Source of the DNA: an uncultured Burkholderiales bacterium
Lineage (GTDB): Bacteria > Pseudomonadota > Gammaproteobacteria > Burkholderiales > Burkholderiaceae_C
Assembly (NCBI GenBank): GCA_945952065.1
Contig: CAMFGY010000002.1
Coordinates: forward strand, 124,001-188,000
Length of the DNA: 64,000 nt
Direction: 5' to 3'
Each line of letters opens with the position of its first letter. Position 1 is the stretch's first letter. The notes under the pieces are model-generated. The model was not told where the DNA came from. It did not search any database and saw nothing but the letters and a program-made list of their open reading frames with translations. Below are positions 1-64,000 of the stretch, in pieces. A program made the translations under genes and the position numbers.

Positions 1-2
1 TG

Positions 3-3000
3 ACTGCCGATGATGGGTGTGTTGTTGACCCGCTGCGCGGACTCTATGGTTGGCTTTGTTTGCATTGCGAGACGGATAGAGCTCAGCTCGTCAATGTCGA
101 CCCCTTGGCACTTGTTCTTTACGGCGACGTTGGCCCCTACAGCAGCTCTGATAGACGGCTGGTGCTGAGAGCACTGAAGGCGGCAGCGGACCGCTTCCCC
201 TGGTTCAGAAATGACGACTGGGCAGCTCGGCCTTTTGGTGCTTTGGGTTCACCAGATTTAATCGCGGACTTCGCTTTGATTCTCAGGGACCCGGCACGCG
301 GTCTCGCACATGAGCCGTTCTTGGCATGCGTCATAGACGCGTTGATTCATGGCTCACCGATTCCTGCGCTGGCCACCGACCTTTACGCCGTCGTGACAGA
401 TTCGACCTACACCTCTCGCGTGCGTCGCGAAAGCGCGGCCGCTTGGCTCAACTGCACTGGCAATGATTCAACTGCAGCCCTGCAGCTACTTTCCGACATT
501 CGAACTGGTGACGTGTTGGATGACGATGACGAAATCAGCGGCCGACTGCTGGATGCCTTGTTTCCGGTGCATATGTCGGCACAACAAGCTTTAGAGAGCC
601 TGCACGGGGCAAAGGCCGAAAGTCTGATTGGCTGGTACCACATGTTCTGGGCAGATGATTTCGTGGCCAGAATCCCGAAAGCCCAGATTGCAGATGCCCT
701 TGACCAACTCTTGAAATTTACAGGCAGTCCTGAGGTGCAAGAGGATTCAGAACAAGGGTTTCCCAAACTGGAAAACATCAGAAAGACCGCCCTTAGTCTG
801 CTGAACCATGGGCTGAACATCATTGGAGACGAATCGTCAGACCAGCAGTTATTCAACTGGCTGGGACTGGGGATCGATAAGTACGGCCAAGAACCGTTGC
901 ACTCCGATGTGAAAAACGAAATTGTGAGTTGGTTGGGCGCACGCCCTGAGCGTATGAAGGGCGTTTATCAATGCGGTGTGGACGAGTACCTTTCAGGCGA
1001 TGCGACCACACGCCGGCCCTGGGCAATTGAGAATCGCCTTTACTCGGCGAGTCGCCCTGTGGATTGGTTGCCTTGGGTTCTGGAAAGACTCGCAGATTGG
1101 GGCGACGAAGAACTGGCCAAACATTGGTTCCAACATGCCGCCTGGGCGGTCATGAATGAGCAGGCTGTCGGTAGCATCAACTTGGAATATTTGGAAAGTT
1201 GGGTGCGGAAACACATCGGCGTCTGGCCGACTGCCGAGCAATGGCTCGAAGAGCGTACTTCGCTTCCTCTGGATTCCTGGGATGAGGAAGAGCATAGAAG
1301 GAAAGTGCAGAACCAATTGGATGCCGCATCTCGCAGGGCCAATGAGCGGGCGGTGTTGGCTCCTTTTCTGCCTGGCGTGTTCGCTGGAACGGCTCCGGCC
1401 CATGTGATGGGGAAGATCGCCATAAAGTACAAGCAGCCGCCTTCGGGCAACCAAGGAAGAACGGCGACAGAGCGTGTTGCTAACTACCTTTGTGGTACCC
1501 CGGATGAAGCTGCTAAGGCTATTTCTGCCTTGACACTCGTTCTTGGGCGACGTGACCTCAATACTCGGGCGGAGGTTATATCGTCATTCGAGAAAGGCGA
1601 GCGTTTCTGGCTCAGTTACGCCTGTTTACTCGCAGCGGAACTTGCATGGGCACAAGAGCCGACAGTTTTCGCATCGATTTCAGCAAGTGCGCTAGAAGCG
1701 CTGATCGCCTACCATTTGATAGACGAAGGAGGGCGAACTTGCGGGTGGTTCAAGGCGCTGTGCATGGCGCATCCGGACACCGTTCACCGTGTTTCTAAAG
1801 AGCTTCTTGAGGCTGATTTGCGGGTGGACCCACCAAGACTGCAGCTCTATTTCGGTTTGCCGGATGACGATGCGTCAAGAGAGTTCGTTGCGTTGCTTTT
1901 GCCCGATTTGTTGATGGCAATACCTAGTGCGCCGACGAGTGAGCAGCTTCGGATATTCAATTCCTGCCTGATTCGCGCGGCAAAAAAACATCTGGCGCCG
2001 GAAACACTCCAAAGCTTGCTTGCAGAGAGGCTCAAAGACGAACGCCTATCCATTGAATTTTTTGCTGCACTCCAGATTGCCGCGCTGACCTCGGACCCTG
2101 AACTGCACTTACTTGAACTCAAGACAGTTGCAGACGTTCAGCCGGATATCGGGCTAGCTATCCGCCGAGCATTCGTAGAGCAGAGGGAGGACGATTCCGG
2201 CTGCGTTGAGGAGTCAATCGAATCGGCCGGCTTGCTGATAGAACTTCTCGCTGAATGTGCGCAAGCATCTAATTCATTGATGCCGCACGAGTCAGAAGAT
2301 CCGTTTGGAGAGGGCTGCCGACTCATTCACAACCTGGCCAAACAAATCTCTGATTTGTCCAGTCCATTGGCGACCAAAGAACTCATGCGACTTCGAGCGT
2401 TGCCTGCCATGGGCGCGTGGCGCACTGAACTTGATTGGTATATCGGGGTACAGCAAAAGCTTGCTCGTTCAATTTCGTTCGTGGCGCCAAACGCCACAGA
2501 GGTTGGAAAGGTCCTATGCAATCTTGAACCGGCAAACGCCCGAGACATGGCCATTTTGCTGATCGAGAAAATGATGTGGCTTGCAAAGCGGATTCGATCA
2601 GAAGAAACGAATCAGCTATTGCTGTTCTGGGAGAAAGACTCGAAGGGAGTACTTAAGCCGAAGTCTGAAAACTCTTGCAGGGACGTACTGCACGGACTGC
2701 TTCGCGACAGCATGCTTCCGCTAGGTGTTCAAGTTGAAAAGGAAGCAATGGCAGCGGCCGACAAACGCGCCGACTTGCAGGCAAACACATTGCACCGTGG
2801 CGCCCGCATCGTCGTACCCGTCGAGATAAAAAAGGAAAGCCACTCCGAGGTCTGGACAGCTTGGGTGGATCAGCTTGAGGCGCGATACACGAGCAACCCA
2901 GGTGCCCAGGGCATTGGCGTCTACCTTGTATTTTGGTTCGGTGATAAGCCAAAGCGGCACCCGGATGGCACGGTACCACGCAACGCTGAGCACATGGCCG

Positions 3001-3080
3001 AACTCCTTGGTGCGGCAATACCTAAGGACAGATGGAACCGGATATTCGGCCTAGTCATTGACTTGTCGGCGCGAGCCTAA
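3..3080 (+). CDS. Large uncharacterised protein, 5'-truncated by the window edge; C-terminal PD-(D/E)XK nuclease-like domain; putative defence/cargo protein
   Basis: ORF track gives 60..3080 (TTG start), but the same frame is open back to base 3 (TADDGCVVDPLRGLYGWLC...), so the true start is upstream of the window. C-terminus has RADLQA...VVPVEIKKESHSEVWTAWVDQLEARYTSNP...GIGVYLVFWFG, a D...ExK nuclease-like signature. Confidence 0.7.
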   Translation, partial: TADDGCVVDPLRGLYGWLCLHCETDRAQLVNVDPLALVLYGDVGPYSSSDRRLVLRALKAAADRFPWFRNDDWAARPFGALGSPDLIADFALILRDPARGLAHEPFLACVIDALIHGSPIPALATDLYAVVTDSTYTSRVRRESAAAWLNCTGNDSTAALQLLSDIRTGDVLDDDDEISGRLLDALFPVHMSAQQALESLHGAKAESLIGWYHMFWADDFVARIPKAQIADALDQLLKFTGSPEVQEDSEQGFPKLENIRKTALSLLNHGLNIIGDESSDQQLFNWLGLGIDKYGQEPLHSDVKNEIVSWLGARPERMKGVYQCGVDEYLSGDATTRRPWAIENRLYSASRPVDWLPWVLERLADWGDEELAKHWFQHAAWAVMNEQAVGSINLEYLESWVRKHIGVWPTAEQWLEERTSLPLDSWDEEEHRRKVQNQLDAASRRANERAVLAPFLPGVFAGTAPAHVMGKIAIKYKQPPSGNQGRTATERVANYLCGTPDEAAKAISALTLVLGRRDLNTRAEVISSFEKGERFWLSYACLLAAELAWAQEPTVFASISASALEALIAYHLIDEGGRTCGWFKALCMAHPDTVHRVSKELLEADLRVDPPRLQLYFGLPDDDASREFVALLLPDLLMAIPSAPTSEQLRIFNSCLIRAAKKHLAPETLQSLLAERLKDERLSIEFFAALQIAALTSDPELHLLELKTVADVQPDIGLAIRRAFVEQREDDSGCVEESIESAGLLIELLAECAQASNSLMPHESEDPFGEGCRLIHNLAKQISDLSSPLATKELMRLRALPAMGAWRTELDWYIGVQQKLARSISFVAPNATEVGKVLCNLEPANARDMAILLIEKMMWLAKRIRSEETNQLLLFWEKDSKGVLKPKSENSCRDVLHGLLRDSMLPLGVQVEKEAMAAADKRADLQANTLHRGARIVVPVEIKKESHSEVWTAWVDQLEARYTSNPGAQGIGVYLVFWFGDKPKRHPDGTVPRNAEHMAELLGAAIPKDRWNRIFGLVIDLSARA

Positions 3081-3151
3081 GCCGAGGCAACGAGTCCTGC
3101 GGACTGCGCATGGCATTGGCCTTCTACAGCGCACTGCAAAACAACGCGGAT

Positions 3152-3181
3152 AAAGGAAAGGCGCCTCGGCGCCTTTCCTTT
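3152..3181 (+). terminator. Perfect inverted repeat, probable (bidirectional) terminator
   Basis: AAAGGAAAGGCGCC-TC-GGCGCCTTTCCTTT, 14-bp perfect stem, 70 bp after the stop of the first CDS. Confidence 0.65.
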
Positions 3182-3288
3182 ACTTAACCTGTTTTAGCCA
3201 GCATTGGGGATCTGCTCGTTCATCCAAACGACACATCAATCGCCCCTGAAATTCCTTTAATTGCCCTCATGCCCCCATTGCAGCGTTG

Positions 3289-3357
3289 CCGCGAAACGAC
3301 TTTGTTTCGCAGGCAAGGACTTTGTTTCCGGGGTAACGACTTTATTTCAGACTGACA
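3289..3357 (-). mobile_element. Putative Tn7-like transposon end (glmS-proximal) with three tandem 20-bp TnsB-like sites
   Basis: Minus strand reads TGTCAGTCT|GAAATAAAGTCGTTACCCCG|GAAACAAAGTCCTTGCCTGC|GAAACAAAGTCGTTTCGCGG; the TGT tip is 25 bp past the glmS stop codon (3383-3385). Confidence 0.65.
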
Positions 3358-3382
3358 GCAAATAGGGGCACCAGCCCCCTAC

Positions 3383-5254
3383 TTACTCCACTGTCACGCT
3401 CTTGGCCAGGTTGCGAGGCTTGTCGACATCGGTGCCGCGGGCGCAGGCGGTGTGATAGGCGAGCAACTGCAGCGGGATCACATGCAAGATGGGGCTGAGT
3501 GCGCCATAGTGCTCAGGCATGCGGATCACATGCAGGCCGGGCTCCGATTGGATCTGGGTGTCACCGTCGGCGAAGACATAGAGTTGGCCGCCACGTGCGC
3601 GCACCTCTTGCATATTGCTCTTGAGTTTTTCCAGCAAGGTGTCGTTGGGCGCCACGGTCACGACAGGCATTTCAGCGGTGACGAGTGCCAAGGGGCCATG
3701 CTTGAGCTCACCTGCCGGGTAGGCTTCGGCATGGATGTAGCTGATCTCCTTGAGCTTCAAAGCGCCTTCCAAGGCAATCGGGTAGTGCAGGCCGCGCCCC
3801 AGGAAAAGCGCGTTTTCCTTGCGAGCGAACTCTTCGCTCCAAGCAATGACTTGAGGCTCCAAAGCCAACACCGCTTGCACCGCCACGGGCAGGTGCCGTA
3901 GGGCTTTCAAATGCTCGGCTTCTTGCGCTTCGCTCAAGTGGCCGCGCGTCTGGGCCAGGGCCAGGGTCAACAAGAACAGGCCCACCAGCTGGGTTGTGAA
4001 CGCTTTGGTGGATGCCACGCCGATTTCTGCGCCTGCACGGGTGATGTAGGCCAATTCGCATTCGCGAACCATGGCACTGGTGGCCACATTGCAGACCGTC
4101 AAGGTGTGCTTCATGCCCATGGCGCGCGCATGTTTCAAAGCGGCCAGGGTGTCGGCCGTTTCTCCGCTCTGGCTGATCGTAACGACCAAAGTGCGCGGGT
4201 TCGGCACGCTGTCGCGGTAGCGGTATTCGCTGGCAATTTCCACGCTGGTCGGGATCTTGGCAATGCTTTCCAGCCAATACTTGGCGGTTGAGCCTGAATA
4301 AAAGCTGGTGCCACAAGCCAAGATCAAGACCGAGTCCACCTCCTTGAAGATGCGGTAAGCGCCGTCCCCAAACAACTCAGGGCTGATGCCGGTGATGGCT
4401 TCGAGCGTGTTGGCGATGGCCGTGGGCTGCTCGAAGATTTCCTTTTGCATATAGTGGCGATACGGGCCCAGTTCCGCTGCGCCGCTGTGCGCATGCACGG
4501 TGCGGACTTCGCGCTGCTGCGGCTCATAACGGCCTGTTTCAGCGTTGCGTCGCGTGATCCAGAAGCGTCCCGGCTGCAGGTCCACCACATCGCCTTCTTC
4601 CAAGTAGACGATCTGGTCGGTCACCCCTGCCAGCGCCATGGCGTCGGAGGCCACGAAGTGCTCACCGTCTGCGGCGTCCATGCCCACACCCAGCACCAGC
4701 GGCGAGCCTTCGCGTGCCGCCACCACATGATGCGGCTCATCTCGGCAAAACACCGCCACCGCATAAGCGCCCTTCAGGCGCGGCAAGGCTTGTTGCACAG
4801 CGTCGAGCAAGTCACCGCTGTAGAGATGGTCAATCAAATGGGCGATGACCTCGGTATCGGTCTGGCTGCTGAAGACGTAGCCGCGCGACTTCAGTTCGGC
4901 TCGCAGTTCATCGTGGTTTTCGATGATGCCGTTGTGCACCAGCGCAATCCGCCCCACGCTGTCGGCGCTGGCGTTGGGGCCTTGCGAGAAATGCGGGTGC
5001 GCGTTGTGAACGGCCGGTGCCCCGTGGGTGGCCCAGCGGGTGTGGGCAATGCCGGTGCCGGAGGCGATGCCATCTTCAGCCGCCAAACCGGTGAGCTCCG
5101 CCACGCGGGAAGTGCTGCGAGCACGCTTGAGCCCGCCGTCTTGGTGCACTGCCACACCACAAGAGTCATAGCCCCGGTATTCCAGGCGCTTGAGGCCTTC
5201 GATCAAGATGGGGACGATGTTGCGCTGACTGACGGCTCCGACGATTCCGCACAT
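3383..5254 (-). CDS. glmS: Glutamine--fructose-6-phosphate aminotransferase (isomerizing)
   Basis: [34 protein letters not shown]-terminus, two SIS domains, ...LAKSVTVE C-terminus. Confidence 0.97.
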
Positions 5255-5403
5255 GGTGTTTGGCTCCAGAAAGGGTTTGGGCTTGTGAACGGAGCGAATC
5301 GTAGGCATTCCTCAACAATGAATGCTTTCAAAATTTGCTTGTTTTTGAAACAATCGGCCTCGCCAGAGATATCGTGAAGACTTATTTCACAAATCAAAAA
5401 ACT

Positions 5404-5892
5404 ATGGATGATTCAACCGCAACCTTGAGCCTGGACGCCAGCGATCTGCGCATCCTGGACTTGCTGCAACAAGATGCTGCGCTGTCCAATCAGGACTTGG
5501 CCGGACTGGCCCATGTATCTCCCGCCACCTGCTTGCGACGCGTCAAGCGCCTGGTGGACGCCGGCATCATCGAGCGCCGGGTGGCCCTGCTTTCGGCCGA
5601 AAAACTGGGAGCGGGGCTGACCGCCATTGTTGAAATCACCTTGGATCGCCAAGGCGCGGAGCACCTGCAAGCCTTTGAAACGCGGGTTCTGGCTGACAGC
5701 GCGGTTCAGCAGTGCTACCAAGTCTCACCGGGGCCAGATTTTGTGTTGATTCTGCAGGTGCCCGATATGCCGGCCTACCACGCCCTGGTGCTGCGTCTTT
5801 TCACGCAAGACGCCAATGTGCGCAACGTCAAAGCCTTCTTCAGCGTGCGCCGGGGCAAATTTGAGCCGCGCGTGCATTTGCCGAGTCGCTGA
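5404..5892 (+). CDS. Lrp/AsnC family transcriptional regulator
   Basis: N-terminal HTH (LRILDLLQQDAALSNQDLAGLAHVSPATCLRRVKRL) plus Lrp/AsnC ligand domain. Confidence 0.92.
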   Translation: MDDSTATLSLDASDLRILDLLQQDAALSNQDLAGLAHVSPATCLRRVKRLVDAGIIERRVALLSAEKLGAGLTAIVEITLDRQGAEHLQAFETRVLADSAVQQCYQVSPGPDFVLILQVPDMPAYHALVLRLFTQDANVRNVKAFFSVRRGKFEPRVHLPSR

Positions 5893-5941
5893 GCTTAGTC
5901 CAGCCGCCAATTGGCAGCCGCCAGGCCCGAGCCCCATGAAA

Positions 5942-5963
5942 AAAGCGGCCCGCGGGCCGCTTT
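5942..5963. terminator. Bidirectional hairpin terminator between convergent genes
   Basis: AAAGCGGCCCGCGGGCCGCTTT perfect palindrome between convergent CDSs. Confidence 0.65.
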
Positions 5964-5993
5964 CGTTCGAACAAGACCGAGGTCTTGCGCCAT

Positions 5994-7160
5994 TCAGGCC
6001 TTGTTGCGACGGCGTGCAGCGCCAGCCACCACCCACAGGCCCAGAGCCATCAAGGCATAGGTCTGAGGCTCGGGCACCGCCGTCACGCTGGCGATGAAGC
6101 CCAGGTGCGAGAACACAGCCGTCGAACCCGACAGGTCACCATAGCTGGACTTGTTGACCGTGCTCGCGTCGCAGTCCAAGGCGAAAGTGCTGCAAGCTTG
6201 CCAACCCCAAGAGTGCACGCCGGACAGCACCCATTCCGTGCCATTCCAGACGAAGTCGCCACCGCCGGAGTCGCCACCGGCGATCAGACCTTCCAGGCCG
6301 CCCAGGCCGTCATTGCTGCTGAACTTGTTGCCTGTGATGTCGGCAATGCGCTGCATGGTGTTGTGCTGCGCGGTCCCCTTGTCGAAGTCCACCATATAGG
6401 TGACGCCGTATTTGTAGTAGTTCTCGTCATAGCCCCAGTCAGGACCGATGGCGTCGCCCACGACCTTGTTGAAGGTCTTGCTGTCGATGTCAAAGGTGTT
6501 GAAGGCGTAGTGACCAAACTTGCCATCGTTCCAGTTGGTGGCGGTGTTGTTGCCACCATTGCTGGTGGTGCCATAGCCGGCCATCAAGTGGGTCTTGCCC
6601 ACGTCGTTGGTGGTGCTGAGGTTGTAGCCCTTGATGGTGGTGACGGGGGCGTCCAGCTTCAGGATGGCGATGTCCGCGCCCGTATCCAAGTCACCATTCC
6701 AGCCAGAATGGATGAAGGCATTGCCCACCGACACATTGCGGGTTTCAACGGCCTTGCCGTCGTACCAACCAAACTGCACCGTCATCTTGCTGAAGTCATC
6801 AGCGCAATGCGCTGCAGTCAGCACATACTGGCCGCCCGCCAGCAAAGAGCCCGAGCAGGCGTAGTTGCCGGCCGAGGTGGTGAAGCTCAGACGCGCCACA
6901 CCGTCGAGCAAACCGGCCACGCCACCAATCACTTGGCCCGGCGCAAAACGCCAGTTAGAGGGGTCGCTGGTGTTGCCAGTCAGAGGGTCCATGCCAATGG
7001 CGCTGGCAGGAGGCAAACGCAGGTTCGCTGTGCTTTGATCGCCCGCGGCATGCGCGGCGCCCACCAAAGTCAGCAGCGCGGCTGCGGCGATGACATTCAA
7101 ATGCTTGACCAAGGTCCTACTCCTCGAAATTTGTCTTGAAACGGTCGATGCCCTGGTCAA
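5994..7160 (-). CDS. Trypsin-like serine protease with PEP-CTERM sorting signal (start uncertain)
   Basis: Signal peptide, LTAAHC, DTGADIAILKLD, GGDSGGGDF motifs; C-term VPEPQTYALMALGLWVVAGAARRRNKA. Confidence 0.88.
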   Translation of the reverse strand: MTRASTVSRQISRSRTLVKHLNVIAAAALLTLVGAAHAAGDQSTANLRLPPASAIGMDPLTGNTSDPSNWRFAPGQVIGGVAGLLDGVARLSFTTSAGNYACSGSLLAGGQYVLTAAHCADDFSKMTVQFGWYDGKAVETRNVSVGNAFIHSGWNGDLDTGADIAILKLDAPVTTIKGYNLSTTNDVGKTHLMAGYGTTSNGGNNTATNWNDGKFGHYAFNTFDIDSKTFNKVVGDAIGPDWGYDENYYKYGVTYMVDFDKGTAQHNTMQRIADITGNKFSSNDGLGGLEGLIAGGDSGGGDFVWNGTEWVLSGVHSWGWQACSTFALDCDASTVNKSSYGDLSGSTAVFSHLGFIASVTAVPEPQTYALMALGLWVVAGAARRRNKA

Positions 7161-7395
7161 AACGGTCGGGCTGCGCCCGTTGCTGTCATTGCCAGTGGTT
7201 CTTTTATACCCATCGATGCGTGAATATTGTCACGCCAAAGAAACCAAGCCAACCCCCAGACGAGGGCAGTGAATACCCCAAGAAGAAAATCAGAAGGCCC
7301 ATGCAATAGGCCGTTATGCAAGCGCCCCTGAACCGAGCGATCCAAGGGCGCAGGCAAGGCCAACATCAGCCGGATTCAGCCTGGAGGTCGTCTGA

Positions 7396-8505
7396 TCAGC
7401 ATTGTTGGCGGCGACGTGCCGCGCCAGCCACGGCCAACAGACCCAGCGCCATCAAGGCATAGGTTTGCGGTTCAGGCACAGCGGTCACGCTGTTGATGAA
7501 GGCAATGTGCGAAAACACGGCCGTGGAGCCCGAGAGATCGCCGTAGCTGGAGCCGTTGTTTGCCGCGTTGTCGCAAGTCGAGGGCGAAGTGACGCCGTAG
7601 TAGCTGCAAGCGTCGTTCCCGCCCCAGCCCCAAGAATGCACACCGGACAAGAGCCACTCGGTGCCGTTCCAAACAAAGTCACCGCCGCCCGAATCGCCAC
7701 CCGCAATCAAACCCTCGTCGGCCAAATTGGCGATCCCGGCATTGCCCCAGGTTTGGCCGACCTTGGCGCCGATCCGGCCGATGGTGTTGCGGTTCGCGGA
7801 GCCATCATCGAAGTCGACCATATAGGTCACGCCGTACTTGTAAAAGTCGGCGTTGTAGGCCGGATCGGCCAAGCTGTTCAGCGTTTTGCTGTCGATGTCG
7901 AAGGTGTTGAAGGCGTAGTGGCCGTAATTCCTGTCATTCCAGTTGGTGGCCGTGTTGCTGGTCGCTACATTGGTGGTGCCGTAGCCAGCCATCAAATGCT
8001 GCTTGCCCACATCGTTGGTGGTGCTGAGCTTGTAGCCCTTGATGGTGGTGACGGCCGAGTCCAACTTCAGGATGGCGATGTCGGCGCCGGTGTCGAGGTC
8101 ACCATTCCAGCCGCTGTGAACCGTGGCGTTGCCCACCGCGACACTGCGCGTCACGGCGGCCGTGCCGTTGTACCAGCCGAACTGCACGGTCATGCTCTTG
8201 AAGTCGTCGGCGCAATGAGCCGCCGTCAACACATACATGCCCCCCTCCAACAAGGAGCCCGAGCAGGCATAGCTCGCTCCGGCGTTGGTGGTGAAGCTGA
8301 GCTTAGCAACGCCGTCCAGCGCGCCGGCCACACCACCAATGGTTTGGCCGGGGGCAAAGCGCCAATTGGAGGGGGCCGAGGTATTGCCCGTGGTGGGGGT
8401 CAAATCGCCCAATGCGGTGGTTTGACCGTTGCTGGCTTGCGCAACGCCCGTCAGGGCCAATGCCGTTGCTGCGGCCAGCAGTTGGAGGGTATGAGTTTTC
8501 GCCAT
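7396..8505 (-). CDS. Trypsin-like serine protease with PEP-CTERM sorting signal (paralogue of neighbour)
   Basis: Highly similar to the 5994..7160 product; LTAAHC/DIAILKLD/GGDSGGGDF; C-term VPEPQTYALMALGLLAVAGAARRRQQC. Confidence 0.88.
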   Translation of the reverse strand: MAKTHTLQLLAAATALALTGVAQASNGQTTALGDLTPTTGNTSAPSNWRFAPGQTIGGVAGALDGVAKLSFTTNAGASYACSGSLLEGGMYVLTAAHCADDFKSMTVQFGWYNGTAAVTRSVAVGNATVHSGWNGDLDTGADIAILKLDSAVTTIKGYKLSTTNDVGKQHLMAGYGTTNVATSNTATNWNDRNYGHYAFNTFDIDSKTLNSLADPAYNADFYKYGVTYMVDFDDGSANRNTIGRIGAKVGQTWGNAGIANLADEGLIAGGDSGGGDFVWNGTEWLLSGVHSWGWGGNDACSYYGVTSPSTCDNAANNGSSYGDLSGSTAVFSHIAFINSVTAVPEPQTYALMALGLLAVAGAARRRQQC

Positions 8506-8726
8506 GATGTCCCAGTTCTTCCGTGATCGGCGCCCATAGGCGCCTACTCCCACTGCGACCCCAGCCTCCTGGGCAGGAGTCGCACCAAACGACGCAGAAA
8601 CTGCGATCGATGACGGCAATATGTCACGGCCTCACAGAGGCAGGACTGATGGCTTTTGCCCAAGTAAAAACCCCTAGACATCGCGCCGATTGACACGGCA
8701 CACCCGGCTCCGCTAGCCCCCCCCGC

Positions 8727-9908
8727 TCAGGCCTTCAGGACAAGCAAGCCCTTCAAGTACTCGCCTTCTGGGAAACAAATGGTCTGCGGGTGGTCTGGCG
8801 TGGCGCCGACGCGGTCCAAGATGAAGCCGTCGACCTGCGCATCCAGGCCAGCGCCGGCCACAATCTTGTGGAACAGGTCGGGAGAAATGCCCCCTGAGCA
8901 CGAGAAGGTGAAGAGCAAACCGCCCGGCGCCAACAAGCGCAGCGCCAAACGATTGATGTCTTTGTAAGCACGCGCGGCGCGCTCGGCGTGGGCCGCCGTA
9001 GGGGCAAACTTGGGCGGATCCAGCACGATGGCATCGAACTGGCGCCCTTCCTTCAAGAAGCCCCGCAGGGTGGCGTTCACATCGGCGTCCATGGCCAAAT
9101 GACGCGCGGGATCAAACCCGTTCAAGACCACATGGGCTTGCGCGCGCGCCAAGGCCGGGCCTGAAGAATCCACGCTGATCACCTGCTCGGCACCGCCCGC
9201 CAAGGCCGCCACTGAAAAGCCACCGGTGTAGCTGTAGCAATTCAGCACAGTCTTGCTGCCGTAGTGCCGAACCGCGTCGGCAAAACGTTTGCGATTGTCG
9301 CGCTGATCGAGGTAGTACCCCGTTTTATGCCCTTCCGCCACATCCAAGCTGAGCCGCCAATCATGCTCGCTGATGGTCACTTCTGTCGCGCCAGCACCAC
9401 GCAACCACCCGGTTTGAAGGGGCAGCCCTTCGAGTTCGCGGACTTGGGCGTCAGAGCGTTCATACAAGCGGCTCAAGCCCGTTGCGGCCATCAAATGCTC
9501 GATGATTTGAGCCTTCCAGCGCTCCACCCCACAGGAGAGGAACTGAGCCACCAAGGTGTCGGCATAGCGGTCCACCACCAAACCGGGCAAGCCATCGGCC
9601 TCCCCGTGGATCAGCCGGATCGAGTCAGACGCCACCGGCAGACGCGCCCGCAGGCTCAAGGCGCGCGCGATGCGGCGCTGGAAAAAGGCGCTGTCGATGC
9701 GTTCGGCTTCATCAAAACTCCAGGCCCGCAGCCGAATCTGCGACTGCGGGCTGAAGGCGGCCCAGCACAGGAACTGCCCCTCAGAGGATTCAACCCGCAC
9801 GGTCTCACCGCTGTCGGCACCGCCGCGGGCGATCGAGCTTTCAAAAACCCAAGGGTGGCGGCGTTCCAAGGAGCGCTCTTTGCCGGGGCGAATGACGATT
9901 TTTTTCAT
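8727..9908 (-). CDS. rlmI: Class I SAM-dependent rRNA methyltransferase (RlmI-like, 23S rRNA m5C1962)
   Basis: PUA N-terminus KKIVIRPGKERSLERRHPWVFESSI; methyltransferase motifs NCYSYTGGFSVAAL and VLDPPKFA. Confidence 0.88.
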   Translation of the reverse strand: MKKIVIRPGKERSLERRHPWVFESSIARGGADSGETVRVESSEGQFLCWAAFSPQSQIRLRAWSFDEAERIDSAFFQRRIARALSLRARLPVASDSIRLIHGEADGLPGLVVDRYADTLVAQFLSCGVERWKAQIIEHLMAATGLSRLYERSDAQVRELEGLPLQTGWLRGAGATEVTISEHDWRLSLDVAEGHKTGYYLDQRDNRKRFADAVRHYGSKTVLNCYSYTGGFSVAALAGGAEQVISVDSSGPALARAQAHVVLNGFDPARHLAMDADVNATLRGFLKEGRQFDAIVLDPPKFAPTAAHAERAARAYKDINRLALRLLAPGGLLFTFSCSGGISPDLFHKIVAGAGLDAQVDGFILDRVGATPDHPQTICFPEGEYLKGLLVLKA

Positions 9909-9936
9909 GGCCTGGACCTCTATCTTTCGCTCAAGT

Positions 9937-11481
9937 TCAACGCGCCAGGCTGCCAAAGGCGTAGCCGACCGACAGATTCAGCAGCGGCGCCGACTGAGCG
10001 CCACTGCGCATGCCGCGCCAGTGACCCAGGCCCGCGCGCAGGCGCAGCCGCTCGCCTTCCCACAGCGCATAGGCCTCGGCTTGCAGCAAGGCGCCGCCCC
10101 CCACATCGACCCCACCGCCGCCCGCCGCGCCGGCCAGCAACTCGGCGCCAAAACGCGTTGACGCCCACAAGGGCTGAGTCTGCAGCCCCAGGCCGAACAA
10201 GCCGAAGGAATAAGCCCCAGCCTTGCCAAAAGCCGCACTGCCCGCCTGCGCAACACCGTAGACCGTCGGCGTGATCTCGCGCGTCATCACCATGGCCAAC
10301 TGGCCAATGGCGTCTTTGCTGCCGTCTTTGAAGCGCACCTTGGGCAGGTACTGGTAGCTGGCAAACAACTGCTGGGTGCGCACCGTGCCGGACTCTTGTG
10401 CCACGCTGTTCGCCACGCTGGGGGTGATGTCCAAAGGCAAGGCCAAACCGAGTCGCACAAACTGGGTGGAGAACTGGCCGCGCGGCGCTTTGCTGAGGCC
10501 ACCGTCCAGCCGCACAGTGGCGCCCCAAGGGGTGATCCACCGCAAGGTCGGCCCGCCGCGCAGCAGCCAGCCGCTGCCGGTATCGACATTGCCGCCCCCG
10601 CCCAAGCCCAAACCTAACTGCCCGCCTAGGCGCAATCGCGGGCTGCCCAGCGCCCAGTCTTGACCGGCCGTGGCCAGCACTTCCATATAACCGTCGGCCC
10701 CGCCTTGGGCGGCGCCGGCGGCCTCCACGCCCCACCAGCTGCCATCGGCGATGTACTGGCGCAGATCGGCTCCGGCAAAGCCCATGCGTCGGGTGCTGAT
10801 GACGCCGCTGCGGTTGCGCGTACCGGCACGTGGCGTGGCATAGCCGCCCTGCAAGGCAATTTCGTCAAATCCCAGGCCGGTGCGCTGGCTGGCGCGCCCA
10901 CGTTTGCCGGAATCGCTGGGCGAGAAGCTGGAAAAATTGCTCGAACGTCCCAGCACCAAGCCAACGCTGCTGTCGCTGATATTGCCGCTGGGGAAGCGCA
11001 CATGGCTGAGCGCCAAGCCGCTGTACCAATCCCCCGCTTGCAAACGCAGTGACAACTCCGGGCGCAGCATCAAACCACCGCCAAAGCGCACCTGGCTGGA
11101 GCCTACCCCGCCCCCCGCACCGGCATACAGGCCGGCCGCCACATGGGCATTGGCGCCCAAACGCCACCGACCCTGCGCTGTCAGCCCCAAAGTGAAGAGT
11201 CCACCGTAATTGCCTTTGGCGGCCCCGTAAACACTCGGGCCAAAGCCCCAGTCGTCATTGACGGCCATCAAATAGCTGCCACCCAACAAGGCGGTCTTGT
11301 CACCATTGGGCATGCGCAGCGGCGTCCAGCTCGCTTCAATGGCCGCTGGCCGCAAGGACGCCGGTCGCACCAAAAATTCTTCAGCGGCCATGGCCGCTTG
11401 CGAAAGCAGCAACGAGGCCAAGGCCACAGTGCGCAAGGCATTGGGGGGCCGAGGGAGCAAGGTCTGTACAGAGAGTGACAT
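9937..11481 (-). CDS. Putative outer-membrane beta-barrel protein
   Basis: Signal peptide after MSLSVQTLLPRPPNALRTVALASLLLSQAAMAA, repeated amphipathic Gly/aromatic strands, C-term LNLSVGYAFGSLAR; ATG overlaps the xerC stop. Confidence 0.6.
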   Translation of the reverse strand: MSLSVQTLLPRPPNALRTVALASLLLSQAAMAAEEFLVRPASLRPAAIEASWTPLRMPNGDKTALLGGSYLMAVNDDWGFGPSVYGAAKGNYGGLFTLGLTAQGRWRLGANAHVAAGLYAGAGGGVGSSQVRFGGGLMLRPELSLRLQAGDWYSGLALSHVRFPSGNISDSSVGLVLGRSSNFSSFSPSDSGKRGRASQRTGLGFDEIALQGGYATPRAGTRNRSGVISTRRMGFAGADLRQYIADGSWWGVEAAGAAQGGADGYMEVLATAGQDWALGSPRLRLGGQLGLGLGGGGNVDTGSGWLLRGGPTLRWITPWGATVRLDGGLSKAPRGQFSTQFVRLGLALPLDITPSVANSVAQESGTVRTQQLFASYQYLPKVRFKDGSKDAIGQLAMVMTREITPTVYGVAQAGSAAFGKAGAYSFGLFGLGLQTQPLWASTRFGAELLAGAAGGGGVDVGGGALLQAEAYALWEGERLRLRAGLGHWRGMRSGAQSAPLLNLSVGYAFGSLAR

Positions 11482-12452
11482 TAGTTTTTTCTTTTCGCAC
11501 GCGGGTGTGCGGCGTCGTAGATTTTCGCCAGATGTTGAAAGTCCAGCTGGGTGTAGACCTGGGTGGTGGTGATGTGGGCGTGCCCCAGCAGTTCTTGCAC
11601 CGCGCGCAAGTCGCCGCTGGACTGCAAGAGATGAGAGGCAAAGGAATGGCGCAGCATATGCGGGTGCACATGGCTGGGCATGCCGGCGGCCAGGGCTCTT
11701 TCTTTGAGCATGGTTCGAATCTGCGCAGCAACAAAGCGTGCGCCGCGCCGGCCGACAAACAAAGCCGCCTCGTCGTCCTGAGCGCGCTGCCCCCGCACAG
11801 CCAGCCATTGCCGCAAGGCCTGCAAAGCCGCCGCACCGACGGGCACGCTGCGGCGCTTGGCACCCTTGCCCATCACATGAGCATCGCCCGACTGCAGATC
11901 AACCCACCCGATGGCCTGGGCGCTGGCCCGCACGTCCAGGCCGACCAATTCCGAAACCCGCAAACCGCAGCCGTACAGCAACTCAAGCACACAGCGATCT
12001 CGCGCCTCGGTCCAGGGGTCCTGGCTTGCAGCATCGCTTTGGAACTCAGCCAGTTGCACCGCCTCGTCCACCCCCAAGGCCTTGGGCAAAGGCTTGGCCG
12101 CCTTCGGTGCACGCAGCCCATCAAAGGGGTTTTGTTCCACCAAGCCTTGCTGTCCGAGCCAGCGATACAGCCCGCGCCACACCGACAACATCAAGGCCAG
12201 ACTGCGCGGGCCGAGATCGCTTTGCGCATGCAGCGTAGCCAGCAAGGCGCGCGCCTGATGCGCACGCAAGCTCAGCAAATCTTGCCCGCGCTGCGCAGCC
12301 AGGTCTTGCAAGCGCCGCAGCCCATCTTCATAGATGTACAAGGTGCGCGGCGCCAAACGGCGTTCCACCCGCACATGACGCAAGTAATCGAGCAAAGGGG
12401 CTTGCAAAGCCTCAGGCGCGTCGGCGGCTGCGCTGAATTCGTCGTCAGACAC
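11481..12452 (-). CDS. xerC: Tyrosine recombinase XerC
   Basis: Phage integrase family; LELLYGCGLRVSELVGL, HPHMLRHSFASHLLQSSGDLRAVQELLGHAHITTTQVYTQLDFQHL. Confidence 0.93.
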   Translation of the reverse strand: MSDDEFSAAADAPEALQAPLLDYLRHVRVERRLAPRTLYIYEDGLRRLQDLAAQRGQDLLSLRAHQARALLATLHAQSDLGPRSLALMLSVWRGLYRWLGQQGLVEQNPFDGLRAPKAAKPLPKALGVDEAVQLAEFQSDAASQDPWTEARDRCVLELLYGCGLRVSELVGLDVRASAQAIGWVDLQSGDAHVMGKGAKRRSVPVGAAALQALRQWLAVRGQRAQDDEAALFVGRRGARFVAAQIRTMLKERALAAGMPSHVHPHMLRHSFASHLLQSSGDLRAVQELLGHAHITTTQVYTQLDFQHLAKIYDAAHPRAKRKN

Positions 12453-12469
12453 AGCGAGGCCGCAAGCGT

Positions 12470-13204
12470 TCAGGGCTGCGCCGCTTCAGCCTTGCCGGCC
12501 TCAGCCGGAGCGGCCAGACGCGACAGAGCCGCACTGGCGATCTCGCCCACCCGGGACAAAAATTCGGTGCCCATTTCTGCGGTGTAGCGTGTGGGGTCGG
12601 GCGATCCCAGCACCAGCAAGCCCATGCTCTGACCCGGCTGCGCACCCAAAGTCAAAGGAATCAAGGCCAAAGAGCTGGCATTGGCAGGCACCCCCTCTTC
12701 ACCACTCAACCAACGCGCCGCCTCAAAACCGGAGTTGACGCCGCAATAGGGCTGGCTCAGGCTGGCGGCAAAGCTCTTCACATCTTGGCTGACCGGCTGA
12801 GCGAACTCGGCGCCCACATAGGCTGGCGCCACATCCCACAGGCGCAAGCCGGCCAGCGGGATCATGAACTGATGGCGCAATTCCTGCGTCAAGACCGCCG
12901 GCAGTTCGGCCGCTTGCGCCGTCAGCATCAGACGTTTGGTCCAGCGATGCAGGCGATCGGCAATGGCGACGTTTTCCTGGCCATTGCGAATCATCTCGAT
13001 GATCTTGAACTCCAAGCCCTTGATCTTTTCGCGCAGCATTTCCGCTTGCCGCTCTTGCAAAGACACCGCGCGGGCACTGTGCGGGTGGGTCAGTTGCACC
13101 GTGGCCAAGAGCTCCGCATGGCGCTCGAAAAAGCCCGGCGTGTTGACCAAGAAGTCCGCAATATCTTTCTCGGTGATGCCCTGCGTCCCCAGTTCTTTAC
13201 TCAC
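12470..13204 (-). CDS. DUF484 family protein
   Basis: [44 protein letters not shown]; classic position between dapF and xerC. Confidence 0.9.
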
Positions 13205-14058
13205 AGCTCAATCTCTCCTTCAAACACGGTTTGCGCGGGGCCCGTCAGCAGCACCGGCGCATGCAGGCCAAGGCTCAAGCCGGCCCATTCGATTTTCAAG
13301 TCTCCGCCGCGGGCATGCACTTCGACCGCCTCATCCAGCAAACCCAAACGGATGCCCGCCACAACGGCCGCACAAGCCCCGGTGCCACAGGCCAAGGTCT
13401 CGCCCGCGTCGCGCTCAAACACCCGCAGCCGCACTTCTTGACGCGACACAATTTGCATAAAGCCCGCATTGACCTTGCGCGCAAAACGCTGATGGGCCTC
13501 GACCAACGGGCCAATTCGTTCCACGGGCGCGGAATCGACCTTGTCCACCAATTGCACCGCATGGGGATTGCCCATGGACAGCACGGCCACCTCGCAGTCG
13601 GCGCCTTCCAAGGGCCACAATTCAAAGCCACCCATTGCCCGAGGCGTGAGGCCCTGCGCATCAAAGGGCAGGCGCGCATGGTCGAACACGGGGGCGCCCA
13701 TGTCGACGCTGACCCGACCATCCTCGCGCAAATGCAATTCGAGCAGAGCATTGACGGTCTGCACGCGAATGCTGCGCTTGGGGCTCAGGCCCTTCTCGTT
13801 CACATAACGGACAAAACAGCGGGCGCCATTGCCGCAGTGCTCCACCTCGTCACCGCTGTTGTTGAAAATGCGGTAGCGGAAATCCACATCGGGCAAGTCG
13901 CTGCGCTCGATGACCAGAATCTGGTCACAGCCCACGCCGAAGCGTCGATCGCCCAGACGGCGAATCTGCTCGGAGCTCAAAGCCAAGGGGGTTTGCAAGG
14001 CGTTGATGACGCAAAAGTCATTGCCCGCGCCCTGCATTTTGGTGAAGCGCAATTTCAT
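13201..14058 (-). CDS. dapF: Diaminopimelate epimerase
   Basis: [48 protein letters not shown]. Confidence 0.97.
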
Positions 14059-14125
14059 GCCCGGATTATCACCGCCCGTTCGGCCCTGACGCTCGCCTCA
14101 TCACCGCGATCTTTGATGCCAAGCT

Positions 14126-15016
14126 TCAGCTGTAAAACGAGGGCTCGCCCTCGGGGCGGGTCTTGAAGCGCTTGTGCACCCACAGGTATTGGGCGGGGTT
14201 CTCACGCACCCGCGCCTCCAGCCAAGCATTCATCTGGGTCGCATCTGCGACCAGGTCCCCGCTGGGGTAGCCTTCAGGCGCCGGCCAAGCTTCCACCACA
14301 TAGCCTTGACCACCAGGCAGCATGGTGACGATCAAGGGCTGCACCACCATGCCCATGGTGCTGGCAATCTTGGATGGTGCCAGCAAGGTGCAGGTGGGCA
14401 CGCCGAAAAAGGGCACAAAGGCGGAGTCCTTGACACCGAAGTCCATATCCGGCGCATTCAAAAAGGCATAGCCCTGACGAATCAGGCGCAAGACCGGGCG
14501 TATGCCTTCATGGCGATCCACAAACGCTGTTTTGCCAAAGCGTGCCCGCCCGGCCAGCATACGGGCATCAAACACCGGGTTGCTTTGCGGCTGATAGACA
14601 TCCACGCCGGGGTTCTTTTGATTCAGCATCAGCGCGGGCGCTGCCCACTCCAGGCCGGCGAAATGAGGCAGCACCCACATCACGGGCGCCTCGCTGGTTT
14701 CGGCCAACTTGATGTCCCCCTTGATCTGCACCAGGCTTTGCAGCCGCTCGGCTGAAGCAAACCAAAGCAGGCCACGCTCCAAGACGCTGCGCCCCATCCA
14801 GCCAAAGTGCTCGCGCGCCAGTTGCTCGCGCTCAACCGCCGAGCGCTCGGGAAAGCAAAGCTCCAAATTGCGCAGCGCGATTCGGCGACGGCGCTTGGCC
14901 AGGTGCCAGAGCAGCCAGCCCAGACCCCGGCCCAAGGCGGCCAAGACCGACAGAGGCAGGAAATGCAAGAGCCACAGCAGACCAATGGCCAGATGGGCCG
15001 CAAATCGAGACCCCAT
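14126..15016 (-). CDS. Lipid A biosynthesis lauroyl/myristoyl acyltransferase family
   Basis: LpxL/HtrB family organisation, WVLPHFAGLEWAA (H-x4-E), PxxQYLWVHKRFKTRP C-terminus. Confidence 0.88.
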   Translation of the reverse strand: MGSRFAAHLAIGLLWLLHFLPLSVLAALGRGLGWLLWHLAKRRRRIALRNLELCFPERSAVEREQLAREHFGWMGRSVLERGLLWFASAERLQSLVQIKGDIKLAETSEAPVMWVLPHFAGLEWAAPALMLNQKNPGVDVYQPQSNPVFDARMLAGRARFGKTAFVDRHEGIRPVLRLIRQGYAFLNAPDMDFGVKDSAFVPFFGVPTCTLLAPSKIASTMGMVVQPLIVTMLPGGQGYVVEAWPAPEGYPSGDLVADATQMNAWLEARVRENPAQYLWVHKRFKTRPEGEPSFYS

Positions 15017-15018
15017 GC

Positions 15019-15912
15019 TCAGGCCTCCCGTCCGGCGTCAGCCTCGGTCGGCGCCACACCGATGTCGAGACCCCGAGGTTGTTTGTAGCGGTTGTAGCCC
15101 CAGAGATACTGCTCGGGAGCCAGACGGATCAGTTGTTCCATGGATTGATTGATGAGAGCGGCAGCGGATTCTGGCGCGGAATCGGCTGGGATTTCAGGCC
15201 CAGGAAAGATATGAATGGCGTAACCCGCCCCTGCGGGCAAGCGTTCACCCCATGCCAGCAAGGCCGTGGCACCGGTTTGCTGCAGCAAGCGCGCGGCCAA
15301 GGTCATGGTGTAGGCCGGGCGGCCAAAGAAAGGCGCCCAAACACCCAAACCCTCGGGGGGCACTTGGTCGGGCAGCAAGCCAATGGTCTGACCGCGACGC
15401 AAAGCCCGGATCATTTGCCGCACGCCGGCCAAACTTGCCGGCGCGGTGGCCAAGCCCGGCCGACGCCGCGAGGCCTCCACCACACCGCGCAGCCAGCGTT
15501 GCCGCGCGGGGCGATACAGCACTGTGATGGGCTCGATGGCGCTGGCAAAGCGCTCGGCATAGGCTTGCGCGGTGATCTCAAAACAGCCCATATGGGGCGT
15601 CAACATCACAATCCCTTTGCCTTGGGCCAAGGCCTGCTCTATCAGCTCCACGCCATGCCAGCGCACCGTGTCGCCCAGCGCTTTGTTCAGCGGCCGCATC
15701 CACAGCCACGGAATCTCCATCATCATGCGCCCCGCGCTGGCAATGCCACCACGCGCGACCTGCCAGGCCAAACCGGCTATCGCCACATTGGCGCGGTAAC
15801 GATGCCGATAGCTGGCTGAAGCCCAGTAGGTCAAACACCCCAGGCCCGCCCCCAAGCCGTGCAAGACGCGCAAGGGCAATTTCGCCAAGGTTCGGAACAA
15901 CAGCATCAACAT
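15019..15912 (-). CDS. Lysophospholipid/lipid A acyltransferase family (LpxL/HtrB-like)
   Basis: [16 protein letters not shown] (H-x4-E), [16 protein letters not shown]. Confidence 0.88.
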
Positions 15913-16088
15913 ATTTCTATAATCTCGTTATCGCCGAGTTAATTTGGACAACTTGCGGGGCGATGCGGGCTTTATTCAAAGGAATGAAACACCCGCCGGG
16001 CAGCGATGCTCAACAAATGCTGCTAAAGCGTTCGCCGCGTCTCCCGACAGCCCGGCAACGCCGATCAACTGTGAACTGGAGTGTAAAA

Positions 16089-17270
16089 GTGGCGAACAAC
16101 GATTTTCTCTTTACTTCTGAATCTGTTTCCGAAGGTCACCCTGACAAGGTCGCGGACCAGATCTCGGACGCAATTCTCGACGCAATCTTTGCCCAAGACC
16201 CGCGCTCGCGCGTGGCCGCCGAGACCCTGACCAACACCGGCTTGGTGGTCTTGGCCGGCGAAATCACCACCAACGCCCATGTGGACTACATCCAGGTGGC
16301 GCGCGACACCATCAAACGCATCGGGTACGACAACACCGAATACGGCATCGACTACAAAGGCTGCGCGGTGCTGGTGGCTTATGACAAGCAAAGCAATGAC
16401 ATCGCCCAAGGCGTGGACCATGCCTCCGACGACCACCTGAACATCGGCGCTGGCGACCAAGGTCTGATGTTCGGCTACGCCTGCGACGAGACGCCTGAGT
16501 TGATGCCTGCGCCGATCTATTACGCCCACCGCTTGGTTGAACGCCAAGCGCAGCTGCGCAAAGACGGTCGCCTGCCCTTTCTGCGCCCGGACGCCAAGAG
16601 CCAGGTGACCATGCGCTATGTGGATGGCAAACCGCATTCGATCGACACCGTGGTCTTGTCCAGCCAACACAGCCCCGAGATGAGCGACGGCAGCAAGATG
16701 AAGCCCGAGTTCATTGAGGCCGTGATCGAAGAAATCATCAAGCCCGTCTTGCCCAAGGCTTGGCTGAAGGACACCAAGTACCTGATCAACCCGACCGGCC
16801 GCTTCGTGATTGGTGGCCCGCAGGGCGACTGCGGGCTGACCGGACGCAAAATCATTGTGGACACCTATGGCGGCGCCTGCCCGCATGGGGGTGGCGCGTT
16901 CTCCGGCAAAGACCCCAGCAAGGTGGACCGCTCGGCCGCTTATGCCGCGCGCTATGTGGCCAAGAACATCGTGGCCGCCGGCCTGGCACGCCAGTGCCAG
17001 ATTCAGGTGGCCTACGCCATTGGCGTGGCCAAGCCGATGAATGTGACCGTCTACACCGAAGGCACCGGCGTGATCAGCGACGACAAGATTGCCGCCCTGG
17101 TCAATGAGCATTTCGACCTGCGCCCCAAGGGCATCATCCAGATGCTGGACCTGCTGCGCCCGATCTACGCCAAGACAGCGGCTTACGGTCACTTTGGTCG
17201 CGAAGAGCCTGAGTTCACTTGGGAGCGCACCGACAAGGCCGCCGCTTTGCGCGCCGCAGCCGGTCTGTAA
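16089..17270 (+). CDS. metK: S-adenosylmethionine synthase
   Basis: (V/M)[54 protein letters not shown] start with GGAG upstream. Confidence 0.97.
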
Positions 17271-17301
17271 GCCCCAATTCAAGGAGCCGCGTTCCCCCTG
17301 C

Positions 17302-17329
17302 AAAGCCCGCCCAAGACGCGGGCTTTTTT
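17302..17329 (+). terminator. Rho-independent terminator of metK
   Basis: AAAGCCCGC-CCAAGAC-GCGGGCTTTTTT. Confidence 0.85.
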
Positions 17330-17441
17330 ATGTCCGTGCGGGATGCAGGTTGCGGCGGGCTCAAACCAGGGCGCTCAAACAAAGGCCCGATCCTGGCGCC
17401 AGCGGATGCGCCAAGCCTGGTTGACATCCCCGCCGCGCAGG

Positions 17442-17493
17442 CAAAAAAAACCGCCGACACGAGGCAAGACAGGCTTGCAAAGTGGCGGCGGAG
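17442..17493 (-). terminator. Rho-independent terminator, minus strand
   Basis: Minus strand CCGCCGCCAC...GTGTCGGCGG followed by TTTTTTTT. Confidence 0.65.
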
Positions 17494-17732
17494 TTTCAGC
17501 CTTTTATTTTGACAAACAGCGAGCGGCGTATTTCAAGCGCTCAAAGCGACCAGCTTTTCCGACTTGCATTTTCGACCTGCAGCCGTGAACTGGTCCTGTT
17601 TGCTGGCGATGACAGCATGTGAAGAAAGTTTGCTGGAAGGCGCCCTCATCAACAAGCCCCCCTTAGGTGGGATGGACTCGACCTCGGGGCGCCGAACAAC
17701 TGGTACTTGTCTGGTATCTCAATGCAAAGGGA

Positions 17733-18569
17733 TCATTCGGCAATGATGGACTCTTCGCGCAACTGACTTCGGGCCTGTTCAAACTCGGGCAAGACCGAAC
17801 GCACCACATCCCAGAAGCGGGCACTGTGGTTCATTTCGCGCAAATGCGCGAGTTCATGCGCCACCACATAGTCGATGATGGCGGGCGAAAAATGGATCAA
17901 GCGCCAGTTCAAACGGATGGAACCATCGACGCTGGCGCTGCCCCAGCGGGTTTGGGCCGAACTCAGGCGCAGGTGCGTCATCTGCACATTCAAGGCCTGC
18001 GCAAAGAACTGGCAGCGAGGCTCAAAGACCGCTCTTGCGCGGCGCTTCAACCAGGCTTGTGCCAAATCGCGCACCTGTTCTTCGCGAGCTTGCAGGGGCA
18101 AGCCCAAGCGCAGCAAGGCCCCGGATTCATCCAGCCGCGCGCCGGTCTGCTCCGGGTCCAGGCGCAGCCAGATCGGCTGGCCCAGATACTTCAGGGTGCC
18201 GCCATCACGCCACTCAATGCGCGCCGCTTCAACCCGGCGCGCCCGCTCGCCCTGCTCCACCAGCTTGCGCAAAATCCAATCGGACTTTTGCAACAGGGCC
18301 CGCTCAATATCGGCTTGCGGCAGCCAGCGGGGCGCACTGACGCGCAAGCCCTCGGTGCTGACCACAAAGCCAATGCTGCGGCGCCGGGCACGACGCAATT
18401 CATAGGCGACCCGGTGTTCGCCCAGGCTCAGCTCACGCAAAGTTTTGGACGAAGAAGGTGGCTGAGTCTCACCCGGCGGCTTGGGCGTAAGCGGCAAGAC
18501 CCCATCGGCATCGGCATTGAACAAAGACAGTTGCGAGTCCTGCAAAAGCTGAGCCAGTTTCTTGAGCAT
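17733..18569 (-). CDS. YgjP/SprT-like M48-type metallopeptidase (DUF45)
   Basis: VVAHELAHLREMNHSARFWDVV HExxH-type motif, QTRWGSAS motif. Confidence 0.92.
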   Translation of the reverse strand: MLKKLAQLLQDSQLSLFNADADGVLPLTPKPPGETQPPSSSKTLRELSLGEHRVAYELRRARRRSIGFVVSTEGLRVSAPRWLPQADIERALLQKSDWILRKLVEQGERARRVEAARIEWRDGGTLKYLGQPIWLRLDPEQTGARLDESGALLRLGLPLQAREEQVRDLAQAWLKRRARAVFEPRCQFFAQALNVQMTHLRLSSAQTRWGSASVDGSIRLNWRLIHFSPAIIDYVVAHELAHLREMNHSARFWDVVRSVLPEFEQARSQLREESIIAE

Positions 18570-18599
18570 GATGCAAGCAGGCCTGGCCGATAGGGAGAA

Positions 18600-19385
18600 T
18601 CAGGCTTGAGCGGCCGCCGTGCCGACCTGTGGCTCGCGATAGGCCTCGGGGTCGAGTCGGCGCATTTCCCCTTCGATCCAGCCCTCCACTTCCCGCATCA
18701 ACTCAGCGGCCTCGCGCCCCACCGAGGGGATGGGCTTGCCGATGGAGATGTCCACCACGCCAGGGCGCAATAAAAAGCTCTTGCGCGGCCAGCACACCGC
18801 CGAGGTCGCCGCAATCGGCACCACCGGCACTCCGGTTTCAATCGCCAAGCGGCTGCCACCGGTTTTGTACTCGCCCTTTTTGCCGCGGGCGATGCGGGTG
18901 CCTTCCGGGAACATGATGACCCAATGCCCCATGGCGGCCAAACGCTTGCCTTGCTCGGCCACCTTGGTCCAGGCCTGGGCACGCTTGCTGCGGTCGATAT
19001 GGATCATGTCCATGCGCGCCATGGCCCAGCCAAAAAAGGGCACATACAGCAACTCTCGTTTGAACACATAGGCCAAGGGATGCGACATCAGCGCGGGGTA
19101 GGCAAAGGTCTCCCAAGTGCTTTGATGCTTGGACAAAAGAATCACGGCCGAGCGGCGGTCTGCTTCGGTGGGCAAGTTTTCCATGCCTTGGATGCGCCAC
19201 TGCACGCCGCAGATATAGCGGGCGCCGTAAATGGCCAAGCGCAGCCATGCAGCGCAAGACCAATACACCTTGTCGCCCTTGGCAAACACCGAAATCAACA
19301 GCACGGTCAGCGCCCAGGGAATCACCGTGACGATCAGGAACAAGACGAACACAAAGGACCGCACAGCGGCGAACAAGACAGACAT
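18600..19385 (-). CDS. plsC: 1-acyl-sn-glycerol-3-phosphate acyltransferase
   Basis: LLSKHQSTWETF (H-x4-D/E-type), FPEGTR motif, membrane-anchored N-terminus. Confidence 0.9.
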   Translation of the reverse strand: MSVLFAAVRSFVFVLFLIVTVIPWALTVLLISVFAKGDKVYWSCAAWLRLAIYGARYICGVQWRIQGMENLPTEADRRSAVILLSKHQSTWETFAYPALMSHPLAYVFKRELLYVPFFGWAMARMDMIHIDRSKRAQAWTKVAEQGKRLAAMGHWVIMFPEGTRIARGKKGEYKTGGSRLAIETGVPVVPIAATSAVCWPRKSFLLRPGVVDISIGKPIPSVGREAAELMREVEGWIEGEMRRLDPEAYREPQVGTAAAQA

Positions 19386-20005
19386 CAGTTCAATTCTCCA
19401 GGGCCGGTATCCGGTGGCAGGTCTTCGCCGCGCGCATCGGCTTTGCTGCGGCGTTCTTCATGAATCAGGGTTTCGGCAAAGGCACTCAAATTGGCATGCA
19501 CCCGCGTGCCAGGCACCAGGGCCACCAAGTCGGCCAATTGCTCCTCATCCAGCATGCCCAGGCGATCGCTGCGCACCAGATGGGGAATGCAGCCTGCCGC
19601 CTTGGCCGTTTGCAAATCGCGCAAAGACGCCCCCACCATATGCACCTGCGGCAAATCAACGCCAAAGCGCTCGCCAATTTGCAAAAGCAAACCCGGCAAG
19701 GGCTTGCGGCAATCGCAGCCCTCTTCCGGCGTGTGTGGGCAGAAGAAGGCGGCGTCCAGACGCCCGCCTTTTTCCGCCAGCAACTGGTTCAAGCGCAGGT
19801 GGATGGCGTTCAGCGAGGCCATGTCTAGAAGACCACGGCCTATGCCTGGCTGGTTGGTCGCCATCACCGTGTGCCAGCCCGCATGGTTCAAGCGAGCCAC
19901 GGCCTCCAGCGCACCCGGCAAGGGCTGCAATTCCTCGACCGATTTGACATGGTCATCGCGGTAATGGTTGAGCGTCCCATCGCGCCCCAAGATGACCAGC
20001 TTCAT
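19385..20005 (-). CDS. gmhB: D-glycero-beta-D-manno-heptose-1,7-bisphosphate 7-phosphatase homologue (HAD family) with altered catalytic motifs
   Basis: MKLVILGRDGTLN, ATNQPGIGRG, CDCRKPLPGL, MVGASLRDLQTAKAAG. Confidence 0.85.
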   Translation of the reverse strand: MKLVILGRDGTLNHYRDDHVKSVEELQPLPGALEAVARLNHAGWHTVMATNQPGIGRGLLDMASLNAIHLRLNQLLAEKGGRLDAAFFCPHTPEEGCDCRKPLPGLLLQIGERFGVDLPQVHMVGASLRDLQTAKAAGCIPHLVRSDRLGMLDEEQLADLVALVPGTRVHANLSAFAETLIHEERRSKADARGEDLPPDTGPGELN

Positions 20006-20053
20006 GGCGTGGCTGTGATCGGAACGCATGGGCATGTCCTTGTGAGTAGGGCC

Positions 20054-22165
20054 TTAGCTGGCCAGACGCGACAAATCGGCCACACGGTTCATGGCCTCGT
20101 GCAGTGTCTTCAGCAGCCCCAGGCGATTGGCACGCAAGGCCGGGTCTTCGGCATTCACCATCACGCCGTCGAAGAAGGCGTCCACTGGCGTGCGCAAGGT
20201 GGCCAACTCGCGCAGCGAGGACTCGTACTGCCCGGCGTGGAAGAGGCTGTCCGCAATCGGCTGCACATTCTTCAGTGCGGTAGCGAGATGTTGCTCGGCC
20301 GCTTCTTGCAGCAAAGCCGCATCGATGCGCGCCTCCACCGCCTGCTCGCTCTTCTTCAGGATGTTGCCGATGCGCTTGTTGGCCGCAGCCAGCGAGGCGG
20401 CGTCAGGCAAGCCAGCAAAGGCGCGCACCGCTTGCAAACGCGCGGCCACATCGGCCAGACGTTGCGGGCGCAAAGCCAGCACCGCGTCCACCTCTTGGGC
20501 GCTGTAGCCTTGCTCGCGCAGGGAACCCGACAGTCGATCAAAAACAAATTCGCTCAAGGCCGCGCTGGGGTCTTGAATCAAGGGGCCAAAGGCCGGCACT
20601 GCCGCCTGAATCAATTCATCCAGACCCAAGCCCGTGGCACGCTCGCTGAGCATGCGCACCAAGCCCAAAGCATGACGGCGCAGCGCAAAGGGGTCTTTGT
20701 CGCCGGTGGGCAGCTGCCCAATGCCAAACATCCCGACCAGGGTTTCCAGCTTATCGGCCAAGGCCACCACCAAGCCGACCTCGTTGCGCGGCAATTCGTC
20801 ACCGGCAAAGCGCGGTTTGTAATGGTCTTCAATGGCGAAAGCGACCGCCTCGCTGAGGCCGTCATGGCGGGCGTAGTAGCCGCCCATGATGCCTTGCAGC
20901 TCGGGGAACTCGCCCACCATATCGGTGAGCAAATCGGCCTTGGCCAGATGCGCGGCTTGATCGACCTGTTCGGTCAGGCTGCCACCACCCAAGTGCGCGG
21001 CAATGGCGCGGGCAATGGCGCGCACGCGCTCCACCCGCTCGCCCTGTGTACCCAGCTTGCCGTGGTAGACCACCTTGGCAAGACCTGGCACCCGCTCGGC
21101 CAAGCTCTTCTTGCGGTCTTGATCGAAGAAGAATTTGGCATCGGCCAAGCGCGGGCGCACCACCCGCTCATTGCCTTCGATCACTGCACTGGCATCAGCC
21201 GGACTGATGGCGCTGACGACGAGGAATTTGTGCGTTAGCTTGCCGGCGGCGTCGAGCAGCGGGAAATACTTCTGATTGGCCTTCATGGTCAGAATCAGGC
21301 ATTCCTGCGGCACGGCCAGGAACTCAGGCTCGAACTGGCAAGTCAGCACATTCGGGCGCTCGACCAGGGCCGTCACTTCGTCCAGCAAGGCCTCGTCTTC
21401 GATGGGCTTGAGGCCTTCTTTGGCCGCCGCCGCTTGCAGCTGGCGCGCGATCTCGGCGCGGCGCTCGGCAAAACCGGCAATCACCGCGCCCTGCTCGCGC
21501 ATCTGCGTGGCATAGCTGTCGGCGCTTTCAATCGTCAGCTCGGGCGCGCTGGCTTCGAAGCGGTGGCCGCGCGTGGTGCGGCCCGATTGCAGGCCCAGGG
21601 CCGAAACGGCCACCAACTCGGCACCGTGCAGGGCAACAATGCCGTGGGCCGGGCGCACAAACTTCACATCGGTCCAACCGTCTTGCAACTGATAGCTCAT
21701 GACCTTGGGGATGGGCAGCTTGGCCAAGCTCTCGTCCAGAGCTTTTTGCAGGCCCTCGGCCAGGGTGGCGCCAGGCAGCAGCTGATCCAGGAACAAGGCT
21801 TCGGCTTTGCCATCGGGCAAGCGCTTGAGCTGAGGCAGCACCGAGGCGTCAGCGCCGACGCTGGCCAGCTTTTTCAGCAGGGCCGGGGTGGCCTGGCCAT
21901 CGGCCGTCAGCGCCACGGCCACGGGCATCAGTTTTTGCTGCACCGCGCGGTCGGCGGCCTTGGGCGCCACATTCGTCAGGTGCAGGCCGAGGCGGCGCGG
22001 CGTGGCAATGGCGGTCGCTTGCGCGCCCTCGCCCACCAGGCCCTGGGCCTTGAGGCTGTCCACCAACACGGCGGAGAAGGCTTCGCCCAGCTTCTTCAGC
22101 GCCTTGGGCGGCAGCTCTTCAACAAACAGTTCGATCAGCAGATTCTTCACAGCAGTCGTCGTCAT
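20054..22165 (-). CDS. glyS: Glycine--tRNA ligase beta subunit
   Basis: LLIELFVEELPPKALKKLGEAF..., 703 aa, C-terminal DALR-like domain; adjacent to glyQ. Confidence 0.97.
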   Translation of the reverse strand: MTTTAVKNLLIELFVEELPPKALKKLGEAFSAVLVDSLKAQGLVGEGAQATAIATPRRLGLHLTNVAPKAADRAVQQKLMPVAVALTADGQATPALLKKLASVGADASVLPQLKRLPDGKAEALFLDQLLPGATLAEGLQKALDESLAKLPIPKVMSYQLQDGWTDVKFVRPAHGIVALHGAELVAVSALGLQSGRTTRGHRFEASAPELTIESADSYATQMREQGAVIAGFAERRAEIARQLQAAAAKEGLKPIEDEALLDEVTALVERPNVLTCQFEPEFLAVPQECLILTMKANQKYFPLLDAAGKLTHKFLVVSAISPADASAVIEGNERVVRPRLADAKFFFDQDRKKSLAERVPGLAKVVYHGKLGTQGERVERVRAIARAIAAHLGGGSLTEQVDQAAHLAKADLLTDMVGEFPELQGIMGGYYARHDGLSEAVAFAIEDHYKPRFAGDELPRNEVGLVVALADKLETLVGMFGIGQLPTGDKDPFALRRHALGLVRMLSERATGLGLDELIQAAVPAFGPLIQDPSAALSEFVFDRLSGSLREQGYSAQEVDAVLALRPQRLADVAARLQAVRAFAGLPDAASLAAANKRIGNILKKSEQAVEARIDAALLQEAAEQHLATALKNVQPIADSLFHAGQYESSLRELATLRTPVDAFFDGVMVNAEDPALRANRLGLLKTLHEAMNRVADLSRLAS

Positions 22166-22168
22166 GGC

Positions 22169-23113
22169 TCAGGCCGCCTTTGTCGTCTTCTTTTCAATCT
22201 GGGCGATGACTTGATCGGCCCATTCCTTCGGCGCCATGGGGAAGCCCAAGCGCGCGCGGCTCTCCAGATAGCTCTGCGCCACGGCGCGCGCCAGATTGCG
22301 GATGCGGCCAATGTAGGCGGCGCGCTCGGTCACGCTGATGGCGCCACGGGCATCCAGCAAATTGAAGCTGTGGCCGGCCTTGAGCAACTGCTCATAGGCG
22401 GGCAGCGCCAGCTGCTGTTCCATCAGGTGCTTGGACTGCTTCTCGTGCGCCGCAAAAGCGGTCAGCAAAAACTCGACGTCACTGTGCTCGAAGTTGTAGG
22501 TCGACTGCTCGACCTCGTTCTGATGGAAGACATCGCCATACTTGATGTCCGGCGCGCCGTCCTTGCCTTGCACATAGACCAGGTCATAGACCGACTCCAC
22601 GCCCTGCAGATACATGGCCAGGCGCTCCAGGCCATAGGTGATCTCGCCGGTGATGGGCTTGCAATCGATGCCGCCGACCTGCTGGAAATAGGTGAACTGG
22701 GTCACCTCCATGCCATTGAGCCAAACCTCCCAACCCAGACCCCAGCAGCCGAGCGTGGGGTTCTCCCAATCGTCCTCGACAAAGCGCACATCGTTCTTCT
22801 TCAGATCGAAGCCCAGGGCTTCGAGCGAGCCCAGGTAGAGCTCCAAGATATTGGCCGGCGCGGGTTTGAGCACCACCTGGAACTGGTAGTAGTGCTGCAA
22901 GCGATTCGGGTTCTCGCCGTAGCGGCCGTCTTTGGGGCGGCGGCTGGGCTGAACATAGGCTGCCTTCCAGGGCTCAGGGCCCAGGGCGCGCAAAAAGGTC
23001 GCGGTGTGGCTGGTGCCGGCGCCGACTTCCATGTCGTAAGGCTGAAGAAGCGCGCAGCCCTGCTTGGACCAGTAGTCCTGCAGGGTCAAAATGATTTGCT
23101 GGAAACTCAGCAT
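22169..23113 (-). CDS. glyQ: Glycine--tRNA ligase alpha subunit
   Basis: [49 protein letters not shown]. Confidence 0.98.
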
Positions 23114-23192
23114 GGGCGTGATGGTGAAAAGCCAAACATTGAAGAAAGCGAGCCCGCCCAGACGGAGCGGCCGCTAGAAACTGCGCCCGATT

Positions 23193-24662
23193 CTACGAGG
23201 CGCGCCGACGCCACAGCGCAAAGCTCAAGAGCGCGGCCAAAGCCAGATAAAAAGGCCAGAGCCCAAAGGCCTGCAAAGCGCGTGCATAAGGGGTGCTGCC
23301 GCTGCGCCCTTCGACCTCGGCCTCCAAGATGCCGGTCGTCGCAGGCGCCAGTCGCGCGCTGACCCCGCCCCGGTGATCCAACACCGCCGTGGCACCCGTG
23401 TTGGTGGAGCGCACGAAGGGCCGCTGGAACTCCAGGGCGCGCATTTGTGAGAACTGCAGATGCTGGTCTTGCACCATCACGGTCCCGAACCAAGCCAGAT
23501 TGCTGGCATTGAAAAACACCGTGGCGGCGTCCTCACCATTGACGCTGTCCACAATGTCTTCGCCAAACAAATCCTCATAGCAGATCAAAGGCCGCAAGCG
23601 CTGGCCCGCCACCGGGAAGCTGCGCTGATGTTGCCCGCGCCCTTGGTCATCCATGGGGATTTGCATGGCGCGCACAAACCAATGAAAACCGGGCGGAATG
23701 AACTCGCCAAAGGGCAGCAAATGGCGCTTGCCGTAGTCGTAGGGGCCTGAACCGCCAAAGCTGAGCAAGGAGTTGACAAAGCCATCACGCTCATTGCCGA
23801 TGAACACGCCCAAAAGCAGCGGGCGCTGGGCCGCGCTGGCTTGCAAGCGCTGCAAATAACCCTCATCCAAATAATCAAGCGGCAGCGGCACCACCGATTC
23901 GGGCGTCAACACCACCTGACCCTTTGAAGACTCGATCAGCGTGGCCAGGCGATCCAAATTCGCCTCCATCAAGTCGCGGTCGAATTTTTGGTCTTGCGGC
24001 ACATTCGGCTGCAAGAGCGACACCCGCAAAGTGCCCGTGCTCTTGGTGAAGTCTTGCGGCAACAGCCATCCCAGACCGAGCAGCAGCGTCATGAGCAAGG
24101 CCGGACGCCAGCACCGCCTGGCCAGGCCCGCCAAAGCCATGGCGCAGGCTGCGGCCAAAGCACTGATGCCATAGACCCCGATCCAAGGCGCCCATGACGC
24201 CAAGGGCCCCAAGGTGTGGGCATAGCCACTGACGATCCAAGGAAAACCCGTCATCAAGCCGGCGCGCGCCAATTCGCCCGCCAAAAAACAGGCGGGCCAA
24301 ATCAACCATGCCGCGCCGCGGTAATCAGAAGACCCGCGCAGATAGGCGGCCAAGGCCATCGCCGCTGCGTAGTAGCAAGCCAAAAAAACCGCCAACATCG
24401 CAATGGCCAGGGCGGCCAGCACCCAGGGAATATGGCCAAACTGATGCAGGCTGACCTGGATCCACCAGACACCAGAACCCAGCCATGCAAAACCAAACAG
24501 CCCACCGCGCCAAGCGGCTTGCATGGGCGAGGCCGACCAGGTGAGCCCCGCCAGCAGCGCCAGCGCCAGGGGCTGGAGCCACCAGGCTTCCACGGGAGAA
24601 AAAGAGGCGGTGTGAAGAAGGCCGGCCAGCACAGCCAGCCCGGCAGCGCGTCGGCCCTGCAT
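23193..24662 (-). CDS. lnt: Apolipoprotein N-acyltransferase
   Basis: Multi-TM N-terminus plus nitrilase domain (LTPESVVPLPLDYL, KRHLLPFGEFIP, CYEDLFGE). Confidence 0.95.
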   Translation of the reverse strand: MQGRRAAGLAVLAGLLHTASFSPVEAWWLQPLALALLAGLTWSASPMQAAWRGGLFGFAWLGSGVWWIQVSLHQFGHIPWVLAALAIAMLAVFLACYYAAAMALAAYLRGSSDYRGAAWLIWPACFLAGELARAGLMTGFPWIVSGYAHTLGPLASWAPWIGVYGISALAAACAMALAGLARRCWRPALLMTLLLGLGWLLPQDFTKSTGTLRVSLLQPNVPQDQKFDRDLMEANLDRLATLIESSKGQVVLTPESVVPLPLDYLDEGYLQRLQASAAQRPLLLGVFIGNERDGFVNSLLSFGGSGPYDYGKRHLLPFGEFIPPGFHWFVRAMQIPMDDQGRGQHQRSFPVAGQRLRPLICYEDLFGEDIVDSVNGEDAATVFFNASNLAWFGTVMVQDQHLQFSQMRALEFQRPFVRSTNTGATAVLDHRGGVSARLAPATTGILEAEVEGRSGSTPYARALQAFGLWPFYLALAALLSFALWRRRAS

Positions 24663-25537
24663 CAGTCAGCCGCAGTTTCGGCTGGGGTGACTTTGAACCA
24701 ACGCACCGCGCCGCCCCGGGTCAGCATCACCGAGAAGCGCAAGCCGCCCGCCTCCACCACCTCGCCGCGGCGCGGCACCCGGCCATGCTCCTGGGCAATC
24801 AAGCCGCCGATGGTGTCGAACTCATCGTCGGGGAAGTCCCGCTCGAAGGCTTGATTGACGGCCGCAATGCTGGCGTCGCCGGCCACCCGCTGGCTGCCAT
24901 CGGCCAAGGTATAGATGCCGGATTCCCCATTTTTGTCATCGAACTCGTCTTCAATCTCGCCGACGATTTCTTCCAACACATCCTCAATCGTGATCAGGCC
25001 TGCGGTGTTGCCAAATTCGTCAATGACGATGGCCAAATGGTTGCGATTGGAGCGGAAGTCGCGCAGCAACTCGTTCAAGCCCTTGCTTTCAGGGACAAAC
25101 ACGGTCGGGCGCAACAAAGCGCGCAGGTTCAACTCGGGCGCGCGCTGAATCTTCAGCAAGTCCTTGGCCAGCAAGATGCCGATGATGTTGTCTCGCTGCC
25201 CCTCAAACACAGGGAAACGCGAATGCCCGGCATCGATGACCAAGGACAGCAGCTCTTCATAGGGTGCCTCAATATCGAGCAAGTCCATGCGCGGTGCGGC
25301 CACCATCACATCGCCCGCACTGAGCTCGGCCATGCGCAGCACGCCTTCGAGCATCTGGCGCGATTCGGGCTCGATCAACTCGCGCTGTTCGGCCGATGCC
25401 AGGGTTTCAATCAGCTCGCTCTTGGAGTCGGGACCGGGGTGGAGAAACTCCAACATGCGGTCCAACAGACCCCGCGGTTCAGCGGCTTGTTTGTGGCCCC
25501 CTCGATGAGAGGGCCGACTAGGATGAGGTTCAGACAC
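24662..25537 (-). CDS. corC: HlyC/CorC family transporter, CBS domains (start codon uncertain)
   Basis: DVMVAAPRMDLLDIEAPYEELLSLVIDAGHSRFPVFEGQRDNIIGILLAKDLL; FGNTAGLITIEDVLEEIVGEIEDEFD. Confidence 0.93.
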   Translation of the reverse strand: MSEPHPSRPSHRGGHKQAAEPRGLLDRMLEFLHPGPDSKSELIETLASAEQRELIEPESRQMLEGVLRMAELSAGDVMVAAPRMDLLDIEAPYEELLSLVIDAGHSRFPVFEGQRDNIIGILLAKDLLKIQRAPELNLRALLRPTVFVPESKGLNELLRDFRSNRNHLAIVIDEFGNTAGLITIEDVLEEIVGEIEDEFDDKNGESGIYTLADGSQRVAGDASIAAVNQAFERDFPDDEFDTIGGLIAQEHGRVPRRGEVVEAGGLRFSVMLTRGGAVRWFKVTPAETAAD

Positions 25538-25675
25538 AGGCACATCGTGTCGTAGTTGCACAGGCCTGCAGAATAACCGATTGACATGACATCCCTCTTG
25601 CAGGACAGTCACCCGCCCCCATATGCCGGGCCATCCATTTCTGTGCTTCTCTTCGTGCCTCGGCACCTGAACATC

Positions 25676-26725
25676 ATGTCCAACGATCAAAAAGGCCTAA
25701 TTCCCGTCACCATCCTGACGGGCTTCCTCGGTTCCGGCAAAACCACCTTGCTCAAACGCGTGTTGACCGAGGCGCATGGCCAGAAGATCGCGGTGATCGA
25801 GAACGAGTTCGGCCAAGAAGACATCGACACCGACATCTTGGTGGCCGATACCGAAGAGCAGATCATCCAGATGAACAACGGCTGCGTCTGCTGCACCATC
25901 CGTGAAGACCTGCGCACCACCTTGTCTGACCTGGCCGGCAAGCGCCGCAAAGGCGAGTTGAAGTTCGACCGCGTGGTGATTGAAACCACCGGTGTGGCCG
26001 ACCCCGGCCCGGTGGCGCAAACCTTTTTCATGGATGACGAGATTGCCGAAAGCTATTTGCTCGATTCCATCCTGACCCTGGTTGACGCGGTGCACGCCGA
26101 CGAGCAACTCAACACCCGGCAAGAAGCGCGCCGTCAAGTCGGCTTTGCCGACCAGATCTTCATCAGCAAGGCGGATTTGGTCGACGCCGCCAAGGTCGAT
26201 GCCCTGGCGCACCGCCTCAAACACATGAACCCCCGTGCGCCCCAGCAAGTGGCGCATTTCGGCGAAGTGCCCTTGGCCAAGATCTTCGATCTGCGCGGCT
26301 TCAATCTGAACGCCAAGCTGGAAATCGACCCCGACTTCTTGAACGCTGACGCTCATGACCAGGACCATGACCACGATCATGAACATGGCGAGCACTGCAA
26401 TCACCCGCATCACCACCATGTGCACGACGATGATGTGAAGTCCTTCGTCTTCAAGTCAGAGCGCCCATTCAACCCGGCCAAGCTGGAAGACTTTTTGGGC
26501 GCCATCGTGCAGGTCTACGGCCCCAAGATGCTGCGCTACAAAGGCGTGCTCTATATGAAAGGTACGGACAAGCGTGTAATTTTTCAGGGTGTGCACCAGT
26601 TGATGGGTTCAGATCTCGGACCGAAATGGATGCCGGGAGAGAAAAAGGCGAGCAAAATGGTTTTCATCGGCATCGACCTCCCCAAGGAGATCCTCTTGCA
26701 AGGCATGGAGGGCTGTTTGGCCTGA
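25676..26725 (+). CDS. CobW/COG0523 family zinc-type GTPase metallochaperone
   Basis: PVTILTGFLGSGKTTLLKRVL, NGCVCCTIREDL (CxCC), His-rich loop HDQDHDHDHEHGEHCNHPHHHHVHDDD, CobW_C domain. Confidence 0.95.
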   Translation: MSNDQKGLIPVTILTGFLGSGKTTLLKRVLTEAHGQKIAVIENEFGQEDIDTDILVADTEEQIIQMNNGCVCCTIREDLRTTLSDLAGKRRKGELKFDRVVIETTGVADPGPVAQTFFMDDEIAESYLLDSILTLVDAVHADEQLNTRQEARRQVGFADQIFISKADLVDAAKVDALAHRLKHMNPRAPQQVAHFGEVPLAKIFDLRGFNLNAKLEIDPDFLNADAHDQDHDHDHEHGEHCNHPHHHHVHDDDVKSFVFKSERPFNPAKLEDFLGAIVQVYGPKMLRYKGVLYMKGTDKRVIFQGVHQLMGSDLGPKWMPGEKKASKMVFIGIDLPKEILLQGMEGCLA

Positions 26726-26878
26726 AGTGATAGACCCAGGAAACACCCTCATCCGAGCATTCACGAGGCGCCGCTTGAACGTGGCTACAATCCGCGGCGC
26801 CTAAAGTGCGAGAACTAGCTGGTCCCGACTGAAATCTAGCCTGACAGAGAGAAAAACTGCCAGTGCGAGGAGAGCAAC

Positions 26879-27604
26879 GTGAACAAGACCCAGGCCCCGA
26901 AAACCGCCCTTCCGACAAGCTCCGAGGCCTCGAAATCCGACGCTTCTGAGAAGTCTGCAGCCAAGACCACGGCCAAGGCGGCTTCAAAGTCCAAGGCAGA
27001 TGCCGAGGTCGGGCTTGCCACGCTCGAAACCAGCCCCACATCGACCGGAACCAGCCGCTTCGCTGACCGATTCGCCCCACCGAAGCCGCCCACAAGACAA
27101 ATGAGTAGCCCCGTGATTGAAAGCCCTCAAAACGGCAACAAAGCCGCCAAGTCTGACCCCAAACTGGCCAACGCCTGGAAGACCAAGCCCGGCCACGAGC
27201 TGACCGACGCCGAAGTGCTGGCCATGCCGGAGTCAGAGTACATGGGCGCCAAGCAGATCGAATTCTTCCGCGCCAAACTGACCGAGTTGAAAAACGGCGT
27301 CTTGTCCAATGCCGGTGAAACCACCGAGCATCTGCGCGAAGACACCTCCATCGTGCCCGACCCGGCCGACCGCGCCACCATCGAGGAAGAGCATGCCCTG
27401 GAGCTGCGCACCCGCGATCGCGAGCGCAAGCTGCTGAAGAAAATCATCCAGTCCCTGGCCCGCCTGGACAACGGCGAGTACGGCTATTGCGACGAAACCG
27501 GTGAGCCCATCGGACTGGGTCGCTTGATCGCCCGCCCCACCGCCTCGCTGTCGCTGGAAGCCCAGCAGCGCCGCGAGATGAAGCAAAAGATGTTTGGGGA
27601 TTGA
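26879..27604 (+). CDS. dksA: RNA polymerase-binding protein DksA, Cys-poor variant with long N-terminal extension
   Basis: EFFRAKLTELKNGVLSNAGETTEHLREDTSIVPDPADRATIEEE...NGEYGYCDETGEPIGLGRLIARPTASLSLEAQ; alternative ATG at ~27101 (MSSPVIESPQNGN). Confidence 0.92.
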   Translation: MNKTQAPKTALPTSSEASKSDASEKSAAKTTAKAASKSKADAEVGLATLETSPTSTGTSRFADRFAPPKPPTRQMSSPVIESPQNGNKAAKSDPKLANAWKTKPGHELTDAEVLAMPESEYMGAKQIEFFRAKLTELKNGVLSNAGETTEHLREDTSIVPDPADRATIEEEHALELRTRDRERKLLKKIIQSLARLDNGEYGYCDETGEPIGLGRLIARPTASLSLEAQQRREMKQKMFGD

Positions 27605-27722
27605 TGGTGTGGAGGCAAGCCGTGGCGATGATGCTTGAACAGCAGCCCGGCTCGCAACGCAGGTCTTGGGCCTTGCAGCCCAAAGACTGACCGATCACCC
27701 GCTCACCACAGGTCCAGCGCGC

Positions 27723-29519
27723 ATGACAGAACCGAAAGACGGCGAGAGCTTCTTCCGCAAAGTCGCGCGCTTTGTGGCCAATCCAACCACCGATTGGGCC
27801 GAAATCAACTCCCGCCAAGATGACCCCGAAGGGGATCAGGCCAAGGCCGAACTTCGGGCCATGGTCGATCGCAAGCGCCGCAATGATTTTGTGCGCAAGC
27901 GCGAACTCGATATGCTGCGCCGCATCCGCCGTGAGGGCCTCACGCCCGAGCAATTGGCGGCCCTGGGCTCGGCGGCCTCTTCGCGCCTGGACGATGTCGA
28001 CCGCATCAGCGAGTTGAACTCCAAGATCGATCTGGGCGTGAAAGCCAAGATCGATGAGATCGAGCAGCAGATGGCGGGCGAGCATTTCCCCACCACCCAG
28101 GCCCAGCCCAAGCACCCGCAAGGTTTTTTCGAGACCAGCACGCGCCCGCAGCACTTTGCGCCGACCACCACCACCGACGCCGCAGCGCCCACCGTGATGG
28201 CCGCAGCGCCGGGCGGCCGGGTCAGCGAATTCGCCTCCGCCGAGGAGCTCGAGCGCCTGGAATCCGTGCCTCCGCCAGCAGCCGTGGTGATGGGCGCGGG
28301 CATGTCACCCTTGTCGGATGCCAAGCCCAGCGTCTTGCCGCAGCTGCCTGAAGAAGCGCCGCCGCGCGAGCTGCCGCCACTGGACATGCCGCTGAGCTTC
28401 AGCATTGCACAACGCGCGCCAGCCGCCGAGCTGCGCGAGATGGTGCACGACCCAGAGTTGGACGAAGCCGTAATCGCTTTTGCCAATGCCGACTACGACA
28501 GCTGCGAGCGCAGCATCCAGGAGCTGATACGCCCCGGCGGCCACCGCAATCTGCAGGGTGAAACCTGGCTGGTGATGTTCGATTTGTTCCGCGCCACCGG
28601 CAAGGCCGACAAATTCGAAGCCCTGGCCATCGAATACGCGCAACTCTTTGGCCTGTCAGCACCGCAGTGGTATTCCATGCCCAAGTTGGTGGCCGAGGCC
28701 GCCAAATCGGTGCGCGCGCCCATGGGCAAGTCGGGCGGCGTGAGTTGGGCCGCCCCTGAAACACTCAGCGCCGAGAGCGTGGCACTGTTGAGCAAGCGCT
28801 GCCAAAACCTGCCCATGCCCTGGGTGTTGGACTGGTCGGCGCTGCGCCAGCTCGAGGATGAAGCCTGCGAGCAGTTGCGCCAGCTTCTGCGCGGCTGGGC
28901 GGGGCAACAAATTGATATGCGCTGGATCGGTGGCGACCACCTTTTGCAGCTCTTGACCGGGCTGGCACCGGTCGGGCTGCGCGAGGTCAACCCCGCTTTG
29001 TGGATGCTGCGCCTGGAGGTCTTGCGCCTGATCAACCGCCCGGATCAGTTCGACGAAGCCGCCATTGACTACTGCGTCACCTACGAGGTCTCGCCGCCGA
29101 GCTGGGAGCGCTGCCAATGCCGGGTGCGTCTCGGCGGCAGCGGTTCCACCACCTTGGGCCCGGCCACGCACTCGATGGTGAGCGAGCAATCGACCAGCTT
29201 TCTCGAATCACAAATCACCGAACAAGGCATGCAGGAGCTCAGCGTAACGCTGGAGCTGAGCGGGCAGCTCAGTGGTGATATCTCCGAGCGCCTGAGTCAG
29301 ATGACGGCGGAAATCGGCCAGGCCACGGTCATCAACATCAGCTGCCCCAAGCTGATCCGGCTCGACTTCATGGCGGCGGGCGATTTGCTGAACTGGGTTT
29401 TGAGTCGACGCAGCGAGAACCGCAGCGTCACGTTCACCGACGCCCACCGCTTGGTGGCGCTGTTCTTTGTGGCCATGGGCATCAATGAGCATGCCAAGAT
29501 CAAGGTGCGCCAAGTCTGA
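27723..29519 (+). CDS. Hypothetical protein with C-terminal STAS-like domain
   Basis: C-term ISCPKLIRLDFMAAGDLLNWVLSRRSENRSVTFTDAHRLVALFFVAMGINEHAKIKVRQV resembles STAS; lies between dksA and hslV. Confidence 0.65.
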   Translation: MTEPKDGESFFRKVARFVANPTTDWAEINSRQDDPEGDQAKAELRAMVDRKRRNDFVRKRELDMLRRIRREGLTPEQLAALGSAASSRLDDVDRISELNSKIDLGVKAKIDEIEQQMAGEHFPTTQAQPKHPQGFFETSTRPQHFAPTTTTDAAAPTVMAAAPGGRVSEFASAEELERLESVPPPAAVVMGAGMSPLSDAKPSVLPQLPEEAPPRELPPLDMPLSFSIAQRAPAAELREMVHDPELDEAVIAFANADYDSCERSIQELIRPGGHRNLQGETWLVMFDLFRATGKADKFEALAIEYAQLFGLSAPQWYSMPKLVAEAAKSVRAPMGKSGGVSWAAPETLSAESVALLSKRCQNLPMPWVLDWSALRQLEDEACEQLRQLLRGWAGQQIDMRWIGGDHLLQLLTGLAPVGLREVNPALWMLRLEVLRLINRPDQFDEAAIDYCVTYEVSPPSWERCQCRVRLGGSGSTTLGPATHSMVSEQSTSFLESQITEQGMQELSVTLELSGQLSGDISERLSQMTAEIGQATVINISCPKLIRLDFMAAGDLLNWVLSRRSENRSVTFTDAHRLVALFFVAMGINEHAKIKVRQV

Positions 29520-29588
29520 GCGAGGGCGCGGCGCCCAACGCGGCTGCAGCGCTTGAAGTCGCGGTCTTCGGCCTCAGATGGAGCGGCT

Positions 29589-30137
29589 ATGGACCAACAA
29601 TCTCCGATTTTTCATGGCACGACCATTGTCAGCGTGCGCAAAGGCCAGCAAGTTGCTTTGGGCGGCGATGGCCAGGTGACGCTGGGCAATATCGTCGTCA
29701 AGGCCAGCGCGCGCAAGGTGCGCAAGCTCTACCGCGATCAAGTGCTGGCCGGCTTCGCCGGTGCCACGGCGGACGCCTTCACCCTGTTTGAGCGCTTTGA
29801 AGCCAAGCTGGAAAAGCACCAAGGCCACCTGACCCGTGCTGCCGTCGAGCTGACCAAAGACTGGCGCACCGACCGCGTGCTGCGCAAGCTTGAAGCCATG
29901 CTGATCGTGGCCGACCGCAGCGCCACCTTGATCATCACCGGCAATGGCGATGTGCTGGAGCCCGAGCATGGCATCGCCGCCATCGGCTCCGGCGGCGCCT
30001 ATGCGCAAGCGGCCGCCCGCGCCCTGCTCAAACACAGCGAGCTCAGCCCTGCCGACATCGTCAAACAGTCCCTCGAAATCGCCGGCGACCTGTGCATCTA
30101 CACCAACCACAATCACACGCTGGAGACGCTGGAATGA
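29589..30137 (+). CDS. hslV: ATP-dependent protease subunit HslV
   Basis: [26 protein letters not shown]; adjacent to hslU. Confidence 0.97.
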
Positions 30138-31453
30138 GCAGCATAAGCAGCATGACCCCTCAGGAAACCGTCTCCGAACTGGATCAGCACATCGTCGGTC
30201 AAAACGCCGCCAAGCGCGCGGTGGCGATTGCCATGCGCAATCGCTGGCGTCGCCAGCAAGTCGATGACAAGCTGCGCGCCGAGATCACGCCCAAAAACAT
30301 TTTGATGATTGGGCCCACCGGTGTCGGCAAGACCGAGATCGCGCGGCGCTTGGCCCGCTTGGCCGGCGCGCCCTTCATCAAAGTGGAAGCCACCAAGTTC
30401 ACCGAGGTCGGCTATGTGGGCAAAGATGTGGATGCCATCATCCGCGACCTGATCGATGTGGCCGTCAAACAAGAGCGCGAGACGCAACTGAAGCGCCAGC
30501 GTCTGCGCGCCGAAGACGCCGCCGAAGACCGGGTCTTGGACATCCTGGTGCCCGGCAGTGACGCCGACAACACCGCGCGGCAAATCATGCGCAAGCGCTT
30601 GCGCGAAGGCAGCCTGAACGACAAAGAGATCGAACTCGATCTGCTCGACACCAAACCCAGCATGGAGATCCTCACGCCGCTGGGGCAACCGGGCATGGAA
30701 GACATGGCCGAGCAGCTCAAGAGCCTGTTTTCGCAGGTGGGTGCGGGCAAGAAAAAGACCCGCAAGCTCAGCATTGCCGAGGCCTTGAAACATCTGGTCG
30801 ACGAAGAGGCCGCCAAGCTGCTCAATGAAGACGAAATCAAGGCCAGCGCCCTGCAAGCCGCGCAGGACATGGGCATCGTCTTCATCGACGAGATCGACAA
30901 GGTCTGCTCGCGCGCTGAAACCGGCTCCGCCGAAGTGTCGCGTCAGGGCGTGCAGCGCGACCTGCTGCCCCTGGTGGAAGGCACAACCGTCAACACCAAA
31001 TACGGCATGGTCAAAACCGACCATATGCTCTTCATCGCCTCGGGGGCCTTCCATCTGGCCAAGCCCAGTGATTTGATCCCGGAGCTGCAAGGGCGCTTCC
31101 CAATCCGGGTTGAGTTGAGTTCGCTGTCGGTGGATGACTTTGAAGCCATTCTCACCAGCACCCACGCCAGCCTGGTCAAGCAGTACCAAGCCCTGTTGGC
31201 CACCGAGGGCGTGACGCTGGAATTCAGTGCCGATGGCATTCGCCGCATGGCCGAAATCGCCTTCGAGGTGAATGAGCGCACCGAGAACATCGGCGCGCGC
31301 CGCCTCGCCACGGTGATGGAGCGGCTGCTCGATGAAATCAGCTTTGACGCGCCCAAGCTGCAAGGCCAAACCGTGACCTTGGGCGCCCAGGAAGTGAACG
31401 CCAAGCTGGGTGAGTTGGCGAAGAACGAAGACTTGTCGCGCTTCATCCTCTGA
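30134..31453 (+). CDS. hslU: ATP-dependent protease ATPase subunit HslU
   Basis: [60 protein letters not shown] overlap with hslV. Confidence 0.97.
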
Positions 31454-31556
31454 TTTTCCAAAGGCGAACGCCCATGCCCTGCACTGCTTGCTTGACCCAT
31501 ATCAAGCAGGGCCTTGGCTTGCGGCCCTAGGCTTGCGCCCCATGCCACACCGTCTC

Positions 31557-32348
31557 ATGAGCACGCGAACCTGGGGATTGGCCCGCCCGCCGGCCATGAA
31601 TGCGGCCGCCTTGCGCACTGAAAAGCGCTGGCGTTGGCCGGTGTTGATCGGTCTGCTGTGCACCATCCCGGCGTTCTATATCGAGCTGCTCGAAAACCTG
31701 CCCACGCCGCTGGCGGTAGCCATCTACCTGGGTGCAGCGGCCTTGATCGTGCTGTCTCTAGGCTTGGTGGCACGGCAGGTCAGTCATCCACGGCAGTATT
31801 TGCGCAGCAATGCCATGGACCTCTTGCTGGTGGTGGGCTTGGTGGCCGCGGCCTTGCTGCCGCCCAGCTTGCATTCCGAACTGGCACTGGGTCTGCGCCT
31901 GTTCGTTGCCTTGCTGACCCTGGTGCGCATGGTTTGGGCCATCAAGTTCTGGGTCAGCCGTGGCAGCTTGGGCTATTTGCTGGCCCTGGCCATGTTGGTG
32001 CTGTTCTTTTGCGGGGTCGGCTTTTGGGCCTTGGAGCCGCGCGTCAAAACCTTGGGCGATGGCCTTTGGCTGGCCTTCACCACGGCCGCCACCGTGGGCT
32101 ATGGCGACATCGTGCCCAGCACTTCGGCGGCGAAGATTTTTTCCGTCTTCGTGGTCTTGCTGGGCTATGCGGTGCTGTCTTTGGTGACAGCGGCAATCGC
32201 CTCCTTCTGGGTCGAAAGCTCAGAGCGCCGCATGGAACAAGACATCCTGCGCGATATGCACGCGCAGCTGCGCAAGGTGCATGAAGAGTTGGCGGAAGTG
32301 AAGAGCGAACTCAAGTCCGCGCGCAACAAAGAAAACCAAGGCGTGTAG
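31557..32348 (+). CDS. Voltage-gated-type potassium/ion channel
   Basis: Multiple TM helices, pore FTTAATVGYGDIVPST, C-terminal coiled coil. Confidence 0.87.
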   Translation: MSTRTWGLARPPAMNAAALRTEKRWRWPVLIGLLCTIPAFYIELLENLPTPLAVAIYLGAAALIVLSLGLVARQVSHPRQYLRSNAMDLLLVVGLVAAALLPPSLHSELALGLRLFVALLTLVRMVWAIKFWVSRGSLGYLLALAMLVLFFCGVGFWALEPRVKTLGDGLWLAFTTAATVGYGDIVPSTSAAKIFSVFVVLLGYAVLSLVTAAIASFWVESSERRMEQDILRDMHAQLRKVHEELAEVKSELKSARNKENQGV

Positions 32349-32358
32349 ACGCAGAGCC

Positions 32359-33144
32359 TCAAAGCGCCAGCCGGTGCGACTGCAGCGCCAAGATGCCGTC
32401 AAAGATCAAGGAGTCGAGCAGCTCATGCTCGATTTCCAGCGTGGGGGACACTTTCCAACCTGCGCCGCCGGTCATCAGCGTCAAGGGGACTTCGCCGGCC
32501 CGTTTGCTCAAATGCCGATGCATGCGCTCAATCGCGCCGGTGATGGCATAGGTGCCGCCGCTGGTCAGCGCGTCTGAGGTGTTGGTGGGGAATTCGCGCA
32601 CTTCGCCGGTGGGCACGCGCAATCCGGCCGTGCCGCCTTCCAGGGCGCGCAGCATGATGCCGTGGCCCGGCATGATCAGCCCGCCCAAAAACTTGCCCTC
32701 GGCATCCAAGGCATCCACGGTGACTGCGGTGCCAATCATGACCACCAGCGCCGCCCTTGGCCGCTCATACAGGCCAGACTTGCAGCGCGCCATCACCTGG
32801 GAACGCGCGCCGACCAAGGCCACAAAGCGGTCCGCCCCCAGACGCCCCGGATGGTCATAGCCATTGGTGACGCCTCCGGCATGGCTGCTGGGCACCACCC
32901 AACGCGCCGTCACATCCCACAGCTCCAGCTGTTCTTCCACCCGCCGACGCACCGCGTCACCGGCCACATTGCAACCCAAGACGCTGTGGGGCTCGGGCAA
33001 ATGCCGCCAATCACCTTCGGCCAGTTGATCGATGGTTTCCAGAAACACCGCCCCATGCGCCAGCAGCACCGCGCCGGGTTGCGGCGATGCATAAAGCGCC
33101 CATTTGAGGCGGGTGTTGCCGATGTCGATGGCCAAAAAGCTCAT
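32359..33144 (-). CDS. coaX: Type III pantothenate kinase
   Basis: [40 protein letters not shown]. Confidence 0.93.
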
Positions 33145-33344
33145 GAAATCACGGGAAAGCTGTCAACTATTGCCAGCCTAACAGTTCTTTTGCGGTGAAT
33201 TGCGCCTCAGACACGCTTTCAGAGCGACGATATCTCTCGACGGGAGTCCAAAAGATCGGTCGGCCTTGACCTGCAACGCAGGCTTGGCAGTTCAAAAAAG
33301 CACGTTCGATGCTTGAACACCGGCCCCTCAAAACTGTTCCGCAC

Positions 33345-35093
33345 ATGAAGTCTCTTTCTATTTCAGCGCGCTTGTGGATGCCGGTGATCGTGTTGGCCGT
33401 GTTTGTGGTCTTGATGACCACCGTGGCCTCCAGCCGCACCCAGGGCTTGATCGCCAAAGCGCAGACGGCTCAGCATGAGCAGCAACACAAGATCGAACTG
33501 TCTCTGCGCTGGCGCGGACTGGAAGAGACCCAGGGGGCGCGCTTGGCCGCGGCCGGTGAAGCTGGTTTGTCGGAGGATGCGCGCGCCGAGGCCCAGGCCA
33601 ACGCCAGCGAGAGCGCCGACTTGCAAAAGCAGTTGGAGGCGCTCAGCCTCGACCGAGAGGAGCGCTCACGCTTTGACCAGATCAAACGCGCCCAAGAGGA
33701 CTACAAAGCGGGCAAGACCCGCCCGCAACTCAAAGCCTTGTTGGACGCGCAGCAGGCCTTCATCCAATTGCAGCTCGACCAGTCCGACCGTCTGCGGGAA
33801 GCTGCCGGCGCCGAGCGCATGCGCACCGTTTGGATGGTGGCCTTGGTGATGGGCCTGATCGTCGCAGGCCTGGCCATTGCGACGCGCTTTCTGGTGAAGT
33901 CCATCAGCCAGCCTTTGCATCTGCTGGCCCAGCAGGTTGAGCGCATTGGCAGCGGCGACTTCAGCAGCCCCATCGTGCAAGACCGCCACGATGAAATCGG
34001 CGCCATGCAGACCGCCCTGGGCGCCATGCAAGATGCGCTCAACCGGGTGGTGTCTGAGGTGCGGCGCAGCGCCGACAGCATCCAAACCGCCAGCACCGAA
34101 ATCGCCTCCGGCAACCTCGACCTGAGCCAACGCACCGAGCAAACCGCCTCGAACTTGCAGCAAGCCGCCAGTGCCATGGGCCAACTCACCGGCGCCGTGC
34201 ATCAAAGCGCCGACAGCGCCTCCACCGCCAATCAACTCGCCAGCACCGCGGCCCAAGTGGCGCAGCGTGGCGGCGAGGTGGTGGGTCAGGTGGTGGCCAC
34301 CATGGAAGAAATCAACAGCAGCTCCAAGCGCATCAACGACATCATCGGCGTGATCGACGGCATCGCATTCCAGACCAATATCTTGGCCTTGAATGCCGCC
34401 GTGGAGGCCGCGCGGGCGGGCGAACAAGGCCGCGGCTTTGCGGTGGTGGCCAGCGAGGTGCGCTCCTTGGCGCAGCGCTCCGCCGAGGCCGCCAAGGAAA
34501 TCAAGGCCTTGATTGGCGTCAGCGTGGACAAGGTCGAAGCCGGTGCACGCCTGGTGCAAGACGCGGGCAGCACCATGGGCGAGATCGTCTCCAGTGTCGG
34601 CAAGGTCACCGACATCATCGGAGAGATCCGTGCCAGCACGGTGGAGCAAAGCAGCGGCATCAGCAGCGTCAACAGCTCCGTCGGCCAGCTCGACCAAATG
34701 ACGCAGCAAAACGCGGCCTTGGTGGAAGAGAGTGCCGCAGCGGCCGAGTCGTTGCGAGAGCAGGCCGCCAAGTTGGCCCGTTTGGTCAGCGAGTTCAAGC
34801 TGCAAAGCGCGGGCTCCGAGCGCCATGCGGGTGCCAGCCTGAAGGCTGCGCCCACGCGTTTTGACAAAGCCCCGTCGGCGGGCTTGGCCGCGACCTTGCC
34901 CAAGCCCCGGGCCGCGGCAGCAAGCCCCGCAGCCTCTCGCCCAGGGCCTACAGCAGCCCCAAGCGCCCGAGCCGCGAGCCTGGCGCCCGCATCCAACGCG
35001 CCCGCCGCATCTGCCCAAAAAGCGCCGCGTGCCGCCGTGGCCACCAGCGCCCAGGCTAGCGCCGGTGACGACGGCGAATGGGAGACTTTCTGA
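33345..35093 (+). CDS. Methyl-accepting chemotaxis protein
   Basis: HAMP region, MCP signalling hairpin [59 protein letters not shown]-term EWETF. Confidence 0.95.
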
Positions 35094-35176
35094 ACCGGGC
35101 GTCCTGCTCAGCCGCAAGCGCTGAGCGACCCGGAACGCTTCCGCCACCAGCCTCCGCCATTAGCCTCCGCCATTAG

Positions 35177-35965
35177 TCAGGCCCTCGCGCAAGCCAGACT
35201 GAGCTCGCGCAAGCCCTGGGCCTGAGACACCACCTGGCCGATGACCAAGATGGCCGGGCTGCACAGGGCCTGGGCCTGCAATTGGGCAGCGAGCTCGCCC
35301 AAGGTGCACAGGAGCTGGCTTTGCTGCGGCGTGTGCGCCGAGGCAATGGCGGCGGCCGGCGTCTCGGCACTCAAGCCTGCCGCCATCAAGCTCGCGGTCA
35401 GGGCTTCGACGCGTGCCAAGCCCATATAGATGACCAAGGTCAGCCCGCTGCGGGCCAGCGCGGCCCAGTCAGGCCCCTCCCCCGGCCCGGCCTCGGCACG
35501 GCTGTGCCCGGTCACAAAGGCCACGCCCGGCGCATGGCGACGGTCGGTGACGGGGATGCCAATGCTGGCCGGTGCGGCCATGCCGGCCGTGATGCCGCTG
35601 ACCACCTCGACCTCCAGGCCCGCTGCGCGCAAGGCGTCCACTTCTTCGGCGCCGCGGCCGAACATAAAGGGGTCGCCGCCCTTCAGGCGAAGCACCCGCG
35701 CACCGCTGCGCGCCTCGCGAATCATCAACTCATGAATGAAGCGCTGTGGCACCGACACGCAGCCCCCGCGCTTGCCCACGTACAACAAGCGCGCCTGCGG
35801 CGAGGCCAAGGCCAAGACCCGCGGGTCCACCAGGTCATCGCAAAGAATCACCTCGGCCGCTTGAATCCGCTTCAAGGCCCTGAGCGTGAGCAAGTCCGGG
35901 TCGCCCGGCCCCGCCCCCACCAAGCTGACCGGGTGCAAATAGACAGAAGGCTTGGAGGGCTTCAT
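35177..35965 (-). CDS. cobA: Uroporphyrinogen-III C-methyltransferase (siroheme synthesis)
   Basis: VSLVGAGPGDPDLLTLRALKRIQAAEVILCDDLV; LKGGDPFMFGRGAEE; terminal gene of the nitrate cluster. Confidence 0.94.
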   Translation of the reverse strand: MKPSKPSVYLHPVSLVGAGPGDPDLLTLRALKRIQAAEVILCDDLVDPRVLALASPQARLLYVGKRGGCVSVPQRFIHELMIREARSGARVLRLKGGDPFMFGRGAEEVDALRAAGLEVEVVSGITAGMAAPASIGIPVTDRRHAPGVAFVTGHSRAEAGPGEGPDWAALARSGLTLVIYMGLARVEALTASLMAAGLSAETPAAAIASAHTPQQSQLLCTLGELAAQLQAQALCSPAILVIGQVVSQAQGLRELSLACARA

Positions 35966-38787
35966 GGGCTGACAGTCTCCGGCATTGAGGGTGAGGGATC
36001 GGCGGCCACACCGTCCACCAAACGGCGCAAGCTCGGCAAGCACGAGCCGCATTGGGTGCCGCACTGCAAGGCGCTTTGCAATTGCTTCAAGCGTTCAGTG
36101 GCGCTGCCTCGGCACTGCAAGAGCTGTGACTCAATGCGCTGCTGCGAGACATCAAAGCAATTGCAGATTTGCGGGCTGCGGGCTTGCGCTGCCGCATCGG
36201 CGCTGACCTCGAACTGCGCGTCCGGCGCCAGCAAACGGCGGCTCAGCGCGGCCACGGGCTGCCCCTGTTGCCACAAGGCGTGAAGCCACTCGCCCTCGCC
36301 TGCCGGGCCCAGGCGCAGCAGCGCCATCAGCCGAGCTTGCGGGCCCGGCTCGCTCAGCCTGAGCATGCGGCTGCGGCCGCGCTGCGCATCGCTGTAGCGC
36401 AGCACTTGCGGGCCGCGCAAATCAAGCGCGACTGCAAAGCGCGCCAGCAAGTCGGGCGCCAGCGCCTGCGAGTGGGCGCCTTCAAAGTGCCAGCCCTCCA
36501 TCCCTGCTGCGGCCCATGCGCTTGGCGGCGCGACGGGCAGGCAATGCGCGTAGTCGAACGCGTCCATCAAGGCGCGCAGGGCCCGCCCCAGGCTTGCGGC
36601 CTGCTCGGCCGCCACCCAGATTGCAGCACTCAGGCGCCAGGGCAAGGCCAAGGCCTGCACCTCCACCGCGCTGAGTTTGAGCTCGGGCTGCTTGGAGTCC
36701 GGGCAAAACGCCGGCTGCGTCAGCGCGTTGACGCCAAGCAAGGCCTGGCCTTGCGCATCGCGACCGGAGACGAACTCGGGGCCCCAATGCATGGGCAGAT
36801 CGACCTGGCCCAGCGCTTGGCCCGCATGGCTGTGCACCGGCACGATGATTTGGCCGCGCGCTGAGCTCAGTCGAGCCAAAGCGCCGTCGCTGAGCCCGCG
36901 CCGCGCCATGTCTTGCGCATGCATGTGCAAAGCCGGCGTCGGCGCCTGCCCGAACAAGCGGCTGACCACACCGCTGCGACTCATGCCATGCCACTGGTCA
37001 CGCAGCCGCGATGTGCTCATCAGCAAAGGAAAGCGCGGCGTGGCGGCCTCTGCCGGCGCTTGATAGGCTTGAGCCACAAACTGAGCGCGACCGTTGTCGG
37101 TGGCGAAGCGGCGGTCTTGGTAGAGGCGTTGGATCCCCTGCTGCGCCCCGGCCGGGAAGGGCCATTGCTGCGGCCCTTGCTGCTCCAGCACGGCATAGCT
37201 CAGGCCGCTGATGTCCAGATCGCGGCCACAGGTGGCGGCACGGTGTTCCAACCACAAGTCCTCGCTGGACTCAAAGTCGAGCAAGGGCGAGGCCGGTTGC
37301 CCCAAAAGCGGCGCCAGCTCGCGCGCCACATCACGCACGATGCGCCAGTCGGCACGGGCTTCGCCCGGCGGTGCCACCGCCGCACGCACCCGGCTGATGC
37401 GACGTTCGCTATTGGTCACCGTGCCCTCTTTCTCGCCCCAGGTCGAAGCCGGCAAGAGCACATCAGCCAGCGCCGCGGTGGCCGTGTCCGCAAAGCACTC
37501 CTGCAGCACCACCAGTTCGCAGCGCGCCAGGGCGCGCCGCACCAGGGCTTGGTCCGGCAACGATTGCGCGGGATTGGTGCAGGCAATCCACAAGGCCTTG
37601 ATCTCGCCCCGCGCCGCAGCCTCGAAGAGCTCGATGGCCGTCAAACCCGGCGTGCTGGGCAGGCGCTCCACACCCCAGAGCGCGGCCACTTCGGCACGGT
37701 GGGCCGGGTTGGTGGGGTCCCGATGGCCAGGCAGCAAGCTGGCCATGCCGCCGACCTCTCGCCCACCCATGGCATTGGGCTGGCCGGTCAGCGAAAACGG
37801 CCCCGCGCCCGGCTTTGCGATCTGGCCGGTGGCCAGATGCAGATTGATCAGCGCGGTGTTCTTGGCCGTGCCGCGACTGCTTTGATTCAAGCCCTGGCAA
37901 TACAGCGACAAGGTGGCCGGGCTTTGTGCAAACCAGCGTGCGGCCAAACGCAGGTCCGCCTCGGCCACGCCGCACAAGCGAGCGGCCTCGCGCGGGCTCA
38001 TCTCGCGCGCCAAGGCCTTGAGTTCCTCAAAACCTTGGGTGTGGTTGCCAATGAAGCTTGTGTCCAGCAAGCCGTCCCAGATCATCGAATGCAGCATGCC
38101 CAGGCACAGCGCCACATCGCTGCCGGGCCGAATCGGCAGGTGCAGATCGGCAAACTCGGCCGTCTCGGTGCGGCGCGGGTCGACGACGATGATCTTCATC
38201 GACGGCCGCGCGGCCTTGGCCGCCTCCAAACGGCGGAACAGGATCGGGTGCGCCCAGGCCGGGTTGGCGCCGCTGATGAAGACGCATTCGGCATGGTCCA
38301 GGTCTTCATAGCAAGTGGGCGGCGCATCACTGCCCAGCGTTTGTTTGTAGCCCGCCACGGCGGAGCTCATGCACAGACGCGAATTGCTGTCGATGTGGTT
38401 GGTGCCAATCAAGCCGCGTGCGATTTTGTTGAAGGCCTGATAGTCCTCGCTCAGCAACTGACCGGAGATGTAAAAGCCAATCGCATCCGGGCCGTGCTGC
38501 GCATGGATCTGGGCCAAAGCTTGGGCCACATGGCGGTTGATCTGCGCCCATGACACCGGCTCGGGCTGCGCGCCCCGCTGCGCACGCAGCGCCGGCCGCA
38601 ACAGCCGGCGCGTTTGCAGCACCACCGGGCTGGCGCTCAGATGCAGGGTTTGGCCCTTGCTGCACAAGCGCCCGAAATTGGCCGGGTGCGCGGGGTCGCC
38701 CCGAACCCCGGTGATTTGCCCCGCCTCGCTCTCGATGATGAGGCCGCAGCCCACACCGCAGTAAGAGCATGTGCTGCGCGTTTCCAT
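35962..38787 (-). CDS. nasA: Assimilatory nitrate reductase catalytic subunit (Mo-bis-MGD, C-terminal BFD-like [2Fe-2S])
   Basis: TCSYCGVGCGL 4Fe-4S, LCMSSAVAGYKQTLGSDAPP, C-term ICNCFDVSQ...CGTQCGSCLPSL. Confidence 0.95.
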   Translation of the reverse strand: METRSTCSYCGVGCGLIIESEAGQITGVRGDPAHPANFGRLCSKGQTLHLSASPVVLQTRRLLRPALRAQRGAQPEPVSWAQINRHVAQALAQIHAQHGPDAIGFYISGQLLSEDYQAFNKIARGLIGTNHIDSNSRLCMSSAVAGYKQTLGSDAPPTCYEDLDHAECVFISGANPAWAHPILFRRLEAAKAARPSMKIIVVDPRRTETAEFADLHLPIRPGSDVALCLGMLHSMIWDGLLDTSFIGNHTQGFEELKALAREMSPREAARLCGVAEADLRLAARWFAQSPATLSLYCQGLNQSSRGTAKNTALINLHLATGQIAKPGAGPFSLTGQPNAMGGREVGGMASLLPGHRDPTNPAHRAEVAALWGVERLPSTPGLTAIELFEAAARGEIKALWIACTNPAQSLPDQALVRRALARCELVVLQECFADTATAALADVLLPASTWGEKEGTVTNSERRISRVRAAVAPPGEARADWRIVRDVARELAPLLGQPASPLLDFESSEDLWLEHRAATCGRDLDISGLSYAVLEQQGPQQWPFPAGAQQGIQRLYQDRRFATDNGRAQFVAQAYQAPAEAATPRFPLLMSTSRLRDQWHGMSRSGVVSRLFGQAPTPALHMHAQDMARRGLSDGALARLSSARGQIIVPVHSHAGQALGQVDLPMHWGPEFVSGRDAQGQALLGVNALTQPAFCPDSKQPELKLSAVEVQALALPWRLSAAIWVAAEQAASLGRALRALMDAFDYAHCLPVAPPSAWAAAGMEGWHFEGAHSQALAPDLLARFAVALDLRGPQVLRYSDAQRGRSRMLRLSEPGPQARLMALLRLGPAGEGEWLHALWQQGQPVAALSRRLLAPDAQFEVSADAAAQARSPQICNCFDVSQQRIESQLLQCRGSATERLKQLQSALQCGTQCGSCLPSLRRLVDGVAADPSPSMPETVSP

Positions 38788-38795
38788 GGCGCAGC

Positions 38796-39173
38796 TCAGC
38801 AGGCGCGGGTGCAGGGGCCGGCCCGCACGGGCTCGATGTCCAGCCCCAGGCTGTCCAACTCCGTTTGGTCGAGCCAGACCTGACCGGCCTCCAAGCGAAC
38901 GCTGAATTTCAGCGTGCTGCCTTCATCGGGCGCTTGCGCTTGCCCCGTGTCCAGCGCAATCGTCCAGTTGTGCAGCGGGCAGGCCACGGCATGACCAAAC
39001 ACCAAGCCCTGGCTCAAGGGGCCGCCCTTGTGAGGGCAACGGTCCAGCAGCGCGTACACCGCGTCGTCGCTGGTGCGGAACAAGGCCACTTGGGGCCCCT
39101 GGGCACGCCGCACCCGGCGCGAGCCCAAGACCGGGATGTCTTGCAAAGCGCAAACTGCTTTCCATTCACTCAT
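38796..39173 (-). CDS. nirD: Nitrite reductase (NADH) small subunit, Rieske-like
   Basis: MSEWKAVCALQDIPVLGSRRV...CPHKGGPLSQGLVFGHAVACPLHNW. Confidence 0.94.
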   Translation of the reverse strand: MSEWKAVCALQDIPVLGSRRVRRAQGPQVALFRTSDDAVYALLDRCPHKGGPLSQGLVFGHAVACPLHNWTIALDTGQAQAPDEGSTLKFSVRLEAGQVWLDQTELDSLGLDIEPVRAGPCTRAC

Positions 39174-39206
39174 GCGAAATCTCCAAGCGGGTCTCAACAA
39201 GCGCCA

Positions 39207-41657
39207 TCACAGCGGCTCAAACTGGCGCAGATCGACACGCGCCTTTTCAAAATCAAACCAGGGATCGGGCTCGCCTTCCAGCGCGAAACGCAGCTCGGCC
39301 CAGAGGGCGCGGCGTCCAGCGTGGTCGTCCAGCACGCGGGCTTTGACATAGTCCAGCCCCACGCGGGACACAAAGTGCACCGTGCGCTCCAGATACCAGC
39401 CCTCTTTGCGGTAGAGCTGCATGAAGGCGCCGGTGGTCTCCAGCACTTCTTCGGCCGTTTTGAGCTTGGTGAAGAAGTGTGCGACCTCGGTCTTGATGCC
39501 GCCGTTGCCGGCGATGTACATCTCCCAGCCGCTGTCCACGCCGATGATGCCCACGTCTTTGATGCCGGCTTCGGCACAGTTGCGCGGGCAAGCGCTGACT
39601 GCGAACTTGACCTTGTGCGGCGCATACATGCCCACAAAGGCGCGCTCCAAGTCTTTGCCCATCTGGGTGGAGTCCTGCGTGCCCATGCGGCACCACTCGG
39701 AGCCCACGCAGGTTTTGACCGTGCGCAAGGCCTTGGCATAGGCGTGGCCCGAGGGCATGCCGATGTCCCGCCAGACCTTGACCAAGTCTTCTTTCTTGAC
39801 GCCCAAGAGGTCGATGCGCTGCCCACCGGTGACCTTGACGGTGGGGATTTGGTACTTGTCCACCACATCGGCAATGCGGCGCAGCTCCGCCGCACTGGTC
39901 TCGCCGCCCCACATGCGCGGGATCACGCTGTAGCTGCCGTCTTTCTGGATATTGGCGTGGGCTCGTTCATTGATGGCACGGCTTTGCGGGTCGTCCACCG
40001 CCTCTTTGGGCCAGCTGGAGATCAAGTAATAGTTCAGCGCAGGCCGGCAGCTGGGGCAGCCATTGGGGGTCTTCCATTGCAGGGCCTCATAGAGCTGCTC
40101 CAGCGAGATCAAATGCTGGGCAAAGATGGCATCGCGGACCTCTTGGTGGCTCAGCTCGGTGCAGCCGCACAGGGCTTTCTTCTTGGGCGTGGCGGAGTAG
40201 TCGCCCCCAGCGGTGAACATCAGCAATTGCTCCACCAAGCCGGTGCAGGAGCCGCAGGAGGCGCTGGCCTTGGTGTGCTTGCGCACCTCCTCCAAGGTGA
40301 ACAAGCCTTTGTCTTTGATGGCCTTGCAGATGCTGCCCTTGCTGACGCCATTGCAGCCGCAGACCTCATCGCTGTCCAGCATGGCGGCAGCCTTGTTGTG
40401 GCCCTGGTGGCCCACATCGCCGATATTGGATTCACCGAACATCAGCTTGTCGCGGATGTCCGTCACCTTGCGGCCCTCGCGCAAGAGCTTGAAGTACCAG
40501 CTGCCATCGACGGTGTCGCCGTACAAGCAGGCACCGACCAATTGCTCGTTCTTGATCACCAGCTTTTTATAGACCCCGGCGAAGGGGTCGCTCATCACGA
40601 TTTCTTCGCAGCCCTCGCCGCCCATGAAGTTGCCGGCTGAGAACAAATCAATGCCCGTGACCTTGAGCTTGGTGCTGGTCTGGCTGCCTTGGTAGCGGCC
40701 AATGCCGAACTGTGCGAGATGGGTGGCGCAGACCTTGCCCTGCTCGAACAGGGGCGCCACCAAGCCATAGGCAATGCCACGATGCGCCGCACATTCGCCG
40801 ACCGAGTAAATGCGTGGGTCGGTGACCGTTTGCATCGTGTCGGTGACCACAATGCCGCGCTGGCAATGCAGACCGGCGCTCTCGGCCAAGGCGGTGTTGG
40901 GTCGGATGCCTGCGGCCATCACCACCAAGTCGGCGGGTATCTCTTGGCCGCTCTTGAAGCGCACCGCCATCACCCGCCCATGCGGGTCGGGAATCAGTGC
41001 TTCGGTGTGCGCGCCCAGCATGAATTTCAGCCCGCGCGATTGCAGGGACTTGCGCAGCAGCTCACCGGCCACATCGTCCAGCTGGCGCTCCATCAGCCAG
41101 TCGCCCAGGTGCACCACGGTCACCTGCATGCCGCGCCGCATCAGGCCGTTCGCGGCCTCCAAGCCCAGAAGCCCACCGCCTATCACCACCGCATGTTGAT
41201 AGCGCTGGGCGGCCTCAATCATGGCCTCGGTGTCGGCGATATCGCGGTAGGCGAGCACCCCCTGCAAGTCTTTGCCCGGCACCGGCAGGATGAAAGGGCT
41301 GGAGCCGGTGGCGATCAGCAGCCGGTCATACGGGGCCTCGGTGCCATCGGCCGCTACCACCACGCGGCGCTGCCGGTCGATCTGCGTCACCGGCTTGCCC
41401 AGATGCAAGCTGATGTGGTGCTCCGCATACCAGTCCAGCGGATTGAGGATGATCTCTTCCATCGTCTGCTCACCGGCCAAGACCGGGCTGAGCAAGATAC
41501 GGTTGTAGTTGGGATGCGGCTCGGCGCCAAACACGGTGATGTCGTAGAGATCCGGGGCGATTTTGAGCAGCTCTTCCAGGGTGCGCACCCCGGCCATGCC
41601 ATTGCCGATCAGCACCAGCTTTTGTTTCACGGTGGGAAAGTTCGCGGCGGCATTCAT
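39207..41657 (-). CDS. nirB: Nitrite reductase (NADH) large subunit
   Basis: KLVLIGNGMAGVRTLEELL, CGCNGVSKG, siroheme/4Fe-4S C-terminal domain (CVGSEWCRMGTQDS, SACPRNCAE). Confidence 0.97.
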   Translation of the reverse strand: MNAAANFPTVKQKLVLIGNGMAGVRTLEELLKIAPDLYDITVFGAEPHPNYNRILLSPVLAGEQTMEEIILNPLDWYAEHHISLHLGKPVTQIDRQRRVVVAADGTEAPYDRLLIATGSSPFILPVPGKDLQGVLAYRDIADTEAMIEAAQRYQHAVVIGGGLLGLEAANGLMRRGMQVTVVHLGDWLMERQLDDVAGELLRKSLQSRGLKFMLGAHTEALIPDPHGRVMAVRFKSGQEIPADLVVMAAGIRPNTALAESAGLHCQRGIVVTDTMQTVTDPRIYSVGECAAHRGIAYGLVAPLFEQGKVCATHLAQFGIGRYQGSQTSTKLKVTGIDLFSAGNFMGGEGCEEIVMSDPFAGVYKKLVIKNEQLVGACLYGDTVDGSWYFKLLREGRKVTDIRDKLMFGESNIGDVGHQGHNKAAAMLDSDEVCGCNGVSKGSICKAIKDKGLFTLEEVRKHTKASASCGSCTGLVEQLLMFTAGGDYSATPKKKALCGCTELSHQEVRDAIFAQHLISLEQLYEALQWKTPNGCPSCRPALNYYLISSWPKEAVDDPQSRAINERAHANIQKDGSYSVIPRMWGGETSAAELRRIADVVDKYQIPTVKVTGGQRIDLLGVKKEDLVKVWRDIGMPSGHAYAKALRTVKTCVGSEWCRMGTQDSTQMGKDLERAFVGMYAPHKVKFAVSACPRNCAEAGIKDVGIIGVDSGWEMYIAGNGGIKTEVAHFFTKLKTAEEVLETTGAFMQLYRKEGWYLERTVHFVSRVGLDYVKARVLDDHAGRRALWAELRFALEGEPDPWFDFEKARVDLRQFEPL

Positions 41658-42463
41658 GCGCTCACCTCCTGGCGGGCGTGGCGGGTGTAGAGGAAGTCGA
41701 TCACGGCCTTGCGGGCCGCGATGTAGCGGGCGTCTTCGGCCAACTCCACCCGAAGGCGTGGGCGCGGCAGGTCCACCGTGAGGATCTCGCCAATGGTGGC
41801 GGCCGGTCCGTTGCTCATCATCACGATGCGGTCGCTCAGCAAGACGGCTTCGTCCACATCGTGGGTCACCATCACCACGGTGCTCTGCGTGCGTGCCACG
41901 ATCTTCAGCAACTCGTCTTGCAGATGCGCGCGGGTCAAAGCGTCCAGCGCACCGAAAGGCTCGTCCATCAACAAGACCTTGGGTTCCATGGCCAGCGCGC
42001 GGGCAATGCCGATGCGCTGCTTCATGCCACCGGAGATTTCATGCGGGCGCTTGTGGGCCGCATGGCTCATGCCCACCAAGGCCAGGGCGCTGGCCGTGCG
42101 TTCGGCCAATCGGGCGGCGGACTCATGCTTGCCAAACACCGAGCTCACGCCCAAATGCACATTCTGAAAGCAGCTCAGCCAGGGCAGCAGCGAGTGGTTT
42201 TGAAACACCACGGCGCGCTCCGGGCCGGGTTCGGCCACTTCGCGCTGGTCGCACAAGACCACGCCGCTGCTGGGCCGCAGCAGGCCAGCGATCAGGTTCA
42301 GCAAGGTGGACTTGCCGCAGCCCGAATGGCCGATCAGGCTGATGAACTCGCCGCGTGCGACGTTCAGATGAATGTCGTGCAGGGCATGAAAACGGCCTTT
42401 GCGGGTGTTGAACACCATTTCGGCGGCCTGCACTTCAATGAAGTTTTTGCTCGTGCTTGTCAT
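41654..42463 (-). CDS. nrtD: Nitrate ABC transporter, ATP-binding protein
   Basis: GHSGCGKSTLLNLIAGL, EISGGMKQRIGIARALAMEPKVLLMDEPFGALD. Confidence 0.92.
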   Translation of the reverse strand: MTSTSKNFIEVQAAEMVFNTRKGRFHALHDIHLNVARGEFISLIGHSGCGKSTLLNLIAGLLRPSSGVVLCDQREVAEPGPERAVVFQNHSLLPWLSCFQNVHLGVSSVFGKHESAARLAERTASALALVGMSHAAHKRPHEISGGMKQRIGIARALAMEPKVLLMDEPFGALDALTRAHLQDELLKIVARTQSTVVMVTHDVDEAVLLSDRIVMMSNGPAATIGEILTVDLPRPRLRVELAEDARYIAARKAVIDFLYTRHARQEVSA

Positions 42464-42471
42464 GATGCGAC

Positions 42472-43416
42472 TCAGTCCTCAAAGGAAAAGCGGCGGGCCA
42501 GACTCATCAGCAAGCCTTCCAGGGCCAGCCCCACCATGCCGATCACGAAGATGGCGATGATGATGTGTTTGACGTTCAGGTTGTTCCACTCATCCCAGAC
42601 CCAAAAGCCGATGCCCACCCCGCCCGTCAGCATCTCGGCGGCCACGATCACCAGCCATGCCGTGCCCACCGACAAGCGCACCCCAGTCAACAGATAGGGC
42701 AGCACCGCCGGGAACAAAATCTTGGTGATCACCGTCCACTCCGAGAGCTTGAGCACGCGGGCCACATTCAAATAGTCCTCGGGCACCCGTTGCACGCCCA
42801 CCGCGGTGTTGACCACCATGGGCCAGATCGAACAGATAAAGATGGTCCAGATGGCCGCCGGATTGGCGCTCTTGAAGACCAACAAGCCAATCGGCAGCCA
42901 AGCCAGCGGCGACACCGGCTTGAGCAGGCTGATCAGCGGCGACACCATGCGGCTGGCGAACTCAAAGCGGCCGATGAGGAAGCCCAGCGGAATGCCCACT
43001 GCCGCCGCCAAGCCGAAGCCCAGGGCGACGCGCTGCAATGAGAACAAGATGTTCCAGCCTATGCCTTGGTCGTTGGGGCCCTTGCTGTAGAAGGGGTCCG
43101 CAAAAAGCTGCACGGCGGCCTCGAAGGTGGCTGCTGGCGTGGGAAAGGGGCCGGGCTTTTGGGTGGCCATGGCCCAGATGCCCAGCATCAAAGCCAGGCC
43201 CAACACGGGGGGCAAGACCCGCATCCACAGGGCCCGCCCATCAAACGGTGGGCGTGTCGCCTTGGGCTGGGCTGGCGGCGCGGCCTGCGCTTTGACCTGT
43301 GGCACAGGTGCTGAGATGGGCCCTGAAACTGGCCCTGAGACGGACGCTGGGGCGGACTCGGCGGCGGCCAAACGGCTGCTGGCTTCTTGGGGGGAATGGA
43401 ACACGGCACTGACCAT
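42472..43416 (-). CDS. nrtB: Nitrate ABC transporter, permease
   Basis: BPD transport family; Pro/Ala-rich N-term extension; between nrtA and nrtD. Confidence 0.92.
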   Translation of the reverse strand: MVSAVFHSPQEASSRLAAAESAPASVSGPVSGPISAPVPQVKAQAAPPAQPKATRPPFDGRALWMRVLPPVLGLALMLGIWAMATQKPGPFPTPAATFEAAVQLFADPFYSKGPNDQGIGWNILFSLQRVALGFGLAAAVGIPLGFLIGRFEFASRMVSPLISLLKPVSPLAWLPIGLLVFKSANPAAIWTIFICSIWPMVVNTAVGVQRVPEDYLNVARVLKLSEWTVITKILFPAVLPYLLTGVRLSVGTAWLVIVAAEMLTGGVGIGFWVWDEWNNLNVKHIIIAIFVIGMVGLALEGLLMSLARRFSFED

Positions 43417-43444
43417 GGCAGTCTCCTGATTCAATGGCATGAAC

Positions 43445-44662
43445 TCAAGCCTTGACCTTGAAGGCATCGGCGTACTTGGCGGGGTCCTTGCCGTCCCAGA
43501 CCACGCCGTCGATCAGCTTGCTGCTGCGCATAGCGTCTTTGGGCACGGCCACCTTCAGGGCCGAGGCGGCCTCTTTGTAAAGCTCGATCTGGTTGATCTG
43601 TTTGGCCACGCCCAAGTAGTCGGGGTGCTCTTTGAGCAAGCCCCAGCGCTTGTGCTGCGTCAGGAACCACATGCCATCGCTCAAGAAAGGGAAGTTGACC
43701 TGCCCTTCATTGAAGAACTTCATGTGATTGGGGTCGTCCCAGGTCTTGCCCAGGCCGTTTTGGTAGCGACCCAAGATGCGCTGATTGATGGCGTCCACCC
43801 CGGTGTTCACATAACTCTTTTCCGCGATGGTGTCGGCCATCTTCAGCTTGTTTTGCAGGCCGGCGTCGATCCAGCGGCTGGCTTCCAGCACGGCCATGAT
43901 GACGGCGCGCGCGGTGTTGGGGTACTTCTTGACGAACTCGCCGCTGCAGGCCAAGACCTTCTCGGGGTGGTCTTTCCAAATGTCTTGGGTGGTGACGGCG
44001 GTGATGCCAATGCCGTCGACGATGGCGCGGTGGTTCCAGGGCTCGCCCACGCAGTAGCCGTCCATATTGCCCACCCGCATATTGGCCACCATCTGGGGCG
44101 GCGGCACGGTGATGACTTTGGCGTCTTTGAGCGGGTTGATGCCATGCGCGGCCAACCAATAGTTCAGCCACATGGCGTGGGTGCCGGTGGGAAAGGTCTG
44201 GGCGAATGTGTATTCGCGCTTGTCGCTGTTCATCAGCTTGGCCAGCGTTGCGCCATCGACCGCGCCTTTTTCCGCCAGCTTCTTGGACAAGGTGATGGCT
44301 TGACCGTTGTTGTTCAGGGTCATCAGCACGGCCATGTCTTTCTTTGGCCCGGCGATGCCCAGGTGCACGCCATAAATCAAACCGTAAAGCGAGTGCGCCA
44401 TGTCCAACTCGCCATTGACCAGCTTGTCGCGCACGCCAGCCCACGAGGCCTCTTTGGTGGGCACGATGCGCACCCCGTATTTCTTGTCAAAGCCCAGCAC
44501 CGAGGCCATCACCACCGAGGCGCAATCGGTCAGCGGAATGAATCCGATGCGCACCTCCTCCTTCTCCGGCTTGTCGGAGCCAGCGGCCCAAGCGCCACCG
44601 GGCAGGCTGGCGGCCAGACCTGCGGCCGCACCGGCCAGCAATTTGCGACGTTCCGTGCTCAT
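43445..44662 (-). CDS. nrtA: Nitrate ABC transporter, substrate-binding protein (Tat-type signal)
   Basis: MSTERRKLLAGAAAGLAASLPGGAWAAGSDKPEKEEVRIGFIPLTDCASVVMAS; NrtA/CmpA family. Confidence 0.93.
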   Translation of the reverse strand: MSTERRKLLAGAAAGLAASLPGGAWAAGSDKPEKEEVRIGFIPLTDCASVVMASVLGFDKKYGVRIVPTKEASWAGVRDKLVNGELDMAHSLYGLIYGVHLGIAGPKKDMAVLMTLNNNGQAITLSKKLAEKGAVDGATLAKLMNSDKREYTFAQTFPTGTHAMWLNYWLAAHGINPLKDAKVITVPPPQMVANMRVGNMDGYCVGEPWNHRAIVDGIGITAVTTQDIWKDHPEKVLACSGEFVKKYPNTARAVIMAVLEASRWIDAGLQNKLKMADTIAEKSYVNTGVDAINQRILGRYQNGLGKTWDDPNHMKFFNEGQVNFPFLSDGMWFLTQHKRWGLLKEHPDYLGVAKQINQIELYKEAASALKVAVPKDAMRSSKLIDGVVWDGKDPAKYADAFKVKA

Positions 44663-44710
44663 CAACTCTCCTCGGGTTTGCAAGGGCTTGCTCATCAACA
44701 TCTCCAGTCA

Positions 44711-44781
44711 GAAAACAAAAACGGCGTCTCGACCGGCTGCGGCTTCGCCAAGCGAAGCTGCAGCTGAGGTCGGACGCCGTT
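44711..44781 (-). terminator. Intrinsic terminator (attenuator) in nrtA leader
   Basis: Minus strand AACGGCGTC-CGACC ... GGTCG-A-GACGCCGTT followed by TTTGTTTTC. Confidence 0.85.
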
Positions 44782-44827
44782 GTCCGTCGAATGATTCATT
44801 GAGAGGGCCCACGCCGTTGCGGGCCTC
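44771..44827 (-). promoter_or_regulatory. ANTAR-target two-hexaloop antiterminator element (P1 44803-44827, P2 44771-44786)
   Basis: Minus strand P1 GAGGCCCGC-AACGGC-GTGGGCCCTC; P2 CGGAC-AACGGC-GTCCG; both loops have A1 and G4; P2 overlaps the terminator 5' arm. Confidence 0.8.
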
Positions 44828-44965
44828 GTCAAGACTTAAGCAGTTTGCGTGCCAGGCGTTTTCGCCCGCCTTGGCCTGCGCCATGCACGGTTTGCAGGCC
44901 AAACCGAGGCCTGCCGTGCCAACTTGGTGCGCCGCCGCACCTTCTGGGGCAGCACAGGCAGGGGC

Positions 44966-45595
44966 TCAGGTGGCGCGCAACAAGGCATGCGCCTCGATGA
45001 TGCGCTCCGCCACTTCGACCAGGGGCAGGCCTTTGTCCATGGCCAAACGGCGCATGCGGGTGTAGGCAGCGTCTTCTTCCAAGCCCTGCTCCGCCATCAA
45101 GATGCCTTTGGCGCGCTCGATCTGTTTGCGGCTGCTGAGCTGCGCCTGGGCTTTGCTCAGCTCCCGGCGCAGGGCCAGGTCTTGCTCAAAGCGGGCAATC
45201 GCCACTTGCAGCACCGAAGCCAAGCGCTCCGCCTGCAAACCCGCCACCACATAGGCGCTGACACCCGCCTTCAAGGCGCGCCGCATCGGGTCATTGCTGC
45301 CGTCTTCGGCAAACACCACCACCGGGCGCGGCATCTGCGCGGACAAGACGGCCAGGTTCTCCAAGGTGTCGCGCGACGGCGATTCGCTGTCCACGATCAC
45401 CACATCGGGCTTCAAGCGCAGCACGCAGTCATGAATCAAGGTCGCTTGCTCAATCACCCCCACCACATCGCAACCCTGCCGCGCCAGCTCTTGCTGAATC
45501 AGCTGCACCCGGTGCGCCCCATCATCAATCAAGAGCACCCGCAAGCCGGCTTGCGGTTCAGAAGGCGGAATCGACAAAGACGGGGCTTGCTGCAT
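44966..45595 (-). CDS. nasT: ANTAR-domain response regulator, NasT-like nitrate antiterminator
   Basis: Receiver-like N-term VLLIDDGAHRVQLIQQELA; C-term ANTAR SSRKQIERAKGILMAEQGLEEDAAYTRMRRLAMDKGLPLVEVAERIIEAHALL. Confidence 0.9.
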   Translation of the reverse strand: MQQAPSLSIPPSEPQAGLRVLLIDDGAHRVQLIQQELARQGCDVVGVIEQATLIHDCVLRLKPDVVIVDSESPSRDTLENLAVLSAQMPRPVVVFAEDGSNDPMRRALKAGVSAYVVAGLQAERLASVLQVAIARFEQDLALRRELSKAQAQLSSRKQIERAKGILMAEQGLEEDAAYTRMRRLAMDKGLPLVEVAERIIEAHALLRAT

Positions 45596-45775
45596 AGAGA
45601 TCCAAGGCTTTAGCCCCTCGCAGCAAAGATCGTGCCCGAGTGTCTTTTATTGGGGTCAGAGTCGATTTTCCCGGGCGCGCCGCCCCATTCGCAGGCGTTA
45701 CGCGGGCCATACACGGCAAATACACAGGCCAGGTGCAAACCTCGCCAAGCAAGCTTTCGCCCGGAACGCTTGGTT

Positions 45776-45797
45776 TTGACGTTTACGTAAACGTCAA
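45776..45797. promoter_or_regulatory. Perfect 22-bp palindromic operator candidate upstream of icmF
   Basis: TTGACGTTTACGTAAACGTCAA, ~73 bp upstream of the icmF start. Confidence 0.65.
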
Positions 45798-45869
45798 TCA
45801 AGCTCTAGAATCCGCGAAGTTTTGCTGCTACAAAAGGCGCCCACCTCGGGTTGCTGCTGGAGACCCTCG

Positions 45870-48800
45870 ATGACCGACTTGTCCGCCGAATCCAAAGCCC
45901 TGGCCAATTACCGCCCGACGAACAAGGTGCGTTTCGTTACCGCGGCCAGCCTCTTCGACGGCCATGATGCCGCCATCAACATCATGCGCCGCATCCTGCA
46001 AGGCATGGGTGCGGAGGTCATCCACCTGGGCCACAACCGCTCGGTCGATGAGGTGGTCACCGCCGCGCTGCAAGAAGACGCGCAAGGCATCGCCATCAGC
46101 TCCTACCAAGGCGGCCATGTCGAGTACTTCAAGTACATGGTGGACTTGCTCAAGCAACGCGGGGGCGCTCACATCCAGGTCTTCGGCGGCGGCGGCGGCG
46201 TGATCGTGCCGGCCGAGATCCGCGACCTGGCCGCTCATGGCGTGCGCATCTTCAGCCCCGAAGACGGCCAGCGCATGGGCCTGCAAGGCATGATCGGCGA
46301 GATGGTGATGAAGGCCGACCAAGACTTCAGCATCTACGCCCCCAAGTCCCTGAGCGCCCTGCAAGGCCATGGCGAAGCCGCCTGGCGCGCGCTGGCCCAG
46401 CTGATCACGGCCCTGGAAAATGACAAGGCTGATGCCGCCCTGGTGGCCGAGCTGCAAGCTGCGGCCAAAACCATCCGTGTGCCCGTGCTGGGCATCACCG
46501 GCACCGGCGGCGCCGGCAAGAGCAGCTTGACCGACGAGCTGATCCGCCGCCTGCGTCTGGACCAGAACGACGCGCTGCGCGTGGCCGTCATCTCCATCGA
46601 CCCCTCGCGCCGCAAGAGCGGTGGCGCCCTGCTGGGCGACCGCATCCGCATGAATGCCATCGGCCCCTGGAGCCAAGGTCACAGAGTCTTCATGCGCAGC
46701 CTCGCCACCCGCGACTTCGGCAGCGAAATCTCCCCCGCCCTGCCCGACGCGATTGCCGCTGCCAAGGTGGCCGGCTTTGACCTGATCGTGGTTGAGACCT
46801 CGGGCATTGGCCAGGGTGATGCCGCCATCGTGCCGCATGTCGATGTGCCGATGTATGTGATGACGCCAGAGTTCGGCGCCGCCAGCCAGCTCGAAAAAAT
46901 CGACATGCTGGACTTCGCCGAGTTCGTGGCCATCAACAAGTTCGACCGCAAGGGCGCGCTCGACGCGATCCGCGATGTGGCCAAGCAGGTGCAGCGCAAC
47001 AAGGAAGCCTTCGGCACGCCGCCGGAGCAGATGCCGGTCTTCGGCACCATGGCCAGCCGCTTCAATGACGACGGCGTCACCGCGCTGTACCAAGCCCTCA
47101 AGCCGCGTCTGGCCGAGCTGGGCCTGAGCTTGCAAGACGGCCGTCTGCCGCTGGTCAACACCCGCCACAGCACCCATCAAACCCCGGTGGTGCCCGCCGC
47201 GCGCGTGCGCTATCTGGCTGAAATCGCCGACACGGTGCGCGGCTACAAAAAGCGCGCCCGCCAGCAGGCCACGCTGGCCCGCGAGATCCAGCAGCTCTGG
47301 GGCAGCTCGCGCATGCTGCTGGAAGCCAACCCCGACAAGCACCGCGCTCGCGATGCGCTGGCCGAGCTGGCCCAGCAGCGCGAAGAACAGATGAAGCCCG
47401 GTGCCCGCCACCTGCTCAAGCAGTGGCCGGACATGCAAAAAGCCTATGCCGGCGACGAGTATGTGGTGAAGATCCGCGACAAAGAGATCCGCACCAACCT
47501 CGTTCACACCAGCCTCTCTGGCACCAAGGTGCGCAAGGTGGTGCTGCCGCATTACGAGTGCCATGGCGAATTGCTGAAGTGGCTGCTGCTGGAAAACGTG
47601 CCCGGCAGCTTCCCCTACACCGCCGGCGTGTTTGCCTTCAAGCGCGAAGGGGAAGACCCGACCCGCATGTTCGCCGGCGAGGGCGATGCCTTCCGCACGA
47701 ATCGCCGCTTCAAGCTGGTGTCTGAGGGCATGCCGGCCAAGCGCCTGTCCACAGCGTTTGACTCGGTCACGCTGTACGGCGCTGACCCGGCCCCGCGCCC
47801 CGACATCTACGGCAAGGTCGGCAACTCCGGCGTATCGATTGCCACGCTGGACGATATGAAGGTGCTGTACGACGGCTTTGATCTGTGCAGCCCATCGACC
47901 AGCGTGTCCATGACCATCAACGGCCCGGCGCCGACGATTCTGGCCATGTTCATGAACACCGCCATTGACCAGAACATTGCCAAGTTCCAGGCCGACAACG
48001 GCCGCGAACCCACCGCTGACGAAGCCGCCAAGATCAAGGACTGGGTGCTGGCCAATGTGCGCGGCACGGTGCAGGCCGACATCCTGAAGGAAGACCAGGG
48101 TCAGAACACCTGCATCTTCTCGACTGAGTTCTCGCTCAAGGTGATGGGGGATATCGCCGAGTACTTCGTGCACCACAATGTGCGCAATTTCTACTCCGTC
48201 TCGATCAGCGGTTATCACATCGCCGAGGCCGGTGCCAACCCCATCAGCCAGTTGGCGCTGACGCTGTCCAATGGCTTCACCTTTGTGGAAGCCTATCTGG
48301 CGCGCGGCATGCACATCGATGACTTCGCGCCCAATCTGAGCTTCTTCTTCTCCAACGGCATGGACCCCGAGTACACCGTGCTGGGCCGCGTGGCGCGCCG
48401 CATCTGGGCCGTGGCCATGCGCGACAAATACGGCGCCAACGAGCGCAGCCAAAAGCTCAAGTACCACATCCAAACCTCGGGCCGCTCGCTGCACGCGCAG
48501 GAGATCCAGTTCAACGACATCCGCACCACGCTGCAGGCCCTGATCGCCATTTACGACAACTGCAACAGCCTGCACACCAACGCTTTTGACGAGGCCATCA
48601 CCACGCCCACCGAAGAATCGGTGCGCCGCGCCATGGCGATTCAGCTCATCATCAACCGCGAGTGGGGCTTAGCCAAGAACGAGAACCCCAGCCAAGGCGC
48701 CTTCATCATCGAAGAGCTGACCGAGTTGCTGGAAGAAGCCGTGCTGGCCGAGTTCGAAAAAATCGCCGAGCGCGGCGGCGTGCTGGGGGCGATGGAAACC

Positions 48801-49160
48801 GGCTACCAGCGCAGCAAGATCCAGGAAGAGAGCATGCATTACGAGATGCTCAAGCACACCGGCGAGTACCCCATCATCGGCGTCAACACCTTCCGCAACC
48901 CGCATGGCGACACGGTGCCCGAAAGCATCGAGCTGGCGCGCTCCACCGACGAAGAAAAGCAAAGCCAGCTGCACCGCCTGCGCGACTTCCATGCCCGCCA
49001 TGCGGGCGAAAGCGCCACCCAGTTGCAGCGCCTGCAACAAGCCGTCATCGACAACAAGAACGTGTTTGAGGTCTTGATGGACGCGGTGCGCGTGTGCTCG
49101 CTGGGTCAGATCACGGCAGCCCTGTTCGAGGTGGGCGGCCAGTACCGGCGCAGCATGTAA
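45870..49160 (+). CDS. icmF: Fused isobutyryl-CoA mutase (B12-binding + MeaB-like GTPase + mutase)
   Basis: [55 protein letters not shown]; large mutase domain [31 protein letters not shown]. Confidence 0.95.
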
Positions 49161-49188
49161 GGCCGAGCCTGCCGCTCAGGCCCTGGGC

Positions 49189-49656
49189 CTAGAGCGGCAG
49201 CACAAAGCGTTGCTTGGGCAACATCTGAGCGCCTAAGCGCCGGTAAAAACGGGCGGCGGCCTCGTTCCACTGCGGCGTTTGCCATTGCAATTGCTGGCAG
49301 CCCTCGGCCCGCGCCTGGGCCTGCACAGCTTGCATCAACACCGGGCCCAGGCCGAGGCCTCGGGCATGGGGGCGCAGGTACAGGCAGTCCAGGTGAAGAA
49401 AGGCATCGGCGCTCAGCGTGGCGTAGTCCAGGGTGGCGCTGGCGTAGCCGATCAGGCGGCCATCGTCCATGGCGTGCGCCAGCCAGATCCACAAGCGCCG
49501 CTGCTGCAGCGCCTGCCTCAAGCGTGCGGCCCACTGCGCATCCAGGCGCGCGGTGCAGCCCTCAAAGGCCGCATGCTCCGCGCACAGGGGTGCCAAGTCC
49601 TGCACATCGTCCGGCGTGGCCAATCGCACGCTGAAGGCCCCAGGCCCCTCAGCCAC
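49189..49656 (-). CDS. GNAT family N-acetyltransferase
   Basis: LDCLYLRPHARGLGLGPVLMQAVQAQARAEGCQQLQWQTPQWNEAAARFYRRLGA. Confidence 0.9.
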   Translation of the reverse strand: MAEGPGAFSVRLATPDDVQDLAPLCAEHAAFEGCTARLDAQWAARLRQALQQRRLWIWLAHAMDDGRLIGYASATLDYATLSADAFLHLDCLYLRPHARGLGLGPVLMQAVQAQARAEGCQQLQWQTPQWNEAAARFYRRLGAQMLPKQRFVLPL

Positions 49657-50107
49657 AGCTGCAAGCGATCAGCGACTCGCCCTGCAAACGGCCCGGCTCC
49701 GACCCCAGGGCGAGCGGAAAACCGTCACGCTTCCAGAAGTCCAAGCCGCCCAGCATCTCCTTGACCTGAAAGCCGCGCGAGGCCAGCAAGTAGGCGCCCT
49801 TGGTGGAGCCATTGCAACCAATGCCGTCGCAGTAGGTGATGTAGACCTTGCTGCGGTCCAGAGTTGCCAAACTGGGGTCGGCCTGCATGAGCTTTTTCAG
49901 GCTCAGCGCGCCGGGCACATGCGCCTCCTCATAGGCCTCGGGGCGGCGCGTGTCCAAGACCACGATGTCCGGGCAGCCGGCCAAAAGGTCTTCGGCCACG
50001 TCCCAGGCATCCGTATGAAAGCCCAGCTTGGCCTTCATATAGGCGGCGCTGTCGGCCGGGCTGGGGGCGGGAAATTCAAGAACGGAAGAAGTCCTGGGGC
50101 TGCTCAT
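49649..50107 (-). CDS. Rhodanese-like domain protein
   Basis: DIVVLDTRRPEAYEEAHVPGALSL...YCDGIGCNGSTKGAYLLASRGFQVKEMLGGLDFW. Confidence 0.9.
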   Translation of the reverse strand: MSSPRTSSVLEFPAPSPADSAAYMKAKLGFHTDAWDVAEDLLAGCPDIVVLDTRRPEAYEEAHVPGALSLKKLMQADPSLATLDRSKVYITYCDGIGCNGSTKGAYLLASRGFQVKEMLGGLDFWKRDGFPLALGSEPGRLQGESLIACSCG

Positions 50108-50195
50108 GCTGTACCTCAAAGCGTGTGGGTGAGGCCTCAGTGTCGGCGCCAAATGGCCTTAGCATTGATACCAATTTCTCCCATTCGATAAGACC

Positions 50196-51668
50196 ATGCC
50201 AAAGCCGCGCCTGTGGTTGCAGTTGTTTGAACGCCAAGCCGGCCAGGGCTTGGGCAGGCGCGAGCAGCTGTGCGCCAGCTTGCGCGAGGCCATGCGCGCA
50301 GGTGAGCTGAGCCTGGACGAGCGGCTGCCCGCGAGCCGGGTGCTGGCGGCCGATCTGGGCTTGTCGCGCGTCACGGTCGAGGCGGCCTATGGCCAGCTGG
50401 AGGCCGAGGGCTATCTGAAACGGGCCGTGGGGCGCGGCAGCTTTGTGGCCATCTCGCTGCCCCGCCACAGCGCTCGCAAGCCGCGCAGCCCGGGCAGTCC
50501 CTCGCCCCAGCTACATCAAGGGCCGGGCCTGTCGCGGCGCGGTCAGCGCATTGCCGACGGTGGGGGCTGCGTCGATCCCCGCCGGCCGCTGGCCTTTGCC
50601 GCCGGCAGCCCGGATTTGCGCGCCTTCCCCCTCGAGTTGTGGCGCCAGCTCAGCAACAAACGCTTGCGCACTGACACCAGCCTGCTCGGCTATGGCGACC
50701 CCCAAGGTCATGAAGACTTGCGTAGCGCCATTGCCGAGTACCTGAACCAGTCGCGCGGCTTGCGTTGCCGCGCAGAACAGGTGCTGGTCTTGACCAGCTC
50801 GCAGCAAGCGCTGCAACTGCTGGGCGCCATGCTGCTGGACGAGGGCGACAGCGTCTGGATGGAAGAGCCCGGCTATGCCGGCGCCTACACCGCTTTTGCT
50901 GCTTGCGGCGCCCAGATGCAGCCGGTGCCGGTGGACAGCGAGGGCATGCAGCCCCAGCCCGAGCTGCCGCGGCCGCGCCTGATCTACCTGACACCCTCGC
51001 ACCAATACCCTTGCGGCATGAGCTTGTCCTTGCCGCGCCGGCTGGCCCTGCTGCAACTGGCGCAACGCGAATCGGCCTGGATCGTGGAGGATGACTACGA
51101 CAGCGAGTTCCACTACGAGGGCCGGCCCGCACCGGCCCTGCAAGGGCTGGATGAACAGGGCCGCGTGCTCTACATCGGCACCTTCTCCAAAGCCTTGTTC
51201 CCCTCTTTGCGCCTGGCCTATCTGGTGTTGCCCGAAGCCTTGGTGGCGCCGCTGGTGAGCGCGCGCACTCTGCACGACGGCCACAGCGCGCAGCTGCCCC
51301 AAGCCGTGACGGCCGACTTCATCCGCCAAGGCCATTTCGCCGCCCATCTGCGCCTGATGCGCCAGCTGTATGGCGAGCGCCGCAATGTGCTGTTGGAGGC
51401 CCTGCAGCCGCTGCAATCCTGGCTCTGCCCCCGCCCCAGCCCCGGGGGCCTGCAACTGGCCGCCACCTTGCCGCCGGGGCAAGAGGCGCATTGGAGCCGG
51501 GCCGCCGCCGCGCAAGGTGTGCTGACCCCCGGCCTGAGCGCTCTGTACCGCGGCAGCTCCGCGCAAGACGGCTGGCTGCTGGGCTTTGCCGCGCTCACGC
51601 CTGCGGAGATACGCGCCGCTGCCCACAGTCTGCAGCGACTGCAAGGCGTGAAGCCCCGCCCGGCATAA
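50196..51668 (+). CDS. MocR/PdxR-type regulator (GntR HTH + aminotransferase domain)
   Basis: LREAMRAGELSLDERLPASRVLAADLGLSRVTVEAAYGQLEAEGYL; PLP domain EDDYDSEFHYEGRP, YIGTFSKALFPSLRLAYLV. Confidence 0.95.
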   Translation: MPKPRLWLQLFERQAGQGLGRREQLCASLREAMRAGELSLDERLPASRVLAADLGLSRVTVEAAYGQLEAEGYLKRAVGRGSFVAISLPRHSARKPRSPGSPSPQLHQGPGLSRRGQRIADGGGCVDPRRPLAFAAGSPDLRAFPLELWRQLSNKRLRTDTSLLGYGDPQGHEDLRSAIAEYLNQSRGLRCRAEQVLVLTSSQQALQLLGAMLLDEGDSVWMEEPGYAGAYTAFAACGAQMQPVPVDSEGMQPQPELPRPRLIYLTPSHQYPCGMSLSLPRRLALLQLAQRESAWIVEDDYDSEFHYEGRPAPALQGLDEQGRVLYIGTFSKALFPSLRLAYLVLPEALVAPLVSARTLHDGHSAQLPQAVTADFIRQGHFAAHLRLMRQLYGERRNVLLEALQPLQSWLCPRPSPGGLQLAATLPPGQEAHWSRAAAAQGVLTPGLSALYRGSSAQDGWLLGFAALTPAEIRAAAHSLQRLQGVKPRPA

Positions 51669-51782
51669 GCGGCAATACTTTTGATTTCAGCAAGCTCGAC
51701 GCAGCGCCGGCTCGCACTGAAGGCGAGCTTGCGGTAAAACTGCAGAGACCGCATCGCGCGATTAGATGTTCAAGGAGTCCCC

Positions 51783-52160
51783 ATGAACTGGAATATGAGC
51801 TTGTTGCCGGTGGAAGCGCAGACCCATCCGGCCCCGCAAGAAGCACATCACCACGCTGAGGCCGCGCCGGCGGGCAACGAGGCTTTGCCCGCGGACTGCC
51901 TCTTGATCGACGTACGTTCCTACGCCGAATACATGGCCGGCCATTTGCCCAACGCGCATTGCCTGCCGCTGCCGCAAATGGCGCATCTGCTGCGCCAGAT
52001 GGCCCCTGACCGAGACGCCCCCATCGTGCTGTACTGCGCCTCAGGCGCCCGCGCCGAGCAGGCCCTAGGCCTGCTGCAAGGCATGGGCTACAAGCACGTC
52101 ATCAACGGCGGCGGCGCCATTGCGCTGAGCAAGAAACTGGGCACCCGCATCGAGCATTGA
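51783..52160 (+). CDS. Rhodanese-like domain protein
   Basis: LPADCLLIDVRSYAEYMAGHLPNAHCLPL...IVLYCASGARAEQALGLLQGMGYKHVINGGG. Confidence 0.9.
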   Translation: MNWNMSLLPVEAQTHPAPQEAHHHAEAAPAGNEALPADCLLIDVRSYAEYMAGHLPNAHCLPLPQMAHLLRQMAPDRDAPIVLYCASGARAEQALGLLQGMGYKHVINGGGAIALSKKLGTRIEH

Positions 52161-52182
52161 TGCAGGCCCAGGGCCAGCGGCC

Positions 52183-53778
52183 TTACTTGAAGGCCTTCAA
52201 CAAAGCCTCAAACTGGGTCTTCACCGAGTGGTCGTGCGGGATGATGGCCGGCACCGCACGCTTGACGTTCAGCAGCTCATACACCGCCATCTGCGCGGCC
52301 CGCACCGAGTACTCGACGGTGAACACCACATCGTCGGGGATCTCCACAAACTGGCTGATGAAGGCCAGATTCTTGGAGCTTTTGGGCACCGGCAAGGGGC
52401 GGTCGCTGCGCGCGCGTGGCATGAACATGCTGGTGATGTAGGGCATGCGGCAGGGGATGCAATTGGCTTGCGCCACCGCATCCAGGTCAAAGCGCAGATG
52501 GCCGCAGAGCTCGCGCAGAATTTCCGCGCCGCTGCACTCGGCCATGGGCTTGGCCACGAAGTTGCCAATGCGATCCGGGAACAAGGCATAACCCCAAAAC
52601 ACCTGCACATCGGCGGGCTGGTTCGCAAAGTGCGGCTGATGCGCCAGCACGATGGACATCAACCAGTTGGAATCCTTGAAGGTCACCAACCCGCCGGTGC
52701 CCGGCTCGTTGCCGCTGAAGGCGCGCATCTTGTCGAAGAACACCGTGTCTTTCAGGGTCACGGTGAAGGAGTGCCACATCGACTCGGCAATGCTGCTGTT
52801 GAAGGCCGCCGGATTGCCGAACTCCGGCCGCCCCTGGGCCAGCTTTTCCCACAGCGTCCAACCGCCGCTGTCGCGCTTCGTGAGCGCAGGCGGCGCACTG
52901 TGCATTGAGCCCAGGCTGGACGCGTCGGTCATGGAGGCGTTCTGGAAGAACACCAAGTCATCGCACCCCAGTTCCACGCGCTCCACCGCGCCGCCGCGCT
53001 GCAGCTGGATGGCTGTCACCACGAATTGGCCGCCTTCCTCGCGATGCTCCACCTCGGTGGCCTTGGCGTCCATCACAAAGCGCACGCCTTGCGATTGCAG
53101 CCAAGCCTGCAGCGGGCGCACCAAGGAGTCGTACTGGTTGTAGACGGTGCGCTTGACGCCACCCAAGGTCTCGATGCGCGAGAACTCCAGCATGAAGCGA
53201 TGCAGATAACGTTTGAACTCCACAGCACTGTGCCAGGGCTGGAAGGCGAAGGTCGTGGCCCACATGAACCAGAACTCGGTGTTGAAGAAGGCGGGCGACA
53301 GCCAGTCAGTGATCGCCGAAGTGCCCAGCTCTTCTTCACTGGCATTGCTCAGGCGCAGCAACTCCAAGCGGTCGTGCATGGAAAACCCCATCGATGCCAC
53401 TGGCATCTTGGCGCGCTGGCGGTTGACCAGTCGCGCCATCGAGTGGGCTTTGTGCTTTTCATTGAAGGCCAGGGTTTCGTCGAACACGCTTTGCCCCACA
53501 TGCTCCAGCGAGGGGATGGACTTGAACAAGTCCCAGGTGCACTCGTAGTTGTCGGTGGTGAGCATGCGGCCACCGCGCAGCGAGTAGCCGCGCTCGGCAT
53601 CGCCCGCGCCGTCCAAGCTGCCGCCCATCAAGGGCGAGGCCTCAAAAATCGTGATGTTGGCGCCGGGCACTTGGGCGTCCCGAATCATGAAGGCCGCCGC
53701 GGCCATGGAACCGATGCCGCCGCCGAGCAGATAGGCTTTGGCCGATAAATTGGGAATGGAGTTCTGCGAAGTCGACAT
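52183..53778 (-). CDS. ohyA: Oleate hydratase
   Basis: KAYLLGGGIGSMAAAAFMIRDAQVPGANITIFE; GGRMLTTDNYECTWDLFKSIPSL. Confidence 0.93.
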   Translation of the reverse strand: MSTSQNSIPNLSAKAYLLGGGIGSMAAAAFMIRDAQVPGANITIFEASPLMGGSLDGAGDAERGYSLRGGRMLTTDNYECTWDLFKSIPSLEHVGQSVFDETLAFNEKHKAHSMARLVNRQRAKMPVASMGFSMHDRLELLRLSNASEEELGTSAITDWLSPAFFNTEFWFMWATTFAFQPWHSAVEFKRYLHRFMLEFSRIETLGGVKRTVYNQYDSLVRPLQAWLQSQGVRFVMDAKATEVEHREEGGQFVVTAIQLQRGGAVERVELGCDDLVFFQNASMTDASSLGSMHSAPPALTKRDSGGWTLWEKLAQGRPEFGNPAAFNSSIAESMWHSFTVTLKDTVFFDKMRAFSGNEPGTGGLVTFKDSNWLMSIVLAHQPHFANQPADVQVFWGYALFPDRIGNFVAKPMAECSGAEILRELCGHLRFDLDAVAQANCIPCRMPYITSMFMPRARSDRPLPVPKSSKNLAFISQFVEIPDDVVFTVEYSVRAAQMAVYELLNVKRAVPAIIPHDHSVKTQFEALLKAFK

Positions 53779-53838
53779 AGCGAATGAGTGAGATCAACAA
53801 AGAGGAGCTCAGCTTCGTCGCTGTGCAGCGCCTCTCAA

Positions 53839-53852
53839 ATGATTCAAATCAA
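53839..53852. promoter_or_regulatory. FNR/CRP-type box upstream of ohyA
   Basis: ATGAT-TCAA-ATCAA, one mismatch to TTGAT-N4-ATCAA, ~60 bp upstream of the ohyA start. Confidence 0.45.
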
Positions 53853-53887
53853 TCGCCGGGATTCGCGCACGCCGGCCTTGCGCCAGA

Positions 53888-54460
53888 TCAATCCCGCAGG
53901 CGCTTTCGGATGCGACTCAAGGCTTCGGGCGTAACGCCCAAATAGTGCGCAATATCACGCTGCTGAATGCGCCCGGCCAGCGCCGGGTAGCTGCTCAAAA
54001 AAGACTGGTAGCGCTCATCGGGCCGCATGGTCAGCAATTCGCGCTCGCGCTGTTCCTTGCGCACGATGTGCCGCTCCAGCAACTGCAAAACCGCGCCCTG
54101 CCAGCTGGCGTGGCGGTCCATCAGGCCGCGCAGGTCCACATAGCGGATTTGCTCGAGCTCGCAGGACTCCAGCGCAATCGCCGAGTAGTCGGTTTTCTGG
54201 CCGGCCACCAAGACATTCGGGCAGGCGAAGAAATCGCCCTCGCCAATGAAGGACTTGATCCACTCCTCGCCTTGCTCATTGAAATAGCTGAGCTTGACCA
54301 TGCCCTGGCGGATCACATAGACAAAAGGCTGCCACTCGCCCTCGGCAAAGATATCGGCGCCTTTGTCAAAGTGCGCCTGACGATAGGCCACCGCCAGCAG
54401 TTCCCAGTCGGGCAGCGGTGCGCCTGCAGCTTGTTCAAAAAGGAGTCGGGTCTGATGCAT
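53888..54460 (-). CDS. Crp/Fnr family transcriptional regulator
   Basis: cNMP-binding fold GADIFAEGEWQPFVYVIRQGMVKLSYFNEQGEEWIKSFIGEGDFF; C-term HTH YLGVTPEALSRIRKRL. Confidence 0.88.
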   Translation of the reverse strand: MHQTRLLFEQAAGAPLPDWELLAVAYRQAHFDKGADIFAEGEWQPFVYVIRQGMVKLSYFNEQGEEWIKSFIGEGDFFACPNVLVAGQKTDYSAIALESCELEQIRYVDLRGLMDRHASWQGAVLQLLERHIVRKEQRERELLTMRPDERYQSFLSSYPALAGRIQQRDIAHYLGVTPEALSRIRKRLRD

Positions 54461-54578
54461 GGGTCAATGAAAACGAACACAGGGCCGGCCGCTACACCGA
54501 GGCTCGGCCCTGGAGGCGACGCAAGACACATCACCTGGCAGCGCACTGTATCGCCTCGGCCCAGCGCACCATCCGGAC

Positions 54579-55469
54579 TCAAGCCTCGGGCAAGCGCTCC
54601 ATCAGCCGCTCCAAGGCCTCCATGCGGAAACGCTGCGGCGTGGTGATGGCGTAAAAGCGCTCTTGCAGAGCGCTGGACCTGGCCACGGTGACCAAGACTC
54701 CAGCGCGCAACTCATCTTGCACCACCACTTCGGGCAAGACGGTCAGCCAGCCGCTGTCGCGCGCGATCAAACGCAGCATGGCCATATCGTCCACTTCGGC
54801 GCGCAGACGCGGGCTGACGCCGGCCGAGGCGCACAGCGCGTCGAACTGCGCGCGCAGCGCATGGCGCGGGCCGGGCAGCGCGATCTCTTGTCCGTCCAGA
54901 TCCTCGGGCATGCGCAGGCTTTGCGCCTGCCAGCGCTTGGCCGGGCCCACCAATGAAATCGTCTGGCTGCCCAGGAAGCGGCAATGCAGCGGCCGCGAGG
55001 GATCGGCGGGCACGGTTTCGTTGGCCAAGACCACATCCAACTGGTGCTGCAGCAGCCGCGCGATCAAGCCCTCCAGCAGGCCCGATTCCAGCGTCAAGAC
55101 CAGCGAAGGGTCGGCCAGCAAGGGCCGAATCCAGTTCTCTTGGTAGTTGCGCGACAAGGTGGCCACGCTGCCCACACGCAGACGCGTGACACCGGCCGTA
55201 CGGCCCTGCAGGCGACCCAGCATCTCTTGCCCGAGACCAAAGATGTTCTCCGCATAGGCGAGCACCAGTTGGCCGGTGTCGGTCAGCCGCAGGCGCCGCC
55301 CTTCGCGCACAAACAAGGCGTCGGCGAGGCGCTCTTCCAGCTGACGGATCTGTGACGACACCGCCGACTGCGAGGTGTGCAGTTCTTCCGCCGCACGCGT
55401 CAGATGCCCCAGCTTGGCCACCCGCCAAAAGTAGAACAAGTGATGGAAATTCAGCTGATCGAGCTGCAT
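54579..55469 (-). CDS. LysR family transcriptional regulator
   Basis: LNFHHLFYFWRVAKLGHLTRAAEELHTSQSAVSSQIRQLEERL. Confidence 0.93.
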   Translation of the reverse strand: MQLDQLNFHHLFYFWRVAKLGHLTRAAEELHTSQSAVSSQIRQLEERLADALFVREGRRLRLTDTGQLVLAYAENIFGLGQEMLGRLQGRTAGVTRLRVGSVATLSRNYQENWIRPLLADPSLVLTLESGLLEGLIARLLQHQLDVVLANETVPADPSRPLHCRFLGSQTISLVGPAKRWQAQSLRMPEDLDGQEIALPGPRHALRAQFDALCASAGVSPRLRAEVDDMAMLRLIARDSGWLTVLPEVVVQDELRAGVLVTVARSSALQERFYAITTPQRFRMEALERLMERLPEA

Positions 55470-55567
55470 TGTTCTGTTTTTTAAAACATCTTGTGCTTAT
55501 CAATGTATTTTACAGAACAAGCACCGATCCGCATGATGCGCGCCAGCATGTTCAACAGGGTTCTGTC

Positions 55568-57175
55568 ATGGAATTTCCAACACTCTGGCTCGCGGCCAGC
55601 CCCCTGATCCCCGTCGTGTTGATGGGCCTCGCCGCCTTGTGGCCCCGCATGGCGCCCGCCTCCCCGGCGGCTTTGTGGCGCAGCTTTCAAGCCTTCTCGC
55701 TGAGCGCCCTGCTCATAGCCATAGCCAACCTCGGCTTCAGCGTCGCAGGCGGCAGCGGCTCACAGCCCATCACGACGCCAGGCGCTGGGCTTGCGGATTG
55801 GCCCGCCTTCTTGCTGGCCACGCCGCTGGGCCTGAGCCTGGCGGTGCTGGTGCAATTGCTGGGCACGGTGATCGGCGCCTTCTCGGCCCGCTACCTGCAA
55901 GGCGAAGCCGGTCAAGCGCGCTATCTGGCCGCCTTGGCGGCTGTGCTGGCCGCGGTGCAGGTCTTGCTGTTGGCCGATCACTGGGTGGTTTTGATTGCGG
56001 CCTGGGCGCTGGTGGGCGTGGCCTTGCAGCGGCTCTTGTGCTTCTACCCGGAGCGCCCTTTTGCGCAGCTGGCCGCGTTGAAAAAACGCATGGCCGATCG
56101 TGCGGCCGACGCCTTGCTGATCGCTGCCGCAGCGCTGGCCTGGGCCGAGGTGGGCAGCGGCTCACTGTCGGCCCTGTCGACCCATCTTGCACTGCACGGC
56201 CTGTCACTGCCGCTGCAAGTCAGCGCTGTGGCGCTGAGCTTGGCCGTCATTTTGCGCACCGCCTTGCTGCCGGTGCATGGCTGGCTGATTCAGGTGATGG
56301 AGGCCCCAACCCCCGTGTCGGCCCTGCTGCACGCCGGCGTGGTCAACCTCGGCGGCTTTGTGCTGATCCGCTTCGCGCCGCTGCTGGAGCAGGCGCTGCC
56401 GGCACGCGCCCTGCTGCTGGCCTTCGGCCTGGGCACGGCCATCCTGGCCGGCATGGTGATGCTGACCCGCATCAGCATCAAGGTGCGACTGGCTTGGTCC
56501 ACCGTGGCGCAAATGGGCTTTATGTTGCTGGAATGCGCGCTCGGCCTCTACACCCTGGCCGCCCTGCATCTGATCGGCCATTCGCTCTACAAGGCGCATG
56601 CCTTTCTCGGCGCCTCCACCGTGGTGCGCCAGACCCGGCTGCAAGCCCTGCACAGCACGGCCCCGGCGGCCGCTCTGAGCCTGGCGCTGGCGCCACTGCT
56701 GGCCGGCTCGGTCCTGTTGCTGGCGCAGTCGCTGCCCGGCCAGACGGCATGGCCCAGCTGGTGGAGCGCGGTGCTGGCGCTGGCCTGGGCGCCGCTGCTG
56801 TGGCAGCCGAGTGGTCGGCTGGGCTTGGTCACACGCGCCCAGCAAACGCTGTGGGGTCTGCTGATGGTGCTGGGCCTGAGCGCCGCCACGCTGTTGGCCC
56901 ACGCCCTGCCGCTGGGCCTGCAAGACAGCCCGCATCCCAACCTCGGCCTGCTCGCCCTGGCCGGCATGGCCGCCCTCTACGCCTGCTTGGCGCTGCTGCA
57001 AAGACGCCCGCAGGCCCTGAGCCGCTGGCGGCAATGGAGCTACGCCGGCTTCTATGTGGACGAGGCCTACACCCGCCTGGCCCTGCGCCTGTCGCCACGC
57101 GGCTGGACACCGGCCGCCCACAAAGGCGCAGCGCCCCAAGCCACCCCACGCCCCTTGGCCGATGCCCAGGTTTGA
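55568..57175 (+). CDS. dabB: DabB-like proton-conducting membrane subunit (NuoL/MrpA-type)
   Basis: VHGWLIQVMEAPTPVSALLHAGVVNLGGFVLIRFAPLL; immediately upstream of dabA. Confidence 0.9.
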   Translation: MEFPTLWLAASPLIPVVLMGLAALWPRMAPASPAALWRSFQAFSLSALLIAIANLGFSVAGGSGSQPITTPGAGLADWPAFLLATPLGLSLAVLVQLLGTVIGAFSARYLQGEAGQARYLAALAAVLAAVQVLLLADHWVVLIAAWALVGVALQRLLCFYPERPFAQLAALKKRMADRAADALLIAAAALAWAEVGSGSLSALSTHLALHGLSLPLQVSAVALSLAVILRTALLPVHGWLIQVMEAPTPVSALLHAGVVNLGGFVLIRFAPLLEQALPARALLLAFGLGTAILAGMVMLTRISIKVRLAWSTVAQMGFMLLECALGLYTLAALHLIGHSLYKAHAFLGASTVVRQTRLQALHSTAPAAALSLALAPLLAGSVLLLAQSLPGQTAWPSWWSAVLALAWAPLLWQPSGRLGLVTRAQQTLWGLLMVLGLSAATLLAHALPLGLQDSPHPNLGLLALAGMAALYACLALLQRRPQALSRWRQWSYAGFYVDEAYTRLALRLSPRGWTPAAHKGAAPQATPRPLADAQV

Positions 57176-57199
57176 ATCGACACGCCAGAGACCCTCGCC

Positions 57200-59758
57200 A
57201 TGAACGCAGTGATTGAAAGAAAAAACCCCGGAGCCGGCGCCACAACAAAGCCCAGCGCGGTATCGCCTGAACGGGCCCGGCAGATCGAACAGGCTTGCGC
57301 CCAGGCCTGCCGAGCGATTGCACCGACCTGGCCGCTGGACCGTGCCATTGCCGTCAACCCGCATTGGTCGCGCATCGGCATGCCGCTGCGCCGGGTGGCA
57401 GCGCGCATGGCGGTGCTGGGCGGGATTCAAGTCTTTCCGCCGCGCGAACTGCAGCGCAGCACCTGGCAAGAAGGCCGCATCAGCGCTGCCGACTTGGCAC
57501 TCGCCCTGCAGCAATTGCCTGCCGCACCGGCGCGCGGACTGAGCGCGGCTGAATGCGTCGAAGCGCTGCAGTCACGCGCCGCCATCGAACAATTGCCGCT
57601 CTTGATCGACACCCTGGACCAAGACCCCGAACGCCACACCCGCCTGGCCTGGCGTCAGGCCATCACGCACCAGGTGAGCCAAACCTGCGCGGCCTATTTT
57701 GATCGGCACCAGGCAGACTGGCAGCCGGAGCGCACCGAGGGGCTTTACGCCTTTTGGCGCGACACCTTGCAACATGACCACGGCATCGGCCTGCTGATGG
57801 GGCTGCCGCATCTGGGCCGCGCCATTGACGCACTGCCCGCCCAGGCCCAGGACGCCGAACAATGGGTGATGCAGCGCCTGGGCCTGTCGCCCACCGTTTG
57901 GGCCGACTATCTGGAGGCCGTGCTCCTGACCGTCAACGGCTGGGCCTCCTGGTGCGCCTATCTGGCTTGGCAGGCCGGCCAAGAGGGACGCAGCGACACG
58001 CATCTGCGTGAGTTGCTGGCGATCCGTCTGGCCTGGGGCGCCTTGCTGCTGGAGTGCAAAGACGATGGCGCCGCACAGCAGGCCTTCCAGGCCGTGCAAC
58101 AAGCCTGGCAACGCGCGCCCCAAGTCATGCAGGCCGCCGAGCAAGCGCTCTTGATCGACGAGGTGTGGCAGCTCGCCCTGGAACTGGGCTACCAGCGCAC
58201 GCTGGCGCAAAAGCTGCTGTCGGCCAGCGGCCAAACGCCGCAAACCACCGGCATCGAGGTGCAGGCCGCGTTTTGCATCGATGTGCGCAGCGAGCCCTTG
58301 CGCCGCGCACTGGAAGCCGTGTGGCCCTGCATCCAGACCCTGGGCTTTGCCGGCTTCTTCGGCCTGCCGGTGGCCTACACCCCACTGGCCAGCACAGCCC
58401 GCCGCCCGCAGCTGCCGGGCCTGATGGCCCCGACCATGGAGGTGCAAGACCGCATCCTGCCCGCCGATGCCGATGCGGGCGCGACCGCGAGCGCCACCGA
58501 GCTGCAAAGCCAGGCCGCCCACGCGCGCCAAAGCCGTTTGGGCTTGAGCGCGCAGTGGCAGGCCGCCAGTCGCTGGCCGGGCGCGGCCTTCTCCTTTGTG
58601 GAGGCCGCCGGCCTGGGCTATCTGGGCAAGCTCGGTCAATGGCTCAAGCCCGGCCAACAGACGCGCGCCCGCGATGAGCTCGCGGGCCTGCCGGCGCGCT
58701 ATCGGCCGATCTGCCGCCCGCACCTGGTGGGGCTCGATCTGCCGGCCAAGGTCGCGCTGGCCGCCCGTGTGCTCAAAGCCATGGGTTTGACGCAAGACCT
58801 GGCCCCGCTGGTGCTCTTGGTCGGGCATGGCAGCCAGTCCAGCAACAATGCGCACGCCGCCGCACTCGACTGCGGCGCCTGCTGCGGCCAGACCGGCGAC
58901 GTCAATGCCCGCAGCCTGGCGCAACTGCTCAATGAAGCGCCGGTGCGCGCCGGTCTCTGGCAGACCCAGGGCATGGCCATCCCCGAGAGCACCGTCTTCC
59001 TGGCCGCCCTGCACAACACCACCACCGACGAGATCGAGGGCTTTGAACTCGACCTGCTGCCCGCCGCGGCGAGCGCACGCTGGCAGCGCCTACAAACCAT
59101 GTTCGCCCGGGCTTGCGATCAGGTGCGGCGCGAGCGCGCCTCCAGCCTCCAGCTCGACCCCTGCGCGCCGCCCGCCGAGCTCTTGCGGCAGCTGCGCCAG
59201 CGAGCCAACGACGGCGCGCAAACCCGGCCGGAATGGGGCTTGGCCGGCAATGCCGCCTTTTTGATCGCGCCCCGCCACAAGAGCCGCGGCGTGGTGCTGA
59301 ACGGGCGCAGCTTTTTGCATGACTACGAGGCCAGCCAAGACCCCGACGGCAGCATTCTGGAGCTGCTGATGACGGCCCCCATGCTGGTCACGCATTGGAT
59401 CAACTGGCAGTACCACGCCTCCACCTGCGACCCGCAGCGCCTGGGCAGCGGCAACAAGCTGCTGCACAACGTGGTGGGCGGCAGCCTGGGCGTCTTTGAA
59501 GGCAATGGCGGCGATTTGCGCATCGGCCTCACGCACCAGTCGGTGCACGACGGCCAGCGCGCCATGCACGAGCCCTTGCGATTGACCGTCGTGATCGACG
59601 CGCCGCAGGCCGCCATCGACACCATCATCGCCAAGCACGCCGTGCTGCAGCAATTGCTCGTCAACGACTGGCTGCACCTCTGGCGCTTTGAAGAAGCGGG
59701 CTTCGCCCGCTACCGCCAGGGCGCGTGGTGCCCGCTGCCTTGGGGCGCGCAAGCGTGA
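57200..59758 (+). CDS. dabA: DabA-like inorganic carbon transporter subunit (DUF2309/UPF0753)
   Basis: QAAFCIDVRSEPLRRALE (C-x-D) and VGHGSQSSNNAHAAALDCGACCGQTGD (H...C) metal-site motifs; WPLDRAIAVNPHW. Confidence 0.92.
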   Translation: MNAVIERKNPGAGATTKPSAVSPERARQIEQACAQACRAIAPTWPLDRAIAVNPHWSRIGMPLRRVAARMAVLGGIQVFPPRELQRSTWQEGRISAADLALALQQLPAAPARGLSAAECVEALQSRAAIEQLPLLIDTLDQDPERHTRLAWRQAITHQVSQTCAAYFDRHQADWQPERTEGLYAFWRDTLQHDHGIGLLMGLPHLGRAIDALPAQAQDAEQWVMQRLGLSPTVWADYLEAVLLTVNGWASWCAYLAWQAGQEGRSDTHLRELLAIRLAWGALLLECKDDGAAQQAFQAVQQAWQRAPQVMQAAEQALLIDEVWQLALELGYQRTLAQKLLSASGQTPQTTGIEVQAAFCIDVRSEPLRRALEAVWPCIQTLGFAGFFGLPVAYTPLASTARRPQLPGLMAPTMEVQDRILPADADAGATASATELQSQAAHARQSRLGLSAQWQAASRWPGAAFSFVEAAGLGYLGKLGQWLKPGQQTRARDELAGLPARYRPICRPHLVGLDLPAKVALAARVLKAMGLTQDLAPLVLLVGHGSQSSNNAHAAALDCGACCGQTGDVNARSLAQLLNEAPVRAGLWQTQGMAIPESTVFLAALHNTTTDEIEGFELDLLPAAASARWQRLQTMFARACDQVRRERASSLQLDPCAPPAELLRQLRQRANDGAQTRPEWGLAGNAAFLIAPRHKSRGVVLNGRSFLHDYEASQDPDGSILELLMTAPMLVTHWINWQYHASTCDPQRLGSGNKLLHNVVGGSLGVFEGNGGDLRIGLTHQSVHDGQRAMHEPLRLTVVIDAPQAAIDTIIAKHAVLQQLLVNDWLHLWRFEEAGFARYRQGAWCPLPWGAQA

Positions 59759-59791
59759 CGCTTGGCGACAAGCCCCGAATACAAGACTCGC

Positions 59792-61885
59792 CTACAGCTT
59801 CAACACCAGCTTGACCGGCTGCCCTTCGCTGCTGCGCGGGGCGGCCGGCATGGCGCAGCAGATCAAGGCCTCGCCGGGCGCGGTCTTGTACGCCGGTGGA
59901 CTCAGATAGCTCACCTCACCTTCCAAGACCTGGGTGCGGCAGCTGCCGCAGTTGCCGCCTCGGCAGCTGAACTCGGGGCTCAGGCCGCGCGACTCGGCCA
60001 GATCCAGCAGCGTGCCGCTGCCCGGCGTCCAGCGCGCCTCTTTGCTGGACTCGGCAAACTGCACCGCCACATCCACCTGCGCGACCGGCGCCAGCACCTG
60101 CTGCACGGTGCCGGGATCCGGCCGACGCTGCAAAGAGGCCGGGCCAAAGGCTTCGGCATGGATGCGATCGTCGGCCACGCGCAAGTCCCGCAGTCCCTCG
60201 TAGAGGGCCTGCATGAAAGGCGGCGGGCCGCAGAGATAGAAATCGTGGTCGCCAAACGGCAGGGCGGCTTGCAGCAGCGCCATGTCCAGGCGCCCTTGCA
60301 AGTCGTAATCGCGGCCCTTCAGGCTGTCGGCTTCGGGCGCATCGGTGACGCGCACGATTTGCAAGGCTCCGCCGGCACGCTGCTGCAACTCGGCCAGCTC
60401 TTGATTGAACGCACGCTCCGCGTTGTTGCGCGTGGCGTAGAAGAAATAAGTCGGCCGGATGCGGCGCTTGCGCAGGCCTTCAAACACCACATGGCGCAGC
60501 ATGGCCAACATCGGCGTCACGCCAATGCCACCGGCCAAAAGCACCAAGGGGCGGCGCGCCAGGGCATCCACGGTGAAGCTGCCCTGCGGCGCGCGCGCCT
60601 CGATCACATCGCCCACCCGGGCTTTGTCATGCAGGTATTCCGACACCACGCCGCCGCGCTTGATGCTCAAGCGATACACGCCATCACTGGGCGCCACCGA
60701 CAAGGTGTAGGTGCGGATCAGAGTCTTGCCGCCCACTTGCAAGCGGATCGGCAGATGTTGACCGGCTTCAAAGCCCGCCAGCCCATGCCCGTCCGCCGGC
60801 TCCAGATAAAAGCTGCGCACGGTGCTGCTTTCGTCTTGCACCCGCGCGAGTCTGAAGGGGCGCCAAGCATCGCGCAGGGCCGCCGCAGCCAGCCGGGTTG
60901 CCGCCTCGTCCCAAGACCCGGTCATCAAGGCATTGGGCGAGAACTCATCCAGCCGCCAGCGCAAGGCCAGGGCGCCACGGCGTCGAATCGCCTGCTCGAC
61001 CCGGAAGGTCCAGAGCCGCTCGGCCCCCTGAAAGGCTTCGATCTCCGCACCCTCGAATTGAATTTCGGTGGAGCCGCTCAGTTGCAGCACATCGCCGCTG
61101 ATGAAGTCGATGAAGATCAGCCCGGCACGCGGATTGAGCAGCAGGTTGCCGAAGGTGTTGAAGTGCATATTGCCGGCAAAGTCGGGGATGCGCAGCACAT
61201 CGGCCGCGCCGCTCGTCTGCAGCTGCACAAAGCCGGGCTTGCCGCCGCGATGCGAGACATCGACCGAAGCGTCGGGGTGCTCGGGCTCGCCGCCGGGATG
61301 GCTGCTGGCGACAAAGAAAGTGTCGGCGCCGGCAATCAGGGCGCGCGCTTCATCGTCCAGGCGAGCCAGCCGCTCCAGCGGCGCGCGGTGTTCGCTGTCG
61401 GGCGCGCGCGCAAAGTGAAAAGCCCGGTCTTGGATGTATTGCGGGCAGTTGCCAAAAGAATGCCCCACCGCCAGCGAGAAGCCGCCCGCCTGCGTGGAAA
61501 GTATCCGTCCATTCAAGCGGTTACGTCGGCGGGTGTCCAATTCGATCCCCAGCATGCCCAACGGCGCGCCGGCTTGAATGCTGTCGCGCACCGGGTCGCC
61601 CAAGCCAGGCAGGCCCGCCACATCCAGGCGACGCGGATCAGGCGAGTGCATAAAGCCGGGCTGGCCCTCGATCAGGCTGGCCCAGGGCGCGCCCTGCGCA
61701 TCCACTGCGCCCACCACCATGAAGGGCAGTTGGCCGTAAAAAACACGGTGTTGATCGGGCATGTAGTCGCGGATGACCCGCCGGCCGAAGCTGTCCAACT
61801 GCGCCGCATTGCCCATGCGCTCATGGATGCGGCGCTCGCCGCTGTGCCAGGGCGAGCCGGGCGCGGGGATGAATTCGGTGGACAT
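59792..61885 (-). CDS. Three-domain oxidoreductase: PNPOx-like + FAD/NAD ferredoxin reductase + [2Fe-2S]
   Basis: N-term flavin-binding PNPOx-like region; GQHLPIRLQVGGKTLIRTYTLS, VLLAGGIGVTPMLAMLRH; C-term CRGGNCGSCRTQVLEG. Confidence 0.85.
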   Translation of the reverse strand: MSTEFIPAPGSPWHSGERRIHERMGNAAQLDSFGRRVIRDYMPDQHRVFYGQLPFMVVGAVDAQGAPWASLIEGQPGFMHSPDPRRLDVAGLPGLGDPVRDSIQAGAPLGMLGIELDTRRRNRLNGRILSTQAGGFSLAVGHSFGNCPQYIQDRAFHFARAPDSEHRAPLERLARLDDEARALIAGADTFFVASSHPGGEPEHPDASVDVSHRGGKPGFVQLQTSGAADVLRIPDFAGNMHFNTFGNLLLNPRAGLIFIDFISGDVLQLSGSTEIQFEGAEIEAFQGAERLWTFRVEQAIRRRGALALRWRLDEFSPNALMTGSWDEAATRLAAAALRDAWRPFRLARVQDESSTVRSFYLEPADGHGLAGFEAGQHLPIRLQVGGKTLIRTYTLSVAPSDGVYRLSIKRGGVVSEYLHDKARVGDVIEARAPQGSFTVDALARRPLVLLAGGIGVTPMLAMLRHVVFEGLRKRRIRPTYFFYATRNNAERAFNQELAELQQRAGGALQIVRVTDAPEADSLKGRDYDLQGRLDMALLQAALPFGDHDFYLCGPPPFMQALYEGLRDLRVADDRIHAEAFGPASLQRRPDPGTVQQVLAPVAQVDVAVQFAESSKEARWTPGSGTLLDLAESRGLSPEFSCRGGNCGSCRTQVLEGEVSYLSPPAYKTAPGEALICCAMPAAPRSSEGQPVKLVLKL

Positions 61886-61919
61886 GGCGGGTCTCCTCGA
61901 TCAAAACCTAGCGAAAGAC

Positions 61920-62540
61920 TCAGGCGGCCAAGCCGACCGGGGTCTTTTGCATGGCCACAAAGCCCGGCAGCGCTTCGATGCGAGCCAGCCAAGCGCGCAC
62001 ATTCGGATAGGCCTCCAGCGAGACATTGCCTTCGGGCGCATGGGCGATATAGCTGTAGTTGGCAATGTCAGCGATGCTGGGCTTGTCGCCAATCAGATAA
62101 GGCTTGCGGGCCAGCTCTTTGTCCATCACCGCCAGCAGGCCATGGGCACGGCCAATCACTTCCTCGGCCCGGAAGCCAGCGCCAAACACGGTCACCAAGC
62201 GGGCTGCTGCCGGACCGAAGGCCACCAAGCCGGCCGCCACCGACAGCCAACGCTGCACCGCCGCCTCGCCCACCGGGTCGCTGGGCAGCCAATCGGTGTT
62301 GCCATAACGGCGCGCCAAATACACCAAGATGGCATTCGAGTCGGCCAGCACCACGCCGCCATCCGCGATCACCGGCACTTGGCCGAAGGGGTTCATGGCC
62401 AGGAACTCGGCCGATTTTTGTTCGCCCTTGCGCAGATCGACCTCGATCAACTCGGTCGGCACATTCAACAAGGACAGGGCCAGACGCACCCGGTGAGCGT
62501 GACCCGAGAGCGGGAAGGTGTAGAGCTTGACTGCGGACAT
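61920..62540 (-). CDS. Glutathione S-transferase family protein
   Basis: [41 protein letters not shown]...[27 protein letters not shown]. Confidence 0.93.
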
Positions 62541-62703
62541 GATGGACTCCTCAAAACAGGGGTTGAACGGCGCGGGCCTCGTGTTGCCGCGTCGATTCGC
62601 CGTTCAGCGAATGCCTGAACTGTCCTCTCTTTACCCTGCCAGCAGAATCTCCAAATTTCCTAAATCACTATTCCTTCAATCGAAATAATCACAACCCAGC
62701 GCC

Positions 62704-63999
62704 TCACAGCCGGATCAGATTGAGCTCGGGCCCCACAGCGCGCCGCACCAGCGCTTCGAGGTGTTGGTGGTGACTCAGAAAAATCACCTGGGTGCGCTCG
62801 GACAGCTCGGCCAGCACCCGCAAGCCGGCCTCGGCGCGGCCATCGTCGTAGTTGATGAACACATCGTCCGCCACAAAGGGCAAGGCATGGCTGGGGTCTT
62901 GTGCCAGATGCAGCTCCAGCGCGGCCAAGCGCAGCGCCAAAAAGAGCTGGTCGCGGGTGCCCTCACTCATGCCGGCAATGGGCACCAAGCGACCATCGGC
63001 GCGCAGGCCCTGCAGGCTCAGCGGGCTGACATCGAAGTCCAGGCTCAGGCGCTGGAAGCCCCCGCAGGTCAGGGCCGCAAAAATCTCTCCGGCCCGGCCC
63101 AGCATGGGGCCCTGCTTGGTTTCGCGGTAGCGGTCAATGGCCCACTTCAGCAAGCGCGCGGCGGTGTGCACCTTCACATAGCGCTCGGCCGCATTGGCCA
63201 TTTTGGCCAGGGCGTCCTGGCGCTGACCTTCGGCGCGCGCTGCATCATCCTGGCCGGCAATCTGCGCCAGCGCCGCCTCGGCTTGGGTCCATTCGGCGGT
63301 CAGGGCCTCGCTTTGTTGCAAGGCCTGCGCACGCTGGCGCGCCAGCTCGGCCATCTGCACCGGCAACTGCACCCAATCCACCGCGGCCAACTCGGCTTGC
63401 AAGGCCTCCAGCGGCAAGCCATCGCCGCCTTCATGCAGGGCCTGATGGGCCGCCTCGATCTGCGCCTGCAAGCGCCGCCGCTGCTCGCAGGCCTCGATCA
63501 CCGCAGGCAGCGCGGCCATGTCTTGCACCCCGGCCTGCTTGAGCAGGGGCTGCAGCCGCGCTTCGGCCTTGGCGCGCTGCAAGGCCGTGGCCGCCAACTG
63601 GGCCTGCAAGTCCTGCAAGGCCTGGCTCAAGCGCTGCGCCTCTTGGGCCGCCTGCCGCGCCGCATTGAAATCGCTGCTCAATTGGCGAATCCAGGCCTCG
63701 GCGGCATCGGGCGGGGGCGGGCTTTGGTCCAGGGCCTGAGCGCAGCGCGCCAGCTCACGGGCAAAGTCAGCGCACTCGGCCTGCATCGCTTGGATTTTGT
63801 GTTCGCGCAAGTCGCGCACCGCCCCCAGGCCGGCCTCCACGCGGGCCATCGCGGCGGCGATTTCATCGGCCAATGTGGGGTCCAGATCCGGTGCCAAATG
63901 CAGGCGCTGGCAGGCTTGCGCCCAAGCGCTGTGCCAGGCTTGCAATTGCTGTTGCGCCGCCAAGCACTTCTCACGCAAACCGGCTTGAGCCTGAAGGGC
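62704..63999 (-). CDS. SMC/YhaN-like AAA ATPase, C-terminal part, truncated at the window edge
   Basis: Coiled coil followed by GMSEGTRDQLFLALRLAALELHL (signature-like) and LPFVADDVFINYDDGRAEAGLRVL...QVIFLSHHQHLEAL; frame remains open to the window end. Confidence 0.75.
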   Translation of the reverse strand, partial: ALQAQAGLREKCLAAQQQLQAWHSAWAQACQRLHLAPDLDPTLADEIAAAMARVEAGLGAVRDLREHKIQAMQAECADFARELARCAQALDQSPPPPDAAEAWIRQLSSDFNAARQAAQEAQRLSQALQDLQAQLAATALQRAKAEARLQPLLKQAGVQDMAALPAVIEACEQRRRLQAQIEAAHQALHEGGDGLPLEALQAELAAVDWVQLPVQMAELARQRAQALQQSEALTAEWTQAEAALAQIAGQDDAARAEGQRQDALAKMANAAERYVKVHTAARLLKWAIDRYRETKQGPMLGRAGEIFAALTCGGFQRLSLDFDVSPLSLQGLRADGRLVPIAGMSEGTRDQLFLALRLAALELHLAQDPSHALPFVADDVFINYDDGRAEAGLRVLAELSERTQVIFLSHHQHLEALVRRAVGPELNLIRL

Positions 64000-64000
64000 C

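Follow-up and report, generated by a model that had tools for sequence, protein, structure and literature searches.

Our analysis identifies the repeat array beside glmS as the right end of a complete Tn7-like transposon of 33,714 bp, which is almost certainly inserted 25 bp downstream of that gene, most likely serves as a defense island, and may no longer move easily. The element occupies C2:93644-127357 in a 5.27-Mb assembly. Only its last portion falls within the window, the stretch of 64,000 nucleotides analyzed here (C2:124001-188000; window position equals contig position minus 124000), where, with both ends of the element now located, it spans positions 1..3357 and has its right edge at 3357. 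The initial annotation placed an end of a Tn7-like element at the glmS attTn7 site and proposed that the window holds this glmS-proximal end only. The first statement is supported by a far end, a target duplication, and tnsABCD genes, and the second is borne out by the position of the rest of the element, left of the window. Although a Tn7 element associated with glmS is textbook material, the clade of elements with a short TnsE and a shared cargo cassette, both described below, go a little further.

The right end directly follows glmS (3383..5254, minus strand), the TnsD target gene, which encodes a 623-residue protein with Pfam SIS and GATase domains and whose start and stop codons were checked. 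The stop codon, TAA at 3385-3383 on the minus strand, lies exactly 25 bp before the TGT of the right end, and these 25 bp consist of a 20-bp glmS 3' flank with a GGGGGC..GCCCCT stem (3363..3382, minus strand) and the right copy of a 5-bp target duplication, GCAAA (3358..3362, read on the plus strand), identical to 5 bp at the distal end. From the boundary at 3357, the transposon begins on the minus strand with the terminal 9 bp TGTCAGTCT (3349..3357) and continues into three contiguous 20-mers that we predict, on the basis of motif counts and sequence, to be TnsB sites: R1, GAAATAAAGTCGTTACCCCG (3329..3348); R2, GAAACAAAGTCCTTGCCTGC (3309..3328); and R3, GAAACAAAGTCGTTTCGCGG (3289..3308), all on the minus strand. 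They have the common core GAAAYAAAGTCSTT, which, when one mismatch at most is allowed, is matched three times in the window where 0.01 matches would be expected, a count that was reached in 0 of 100 shuffles. The array, its spacing from glmS, and its TGT start are all present in the sequence as initially described. Elsewhere in the window, at 5994-8619 on the minus strand, two tandem and similar trypsin-like protease genes are found whose C termini resemble PEP-CTERM sorting signals.

The second end lies to the left, at a distance of 33.7 kb. Across the 5.27-Mb genome there are four exact copies of AAAYAAAGTCSTT, three at the near end and one, inverted, at C2:93654, so that the motif is exclusive to the two ends of the element genome-wide. 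At C2:93644 the far end reads TATCAGTATTAAATAAAGTCGTT, which is identical to the near end at 20 of 23 positions when the two are aligned. The left copy of GCAAA (C2:93639-93643, outside the window) directly abuts this end; because the end alignment fixes the position of the duplication, a 5/5 match would be expected by chance with a probability of about 1/1024. The 5-bp duplication at both ends and the arrays of ~20-bp predicted TnsB sites in opposite orientation are features by which Tn7-like elements are recognized. The sites are contiguous at the near end and spaced at the far end (93653, 93719, and 93774), and two of the three left-end sites are degenerate; in Tn7, TnsB sites are likewise contiguous at the right end and spaced at the left (PMC11406308). 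GC content is 54.9% within the element and 62.3% and 63.6% in its flanks, with a step at both edges. The termini are TGT on the right and TAT on the left, rather than TGT at both ends, so mobility of the element may be impaired. Of what had been predicted for the distal end, the inverted orientation, the same site motif, and the GCAAA duplication were all recovered, whereas the terminus proved to be TAT instead of TGT.

Two other placements in this region were rejected. The sequence GCGAATGTC at C2:93586, considered as an alternative far end, has no adjacent site motif and only four of the five bases of the duplication, and a tandem older Tn7 element just left of the far end is contradicted by the lack of a TGT end after the left duplication and by the location on contig C4 of the single further TniQ in the genome. 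On that contig, a second pair of TnsB-like and TniQ-like genes (C4:301097-303571) possibly belongs to another Tn7/Tn5053-type element. The left flank of the transposon (C2 82-93.7 kb) is itself variable DNA; as nothing matching it adjoins glmS in the relatives compared, an empty site could not be demonstrated. Also to the left are a heavy-metal efflux island (C2:68000-84000, L004), recognized from reading frames for RND, P-type ATPase, and MerR regulator proteins, and, on the minus strand outside the transposon, an Rfam anti-hemB RNA (Burkholderia RNA 7; C2:88954-89040, L005 954-1040; 58.9 bits).

Extension of the contig to the left, as the initial annotation had advised, recovered tnsA (C2:114544-115359, 271 aa), tnsB (C2:112357-114540, 727 aa), tnsC (C2:110843-112360, 505 aa), and tnsD (C2:109143-110846, 567 aa), followed in the place of tnsE by a short TnsE-like ORF (C2:108373-109146, 257 aa). 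All are on the minus strand, in the order tnsA-tnsB-tnsC-tnsD-short TnsE, and are closely packed or overlapping. Among solved structures, the prototypic Tn7 proteins are the best matches of TnsA (1f1z, 4e-27), TnsB (7pik, 3e-75), TnsC (8glu, 7e-62), and TnsD (8glu, 6e-24). The four genes tnsA to tnsD are open, full length, and retain their catalytic motifs, including the conserved TnsB positions D301, D389, and E424, and TnsD combines a TniQ with a TnsD domain. TnsB escapes detection by the models of Pfam and NCBIfam, which marks it as divergent. The presence of a DDE TnsB, an AAA+ TnsC, and a TniQ/TnsD protein identifies the element as Tn7-like, and TnsA, the C-terminal domain of TnsD, an insertion point ~25 bp after the stop codon, and the right end turned toward glmS assign it to the glmS-targeting branch. 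By analogy with the biochemistry of Tn7, TnsD would have recruited TnsC after binding to glmS at its conserved 3' end, TnsC would have activated TnsA and TnsB to cut the element from its donor, and TnsA and TnsB would have joined it to the target in one orientation, with the right end facing glmS.

The layout departs from the strict prototype, in which tnsA lies directly inside the right end, in that a gap of 12,024 bp between glmS and tnsA is filled with cargo. Of 47 loci surveyed, 29 have a glmS-tnsA gap of less than 600 bp and 14 one above 1.5 kb, and since gaps in the other loci were detectable only up to about 9 kb, the 12.0 kb seen here cannot be ranked as the largest. A gene other than a tns gene at the transposon end had been read as the sign of either a variant layout or a fixed remnant; a complete tns operon 12.0 kb from the right end bears out the former and does not demonstrate the latter.

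Relatives of the element proved to be distant. The best TnsB matches in the family, for which 400 genomes were compared, are at most 31% identical, and a single-sequence TnsB scan of genome contigs gave no matches. An alignment-based scan, covering 84,980 species, found TnsB proteins in Massilia soli (45% identity), a metagenome-assembled genome (MAG; 42%), and another MAG, of Pandoraea (41%), the next being at ~31%. Together with the present element, these three form one TnsB clade (support 99/98), deeper placement of which is unsafe owing to the long branch of the G008 sequence in the tree. All three relatives adjoin glmS, and two of them (Pandoraea and the MAG) begin with TGT-N6-GAAATAAAGTCGTT 24-25 bp after the stop codon.

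The cargo is dominated by putative anti-phage defense genes, as judged from homology: type I restriction-modification, NYN, EruA-like NACHT, DarTG, and retron-like reverse transcriptase genes. Between the right end and tnsA lie hsdR (C2:115820-118198), an HNH nuclease gene (C2:118203-119105), hsdM (C2:119157-120626), hsdS (C2:120623-122194), a gene for an NYN/OST-HTH protein (C2:122207-122935), and, on the plus strand, one for an EruA-like NACHT antiphage protein of 1361 aa (C2:122995-127080), the C-terminal 1025 aa of which are encoded at window positions 1..3080. This protein matches NF058535 over its full length (E 2e-262), but its 874 bits fall below the cut-off of 1000, and we call it EruA-like rather than EruA. 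Beyond the tns genes are DarT-DarG (C2:106278-107626), a TPR-CHAT protein (C2:103133-106219), a DUF4407 protein (C2:101110-102099), a sigma factor (C2:99202-99819), a retron-like reverse transcriptase (C2:97395-98273), near which Rfam detected no retron RNA, and a caspase-like protein (C2:95622-96764). The main ORFs of the element include no Cas genes by Pfam or, for a part of them, PADLOC, which sets it apart from CASTs. The most likely role of the element today is that of a defense island in the safe attTn7 site.

The restriction genes bear on how the element acquired its present form. In a sister species, G008, the same glmS site is occupied by a Tn7-like element whose TnsB is only ~25% identical to the present one, and yet the hsdR-HNH-hsdM-hsdS-NYN block of that element (C1:605819-612875, L080) is ~91% identical in nucleotide sequence to C2:115847-122973, compared with 86% for glmS. 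The match covers the operon and ends at its edges, with differences in part of the HNH gene and in the recognition regions of hsdS. Similar hsdR and hsdM genes (87-91%) accompanied by no NYN gene are found in genomes of other genera (G380 and G050), away from the contigs that carry their glmS, so the block may have been passed between the two elements or acquired twice. Both observations, a match confined to the block within a different element and NYN-less cassettes away from glmS, lead us to regard as fairly probable a history in two events, compatible with our main reading, in which the region from the right end of a Tn7-like element to tnsA was later altered by insertion, recombination, or exchange of a defense cassette. 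The three clade relatives, however, also have cargo-sized DNA in this position, and some right-side cargo may therefore be ancestral. A large survey of such elements left open how cargo is gained (PMC8649781), and a near-identical restriction-NYN cassette in two unrelated elements at the same site offers a concrete case.

A second unusual feature of the element is its TnsE, which at 257 aa falls well short of the ~540 aa of the full-length protein and so of the strict prototype. When the ORF was first compared by profile with five TnsE proteins, it matched their N-terminal half weakly, and separate HMMs were used for the two halves, that for the N-terminal half being built from eight full-length TnsE proteins. 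The N-half HMM matches the 257-aa ORF (1.4e-10) and its homologs in Massilia (277 aa, 5e-17; 40% identical to the ORF) and the MAG (269 aa, 2e-11; 32% identical). With the C-half HMM, neither the 60 kb read at this locus nor the loci of the relatives gave a convincing match (control TnsE, 1.7e-79), and the reading frames past the short TnsE gave no match to a lost C-terminal half. TnsE is thus half-length in all three clade members in which the gene can be read whole, the Pandoraea contig ending inside the gene, and these short proteins appear to represent a conserved, half-length form of TnsE. In a published prediction, the N-terminal region of the full-length protein folds as two PriB-like single-strand-binding domains (PMC10293859). 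An AlphaFold model of the Massilia protein was too poor (pLDDT 55) to bear on this prediction, and a fold search with it gave no significant matches, although several of the top ones were OB-fold proteins. That the short protein is a working target-selection factor, operating through its predicted single-strand-binding half in place of the whole, seems rather unlikely, but if true, it would offer a naturally occurring minimal system in which to study the choice of replication-linked targets and to find the part of TnsE that makes contact with TnsC. How TnsE recruits TnsC has been described as unknown, with no mechanistic work outside prototypic Tn7 (PMC11406308), and a half-length TnsE across a clade bears on this question. 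In a separate case, tnsE of Halomonas sp. A11-A appears to be split (L157 15175-19011), with its N-half at 15175-15684 and its C-half at 17809-19011.

The TAT left terminus, the degeneracy of two of the three left-end sites, and a TnsE without its C-terminal half could together describe an immobilized relic, that is, an old insertion now fixed, with a mutated terminus, a truncated TnsE, and tns genes that are mere passengers. Such a relic would share the insertion event with our main reading and depart from it over present activity. We consider this possible but somewhat doubtful, given that tnsA to tnsD are open and full length with intact catalytic motifs and that the similar length of the short TnsE in three diverged elements speaks against fresh decay.

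Comparison with sister species of the genus supports a transposon at this site. Arrays with a 20-bp period but of other sequences lie right after glmS in four of them, G003 (L013), G008 (L009), G010 (L018, weaker), and G011 (L015), and the remaining sister species compared have none; within this genus, the site is thus apparently shared by several Tn7-like families. The same array in relatives without an insertion, which the initial annotation had put forward as evidence against itself, is not what these flanks contain. Neither G010 nor G011 has a TniQ match in its genome, and their arrays may be remnants or belong to defective elements. Although the present array lies at the 3' end of glmS and adjoins a hairpin, its interpretation as a host feature, such as a glmS terminator or regulatory repeats, is refuted with near certainty by the lack of the motif in the sister species' glmS flanks and by the inverted second copy with a matching duplication alongside.

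Overall, the complete transposon described here resembles Tn7 in the order and polarity of tnsABCD, the right end directed toward glmS, the distance of 25 bp from stop codon to insertion, the 5-bp duplication, TnsB sites that are contiguous at the right end and spaced at the left, and proteins whose best structural matches are those of Tn7. Unlike Tn7, it has a tnsA separated from the right end by 12 kb of cargo, an N-half TnsE, and a TAT left terminus, and its TnsB is ~30% identical to that of plasmid Tn7-like elements. The elements of Massilia soli R798, Pandoraea sp. FW106-10_bin.9, and MAG SKS3.bin93 share its clade, its glmS site, and a displaced tnsA (2.4-8.1 kb from the right end), and those of R798 and SKS3.bin93 also a short TnsE-like gene, but they differ in their cargo and have TnsB proteins only 41-45% identical. 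The element of Thiomonas delicata DSM 16361 (G061, L141), about 27 kb from glmS, is alike in its operon of TnsABCD and TnsE, and differs in a TnsB that is 31% identical and a full-length TnsE of 549 aa. In a survey by Benler et al. (2021), in which median lengths were 14-29 kb, defense genes were an enriched class of Tn7-like cargo (PMC8649781), and the present element, like those surveyed, carries defense cargo.
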